DNA of 30,740 nt from the NCBI RefSeq assembly GCF_000003605.2, contig NW_003140815.1, positions 204,239-234,978 on the forward strand, in the 5' to 3' direction. Below, piece by piece: positions 1-30,740 of this stretch; the first letter of the stretch is position 1, and each line of letters starts with the position of its first letter. Source of the stretch: Saccoglossus kowalevskii. Its lineage: Eukaryota; Hemichordata; Enteropneusta; Harrimaniidae. The notes under the pieces are model-generated. The model was not told where the DNA came from. It saw nothing but the letters and a program-made list of their open reading frames with translations, and made no database searches. The translations under genes were made by a program, and so were the position numbers.

Positions 1-749
1 AGCTACTGTAGCGTGTAATGCAAAGGCACAATATACCGGACAGGATCAAGTTACCTTAGAGCAACATGACCTTGGCTATTCGTGTTAACTACCTAATTGA
101 CTTCTCAGTTATATTATCCCTGTACACCAAACAAGTTTCTAAATCCGAACTTGTTTGTTGGACTTATTGCAAACAAGGTGCCCAGGGTGATTATAATAAT
201 GTGACGACAGTTGTCGCTTTGTCCCTGTGTGTGTACGTTGGCGCACAATGGCATGCCTCTTTATCTTACGACATGACATCTTTACACGTATCCATGACGA
301 CTCAAACGTGAAATGAAGCGAAGGAGAATGCGACTGCACAAAAGCACCTAGAAAAAAATGACACTACCAGGACGTTTAATTAGAATATTTGAGTAGGAGT
401 ACCCACCAATTTAAAACCCGACGAAGTCAATTCGGCGTATGATGAGATTTATTTGGAACATTTTTCACTCAAACCAAAATTGGTTTAGGAACCGAACTGA
501 TTTATAGTGAAGCCCGAGGCTCTGTTGTTACAATATTATTGTTTGTAATATACAAACGACAAAAAGGAGGTATACAGAAGCACGTACCACAAAGCCATTG
601 TACAATTTATTGAGTTCGTTGTCAGGATAGGCGTTTTGGATGTGTATAGCTGTTTTATTGCCCCCCCCCTCTCCTTCCCTCTCCCCTCAGTCCGTTGCTT
701 TGAAATTGAAAACATGTTAGGATCAGTGTACGTGTAGTTGTCTACTTTC

Positions 750-757
750 TGACGTCA
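750..757. promoter_or_regulatory. CRE-like palindrome TGACGTCA upstream of gene A
   Basis: A full 8-bp CREB/ATF consensus lies 115 bp upstream of the gene A start codon. A second perfect copy lies in coding exon 1 at 931-938. Binding is inferred from the motif only. Confidence 0.4.
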
Positions 758-806
758 CAATTAGAACCACAAACTGCTTTCCAATTTGTCAGATTGCCAA
801 GAATAT

Positions 807-812
807 CACGTG
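807..812. promoter_or_regulatory. E-box CACGTG upstream of gene A
   Basis: Canonical bHLH-zip E-box 60 bp before the start codon, followed directly by a half-CRE (TGACGTG). The motif is common by chance, so support is weak. Confidence 0.25.
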
Positions 813-871
813 CCTGACGTGTTTGTAATCTTTTTACGGCTGCTGGACTTACCACAAATAGACTGTAAGTA

Positions 872-964
872 ATGGCGGACGGACTCCAGCCTCTACTTGA
901 GAAAGAAGATGCAGACTGGAGAAGAATTTATGACGTCATCGCCAAGAGAACAGTAAGATGGAAG
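872..964 (+). CDS. Gene A exon 1 (residues 1-31)
   Basis: It starts at ATG 872 in the context gtaATGG and reads MADGLQPLLEKEDADW onwards, ending Trp-Lys before the strong donor GTAAGT at 965. Phase 0. A stop lies close upstream in frame. A perfect CRE octamer lies inside it at 931-938. Confidence 0.75.
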
Positions 965-3900
965 GTAAGTTCAAACGCTGCGTTCGTTTGGTTGGCTGAT
1001 CTGTTGTTATGTCCTGTCGAGTGTCATATGTTTTATACGGTAAGGTAGGCCGATGCAAACACAAATACGACAAATGCGTATGGTGTACCGGTAGTATCGT
1101 GGTATGTGAATTACATTTGGTACGGGGTACGTTACCAGGGTTTGGGAAGGGACGGTGTATCGTTCAAATCAGTTAGGTGTATGGTAAAATCAGATGAGTT
1201 GACTATCTCGCTTTTCTGGTCCCCCTGGATGGTCGATATTTTTTTTCCAGGATTACATTTACTAGCCTATATCTGGCAATGACGCATTTTAACAATACAC
1301 AACATGTATTTAGGCTATATTCCATACGCTCTGTCGTGTCAGACCTTCTCCTCTCGACGCACAAGTCTGGGTTGTAACAAACAAGTGGACATAGAAATGG
1401 TGTTTCTCTCCCTACTGTGACGACCCTCTTCTGTTGGTCATATGTTATACTGAGTGAAAACATTTATCAAATCGACCGAGAAGTCCAGTTTGTAAAACAA
1501 TAAATTAATCAATGATATACAAAGTAATAAAATACTATACTGTTTCTCAAACACAAAGTTCAACATCGACATCGCCAAAAGACTGCTCGATAAATGGAAA
1601 GATACTTATGAGACGTTCAAAGAAGATGCCAAAAAGAATGGTAACCAAGTTAAGCACATCGAAGGCAGCATCGGTCTCTTCACGACGCAACTGGCGTAAG
1701 TGTATCACAATTTTCGTACATCGATACTCATGTTACTTTAAATAAAGTAGCCCTTGAAGTACTATATATTCAGACACAGCTAAGTGTACAAAACAACTTG
1801 AACTTGGGATCTAGATTTCGAAATTCCACATGTACAGTTTTTGGCAATACTATTGAAACTTTCGTTTTCAATACTGACTATAACATGACCAAACGCACCA
1901 CCACAGCTAACTATTGTATTGTATCTCACACCTGTCAAGACAGAGGATGTTCGGAAAGGGATAAATTTGCAACACGCATTATGCTAACCTGGTAACAGCT
2001 GTATGTCGCCAAGACTAGACATTCAAGGAGCAACAAACTTAGAATCATTGGCCTCAACTTGAATGGTGGTGAGGTAGTATTTATTGGTAGTTGCACGGTT
2101 CTTATTATGACTAATATTCGTCTCTCGCTTCTTATCAGACCTCTTCCCTCGGTTAAAAAGAAGATCAACAGAAAAATGCTGGACATTGTAGTCATGTTTC
2201 TAAAGAACCCAAAATGGCAGTTAACCAACTCAGTTCGACTACTGGCTTCCAGTATTATTTGGCAGGTATGCGAAGTATTTGTTGTTGTTGCATTTCTTAG
2301 CTTTCAATTGCGGTCTTCAGTTGCACGCCGACTCAACATGGTCTTATTTCCCACAATGCAAGTGGCCAATGCAGTTATGCAACTAAATCAAATATCTCGA
2401 AGTACTGGAAAAAACGCAGAAGCAACAGAAATAAAATCCCGTTATCTGTTGGATTTGTAGTTAATGGCTGACGCCACTTGGGAATACTGAACAATGGTTC
2501 TGGGCTCACCTTTTTAATATAGTCTATTCTGTGCGAGCTGGGTGATTTATGTATCGTGGTTTAGTCACGATGAAAAGTTATTGTGCAAGAAAAACTACAA
2601 CATCACCGATATTCCCTGTGTTCATTTAAAAACACAACAAGCATACGTTGTAAAAAGTCATTAAATTGCAATTTATTACAGAAAATGGAAGAAATAAAAG
2701 TGAATTCATTCGTTCACTACACTTTGCTTCGCGTCCAACACAAGGCACTAGTCGTCATTGTCCCGAGCACAGACCAACGGATAAAAATCATGTTAACGAC
2801 CTACGTGCCAATACGTACATACAATCAATTATATACGTCATCGATATTAAGATTTCCAGTCACCAACCGTTATCCGTGGACATTTTAAACAACGACTGAA
2901 ATACAATTTCATTAAATGTCACTCACTATACATGACCCTAAACTGTTGTGTGAAAAAAAACAGAACCGCAGGCCAAACAGTTATTATTGAACACTGAGAA
3001 TTGCCCATTCAACGCCTAGAGAATTAATGTTCCGGTCTGACTGCCATTCGATAGCCCAAGTAAAAGCAAGGTGAATAAGACAATAGCCTGCAAGTCTAGA
3101 CCAGGTCGCTATGTTGCTTTACAATGCCACTCTGCATACTGGGTGGCACAAAGAAACTAGGGGTGTCCGTTACACTGTAAACATGTACCTTTCAAAAGAC
3201 ACTGCAAAATAAATCATTATCGTTCTAGGACACAGTAAACAGTTTTTATTATCACAATGAACTACAGCTGAATCAATTTCACTGAAAAGTATTGTTCTCT
3301 CCACACTAACCGGGCGGCCGTGTTTCGTCCAAAATATTCCAGAATACAGTATTATTTTTCCAGAACCACGTTGCGATTATGGTATCAACATATATTATTG
3401 TTGATTAAAGTTTCGACTTCAGTTTGTCTTTGCACTTTTGAGCCTCTAGAACAAACACTCGCTATCCGGATATAAACAACTAACTAAGTAAACAAATAAA
3501 CGGACAGATAAATAAATAAACAAACAAATTAATTAATTAATTAATCCGAATTGAATGAAATGTTGAAAAAGCATTTCTTACTCACTCAGTAAATTACTCA
3601 GCCAGTTAGTCAGTGATATTGATATAATTTACACTTCGTGTGATTAAAAGAATCTATGGTAATACTTCCAGGGCTTAGAGAACAGATTGATGGAGTTGTT
3701 ATCTGCTTATGACAAATGGATGAAAGAAAACGACGAGTTCTTCCGAAATCCACCGACCACGGACATCATAGATGAAATACTTGAAGGGACTTGTAGAGAA
3801 ATAAAGTAAGTACAACTGTTATTATTAGTTGCCTGGGGTCGCGCAAAATCACCTTTCACGTGGTAAACAAGACACTGCGCATGTGCATATATTCTGTTCT

Positions 3901-6900
3901 CTGGTTGGTTCTTCCTTACATTGCGGGCAATACGCAGTCCATTCATACCACTAATTAGAACTCCGTAGATGACAATGTTAGCGTTTGGGTGAAAAAAAAA
4001 AAAACATCTAACAAAAATCAAAATATTGTTTTAGTTTGTTGAAACCCCTTGAATCATTTCAAGGGGTTTAAACAAATTAAAACAATATTTTGATTTCTGG
4101 TCAGAAAAAAACATGTTGGTCAGCTCAAACTCCTAAAAAATTGATGTAAACAAAATACAGATTTGTCAGTGAACAAAGCTACACACAAATCTGACAGCTG
4201 ACGTAATTAAAGTACGCCCTCGTACATCGCATTGCAGATAAAACTCGTTGGAAGAAACCCCATTGGCTAACAACACTCTTACGAACGCTGATAGGCTGAT
4301 TAGTGGCGTGAGCCCTTTAAACGTGATATGGCAGTACAGAATTGTTGCGGCAGTGTCGCAGTGTGGCAAATTTAAATACATGTATTTTAAAATATTGTTT
4401 TGTGATTTCTGCCTATTAGTTCGTGTAAAACGTGGTCCAAATATTCCAACATTCTATCCAGAATTTTATCCTACGCCGCTTCTCAACCACTGGAAAGAGA
4501 GAACGGTTATCAAGAGAACGGATACGGTGCTACTGTCTCTGTTATTCTTCAAAACTACCTCAATACGGTGAGTAGATGGAGCCCAGAAAGATGGAAATAC
4601 GCCATCTATAGTCTAAAGTTCACACGTGTTATTAGAGGCTGGTATTTGGAACTAAACCAAAAGAATATAATATGGACGCGAGATGAGTCAAAATAAAATA
4701 GATGCTAGCCAACCGTTCAAATCTCAAATCGTGTACTCTTAGCACAACAAATGCATTTCCTTTATGTTTATAAGTATTTATAAATTTCAGTGGCAGCTGA
4801 ATCCAACCAGCCAATCAACGAGTACAGTTCGCAACGACGTCATTTGAAAATGTTCAATAGAAACCTCTCGTTACAAAATTGTGAAATGTATTAATGCACT
4901 GGGAGTATTTAAAATTGTGAAATTGTATCCTATTCATTGCAGAGTGACAGTCAACTCGATTCCGACGTGTGTGCTAAATTTGTACCGCATATGTTGAAAC
5001 TTCTTAACAGCGCATCCTCTGATATATTCAAGTTGGATATATTGGCGGCAATATTGAAAATAGCCAATCGGCAGCCGGAAGTGATAGCGCCACACCTGTC
5101 AGCAATGATTGACTGGTACCTGGGGAATGAGGACGCGGAGCTTCCGGCGTTTATCCGTGAGTATGCTTTAATATGTTATTTACGAGTATATATTGCGAGT
5201 GGCTTGCATTTGTGACTTTCACAACAAATGTCCCTACTAATGTTGTTCTTTTTCAGAGATTATCCAGTCAACGTATCCATGTAATGAAGAAGCCGTTCTC
5301 GAGAAACTCGATCCATTGGTTGAACGCGCCAAAGAAGCAGATGATAACTATATTTCTTACTTATTGGTGTTATTGGAGGATGTAGCCCGACATCACCCGG
5401 ATGTAAGCTATTCGTTTTCATCTTTAATTTATGTGGCATGTAACAAGGTTTCGATTTTCCATGTTTTCTCGCAGATTTGTTAAAGCCCTTGTTCTGTTTT
5501 TTTTTTTCTTCAGAGAGTAAAGAGATATAATGCATTGATTTTGGAGAGCCTGGAAACCAGCGACGCCATGACAGTTAATAGTCTTAAAGTATTAGTGGTA
5601 CTTTCATCAAATTCACCCGTGGAATACGTTCATCTGTTAGACACATTGATTCAGTTGACTGAGAAGAGCAACGGCCAGATCTGCCACGAGTCTAATCGCG
5701 TTCTTGCGAATATAACAATTAATAACGTAAGTTTCTATACTTGACTCTCGTTATTTCCTCTTATTATGCCCTCCTGACCATGACAGCCAATCAGATTTGC
5801 GCGTTACAGATAGACATGTCTGATATGCAGATAAGTCTGCCTAAAATTTTCTAATGTCTATCCACATCCGGGAATTTTCATCCTGAATTTACGTCAATAA
5901 CTTGTCAAGAACAGACACGATAAGTGGCAATATTTATAAAATGACTAGTGTGCCAAGTTTACCTCCACTATTTAAATACCTTATTGGAAAGAAAACTGAT
6001 TTTTGTTTTATTTTTAGTCGAGCTTCAATTTACCTTGAATTCGCTTGTGCGACCAGGCCGCGCGATTCATGACGTTTGTACTGTGCATGCGCAATTCGTT
6101 TCTATAAAGCGTCAACTAATCGCGAATTTTGCCGCTGCACGGATCTGTTGTATTTTGGATTTATTACGTATTTTGTGTATTTTGACTGTATATCTAAATA
6201 TTAAGAGTTTATGTGTTGAAAGAAAATGGTGCAGCTCAGTTCTGTGTTTTGATGCGATGTTCCACGTCGATTGGTGTACGAAAGAGCACAGTGTGACGTT
6301 TGTGAAAGTAGAACGTGCAGAAATTATAGATGTATATACAGTCCCTCTATCTCTTTAATTGAAACAGAAAGAGCAGTTGATATTTACATCTCTATATAGA
6401 GAGTGTGTTGCATGATAAAACCCAATACAATGTTGTCATTCTTTCTATTTATAGATTTGTACGCAGCCGTGCAACTTGAATACTGCCCTGGAAGGTTGAT
6501 GCACTACTGCAATTTGTGTTTTCAAATTTACTCCGTATAGTAATACAAATTTTCACCCCAGCATCGGTAGATATAAAGTCTTAGTAACCCTCAAAGCTTG
6601 TTGTCAACCACGAATTCGTCTCGGTTGATAATAAGCAGCTCTTCGGGCTTATTACAATTTGTGGGGGGGGGTGGTTGAACATTCATGACGTCTAGGCGCA
6701 AACCAATAACAGCTTTTATTCGCAGATGATATTTGATTTCGAAACTCTGACAAACGAACATCACGTTTCCTCTTTGTCGTCTATTTGGGTACGTGTAGTT
6801 TTGTATCCAATTACGAATATGATTTCCTCTCTACAAAATACAGGAAACCGCCAACAGAGTACTATGGAACCTTTTCAGAACATTGGAAACTGCCCAGAAC

Positions 6901-7958
6901 GAGTTCTACCTACCAACCTTGGTACTTGTCAAACGCGTAGGCGAGAACTACAAGACAGAACTGGAGAAATACGAAAACAAGATACGAATTATTGCCCGGA
7001 ATACAATAGCAGGGGTTCCAGAGCTTTCACAGACAATCCTCACAATTATTGATCAGACACGGTAAGTTTATTTTGCAGCTAAATTTTCACTGACGCTATC
7101 ACGAGATCGGGCGAAGCCCACATGTCTACGTTTCGATCAAAGATGGTTATTTTTTTCTATAATTACATGGCTCCAGTTCAGTGAGCTAAGACATTAATTG
7201 ACTAGTTTAATAAGGTAACATGATTTTGTGTATGATTCAAGATGGCCGATTGGCGGCAATTTGCAATTGCATTGAATGATTCAATAAAACTATGGCTTCG
7301 CAAATCATTCAAAAATGACGAATTGATGACTATTTTGTTTTATTTTTGAGATTCATGTGTCCTACCATGTTTACTGATTAATTTGTTTAAAATCTGTCAC
7401 GTGGACGAGACATCATTGTACATCGCATTTTGCAATCCAGTAAATAAAACCGAGGACGCTACACTGCCTTGCTAGGCTTTTGTTTATACAAGTTATACAA
7501 CGTGAGTTGACAAGCTACATATCATGAATTATTCACATAACTATATTCTTTTCAAACTTTGCAGCGTGCAAAAGCAAAGCAATAATGAATATGCTGCAGT
7601 TGATAGTCACAATGGAAATGAAAACCCGCGTAATGAAGGCATCGTCTCGGGCACTGTTTCCGGTCACGTGACGGACAAGTTCGAGGTAAACGGTAGCAAG
7701 GTAGGAGGAATTGACGGCTACTTACAACTATGTGGCTGGGCTCTACTCTTGTCCTACGCGAAGGTTAAAATTCGGGTACAGGACCAAGATAAGATAATAT
7801 CGGAACAAGAGCAAAGAGTCGTGAAGCAAAATTTGAAAATAAAAGATCTAGAACGAAAGCTCGAAGAGCAGGGCCAAAAGATAGCAGAATTATCGGCAAT
7901 TTTAGAAGGCCTTCAGTCTTTTTGTGTTCGAACAGTTTCAATTGAAATCAGAAAATAA
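872..7958 (+). CDS. Gene A: uncharacterised alpha-solenoid (ARM/HEAT-like) protein with C-terminal coiled coil, 614 aa, 11 exons
   Basis: Join of 872-964, 1559-1695, 2139-2265, 3672-3805, 4462-4567, 4943-5156, 5257-5402, 5514-5726, 6726-6788, 6844-7061 and 7565-7958 gives 1845 nt with no stop before TAA 7956-7958. All introns are GT-AG and phases agree. Residues 1-480 are almost entirely amphipathic helices with repeated Leu/Ile/Val spacing, as in ARM or HEAT repeats. Residues 485-540 form a polar, Gly-rich linker. Residues about 551-602 are a heptad-like Gln/Lys/Glu/Leu coiled coil. No signal peptide, membrane segment or catalytic motif is visible. The protein is probably a cytosolic scaffold. 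I do not recognise the family. The solenoid part weakly recalls the N-terminal half of VEPH1/Melted, but no PH domain follows, so this is not a claim of orthology. Gene B lies 2.6 kb downstream on the same strand. Confidence 0.82.
1559..1695 (+). CDS. Gene A exon 2 (residues 32-76)
   Basis: Helical segment beginning FNIDIAKRLLDKW and ending near TTQLA. The acceptor AAAG at 1555-1558 is weakly pyrimidine-rich; the donor is GTAAGT at 1696. Enters in phase 0, leaves in phase 2. Confidence 0.75.
2139..2265 (+). CDS. Gene A exon 3 (residues 77-119)
   Basis: Acceptor TTATCAG, donor GTATGC. Encodes helices including MLDIVVMFLKNPKW and SVRLLASSIIWQ. Enters in phase 2, leaves in phase 0. Confidence 0.8.
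3672..3805 (+). CDS. Gene A exon 4 (residues 120-163)
   Basis: Acceptor ACTTCCAG, donor GTAAGT. Encodes GLENRLMELLSAYDKWMK and a charged helix ending CREIK. Leaves in phase 2. Confidence 0.8.
4015..4096. repeat. Near-perfect hairpin, 38-bp arms and 6-nt loop, in gene A intron 4
   Basis: Left arm 4015-4052 and right arm 4059-4096 are reverse complements with about two mismatches. The loop is ATCATT. The arm nearest the loop is AACCCCTTGA / TCAAGGGGTTT. It would be transcribed within the gene A intron. It could be a very small foldback transposon or an intronic precursor-microRNA-like hairpin; sequence alone does not decide. Confidence 0.85.
4462..4567 (+). CDS. Gene A exon 5 (residues 164-199)
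   Basis: Acceptor TCTATCCAG, donor GTGAGT. Encodes ILSYAASQPLERENG, a polar loop, then VSVILQNYLNT. The reading frame is fixed by phase 2 from exon 4. Confidence 0.75.
4775..4892. mobile_element. Dispersed miniature element, copy 1 (gene A intron 5)
   Basis: Shares blocks with 26950-27118: a TATTTATAAATT left end, an internal AGCCAATCA(A/G)CGAG(C/T)ACAG block followed by CGCAACGA, and a TTGTGAAAT right end. The ends are imperfect inverted repeats (ATTTATAAATTTCA against TGAAATGTATT). No transposase is present, so it is a non-autonomous MITE-like repeat. Target duplication not resolved. Confidence 0.55.
4943..5156 (+). CDS. Gene A exon 6 (residues 200-270)
   Basis: Acceptor TTCATTGCAG, donor GTGAGT. 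Encodes several solenoid helices, for example FVPHMLKLLNSAS, LDILAAILKIANR and VIAPHLSAMIDWYL. Leaves in phase 1. Confidence 0.88.
5257..5402 (+). CDS. Gene A exon 7 (residues 271-319)
   Basis: Acceptor TTTTTCAG, donor GTAAGC. Encodes EEAVLEKLDPLVERAKEAD and YISYLLVLLEDVARHHPD, paired helices of a HEAT-like repeat. Leaves in phase 0. Confidence 0.88.
5514..5726 (+). CDS. Gene A exon 8 (residues 320-390)
   Basis: Long polypyrimidine tract and CTTCAG acceptor, donor GTAAGT. Encodes YNALILESLETSDAM, LKVLVVLSSNSP and YVHLLDTLIQLTEKSN, typical ARM/HEAT helix pairs. Phase 0 at both ends. Confidence 0.88.
6726..6788 (+). CDS. Gene A exon 9 (residues 391-411), small exon
   Basis: A 63-nt exon with phase 0 at both ends. 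Acceptor TATTCGCAG, donor GTACGT. Encodes FDFETLTNEHHVSSLSSIW. Because it is symmetrical, it could be skipped without breaking the frame. Confidence 0.7.
6844..7061 (+). CDS. Gene A exon 10 (residues 412-483)
   Basis: Follows a 55-nt intron. Acceptor AAATACAG, donor GTAAGT. Encodes ETANRVLWNLFRTLETAQN, LPTLVLVKRVGENY and a final Ile/Thr-rich helix. Leaves in phase 2. Confidence 0.85.
7565..7958 (+). CDS. Gene A exon 11 (residues 484-614), linker and coiled coil
   Basis: Acceptor ACTTTGCAG. Encodes an Asn/Gly-rich linker with GTVSGHVTDKFEVNG, a short hydrophobic stretch (LQLCGWALLLSYA), then the coiled coil with repeats such as EQEQRVVKQNLKIKDLERKL. Stop is TAA at 7956-7958. Confidence 0.85.
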
Positions 7959-8600
7959 CTTTAATACACATTGAGATGCCAAAACACGGACATTTAATGT
8001 TGATCTGTGTTGTCAACTTGCCCCGGACTGCCTCGTTTACATGGCGGCATGGTGATGAACATACTTGCAAATTTATTATCTTTTTATATTAAACGGGATT
8101 TCATGAGGGATATACATATTATTATTAATCATATTTTTGCTTGCGTGGTAATAAATCTGCCAAAGTTTATCAATATTATATTTTACTGTACTTACTGCGG
8201 CTGCTTCAGCTTCAGCGAATATTTGTTTTTAACCTTTATATATGTATAACCCAAACCATGACTAACTCAAATAATATATTTACATGTAATTATCATATTC
8301 AACGGGTCACATGACCCTGGGTTTTCCACCCACGATAACACTGACCAATAACACTGAAGCTCCCACCAAGCCATTAATCTTGTCACCCTTAAAAGAAACC
8401 ACTGAAATAAAAAGGGGCGGTGGGCTAGTATACACGTATATTATGATATATATATATATATCTATCTATATAAAGAATATTTATATTTTAAGTTACATGC
8501 AATTTTGTACTGTATGAACTCTACAAATATTCTGTGTGCGAATGTTATTATAAAAGTTAAAACCCTTTTGTAGGATATTTTTTTTGTACGACCGAATAAA
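7959..8600 (+). other. Gene A 3' UTR and poly(A) signals
   Basis: AT-rich non-coding sequence after the gene A stop. AATAAA hexamers occur at 8406-8411 and 8595-8600; the second is followed by a T/GT-rich stretch as expected downstream of a cleavage site. A short (TA)n tract lies near 8446-8461. Confidence 0.45.
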
Positions 8601-8882
8601 TAATATTCAAAGTTTGGTTTTGTTCTGTGTGAGTTTTTATTTGATTTGAATCAAACAAAACTTCAAAATTCACTAGTATCAAGTGCCACCACCTCATTAT
8701 TTTGGTTCTATTTAAATGCATTAAAATCTCTCTTATTCTATCTCTGCACAGTTGTCAAACCTATGTGAAACACTGGCTTATTCCCACTAACCCCTGAAGC
8801 AATAATGTTTAGCATATTAAGCATAAATGTAACGGCAAGCTGCGAATTTGCATAATTTTTTTTTTTAATTTTCAAATCGGCT

Positions 8883-8976
8883 TTAGATGCAAAATTGCCG
8901 CCGAGATCTTGTTGAGACTGAACCCCGTGACTACTACTTATTTACCATCCAGATCTCGGCTGCTATTTGCGTCTAA
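8883..8976. repeat. Stem-loop with about 28-bp imperfect arms
   Basis: 8883-8912 pairs with 8949-8976. The core GCCGAGATCT matches AGATCTCGGC exactly, and the outer part TTAGATGCAAA matches TTTGCGTCTAA with one mismatch. The loop is about 36 nt. It may be a foldback element remnant; no gene is associated. Confidence 0.6.
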
Positions 8977-9488
8977 GGGTTTCAATCTCACGAGTACGTC
9001 ATCAAACCCGACACCTTTTCATCCGTTTCAGCGTCACCTGATATGTTGTCCGAGTACGTCTTCCAACATTTTGTTCACCCGAGTTCACATCTAGTCGTGT
9101 TTTTAATAATATAGTACTGATATTTATTTTCATCATGACTTGACAAGTGAGTTTTATTTGAAATACCATGGCGTCCTGAAAACGTGCAGTGTAATTGAAC
9201 ATATTATCACGGACACCAGTCACCAAACTGACAATGCAACGAAGCTTTTAGAAGATATCTACTTTTATCCGTACATGATAAGATGATACACAAACAAAAA
9301 ATAACACAATATTGTGCTATAATATTTGAAATAACCGACGTGAAAGGAAGCAACTGCCTACTGTTACAATATTGGCCATATGCTTAGCAAAATACAACTG
9401 CATAATATCTAGCGCCTATTCACATGTTTTCTACACGTATTTAAAGAGTGAAATGAACAATACATATCCATCACTAACACGTTATTAA

Positions 9489-9650
9489 TTAAAGCATGAG
9501 GGTCGTCTCCTGCGCATGAGCGGGAATTGAGTCCCAAGCGACGATAACACACGCGAAAAACGCAAATGCTCATGTGTAGACGCTTGTTTATAAACAATGG
9601 GACGCTATGGCTATCTGACGCATGCGCAGGTGACGACTCCACCGCTTTAA
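9489..9650. mobile_element. TTAA-flanked MITE, family 1, copy 1
   Basis: 162 bp bounded by TTAAAGC and GCTTTAA. Terminal inverted repeats carry GGTCGTC(T/A)CCTGCGCATG and its complement. The interior matches 19419-19572 in opposite orientation, including GGGAATTGAGTCCCAAGCG and AACACACGC. The TTAA at both ends suggests a piggyBac-type target site, but no transposase is present. It holds GCGCATG palindromes resembling NRF1 sites. Confidence 0.85.
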
Positions 9651-9810
9651 ATAATCTGCATACTTACATATTTTACATTTAGCGACTAATATGGCTATCC
9701 TAGCGATGTTAAAGATAAAATTAATTGCACTGGAACTCCTTACGTAAACTGGCTGGTATTTTCACAATACATAACAAATCCACGCTCTGTTCCGTATCGC
9801 TTCGTTCCAC

Positions 9811-9940
9811 GTGAAGCGCCACAGTCGTGACGTAGCTCGCGTTCGAATTTCATATAAGGAAACAATATATTTGATACGTTGTAAATGTTGTGAGGAAACC
9901 ACTTCGAACACGGCGCGGTGCGACGACTGTGGCGCTACAC
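9811..9940. mobile_element. CpG-rich inverted-repeat element related to family 1
   Basis: The ends GTGAAGCGCCACAGTCGT and ACGACTGTGGCGCTACAC are inverted repeats with one mismatch. The interior TTCGAATTTCAT followed by AACAAT also occurs in reverse in the element at 29346-29476, so the two are related. The TTAA ends are not preserved here. Confidence 0.65.
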
Positions 9941-10031
9941 ATTTCGACGTCAATGAAAGTGGCAGGGTCCCAGTGTAGCAAGGCCCCAATGTATGTTGGG
10001 CTTTATTAGTAACAATGTGCTTGTTGAAAAC

Positions 10032-10332
10032 TTTACGTGGCGATAGACGTCGCGCCACGCATGCGCGAGATATATGGGTCTCATATAAAACAAAGATGGC
10101 GACTTTGACTGTTGCGCAGATCAACGAGTACCAACTGAGACGTTACGAAGCTTTAATTAGGTATTTTTTTAGGTGATTGGAAGGTATCAAATGAGTCACT
10201 GGTGGTAATTAATGTAAGTCGCGCCCAGGTAAAACCTCATACGTGATTTCCATTAGAAGAGCGCATTGGATTGTATCAATGTTATCAACACAAATATCGC
10301 ACATGCGTAGCGCGACGACTGCCGCGCTTTAA
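10032..10332. mobile_element. Composite or diverged family 1 element upstream of gene B
   Basis: The left part GTCGCGCCACGC, then TATGGGTCTCAT, resembles the left half of the 29346-29476 element. The right end GCGCGACGACTGCCGCGCTTTAA is a family 1 terminus with TTAA. The length exceeds the other copies, so it may be two partial insertions or one with an insertion. Boundaries are approximate. Confidence 0.45.
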
Positions 10333-10571
10333 AATTGTTAAATTCAAGGGACGACGTCCAAACATATAGAAAGGAACAATTTCTTCTCAGTTAGATTTCT
10401 CTTGGAACAGCTTTCTCTTGAAAACTGAAAAATATCATATAACCATTTAATATATTAACACCATCAACAAACTCTAGTGTCAAGCTATACGGGGTTGAGG
10501 GAATCTGACAACACATTATTCCTCACTAGACTACAGACATATCAGATTGGTTTCCAGTTGTTGCCAAGGTG

Positions 10572-10809
10572 ATGGATCCCAGAGCCAACAATGATTGGCG
10601 GTACATGGCGATACGTTTGGGCTACAGTTTTGATGATGTTCAAAAATGGGGAGCATCGTCGCATCCGGCGATGGAGGTACTCAACGACTTGTACCAAAGG
10701 TACGACACACAGAACGACCTCCAGACAACCCTTGCTCTTCTCGCATCACTCAGAGAACTTTACAGACACGACGCAATAGAAATTATCGAAAATGCGCTAG
10801 AGTCGGTTG
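10572..10809 (+). CDS. Gene B exon 1: Death domain (residues 1-79)
   Basis: ATG in gtgATGG; donor GTAAGT at 10810; leaves in phase 1. Encodes six predicted helices, including DWRYMAIRLGYSFDDVQKW, AMEVLNDLYQRY and AIEIIENALESV. The frame stays open upstream (VVAKV before Met) to a TAG at 10527-10529, so an upstream spliced exon cannot be excluded. Confidence 0.85.
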
Positions 10810-13800
10810 GTAAGTGTCATTCGAGCATATCATCTGTGAAATATAAATAATGACATTTGTATTTGAAAACAACGTTATGGTTATAGAATGTACGTCCAAT
10901 GAGCCTGCCCAGCTAAAGACAATTGAAACAGTGCTCCATTTGCAGAGTAGATGAACCACATACACAGTTAGTTGGAATTTAAAGTCTACATTTACACAGA
11001 ATAGTGACTATTAGTAAAGATATTTAATGTAATGATTGAGTTTTGAACATTTAGCTGTTAACTCATAATGTTCTGATTCACTGAAGATAAAATCTACCTG
11101 TTCAGTTTGCAAACTCCATAATATTCAATGAGCGCACGATTTTACTAAATGCATCCCATCCTCACACAGTTGGCCAAGTGATTCAACATCAATTGAAAAC
11201 AATTCAGACCCTGCCGAAGGTTTACATTGCCCACAGCACCGATGACAAAGACAAAGCTGAAATGATATCGAGACATATTGAAATGGCTGGGGTAAAATGT
11301 TCTCTGAAGAGTTACTATGGTGATGATGAAGACAGGGGCAATGAGGGGGAGAATAGTGACATGTACGCCGCTAAGCTGGTCTTAATCGTATGCACACAGA
11401 AGAGTCTCCAAAAAGACATTTTCAGTCAGGCGGTAAGTCATCTTGAATTATACAATTTATTTGCACATGCGCACCTCCATGCCCCTGCTCGACCTTATCT
11501 TCTGTCTTGTTCCACAGGTAAAGATAGCAACCCTTCTCAATAAGCCAGTCGTTTTTGTGTTGATAGAAAGCTTTACCTGGTCACAAGATTCAAACTATTC
11601 CAGCTACGTACGTCTTCCACTATTCGAATTTAGTAATAGTCAGATGAAGGGTGATCAATCTTTATGGAGGAGCAAAGTGTTCACCGAGCTCCTCGGAGAG
11701 GTCATTTTTTATGTCTCACCAGATTTTAATGAGGCGACCAAAGGTAATTTATACACTGTAACTAATAGCTTTCATCATCATTTTATGATAGAGTAATGGG
11801 GAATGAAGTTTTGCTTTGAATAATCATGTTGAAACAAACCAGTTTAAAAGTGGATGAGTAATATGAGTCTTTTGATGATAGTTTTAACGATCAACTACGA
11901 TCATGAAATGTTTTCTGTGAAGGTTATGAAGGGAGAATTATGTCGGCAACCAGACGCCTTTAAATTTGACTTGTTTTCTAATTATAAAAAAATGCATGAA
12001 TGACACATTATTACATGTCTACAATTCCACAATTGTTTGTAACATGTGTAGTTAGGAGTCAATCGAAACCATCAGCCAGATATTATTTCTGCTATATGTA
12101 CCTTGTACCATGGCGTCATGTGAAGTAATGTATATATCATATTCCTATACAATGCATACACATTTTCCAGATTACCGTGATTGGATGATTGCTTTAAATG
12201 ACATTCCTGTCAGAAACTTAACAGATTTATCAAGTTCTTCTTCAGAGAGCATGCAGGTATGGCATAACACCATCCTCTATATATAGTGTTTAGCCCTGTT
12301 GTCATACAAGATGACAGACAGAGTTACTAGTATAGGTTATTGCCCGACGCCATTGTAGTTGTCCAGCGTCCTGTGTCAACATTTTTTTTAAATATTTCTT
12401 TTTGCAAACAATTAACAATATTACTTTCATACTTGGTACATATGTTTCTTGTGTGGTCCTCTACGTGATTTCATCATTTCCTCAATTTTTAATTGAAATG
12501 CTATATATTGGACTCAAGTTGCTTTGATACTTGGTATATATGTATCTTGGAGAGATCGCTATTAGATTACCTAATTTTAGGGAATATTTTTGTCATTTTT
12601 AAAATTTCTATATTCGACTTCTTCTGAAAAAAAACGCTACCCGAATAGCTTCGATACTTGGTATATGTGTACTTTGGGTGGATCTCTATTAGACTAGTTC
12701 ATTTCGTGATGTTAGGGGAACACTCCACGAATTCACAGACATATCCTAGAAGCCGACTTTGAATTGGGTACACTTAAACTTATCCTTATCAGTGATAAAC
12801 TTTAAACATAAGAGTTGCGACACTTAAATAGAGTGTAAACAAAGACAATGTTATTTGATTCCCCACTACGATGTTTATGTAACTATGCATGGACTGCAAG
12901 ACTGTGATCTGCCAAACAATTGTCATATCGCTCGTACTGACACCCGTCATGGACTTGGTCAGGATTCCCACGGGTGGCGCTTGTATTGAAACAATATCAA
13001 GCGTATCTTCACATTGCTATCTACAAGCGTGGTTTATAAAACAATATCCGTGTCGCTTTTAGCAAGTATGTGTTATATGGGCAGCTGACAGTGTGTGACA
13101 CCACTTGTAACAATATAATTCGTAAAACATTATCACCTGCAACAAATTTACCCACGATGTGGAGGTGCTAAAATCACTTTTGTAATTTGTATTTAATGTA
13201 TTTTATTCAATGTATTTCGGGAAACCTATGCGGGTGTATTGAATCACTTTCCTATCATAAAAGGTGCTCAATTTGGATCACGTGATTTAGCTTATAAAAA
13301 GACATGTTACTTGAGACTTAGGGAGACACAGATATAGACTCAGGGAGACACACCGGACCTAGTCCGCTTGTTTGCTCTCTGGGCTTGGCCGTTGGGCCAA
13401 CGCCCAGATACAACATTTGTACTTATCTGATGTCAAGACTCCGAATAAAGATCTCCGGTTCACACCATCCCCGTTTACAGTCTCAATCCTTCCCTGACAC
13501 AATTATAACAACTCCGACTTATAGATAATTTAATAAAATCAAAGATTGAGCCTGAGAACAGATAATTAATTATTCAAAATGAGTGATTATAAATGTTGTT
13601 ATTACTACTAATATCTAAAAAAAACTCATCTCATGTGCGAGAGTGTATATTATATTATATAAGGAAAAGCAAGCATAGCTCTGCTCATGTCATGTGCACC
13701 AGATTGTGTGCCGATAAGTTATTTACGTACAGTTCCTGCATATCTGAACACAAATTTAAACCACATTCTTACAGTTTCTAGTGTTCTCTAAATCTTTGTC

Positions 13801-15130
13801 TCTTTTCCAGTCTGCCACAGACATCCCGCCTGTGTTGATATCATACCAGTGGAGCATGCAACATGAGGCCAAGCAAATTTATGCCCGACTCACAAAGGCT
13901 GGATTTTCATGTTGGCTGGACATCTTTCACCTGGGAGGCAGTGAGTGCATTTACAACAAAATAGAGAAACTAATTTCGGGTTTCAAGGTAATTTTTTTTC
14001 AGGCACATAGTAGCTGAATTTAAAGAATTTCCGATGAAAATTTAAATTCAACATATCGACAGTCAAGTGTTATAGTTCGAGTTTGAGTTGATCATGAGAT
14101 CCGTCATGGTATTGTTGTTGTTGTTTTTTGTATCCCGCCCTGTTATCATCACTGAAATATACATCAACTATTCCATTACTTTATTTATTAGTTGGTCAAT
14201 AGTCCTTATATGTAAATAGAATCGATATGTAGTTGCAGTCATATATTTCTATGCAAATACTTTTATGCATGAACCAGTGCGCGTTTGCGTCATGACGCTG
14301 CAGTCTAGTTGGGTTGAAAATATAATAACATCTGCACAATGCAGAATGAGATTTTTAACTAAATTTTACTCTTTTAACAGGTGGTTGTAATGTGTGTGTC
14401 ACGGAATTTTCTCAGCTCAAAGGCCTGTAGACAGCTTGGTAACTTGGTCAAAGTTCTTCAAGTACCTATACTTCCGATACAATTAGAAGATATCTCCTGG
14501 CCTGAAGAAGATGCACTGGCAACCCTAATACAAATGAACAGATGTATTGACTTCACTGAGGAATTTGGATCCAGCACGAACATAAATGATGACAGATTTG
14601 GCGAATTACTGACGCGATTACGAGAAGAAAACTTTCATAAAGGAGATCCCTCAAGCCCAGCAGTAAGTAGGAAAGCAAAAACTCTCGCTAGAGTAAACAA
14701 GTCGTTCACGTATGTCCAGAAGACTGTTGAGCGTAAAAGGATGTCACTGACTGGACAGTCACAGATTCCAGCAGAAATGTTGCCAAGACGGAGCCGGTCA
14801 CACGAACGTTTTGAAAGCGTTCGAAATACCCCCGAAGCAAAAAGGAAAAGCCCTTATATATCCAGATATACTCCTCTGCCGAATATTAGCTCTAATGGAA
14901 CTACCCCATTGGAGCGGTTATCGGTTAATCACGAAGTGGATGAGCATACCCACAGGGACTTAAATTCTGAAGACAAGGATAGTTTACTTCTCAATATCAA
15001 GTTGCCTAACGGGACACGCTTACGTAGATATTTCCGGCAAACAGACACGTTGGAGCAACTTCTCTCCTATACAGAAAGTCATGCTCATGCCGGGATCACG
15101 AGGTTGGAAATAACACTGTGGAAATCATAG
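10572..15130 (+). CDS. Gene B: Death-TIR-TIR protein with C-terminal UBX-like segment, 579 aa, 6 exons
   Basis: Join of 10572-10809, 11170-11432, 11518-11743, 12171-12256, 13811-13987 and 14381-15130 is open for 1740 nt to TAG. Residues 1-80 are a Death domain (MDPRANNDWRYMAIRLG, the NDW signature of UNC5/MyD88-type domains). Residues 96-240 are a divergent TIR domain (KVYIAHSTDD, KLVLIVC, NKPVVFVLIE). Residues 277-410 are a second TIR with SYQW, CWLDI and VVVMCVSRNFL. Residues 415-525 are a basic, Ser/Arg/Pro-rich linker. Residues 529-579 (LLLNIKLPNGTRLRRYF) resemble the first half of a UBX domain. No signal peptide or membrane span is seen, so a cytosolic signalling adaptor is likely. Death plus TIR is the MyD88 logic, but the tandem TIR and UBX-like tail are not. 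ATG 10572 has a good Kozak context (G at -3 and +4). Confidence 0.9.
11170..11432 (+). CDS. Gene B exon 2: first TIR domain, N-terminal half (residues 80-167)
   Basis: Acceptor CTCACACAG, donor GTAAGT. Encodes PKVYIAHSTDDKDKAEMI (TIR beta-A and alpha-A), an acidic loop YYGDDEDRGNEGEN, and AAKLVLIVCTQKSL (beta-C). Leaves in phase 0. Confidence 0.88.
11518..11743 (+). CDS. Gene B exon 3: first TIR domain, C-terminal half (residues 168-242)
   Basis: Follows an 85-nt intron. Acceptor GTTCCACAG, donor GTAATT. Encodes VKIATLLNKPVVFVLIESF (alpha-C and beta-D), then a long loop and LLGEVIFYVSPDF. Leaves in phase 1. Confidence 0.85.
12171..12256 (+). CDS. Gene B exon 4: linker between TIR domains (residues 243-271)
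   Basis: Acceptor ATTTTCCAG, donor GTATGG. Encodes DYRDWMIALNDIPV and a Ser-rich tail. It bridges phase 1 to phase 0 exactly, which supports it despite its small size. Confidence 0.8.
12425..12720. repeat. Decayed tandem repeat in gene B intron 4, about three units
   Basis: Three copies start near 12428, 12526 and 12653 with a core of (G/C)ATACTTGGTA(C/T)AT(A/G)TGT followed by a variable CTTGG and a GG(A/T)CCTCTA/GGATCTCTATTAGA block. Unit length is roughly 100-130 bp with indels. No reading frame is kept across the copies. Confidence 0.6.
13071..13510 (+). mobile_element. Probable solo LTR in gene B intron 4
   Basis: About 440 bp starting TGTTATA and ending TTATAACA, a 7-bp inverted terminus of TG...CA type. 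It has a TATA-like GCTTATAAAAAGAC at about 13289, then a more GC-rich transcribed-looking stretch, and AATAAAG at 13444, the LTR order U3-R-U5. No matching target duplication and no internal coding region was found. Boundaries are tentative. Confidence 0.5.
13811..13987 (+). CDS. Gene B exon 5: second TIR domain, N-terminal half (residues 272-330)
   Basis: Acceptor TCTTTTCCAG, donor GTAATT, phase 0 at both ends. Encodes PPVLISYQWSMQHEAKQIY, AGFSCWLDIFHLGG and YNKIEKLISGFK. The SYQW and CWLDI motifs mark a TIR subtype I associate with large invertebrate TIR expansions. Confidence 0.88.
14381..15130 (+). CDS. Gene B exon 6: second TIR C-terminal half, basic linker, UBX-like end (residues 331-579)
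   Basis: Acceptor CTTTTAACAG; TAG at 15128-15130. Begins VVVMCVSRNFLSSKACRQLG and continues VPILPIQLED and CIDFTEE, completing the TIR. Then comes a linker rich in Arg/Lys/Ser (PRRSRSHERF, AKRKSPY), and finally the UBX-like stretch at 529-579. No downstream exon is needed because the stop is in frame. Confidence 0.88.
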   Translation: MVVMCVSRNFLSSKACRQLGNLVKVLQVPILPIQLEDISWPEEDALATLIQMNRCIDFTEEFGSSTNINDDRFGELLTRLREENFHKGDPSSPAVSRKAKTLARVNKSFTYVQKTVERKRMSLTGQSQIPAEMLPRRSRSHERFESVRNTPEAKRKSPYISRYTPLPNISSNGTTPLERLSVNHEVDEHTHRDLNSEDKDSLLLNIKLPNGTRLRRYFRQTDTLEQLLSYTESHAHAGITRLEITLWKS

Positions 15131-18100
15131 CAACAGATACACCAAAGCCAATGAAATATTCTTGCACGATCACATGCGTGATTTAATTTCTTTACAATTA
15201 AATGTATGTAACAAAAATTCAATTGACAATGTTAGCAATGTACATATATGCATTACATATTTAAACTGCAGCCAAAGAGTGGTATATAAAAGTATGTGTA
15301 AAGGTGACTTTAATCAAAATAATATATCAAAATATCTATGAAAAATACTATGCAGGTAATATTGTAAAACTTACTTTTAAATATAAATATATACTTAATT
15401 ACAGAAACTAATGTTATTTACAATGTCCGTATGCATGAATATTTACATACGCCCAGTGTCTTGATTGTGTTGCTGATTATTAATTTACTGATGATCAAAT
15501 TACTTTTACTTTATCCTCCATTGGAGGTTTCTTTTGTTTCTAATAAATCAATATATGTGATCATATCATGTCTGAAACTTTTTATTTATGGCCAACACCA
15601 GGATACACTTTGCATGTGGATTCGTTCTGAAATCAGTGCATCAAGTAACAGATGTACTCTTTTATTAGTCTCTGTACATTACGCACTATTTGGATCCGTA
15701 TTTTCTGGGCCGGTCAGCGTTGTGAAGTATGCGTCTGCTTTAAGTTGCACTATTATTTGCCCTGGTCGTAAGTTCAAGTAAAATCTTGTAATTTTGAATG
15801 TCAAGCTGTGTGTTTATAAGTTTGTATGATGACTGTAATTCAAATCAGGCAGCGTTTTTCAGCGTTTACAAAAGGAGCCAGTCTACTGAAGTCTATCTTA
15901 GGAAGTCAGTCTGCCGAATTTGTTTGGCGACATAGACAAATAGCCTAAACTTTCCTTTTAGTTTTTGTATAGAACAACTTGTTTAGTTAACATTCGTCTT
16001 TACACATATGATAGAGCCTGTAGAAACATGACAATTAAAGAGATGACATCAGAAGACATCAATGACACTTGTCTGGTGTAGACCTATGGTTTCTCATAGA
16101 AACCAGTTAATGTATAGCGACCGTGGATTAGGTTTTGTTCATTCTGAAATCGCTTCTATATATCGTTCTCTCACAGATTTGACTATTTAAATTACACGTG
16201 TCAGTCGTTTGCTTTGGTAAAAACTAGTAATCCCTACTGTAAACACGTGTCCCAGGGTCAAGACAAGCCCATAGACATATATTTTGAAGTTCCTTGCACA
16301 CAGTACTCATCACAACTGTTCATCCGACCATGACTTTCAAAGCTCTTAATGCATGATTGTTTGTATATTCCTTTTCTACAGTTTTAAAATATTTGCTTTG
16401 AAGGTTAATCTAAAAAAACCTTGGCCCATTAGTGCAGTATATTAAACCAAATGCAAAATAAGATGTGGTGACAACGCCGATCATGACTTACCAATCAGAC
16501 CAATTTATGAATGTCAACACGGGTGAATCCCCTGTTGATTCTACTTTTTTCACAAATTGGAATAATTTAATCGAGTGTCAGAACTAATAAGTCTACACTG
16601 TGAAAGTTCAAACCAATGTTAAAAAAAAAACTAATTGCAGCATAGATTATAGTGTCTACGACATGCTGACAAAATTCTCAGATCAAACATTTATTTAAAC
16701 TATAGAAATTAACCATATTCATTGAAGAAGGTACACAGTCACGCTTGATATGGTACAAATACAGTTTTCGATGTAGTCGATGGACAGGGTACTGAAAACA
16801 CTGAATTTGATTGCTTGGTTTGTACAATGACATAATACAATGACTACTTGGGTGTTGAAATAACCACATGTGATCAATACAGAGATTGCCTACTTTACTA
16901 GACCTATTCACTTTCAGATTTCTTAGATTTTAAAATTTTGAATATGGGGGTACTATCCATAACCTTTTGACGAATACAGTATCGTCTTCACCAATGTATT
17001 CAATATTTGTCTTACTTATATAACTTCATTCTCCTATTATCGAAAACTAAAACTAAATTTTGTTTTTGACAGATCATTCAATTGACCAATCAGGGATCGT
17101 TAATTTTGACCAATCAACAATGACCTCAACTATCTAATTTTTTCCGCCTCTATCTGAAGACCATTTTCTTCTATATTCATGTAAAAGTGTTTTAGGCTTC
17201 TCTTTCATCTTTATTTGCATTGAATACCTCGTTTTACTGCTAGTCTGATGAAAAAGCCAAGACTTGGTTTTTGTTATGGACATCATATAAAAAATGTTCA
17301 TTCAGTCACGCCTGACTCTGTGGTAATCCATTGCAGGTAGTATGGCTTGCTTTTATGCAGTTTGAAAATATGTATATATAAGTTTTAATAAAGGTTCTAA
17401 TGTGTTTTATGTCTGGTATTATTTCTGATTCTGCTATGTTGATAGTCTCTGATACTCATGGCTAGTAATCAAGCTTCTTGGTCGACAAAATCCAAAATGA
17501 TTGCTGTTTACCCGATGCATTTCACACTTGTTTCAATCTTACAATTGATCAATGAAAATCATTCCATATTTTTGTTCTTGCACGCCTCTGATCTTCGAGA
17601 TCGGAGCTATTATCCCTATTTCCAAACAATATATGATATAACAGAACTGAGAACGCTTAACACGATATGTGTGAAATTCAAATTGCCTTCATAGAATTTG
17701 CATATTGATATAAATAATTGTGTACCGTAAATGGATTTATAAATGAACAACTTATTGATCTGATCACTAGATTAATAAAAGCAGTCTGCCATGGTGAAGC
17801 TGATCATTAATATTGATGATTCCAATCACATAATTATTTTATTTTATAAACTAGATCACATTGGTCAGCAATTGTTAGGTATAGGTTAATTTGTTAGACG
17901 ACAAAAGGACCTATTTAGTATTTCTAACGACTTTCTGTTATGTTTGGTGAAGGGGATTATCACTAACAATCTATTCCAGTTATGTCATACACATTCCAAA
18001 TGAGCATGTTCTGGAAGACGTTGAACCGTGTGAGGTAACTAATGACGAGTTTATTAAGATGTTCACATGTCACGTTATCAATAATCAAAAATAACGTCAA

Positions 18101-18168
18101 ATATATACATACATATATTATATTGTAGACTTTAATACAACCCGAATATATGCCAAACATTACTATTT
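15131..18168. other. Convergent intergenic region and 3' UTRs of genes B and C
   Basis: AT-rich, with no supported gene. Possible poly(A) hexamers for gene B are ATTAAA at 15197-15202 and AATAAA at 15542-15547. ORFs here have hydrophobic, low-complexity translations with no domain features. The gene C poly(A) signal is listed separately. Confidence 0.45.
18050..18055 (-). terminator. Likely poly(A) signal of gene C (AATAAA on the minus strand)
   Basis: TTTATT on the plus strand reads AATAAA in the gene C direction, about 115 nt after the stop codon. A second candidate lies at 17838-17843. Confidence 0.45.
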
Positions 18169-18400
18169 CTAATATTCTAAATGGTCTCCTTTATTCAAAT
18201 GTAAATTTGCACCACGGGAATAAGATTGAAAGTTTCGTTCACCGCCGCAGTCTTTAAACCATCTTTCTTCTGTAACCCTAACGTCGGATGTTAATTCTAA
18301 AAACGTCTCTAGTGGGCAGTGTGTTTGGCATTCCGGAATCGTTAGTACAATGGGGTCCACCGAAGAATCGTTGCGGTAGTATATGTCGACTGTGTAAGTT
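18169..18400 (-). CDS. Gene C exon 9: C-terminal region (residues 318-394)
   Basis: Acceptor GTTTTAG. Encodes TYTVDIYYRNDSSVDPIVL, IPECQTHCPLETFLEL and WFKDCGG, then a hydrophilic tail ending HLEY and TAG. No transmembrane helix follows, unlike ACP2. Confidence 0.93.
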
Positions 18401-21400
18401 CTAAAACAAAATTTGTATTTTAGATTTGTTAATATTTAAAATCCTCGATTTTTTTTGCAATGTATGTGTAATGTTGTAATACGGAGTTGATATACGGGGT
18501 TGTCAATACGTTACAGTATGCACAATTAATAATAGTCACGTCACAGGGATTATCACGTGAACTTAACTGGTATTGGGTTCTGAGGGCGTTATTATGCATT
18601 CAATCCTCACATAACTACAAAAAAATGCTAAATTATAGATCTCAGATTATATTATATAAAGTTGTAAAATAATATGCGTAAACTTAGTCAGAACAAAATG
18701 TCGGAAATTAATGTCACACATTTGTACACCCAAGTCTGGAATGTGCAATTAATCTATGTTATTGCGAATATTTAGTAATTAAAAGTAAAACACTCTGACA
18801 TACCCATCAAAAACGGGAATTTCCATATTCCTTTGGTGTCTGTGGTGTCTTTCCCTAGGTTGTTTGTAGAATAAAATAACAACAGCATAAGAGTAAGAAT
18901 ACTAATAAGTCGATTACAAGAGTCTTGGTAATAGACTATTGATTGGTTTCAGCTACATGTCGTCACACTATTGTCGAATCGTTCAAGCATTTCCACCACA
19001 CATTGCGATGCTGTGCTTCAAATCAAGCACAGGTCTGCGTGATTAATGGCGGACGTGATGACGTATTCTGGCGAAATAATGACGTGATACTGAAAAGCGT
19101 AACTGGCCACCAAAATCTCGCCGTGAGCGTGAGAACGCCGCGACCTATTATTTGGTATGCAGTAGAAGAGATGATGGAAGATAATGGAGCACTAATCGCG
19201 TTGCTCTCTCGCTTCCAGCGAGATTTCGGCGACTATTTACTTTTAATGTATATTGTGATGTTTAACTACTAGTATATAATCCTAACACGATACTTAGAAA
19301 CGAACTTACGGAACAAGTAAAAGGTTATGTACCAATCAAGTACAAAATTGTAGTACCTTAAATGTAAATTGAGCAGAATATATCATGTGTAATACGTATC
19401 AGACATTCACCTCTCCTTTTAAAGCGGGGGGTGTCGTCACCTGCGCATGCGTTGGTTGGCCATAGCGTGTCACTGTTTACAAACAAACGTCTACCTAGCG
19501 TTCGTAGCGTGTGTTATCATCGCTTGGGACTCAATTCCCGCGCGTGCGCTGGTGACGACCCTCCCGCTTTAACTAAGTAACAAGTTTTCGAAGATTTCGA
19601 TTGTTACCTTTTGGCATGTACATGCTTGTGTAACTCAATCATAACACATGAGGCAGGGGGCGGCACGATGTTATTGAACACACCTAGAGCATTCAGAATA
19701 CAGGATATCATCGAATCTTGCTGAAAAAAAATGTTGTTATGAAATTTAAATGTTTACAACCATGCCCGCCAAACCACTAAACTGTCATGCCACAAGTTCG
19801 GCACAATATACCCATATTATAGTATTTATATAATCTACGTCTACGTGCCCTGTTCGATTATAACAGATTTGAATACGATAAGGTCAAACAATGTGTGTTT
19901 CTATGCCTACGATTTCCAACAATATTGTGCAGTTAAATTAAGCCATTTTTCTTCAACGACAATATTTTAGCCAGAAACCAGAAAATAAAGTTTGAGTCAT
20001 TTTCTAACTGACATTGTATTTATTGGGTGAATTAGAACACAAGTGATTATTATCAAAATAATTAAAATAAATTTTAGTGCAAAATTAATGTTTTTACAGT
20101 ATTTGTATTTCCCCTTTTCTAACATACAATAATTACATATATAAAAGAATATGTGCGAGGGTGTACTTACTCCTGCGTATGAATACATTTTGTACGTTCT
20201 ATTCTGTGGTGACCGGGCTTTTGCAATCATGTTATCTGCAATTTCGTTTAGTAAAACGCCTAGAATTAAACAAACGGATTAAACAGACAAACGGCCTAAT
20301 CCGTTTTATGATTTCTATATTTATTTCTATATTTCTATTGAAGTGTATTTATATGGGCATACGTTGATATTTTTAAAACCCATTTTTTCAACAGACGCAA
20401 TATTTCAACCGTATTTTTGTTGTAAATTATAGAAATAATAAAACAGAAAATTGCTTAGAAATATTACACGAATAATTAATTGAAAATATATATAACCATT
20501 ATTTGCAACCGGTTTTTAGTTGAGAATTAGGATTTATTTTTGAAGGTGCACTCGTCTTAATGCTATATTTCTATAAACACTTGTCAGGTTTGTATGCCCA
20601 AATGATTTCGAAAATAAAACGCAAATTAATAATACACGCGAATATCTTGCCCGATGATGTCGATGTTAATATTCCATGTAAGTGTGTTACGTGATTGGAT
20701 GTTATACAGCACAGTGAGCAATACAAGTTGCATACCCTATCATGTGTGAATCGAAGGAACTGTGTACGAATCAAATTTCGATAAAAACGCATCACTTAAA
20801 CGTTTTCCATCCTGATAGCCGACAAATAACACAGACCATGCCATACGCTTGTCAATTTGAATGTACTCCTCACCTTTACAGAATCGTTTCATTTCCATGT
20901 TATCAGAGCCCTCTTTCACTTTTGTCGCAAAGTTATTTAAATCCATTAGCTTATCAAAAATTGAGCTATTGAACCACTCTGGGAGTGGTTTGTTTCCAAC
21001 TTTCTATGAACAAAATAAACAAAAAGGTGTTTAATTAAGACATATATCTTCAGTTACATTCAGTTACCGTTTTTGTCTCTGATTAGCAATTTTAGTAAAA
21101 AATTACCAAAATATCCTGTAAACGTTTAATTCGATTCCGTGCTGACTATTGTTATTTGAAAAAAAAAATCTTTTCACAAAGACCTAAAGAATCTCGAGAT
21201 ATTTGTATGCGTAATATTTAGCATAAGACAAATTCAAGATTATGATTTTATGAAAGCTAAATAGGGTGAATACTTTCAATGACTCGAACCCGAAAATAAA
21301 TCCGAATCCGTGGCCAACTTCAGCATTGTGTCTTATTCTTCTACTTGCTGTCCCATTCAAGTTCATTAGTCACTTCTATCCAATTATATAGTATTATTCA

Positions 21401-24400
21401 GGTTTCGTACAATAGGCCTTTCGTATGACCCCGTAAAGGTCACACATCCTGGTAATTTCTTGGGTTGAGAAATTTATTACCAATGAGAATTTTTCTGAAA
21501 TAATGTACAAAGTTATCGTCGAAGAACAAAAGGAGTTTAAATATTCGAATATTGAGGTTAAGTGCCATAAATTAGTGAGGTTATAGGACAATGCCACCCC
21601 ATCAAAAATGTCAGGATATGCGGCCTTTAGAAGTCATGCGTGTGACCCATTCCTCACCTCGAAGTAAGACGAATCCGCAACTGCAACAAGGTCGAACATC
21701 GATGTACTGTGCTCTAAGCCAGATTTCTCTCTCATAAAATCTAAAAAATCCTTTTAAATGAAACAAAAAACAATTTGTCGGGAGTGATATAGAATTTATT
21801 CTTTCTAAATAATTACAATATTGGTATGTACATGTACTAACAAAAAAGTATCATATTTACTCATTACCAGAGCAACGCACAATAGTCATAACCTTATCGT
21901 GTACACCCCTCTGGACTGTCAGTTGTTGCCATGGTGTTGGCACATACATTTTGTCATCCTTTTAATTTTCATTGCTATAAATTTTCGAAAGTTTAAGATT
22001 TCAAGGCATTCGACGGTCACTGAATTCACTGAAAAACCCAAGAATAATAATAAATTGAAGATAAATTGAAAAATATGTACATATACATAAAATTCATGCT
22101 ATTCTATAAAATAATGAGGTCAAAGTTCAGAGTGGTTTCTCTGTGGCTCAACTTATGAAAAGTGATAAACTCTCTATCCCCCCAAAAATAATGTTTACAT
22201 GCAGCTCAAGTGATTTGAACAGTTTTTTAGATTAGCATTAGATTAGCACTTAATATTTGAGATGACAATGGACGTTTTGTCCCGCTGTCTTAGATGGAAA
22301 GATAGACGTATAGTTTTAGCTTTTTAATAGGTAAATGATTGTTTTGAAAATGAGCCAATAGTGGATTTGATGGTAAGCGAATATTGCATTGTCCAGCTTA
22401 AGGGTAGCAAAAGGTTACGCTATGCTAAGTTGCGTTCGGACTGGAGTGTACATACATACGTACATACTGAAGTTTTTTTGCAATGTGATATAATAATGAC
22501 AGATGGTTTTGAATTATAACTGGTCTGTTTCTATGTAAAAAGAAAAATAAACCAAAAAACAAACAAATGAAATTTATACAAATCTTCAGATTGGGGGGGG
22601 GGGGGTTCTTATGAACCAAATGAAAACTCATTGAATCCGGATCTAACTGGATGATTACTTTCAATGATTAATTACTAATGCTCGTCAATTTGTTGATTCA
22701 GTCGGCCATTTTATGTGACAGTCATATCCGCTCCTTGGATTCACTTTCATAGATTTTAATTTTTTCTTGAGACACTTGATCAATTTTGTTTAAATGTGAT
22801 ACAAAACCAAGTATAAAATAATAGGTTTGATATTCATGCCAATTTGTTTTTGGTGTGAATGAAATTCTCGTGGCACCATTTTCTATTTCTCAATTGTAAA
22901 TTCTGCCAATTAAAAACACGTAATATATTTGGACTATCTGAAATTTTAACCTGTTATGATTTAGCTCCATTTTTGGAATCCAAATCACCTGACTATTTTA
23001 TAAGATTGTGAATCTGGTCAGAATTTAGAAGTTTATGTTGCAATATTTTGTCGAATTTAATCAACAAAATATAGCCTTTTCAACTGTTAAACACAAAAGA
23101 CACCTGCGCTTCCAGGGACATTGCTCCTTTGATTAAATGCGACTGTCGATCAGTTTTGTAGTGTAAACCTGGAAAAAACGTACTTTTATATTTAGAACTT
23201 AACGTCTACGTCACGTGCGTACCTTCCCCACTGACAGCAATATGATTGTCTTTCGACATTGCTCATTGAATTCTGCTACCTTCTAAGTTGGAACCATTGT
23301 TATGACTGTTCAATTGAAATAGCTATGGACTAACAATGAGTTTGAACAATGAACGACCCGTTACAAGAACATATATTTACAAGGGATGAGACTTCAGAAC
23401 ACCCTTGGATACTGAATGGAGAGTTACACAACTCGGGCTTGCAAGTTCGTAAGTCGGACGAATCTCGTTCACCATTGATTCACTCCTTTACCTGAACTTT
23501 CGTCACCTTGTGGACTAACAAACAGTATCATATCAGTCGTGGATCGAATCTACTAAGCGTTGCATACTGAACTATTCGTATCTCTTCAATGTATATACCC
23601 TTACTGCCCGGTAACGATTCCCGTACGTATTTCTAGCCTACCTACTTATTGAGCTAATAGTTTACGATTGTTGAGTTCCCCAAACTCGGTAGAAACCCTG
23701 ACCACAGTAGCACAATCACATAAGTCTTGCTGAGCCCATGTTGTGTACTGATGTCCCTATTAAAATACATGCCTTATTTGTTTTCTCGTACTGCCTAACC
23801 ACTTCGCTCTTCTTTGCTTCGTCTAGAAGAGCAAGATATTTCGGACATGGAGGAAATCCTATGAGCTGAAACAAACAAAACACAGTGAATTACTAGAAGC
23901 TAAAGAAGGGATTTTGTGCGCTGACGTATATTGTGTTATCATGTCAAGTGACGTCACAACAAAAATATGTTATATTTATATTCACGGGATATGTTTTCAT
24001 CATGGAAATTAAGACAAATATTAATATACAAATTATAAAAAATAAATAGGACAAATTATAAATGACAAAACTTACACAATCCATCGTTACCATTGTAGTG
24101 TGTATTGGTATTGGTTGCCATGTTAACACATCTTCCGGAAACCATACTTCTTTTCCCTTTGGAGGATATAAGCCAGCCATGTTGCACTGTGCAGACATCA
24201 GTGTCCTGTCTATATCAGTACTACGCGCATAGATCTCATTTGAATTGTACGTTGTATTTATAAGAATGTCACCATACCTATTACGTAACCACTCACCAAG
24301 GTAATAATGCTGCAATCTGCCAATCTAAGGAAATATACCGTCCCGAGACAGTTTAGTTTTAGCGTAGTGGTAGGTGATAAAACGAGTCCTCGCAGAATGT

Positions 24401-27400
24401 TTACGTGTGAATAACTGCAATAACGATATGACCAACACAAATTTAAGCAAAAATCAAAGTTCCCTTTGTTTTTATAAGCACAGACTGTGCTTCGGGTGTA
24501 AAGCATTCCTGGTCTATAAGATATACATTTTGTAATCATTTTTCGGGGGGTCAGCATGTTTTAAAATATAATGATGGGGTGGGTCACCCACTTTTTTTTA
24601 TTTGATAGGGGGTGGGTCAACTGAGATTTACGGCTGGCAAAATGGAATCTGCTGACCCCCCCCCCCCCAGGGTGAAGTAACTGACCAATCCCTTAGATAG
24701 ACAATTCGTCTTAAAAAGTGAGTTGGTGTTTATTTTGTGGCCATCCTGTGATGATTAATTTTTTGAAGTTGCCTCATCATCTTCTGTATCATCACAGACC
24801 TTATCGAGTCACTCTTCTTTCATTGGCTAGTAACTAAACATATTGATTCTGTCGATTTTTTCGTCGGTTTCGTAAATCAAGGAAATACTAGCTGTTATGG
24901 CACGCCTGATTGGCTGAAAATGAGTCTGCGCACTTGGTTCACCCAGAACTCTATGCGAATCCCCTTGATTCTGGCTGCTGGCCATTTTCGTTCATGACAT
25001 CGTCGGATATCACCAGAAAACGCGGGATTTGCGCAGTTTTTAATAAAACTAAGTTAGCGATTATGAACAATGGTTATTAACGTAACACCCGATCCCCTCT
25101 GAACTTTTTGTTTTGCATTTTAAGGTAAAAAATCGACATTTGAAACCGACATGATGTCGATTTCACTAGGTGCCATGAACACCACCATAAAGACTTTCCG
25201 TTTAAGACATTGTGAAATTCTTTCGTTTCTGGGGAGAAAATACTCTGAAAAAACTAACTTCGACAAGATAATTCAGAAAATTATATTAAGAATAATTCAT
25301 AACGAAATGTATTTCTTATGCATTCATATATAATTTTCATAATTACCGATTACACAAGAATATTACAGAAAAAGGGATAATTTGCTATATTCACTATATG
25401 TCTGCCTTCTATTTGGCTTGAATTATGACTGAAAGAAGCTGAATAAAATTACAAACTATGTAGTGTGTCCAATAACTCATGTATGCACAGCAACTTTAAT
25501 AAATATAATTTTACTTGTTAAAATACTGTATGTTTCTGCATAAAAACGAAAGAATTTCATGTCGAAAACGGAAAGTCTTTATCGCAGTGTTCGTGTTTCA
25601 TAATTTGTTCATTTATATGTGTATAGCGGATGACTTTTTAAAAAAAAATAGTATTTATTGATTTTTAGCTCCCAAGTGACTGTGGATTCTTCATCGACTA
25701 GATGCCAGTATGCAGACCATAGATCAACTTTAGTAATTAATACATTCTGTAAAGCTTCCATTTAACGTAAGCGTTACCTCATTCTGAGGTCACTTTTTAC
25801 AGTCCATATATTACTCCTTTAGCGATTTGACAATAATAATAATAATAATCACGTATTCAAATTCAATCTGACCAAACCAGAATTGATACTGTGTTAGTTT
25901 TAATTAATTATAATGAATTAATTAAACATTATCCAATCAACGCAAGCACTTTATTTTGAATAAGTCTACAGGCGAGGTTGCTAAGTCACGTGAATGCATG
26001 CACGCCCATTATAGAAGAAAACAATGTTTAGCTCTTGAGCCAATCGAATTTGACGGCATGAAATCTGTTAATTAGTATTTAGAATGTGTTATAAATTTAT
26101 AAACAAAGGTACAGCCTTCTGCCTTCCACTGTATTCTCGGGGCGGACATCCGGGCATTTTCAGCGCATGGAAAATCATCACGGTGAAAACAAAGGCCGAA
26201 AACTCTCAGAAAACGGTACTTTGTGATGGTTGTTGAGTCTCCCCTGAACAGTGTAACAAGATTTCCCCTGTTTGTGTAACGCATATAAATTTGGTTGTTC
26301 AGGATTACTTCAAAGTTTAGTTCCTGTTGTTTTCTCGAATTTTCACCGGCTCTTCGCTCGGCGTTCCGCCTTTCTCAGCAGCGCGCGCAGAGCCCATAGA
26401 AATACTTGGTACAGTGGTGAGCGTCTTAGCAACGTGGAACGTCTTGTGACGTAGCTTCGCCCCCGAGGATACCATGATATATAATAAGTAATGTACCTCT
26501 GATAATATAAATACTTACATTTGTCAGCTGGCCCAATCTTAGAGGCCATGTACTGGGAGATCGTGAGTCAGTTGGATAGTTGGACATTGGAGCTCGGTTG
26601 CCATGACGGTAAAACTAAAAATAAAACAACTCTGCGTATAATGTTATAATACTCTTATTTTTGTCTCAGTACACGGACTTTGTGTCGAATTTATTTCTGA
26701 GACAAGCGTAATAACACTGACAGAAATCTGAGTGATATGTTCGGTACAGACTCATAAATTGGACAATTATTATTCATAAATCACCTTACTACGCTCGGTC
26801 ATAGGTATGCGAATAGCCTACACGCAGGTAAACGTGCGAGACTGTCCAAAACATACACGAATCTGTAAGCGTTCATTATGAAACAGTACTTTGAAGTGAC
26901 ATAGAATTATTTTCACTAATCACAATATATGGACATGACAGATAAATTCCCTTCATCTTTATCTATATTTATAAATTGCAATGACTGTTAAATCAAGTCA
27001 GCCAATCAGCGAGCACAGAGCGCAACGATGTAACTTTAAAACGTTCCAATGTTGTTCAATCAGCCGCCAGCAACCTTTTGTTTCTGTTTGAATTGTGAAA
27101 TTTATAAAGATGAAGGCTTTGCCTTTGTTGTGCCCGTATACTCTACCTCATAAATCCTTGTCACAATTCATATATTTTACAGCTACATATAGAACGTTAT
27201 TATAAAAAAAAAACATCAAACAAATATTTATTTTACTTAATAGAAAAGTAAAAATATATCTAATAACATATTTCCACTACAGCGTAAAAAGTATTTCAGT
27301 ATTAAAAGTTCCCATTGACCGATTGAATAATATTTGAAAGGATGAATTGAATTGCCGAATGAATGTGAATTTGCCTCCGATTGAATTTGCCACCGATCGG

Positions 27401-27927
27401 ATAGAAACGATAACCCCGAATAAAGCTAAACAACCACATTCGACTAATGAATAAATACAATTACACAATAACCGTACAAATATTGTGTAATGAACAAATA
27501 TGACAAAAAATGATGTTAGCCAGAATATGTTCCAGTAAACGTGCGATTATCAGCATCGGATTATTTGGGGATTAACTGTAACAAAACAACTGGACCAACG
27601 ACATTCAATCAAAGACAATCTCTTTCTATTGTCTTTGATTCATTGAAAATGACTTTTAATTTTTACAATGTATTCTTCTGTCGATTAACCACCGGACCTG
27701 CCTGCCTGGTATTGTACGTACCCAATGCCCCTGGGATGGCCGCGATGCGTCCGATACACTGCCAATATGATTTCAATTTAAGCCATTATAATATTCACCG
27801 TTGATCGATCGTTAATGTGGGTATAACTTACCACGTGAACCATTTCCAAAGTTCTCTCGGCGGTGCACGTCGACAAAGCGACACACAAAACAATAACAAT
27901 CAATTCCACATAAACGTGTGTAATCAT
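18169..27927 (-). CDS. Gene C: secreted histidine acid phosphatase (ACP2/ACP3-like), 394 aa, 9 exons, with QD in place of catalytic HD
   Basis: Minus-strand join of 27927-27832, 26614-26519, 24324-24076, 23865-23769, 21740-21658, 21003-20874, 20259-20171, 19720-19608 and 18400-18169 is open for 1185 nt, all GT-AG. The family hydrolyses phosphomonoesters at acid pH through a phosphohistidine in lysosomes or outside the cell. Residues 1-23 are a signal peptide. RHGNRAP at 35-41 is the RHGxRxP nucleophile motif; R98 in RSTDIDRT is the phosphate-binding Arg; WQPIPIH and the ECQTHC cysteine pair match ACP2/ACP3. The usual His-Asp proton-donor pair is Gln281-Asp282. N-glycosylation sequons occur at N87, N219, N270 and N328. 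There is no C-terminal membrane anchor, so secretion is likely (prostatic-type rather than ACP2-type). Length fits the family. Confidence 0.94.
19093..19244. mobile_element. Foldback element with about 50-bp imperfect inverted arms, gene C intron 8
   Basis: 19093-19143 and 19196-19244 are inverted copies at roughly three-quarters identity, with exact blocks AAATCTCGC / GCGAGATTT and AACGC / GCGTT. The spacer is about 50 bp. It looks like an old MITE of a different family from the TTAA elements. Confidence 0.55.
19419..19572. mobile_element. TTAA-flanked MITE, family 1, copy 2 (gene C intron 8)
   Basis: 154 bp from TTAAAGCGGGG to CCCGCTTTAA. It is the reverse complement of the 9489-9650 copy at high identity (shared CGCTTGGGACTCAATTCCCG and GTCGTCACCTGCGCATGCG). 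It ends only about 35 bp from gene C exon 8, so it sits next to the splice donor. Confidence 0.85.
19608..19720 (-). CDS. Gene C exon 8: QD in place of HD (residues 281-317)
   Basis: Acceptor TTTTTTTCAG, donor GTAACA. Opens Gln-Asp-Ser (codons CAA GAT TCG), then MISCILNALGVFNN, PPPASCVMIELHK. PASC matches the conserved PYASCH region. Asp282 is kept, but His is Gln. Confidence 0.9.
20171..20259 (-). CDS. Gene C exon 7 (residues 251-280)
   Basis: Acceptor TTCTAG, donor GTAAGT. Encodes GVLLNEIADNMIAKARS and YKMYSYAG. The intron falls exactly before the catalytic pair, so the donor acid residue is in the next exon. Confidence 0.9.
20874..21003 (-). CDS. Gene C exon 6 (residues 208-250)
   Basis: Acceptor TTCATAG, donor GTGAGG. 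Encodes KVGNKPLPEWFNSSIFDKLM and a helix ending MKRFCK; LPEW corresponds to the conserved LPSW. Leaves in phase 1. Confidence 0.9.
21658..21740 (-). CDS. Gene C exon 5 (residues 180-207)
   Basis: Acceptor TTTTTTAG, donor GTGAGG. Encodes YFMREKSGLEHSTSMFDLV and ends SSYFE, matching the KLSGL segment of the family. Leaves in phase 0. Confidence 0.88.
23769..23865 (-). CDS. Gene C exon 4 (residues 148-179)
   Basis: Acceptor TTTCAG. The donor is the weak GTATTT (a nearby GC donor would break the frame). Encodes LIGFPPCPKYLALLDEAKK, aligning with the NCPRF region of human ACP3. Leaves in phase 1. Confidence 0.85.
24076..24324 (-). CDS. Gene C exon 3: RSTDIDR phosphate-binding region (residues 65-147)
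   Basis: Acceptor CCTTAG, donor GTAAGT, phase 0. Encodes LQHYYLGEWLRNRYGDIL, YARSTDIDRTLMSAQCNM, LYPPKGKEVW and LTWQPIPIHT, in the order seen in prostatic and lysosomal acid phosphatases. Confidence 0.95.
24545..24669. mobile_element. Small element with GGGGGGTCAGCA inverted ends, gene C intron 2
   Basis: GGGGGGTCAGCA near 24545 and TGCTGACCCCCC from 24650 are exact inverted repeats about 90 bp apart, with an internal palindrome GGGTCACCC. The right end runs into a long poly-C tract. It is MITE-like; no target duplication identified. Confidence 0.45.
25187..25582. mobile_element. 396-bp element with about 40-bp inverted ends, gene C intron 2
   Basis: 25187-25228 and 25544-25582 are inverted copies (ATAAAGACTTTCCGTTT and GAAATTCTTTCGTTT blocks exact, a few indels between). 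The interior is AT-rich and has no convincing coding capacity. It is a non-autonomous inverted-repeat transposon. Confidence 0.65.
26519..26614 (-). CDS. Gene C exon 2: catalytic RHGNRAP motif (residues 33-64)
   Basis: Acceptor TAGTTTTAG-type, donor GTAAGT, phase 0 at both ends. Encodes FYRHGNRAPMSNYPTD and TWPLRLGQLTN. It carries the nucleophile His36 with Arg35 and Arg39. The more usual RHGDRSP reads NRAP. Confidence 0.92.
26950..27118. mobile_element. Dispersed miniature element, copy 2 (gene C intron 1)
   Basis: CCTTCATCTTTAT and ATAAAGATGAAGG are inverted ends, with TTTATAAATT on both sides. The interior shares AGCCAATCAGCGAGCACAG and CGCAACGA with the copy at 4775-4892. It is a non-autonomous MITE-like repeat. 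Confidence 0.6.
27832..27927 (-). CDS. Gene C exon 1: signal peptide (residues 1-32)
   Basis: ATG at 27927-27925 in the context caaaATG. Encodes MITHVYVELIVIVLCVALS, then TCTAERTLEMVHV; cleavage is likely near Ala23. Donor GTAAGT, phase 0. The next exon continues directly into FYRHG. Confidence 0.88.
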
Positions 27928-30740
27928 TTTGACTGCACCAGACGCTATGATGTAAACTTACCCGTCGTGCATTGCCGGATTTACGGAAAGTACTGGTCGG
28001 AATAATACACGTGTGGTACGTCACAATACTATGAACGGCTATTCGTGGATTCGTTTAAACACAGTTGCTGTATATCGTAGGTGATATACGTGGTGTATTA
28101 CATTAAACTTAATGAGCAATGACTTTTGATTATATTGTTATAGTGAATCTTTACAACAGAAATTCGAAAATAACGGCGGCAGTTCCAAAAATGCCTGTGT
28201 TAAAAATGTAAAAATGTTTATCGATGACCTTTGTGTATAGCCACGCCTGTATTATGTGAAAACTTGGGAGGGAGAGGGTTGCCACTGCAGTCACCAGTCA
28301 CAGGCCACAAGTTTTGAAGCTAGTGTCACAGTTGTAAGCTTTTTTTTCTGTTGTTGGTTGTTTATCGGAATCATTCAGGACACACGGTATAGTTGTAGTT
28401 ATAATACACGCCATTTATTGTGAAGGATTCTATCACTCCCGTCTTTTTGTAACCGAAAACCGCCAATTAAAACAACCTAATAGAAACAAATAAACAAAAA
28501 TAACAGTAAATAAAATATACATATAAAAAATATATATATAATTATATACCAATATCGGATTTCAATAATATTAGTCGTTAATATTACGTCATTGTAAATA
28601 TACTGATACTAAAAATAGATAAACATTGATCGAGGAGTCCAGACCATACATTTTCAAATTTTTAGAGTTTCAATAACAACGGATTGTGATATTATTTTGA
28701 AATAGTATCATTTTAGATGAATTTTAGCCAAGGCGTAGTCATTACTACTTTACGCATCCTAATTAATGTTTGACCCTGTCCTAAAAGGTCACTATATTGT
28801 GTTACTATTATTGTGGCGATTAACTAGTCAGTCAAGGATTGTAATCTGCCGTTGGAAATTTGTCGAAAGTGGTTTGTTAACTTTAAACATTTATTTAGAT
28901 ATAAATATATCATAATTGAGGTTTTTGCAAAAAGAAATTACATTTTTTTTAAATGTGACTTCATCAACAACATTTTGAAAAAAGGCAATTATGAAAAGAA
29001 TGCAAATAATAATACATATAATTGAAGCTCGTTTAATGATATAAATGATTATGAATCCGTTCATTCAATAGTTACAGAAGGTTTCCATGGTAACTTCATT
29101 TATTGAACCAATTATAATATATCACTTAGTTTAATAAACAGAAAAAAAGTGCCAGGTAATTAAATATATCAAGTTAAAGCTCACATAAATTGTTAGCAAA
29201 TAATTATGTAAATTACACTAATAGTTATGTAAATTTGAATAATGGTGATTTGCATTAACTCATAAAATGTCGACATTGATATTGTACGCGCCAGATAGAT
29301 TAAAAAGCGTGGAGCATATAAAAACACAAAATTATTTAATAATACTTAAAGGGCGGCAGTCGTCGTGCCGCGTCCTGTTCGATATGGGACTCATGGCGAC
29401 GTATACAACGCGTGTAAGACATTGTTTATTTACATGAAATTCGAACACGCGCTGCGCGACGACCACCGCGCTTTAACATTTACGAATCCGCTACCTCCGC
29501 TAATGTGTGTAAATAAGGATGTGTTAAAGCTGCAGATTTTTACATGTGTTTTCAAGTTTATAGCGCTGTTCAAATGCTCCAATATAACTATATAGGCAGT
29601 TGTTATAGTGTCTATGGTACAACGAACCACTTTCTCCAAACTCAGTTTATAAGTTGGTGGCGTCCTTTTCGACACGTGCGTTCCGTCACTATCCTGGCAC
29701 TAAAACCTTAGAAAATGAAACCCGATACCCTTTTTGGATTACGTTTTTGGTTTTAGTTGTTTTTCATAATTGTTTCTTCTGAACTTATTTTTTGTTTTGA
29801 ACAGTTTTTGGGGCATTGTTTTTTTGTTTGTTCAGAAATGTGTGGTCCGCTGTATTCCAACTAGGTACGGTCCAACCGACTCTCCCTCGATTTCAGAGTT
29901 CTTAGCGCAAGCATGGAAGGTTAGTACCATAGAACTACCTTCTATGGCGCAAGCAAGCTATATACCTCTGCCACACATGACTTTTCACGCTATGATTTGC
30001 CACATATCAATACGCAAGTGTTGTTCGGTTATTCAAGACGGTGGCCCATACCCAGTTGGCAAGGAAACTATTAAATCTTTCTCTTCCCATACACTTTTCC
30101 ATAACTTCCACCTGTTTTAAACTGGTTACCGCGAACTCCGCCATCAAGCTTGGGGAGTGGTTCTAGCCCAGCAACTTAATTAGCACTGATCTCATCAATA
30201 GTATACATGTATTGAGAACAGTATATGCATGTGACAGATACAAATTTGGCGGTTTTAGAAAATGACAATTTAAATTGAAAAACGGTATAAAAGACGAAAT
30301 TTGTTTTGCCATTGCGTTGAGTACGGTATAAGAACAGAAATACCACGCAGCAAAGTATTGCTATTTCAACCACAATGAAAGGGACTTGGGTCTTATGTAT
30401 AACCTCCGAATATATCACCAATCATGACACAAATTCACTATCAATATGAATTGTTAACACGTTACTGTAAATAACCCAGTCCCAGTTAATAACTGTTGGC
30501 CGACATACTCAAGTTTTAGGATTTAAACTTTTTCTCTCAAAAAACATCCACCAAATTCTATAAGCTGACAAAATGTAATTTGAGGTATCTTGTGATTTGT
30601 GTATCCACTTTGAACATTATTGGTAATTGCGTTTATATATCTGCATCTTTAATAATTATTCATCCAATGCCACATCTGGTTATGTCAACTAATGTTGGAG
30701 AAACGAATCCGAAATAATAGTCCGATAATAGGCACTAAAA
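27928..30740. other. Upstream region of gene C, no gene supported
   Basis: AT-rich with a (TA)n-like stretch near 28525-28548 and one family 1 MITE. A plus-strand ORF at 29770-30120 and a short minus-strand ORF beginning ATGGCGGAG at about 30144 show no domain-like composition and no neighbouring exons. I see no gene here. Confidence 0.45.
29346..29476. mobile_element. TTAA-flanked MITE, family 1, short variant
   Basis: 131 bp from TTAAAGGGCGGCAGTCGTCG to CGACGACCACCGCGCTTTAA. The termini are inverted repeats and keep TTAA. The interior ATGAAATTCGAACACGCG links it to the 9811-9940 element. No transposase is present. Confidence 0.8.

Follow-up and report, generated by a model that had tools for sequence, protein, structure and literature searches.

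An apparent ecTIR-DC 6-like variant in Saccoglossus kowalevskii with two TIR domains that appear inactivated and a truncated UBX-like tail

Invertebrate TIR proteins outside the TLRs, MyD88 and SARM1 are numerous. One of their families, ecTIR-DC family 6, reportedly goes back to Gerdol et al. 2017. In an excerpt of PMC6836662, a clam protein with an Armadillo (ARM)-like N-terminus, a central Death domain and two TIR domains is presented as characteristic of this family, and such an ARM-Death-TIR-TIR member is described as carrying all of its domains in one transcript. According to a passage of PMC5549309, ecTIR-DC families 6, 11 and 13 are elevated in mussel gills. Passages of other papers describe three MyD88-like proteins of Aplysia that have an Armadillo-type fold (PMC9334734), ARM-TIR proteins, listed in the legend to a figure covering oyster and other animals (PMC4346834), and mollusc Tolls, in which two TIRs in one protein are known (PMC4929906). 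A catalytic glutamate is given for SARM1 in part of PMC8635717. The function of invertebrate TIR proteins other than TLRs, MyD88 and SARM1 is called hypothetical or unknown in excerpts of PMC6321704 and PMC9334734.

We analysed a stretch of 30,740 nucleotides of the hemichordate Saccoglossus kowalevskii (contig NW_003140815.1 of assembly GCF_000003605.2, positions 204,239 to 234,978), hereafter the window. Judged by sequence, it holds an ecTIR-DC 6-like variant whose two TIRs appear inactivated and whose UBX-like tail is truncated. A first-pass annotation had assembled a Death-TIR-TIR-UBX-like protein here and noted that a second TIR combined with a ubiquitin-fold tail was known from no described family. 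The second TIR is no novelty, because the combination of ARM-like part, Death domain and two TIRs has been published as ecTIR-DC family 6 (excerpt of PMC6836662). The UBX-like tail holds up as an addition: no paper covering UBX domain, TIR domain and death domain jointly, and none pairing UBX with TIR, was found in a literature search that mostly excluded subscription papers, where the tail may be described, and the main texts of PMC6321704, PMC6836662, PMC9334734 and PMC7075850 contain no mention of UBX. Such a half-UBX tail on a protein of this kind looks unusual.

Domains, exon chain and C-terminal tail

The features of the locus are collected in Table 1. Joined at GT-AG introns, exons E2-E6 and the part of E1 from 10572 onward (10572-10809) form one frame of 579 aa. 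The first-pass annotation had proposed this six-exon protein, 10572-15130. The in-frame join stands, and position 10572, where an ATG is present, is neither the start of the domain nor, probably, that of the gene, which probably starts upstream. The frame of the Death exon is open 5' as far as 10530, where CACTAG provides an acceptor in phase 0, and the sequence between 10530 and 10572 reads without an in-frame ATG. A start at 10572 was rejected because the Death match improves with the upstream codons and because the entry phase of the Death exon in a paralogue on contig C4186 is that of the acceptor at 10530. An alternative first exon, 10096-10160, was ruled out by phase (by hand), and a start of E2 at 11106 was discarded as a phase misfit to the E1 donor, which 11170 fits. 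The intron between E4 and E5 contains a 57-base direct repeat (12521-12577 and 12648-12704, 79% identical).

Table 1. Features of the locus in the window; positions of paralogue matches are those on L039 and L040
Feature	Position	Strand	Basis or remark
U1, candidate first coding exon, ATG at 872, ARM-like N-terminal part	872..964	+	splice sites and phase
U2, N-terminal part	1559..1695	+	splice chain; paralogue match not above control
U3, N-terminal part	2139..2265	+	splice chain; paralogue match 35 against control 33, other strand
U4, N-terminal part	3672..3805	+	splice chain; paralogue match not above control
U5, N-terminal part	4462..4567	+	splice chain; paralogue match not above control
U6	4943..5156	+	best of 363 ORFs is L039:9772-9999; score 52, reversed control 34
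U7	5257..5402	+	best of 363 ORFs is L040:21-212; score 81, reversed control 35
U8	5514..5726	+	best of 363 ORFs is L040:1046-1288; score 71, reversed control 40
U9	6844..7061	+	counterpart L040:1385-1605: order and end phase equal, length similar; no significant sequence match
U10, proposed internal form, donor AAG/GTAGGA at 7700, phase 0, to 10530	7565..7700	+	inferred
U10 read-through, coiled-coil-like end (by eye) and stop	7701..7958	+	alternative 3' end or end of a separate gene
E1, Death domain exon	10530..10809	+	Pfam Death 7.4e-6 as piece; low-confidence six-helix model
E2, first half of TIR-A (diverged)	11170..11432	+	splice chain, Pfam, tblastn
E3, second half of TIR-A	11518..11743	+	splice chain, tblastn
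E4, short linker exon	12171..12256	+	splice chain; paralogue counterpart at equal place and phase
E5, first half of TIR-B	13811..13987	+	Pfam TIR_2 1.1e-15 for TIR-B
E6, second half of TIR-B, basic linker, half-UBX tail, stop	14381..15130	+	splice chain, Pfam
Half-UBX tail, strand-strand-helix, profile positions 2-42 of 82	14951..15127	+	Pfam UBX, models

The Death domain of the proposed architecture was upheld. In the 579-aa protein the Pfam Death match (0.0017, 18.9 bits) lies below the cut-off of 22.6, as a piece with the ten in-frame codons before 10572 it reaches 26.4 bits and exceeds it, and in a long model of 1101 aa it falls just short (21.5 bits). A single-sequence model of the exon had a mean pLDDT of 58.4; among the best 50 of its 74 Foldseek matches the first 18 rows were all Death domains (top E 0.1, prob 1.00), with no match below 0.001. 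Weak matches only, to Death (0.042) and TIR (1.0), were obtained in a PDB sequence search with the full model.

Two TIRs in one protein were likewise borne out by Pfam. TIR_2 was matched in two stretches of the 579-aa protein (5.5e-22, best 279-391) and, above the cut-off, in two stretches of the 1101-aa model. Taken as a piece, TIR-A is just below its own cut-off of 28 (9.8e-6, 26.5 bits), and its designation rests on these 26.5 bits together with its homology to, and position relative to, a strong TIR of the paralogue. The matches listed by a genome-wide TIR_2 search include the TIR-B exon (1.4e-4) but not TIR-A. A profile built from five TIRs (TIR-A and TIR-B of the window, TIR-A and TIR-B of the C4186 paralogue and one TIR from contig C1644) matched AbTIR at 3e-7, SARM1 at 7.5e-7 and MyD88 at 0.35; on this profile the window TIR type is nearer AbTIR and SARM1 than MyD88.

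In the alignment with AbTIR, the glutamate of WTNYE is aligned with the E of NCRRE, a column which we take to hold the catalytic residue of AbTIR and SARM1. This presumed catalytic column, which rests mainly on AbTIR since in the HMMER alignment the SARM1 glutamate comes after a two-residue insertion, contains E in 3 of the 3 aligned paralogue TIRs, A in TIR-A of the window and L in its TIR-B. A scan for the glutamate motif in 30 loci, limited to three reading frames of their middle part, gave a plausible site in few and was set aside. NAD cleavage is predicted to be lost in both window TIRs, and NAD-type signalling, which the first-pass annotation had entertained, is not favoured: the profile is near AbTIR and SARM1, but both TIRs are without the presumed catalytic glutamate. 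Because of this absence, signalling by assembly rather than by NAD cleavage is the more plausible mode. A TIR that has no such glutamate can still act, since the oligomerisation and toxicity of an amoeba TIR protein are independent of its putative catalytic glutamate, as stated in part of a preprint (PMC13142454).

The UBX profile is matched over its cut-off of 21 by the tail as a piece (8.4e-7, 29.5 bits), in the 579-aa protein (2.4e-5, 24.9 bits) and in the 1101-aa model (23.7 bits), and nine shuffled versions of the tail yielded neither a UBX match nor a score above any Pfam cut-off. The protein ends about 12 residues beyond the match. The FPR loop that contacts p97 sits in the second half of a UBX domain. 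In the single-sequence model of the tail, two strands and a helix make up the UBX-matching part (mean pLDDT 66.0), and no regular element follows the helix. The top Foldseek match was a designed ubiquitin variant (0.65), the UBX of human UBXD2 ranked fourth, not significantly, and none of the 422 matches fell below 0.001. Each of the six matches of a PDB sequence search with the tail was a Src kinase chain, at 0.69 or worse, and the last exon had no tblastn match in phages. FP[RK] was not found in plus-frame ORFs of at least 20 aa at 15.0-18.7 kb, and the highest donor score listed beyond 14950 is 3.6. The UBX-like tail of the first-pass annotation was retained as a profile match over the cut-off that covers half a domain, while a complete ubiquitin fold with its FPR loop was given up; in the same way, the structure prediction returned strand-strand-helix and nothing regular beyond it, short of a full beta-grasp. 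The tail is best described as a truncated UBX-like (ubiquitin-fold) piece that may offer a small binding surface.

The C4186 paralogue and the upstream exons

The TIR repertoire of the 572-Mb genome is large, with at least 43 TIR_2 and at least 23 TIR matches (overlapping sets, counted exon by exon). A Death-TIR-TIR query was run by tblastn against 38 TIR and TIR_2 loci at a threshold of 1e-3, and six of these matched (L013, L038, L027, L023, L016 and L026), L013 and L038 being one gene. Contigs C4186, C1644 and C843 were read at greater length. One gene among the 38 loci, on contig C4186, has a Death domain and two TIRs in the order of the window. From L040:1049 to its stop it forms one open frame in which every intron is GT-AG, with one intron more than in the window, inside Death; one of its exons ends at 5491. 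A coiled-coil exon (L040:2723-2954, by eye), entered in phase 2 and left in phase 0 through a strong donor, leads into the Death exon. From Death onward, Pfam matched Death (1.3e-9) and TIR_2 (1.1e-48, two stretches) and did not match UBX. The five junctions between the end of Death and the last exon have phases 1, 0, 1, 0, 0 in the window and in the paralogue, and DYRDW..NDIPV in E4 looks similar, on inspection by eye, to the paralogue's EYKNY..DDTPI. The paralogue ends in SVSCILI (L040:6442), with a CaaX-like CILI by eye. A gene on C1644 combines one TIR with a Death-like stretch, half of which gives a tblastn E of 0.084, and an ORF more than 1 kb 3' of this gene, its candidate last exon, ends in TVCSIL, with a CaaX-like CSIL by eye (L042, minus strand). 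The window protein has no CaaX-like end and carries the half-UBX there instead. In the intron between coiled coil and Death of the C4186 paralogue, L040:3032-3712 is an open frame that by eye is LINE ORF1-like.

Upstream of E1 in the window, the U2-U9 peptides were compared with 363 ORFs of at least 30 aa from both strands of L039 and L040, with reversed peptides as the control. For U2-U5 and U9, no match to the paralogue ORFs was clear of the controls in a matching place. None of 2000 shuffles reached the score of U6, for which tblastn gave only E 0.70, or that of U8 (shuffles 22.9 +- 4.2), whose match lies shortly 5' of the coiled coil and Death of the paralogue. The U9 counterpart scored 34, fourth of the 363 ORFs, with 32 for the reversed control, and 98 of 2000 shuffles reached it. 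With the whole upstream protein as the tblastn query, the U6 match was the only one reported against the paralogue, and none was obtained against the 38 TIR/TIR_2 loci. Sequence comparison and exon order indicate that U6-U8 are homologues, in collinear order, of exons preceding Death in the paralogue. No Pfam ARM match was obtained in the upstream part or the long model, and the label ARM-like rests on the published description of the family and on position.

The proposed donor at 7700 has a score of 8.5, the highest among the 20 GT sites evaluated at 7600-7975; the other 14 donors of the model score 4.5 to 11.9, all on an approximate donor matrix. Joining 7700 to 10530, as we infer, yields one open frame from 872, the long model of 1101 aa. 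The exons from 872 would probably supply an Armadillo-like N-terminus that the first-pass annotation had missed.

A hairpin, a dispersed repeat and an exon of another gene were also recorded. A near-perfect hairpin occupies 4012-4099, an 88-base stretch with an 88.6% match to its own reverse complement. A dispersed repeat of about 170 bases (copies 80-82% identical) is found at 9485-9654, between U10 and Death, inverted at 19417-19576, and at L040:2488-2660, shortly 5' of the coiled-coil exon of the paralogue. A histidine acid phosphatase exon lies on the minus strand at 23947-24324 (Pfam His_Phos_2 4e-14), with further such exons by eye at about 18.2-21.6 kb, of which two stretches tested gave no Pfam match.

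Weighing the readings

The observation reported in the first-pass annotation was confirmed in part: its domains were right, its N-terminus was probably incomplete and its C-terminus was overstated. One gene with ARM-like, coiled-coil, Death, TIR and TIR parts is the likeliest reading for the window and for the paralogue, and we judge it probable that the window carries a larger gene of the ecTIR-DC family 6 kind, transcribed as a unit from 872 to 15130, with an ARM-like N-terminus, a Death domain and two TIRs, whose product would serve as a non-enzymatic scaffold. Its Death domain would assemble with Death-domain partners, and the two TIRs would join assemblies formed by the TIRs of receptors, or by those of paralogues in which the presumed catalytic residue is retained. 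The ARM-like part, if it adopts that fold, might restrain or recruit, the signal would pass by assembly and without NAD cleavage, and the tail could be a small binding surface lacking the UBX part that grips p97.

Two separate genes, an ARM-like/coiled-coil gene at 872-7958 and a Death-TIR-TIR-half-UBX gene beginning with or just before the 10530 exon, would mean that the long form has been split in this copy. The in-frame chain U1-U10 runs to the stop at 7958 with a coiled-coil-like stretch up to it, each of the four GT sites listed 3' of 7820 has a negative donor score, and the ATG at 10572 could begin the second gene. We nevertheless regard such a split as rather unlikely, given that the frame is open 5' of 10572 without a further in-frame ATG as far as 10530, that the Death score rises when this stretch is included, that the coiled-coil exon of the paralogue has a strong donor in the phase taken up by the Death exon, and that ARM, Death and two TIRs share a single transcript in a family member already described (excerpt of PMC6836662). 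Less likely again is a decaying paralogue on its way to a pseudogene, its catalytic residues and tail lost; the six exons are open, with splice sites intact over 1.7 kb of coding sequence and phases kept by the paralogue, even if the divergence of TIR-A to a score below the cut-off, the absence of the glutamate from both TIRs, the stop in U10 and the missing CaaX-like end would all suit decay.

The link to p97/VCP or ubiquitin pathways put forward in the first-pass annotation is weakly supported, as the UBX match ends before the half that holds the FPR loop. A working UBX, perhaps completed by a downstream exon, appears very unlikely: scores over the cut-off in three contexts and the rank of UBXD2 speak for it, and they are offset by a match that stops at position 42 of 82, a model with no regular element past the helix, the Foldseek values, the low donor score after 14950, the missing FP[RK] and a paralogue without UBX. 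Equally improbable, in our estimate, is a pseudo-enzymatic ARM-Death-TIR-TIR protein acting as a soluble regulator, which would co-assemble with NADase-competent paralogues and, by a ubiquitin-fold tail in place of the CaaX-like membrane-anchor end, couple them to ubiquitin or p97 control, and in which alternative ends of one gene at 7958 and 15130 would yield an ARM-coiled-coil inhibitor and the full scaffold, respectively.

The paralogue pair, with and without the presumed catalytic glutamate and with differing tails, offers a direct test, for ARM-Death-TIR-TIR proteins, of NAD cleavage against assembly and of the role of the tail.

Comparison with known systems

The tail of the window protein corresponds to the first half (strand-strand-helix) of the UBX in UBX-domain p97 cofactors and differs from it in the absence of the second half with the FPR loop. 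MyD88 shares the order of Death then TIR. It has one of each, whereas the window has two TIR_2 stretches, a probable ARM-like part and a half-UBX tail, and the window TIR sequence is nearer SARM1 and bacterial TIRs. With SARM1 (ARM-SAM-SAM-TIR) the locus shares a relatively close TIR sequence and the combination of ARM with TIR, the ARM-like part being probable here. It differs in having two TIRs, in missing the presumed catalytic glutamate and in carrying Death in place of SAM, no SAM being among the Pfam matches of the window protein. Compared by description only, and from an excerpt of PMC6836662, in which UBX does not occur, ecTIR-DC family 6 differs from the window protein in the half-UBX tail, the catalytic residue not being mentioned in the passages on the family. 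The long ARM-like N-terminus of the family may have a counterpart in the exons from 872, where U6-U8 match the paralogue in order and Pfam gave no ARM match. The window protein resembles the family in a central Death domain followed by two TIRs and in its invertebrate origin.
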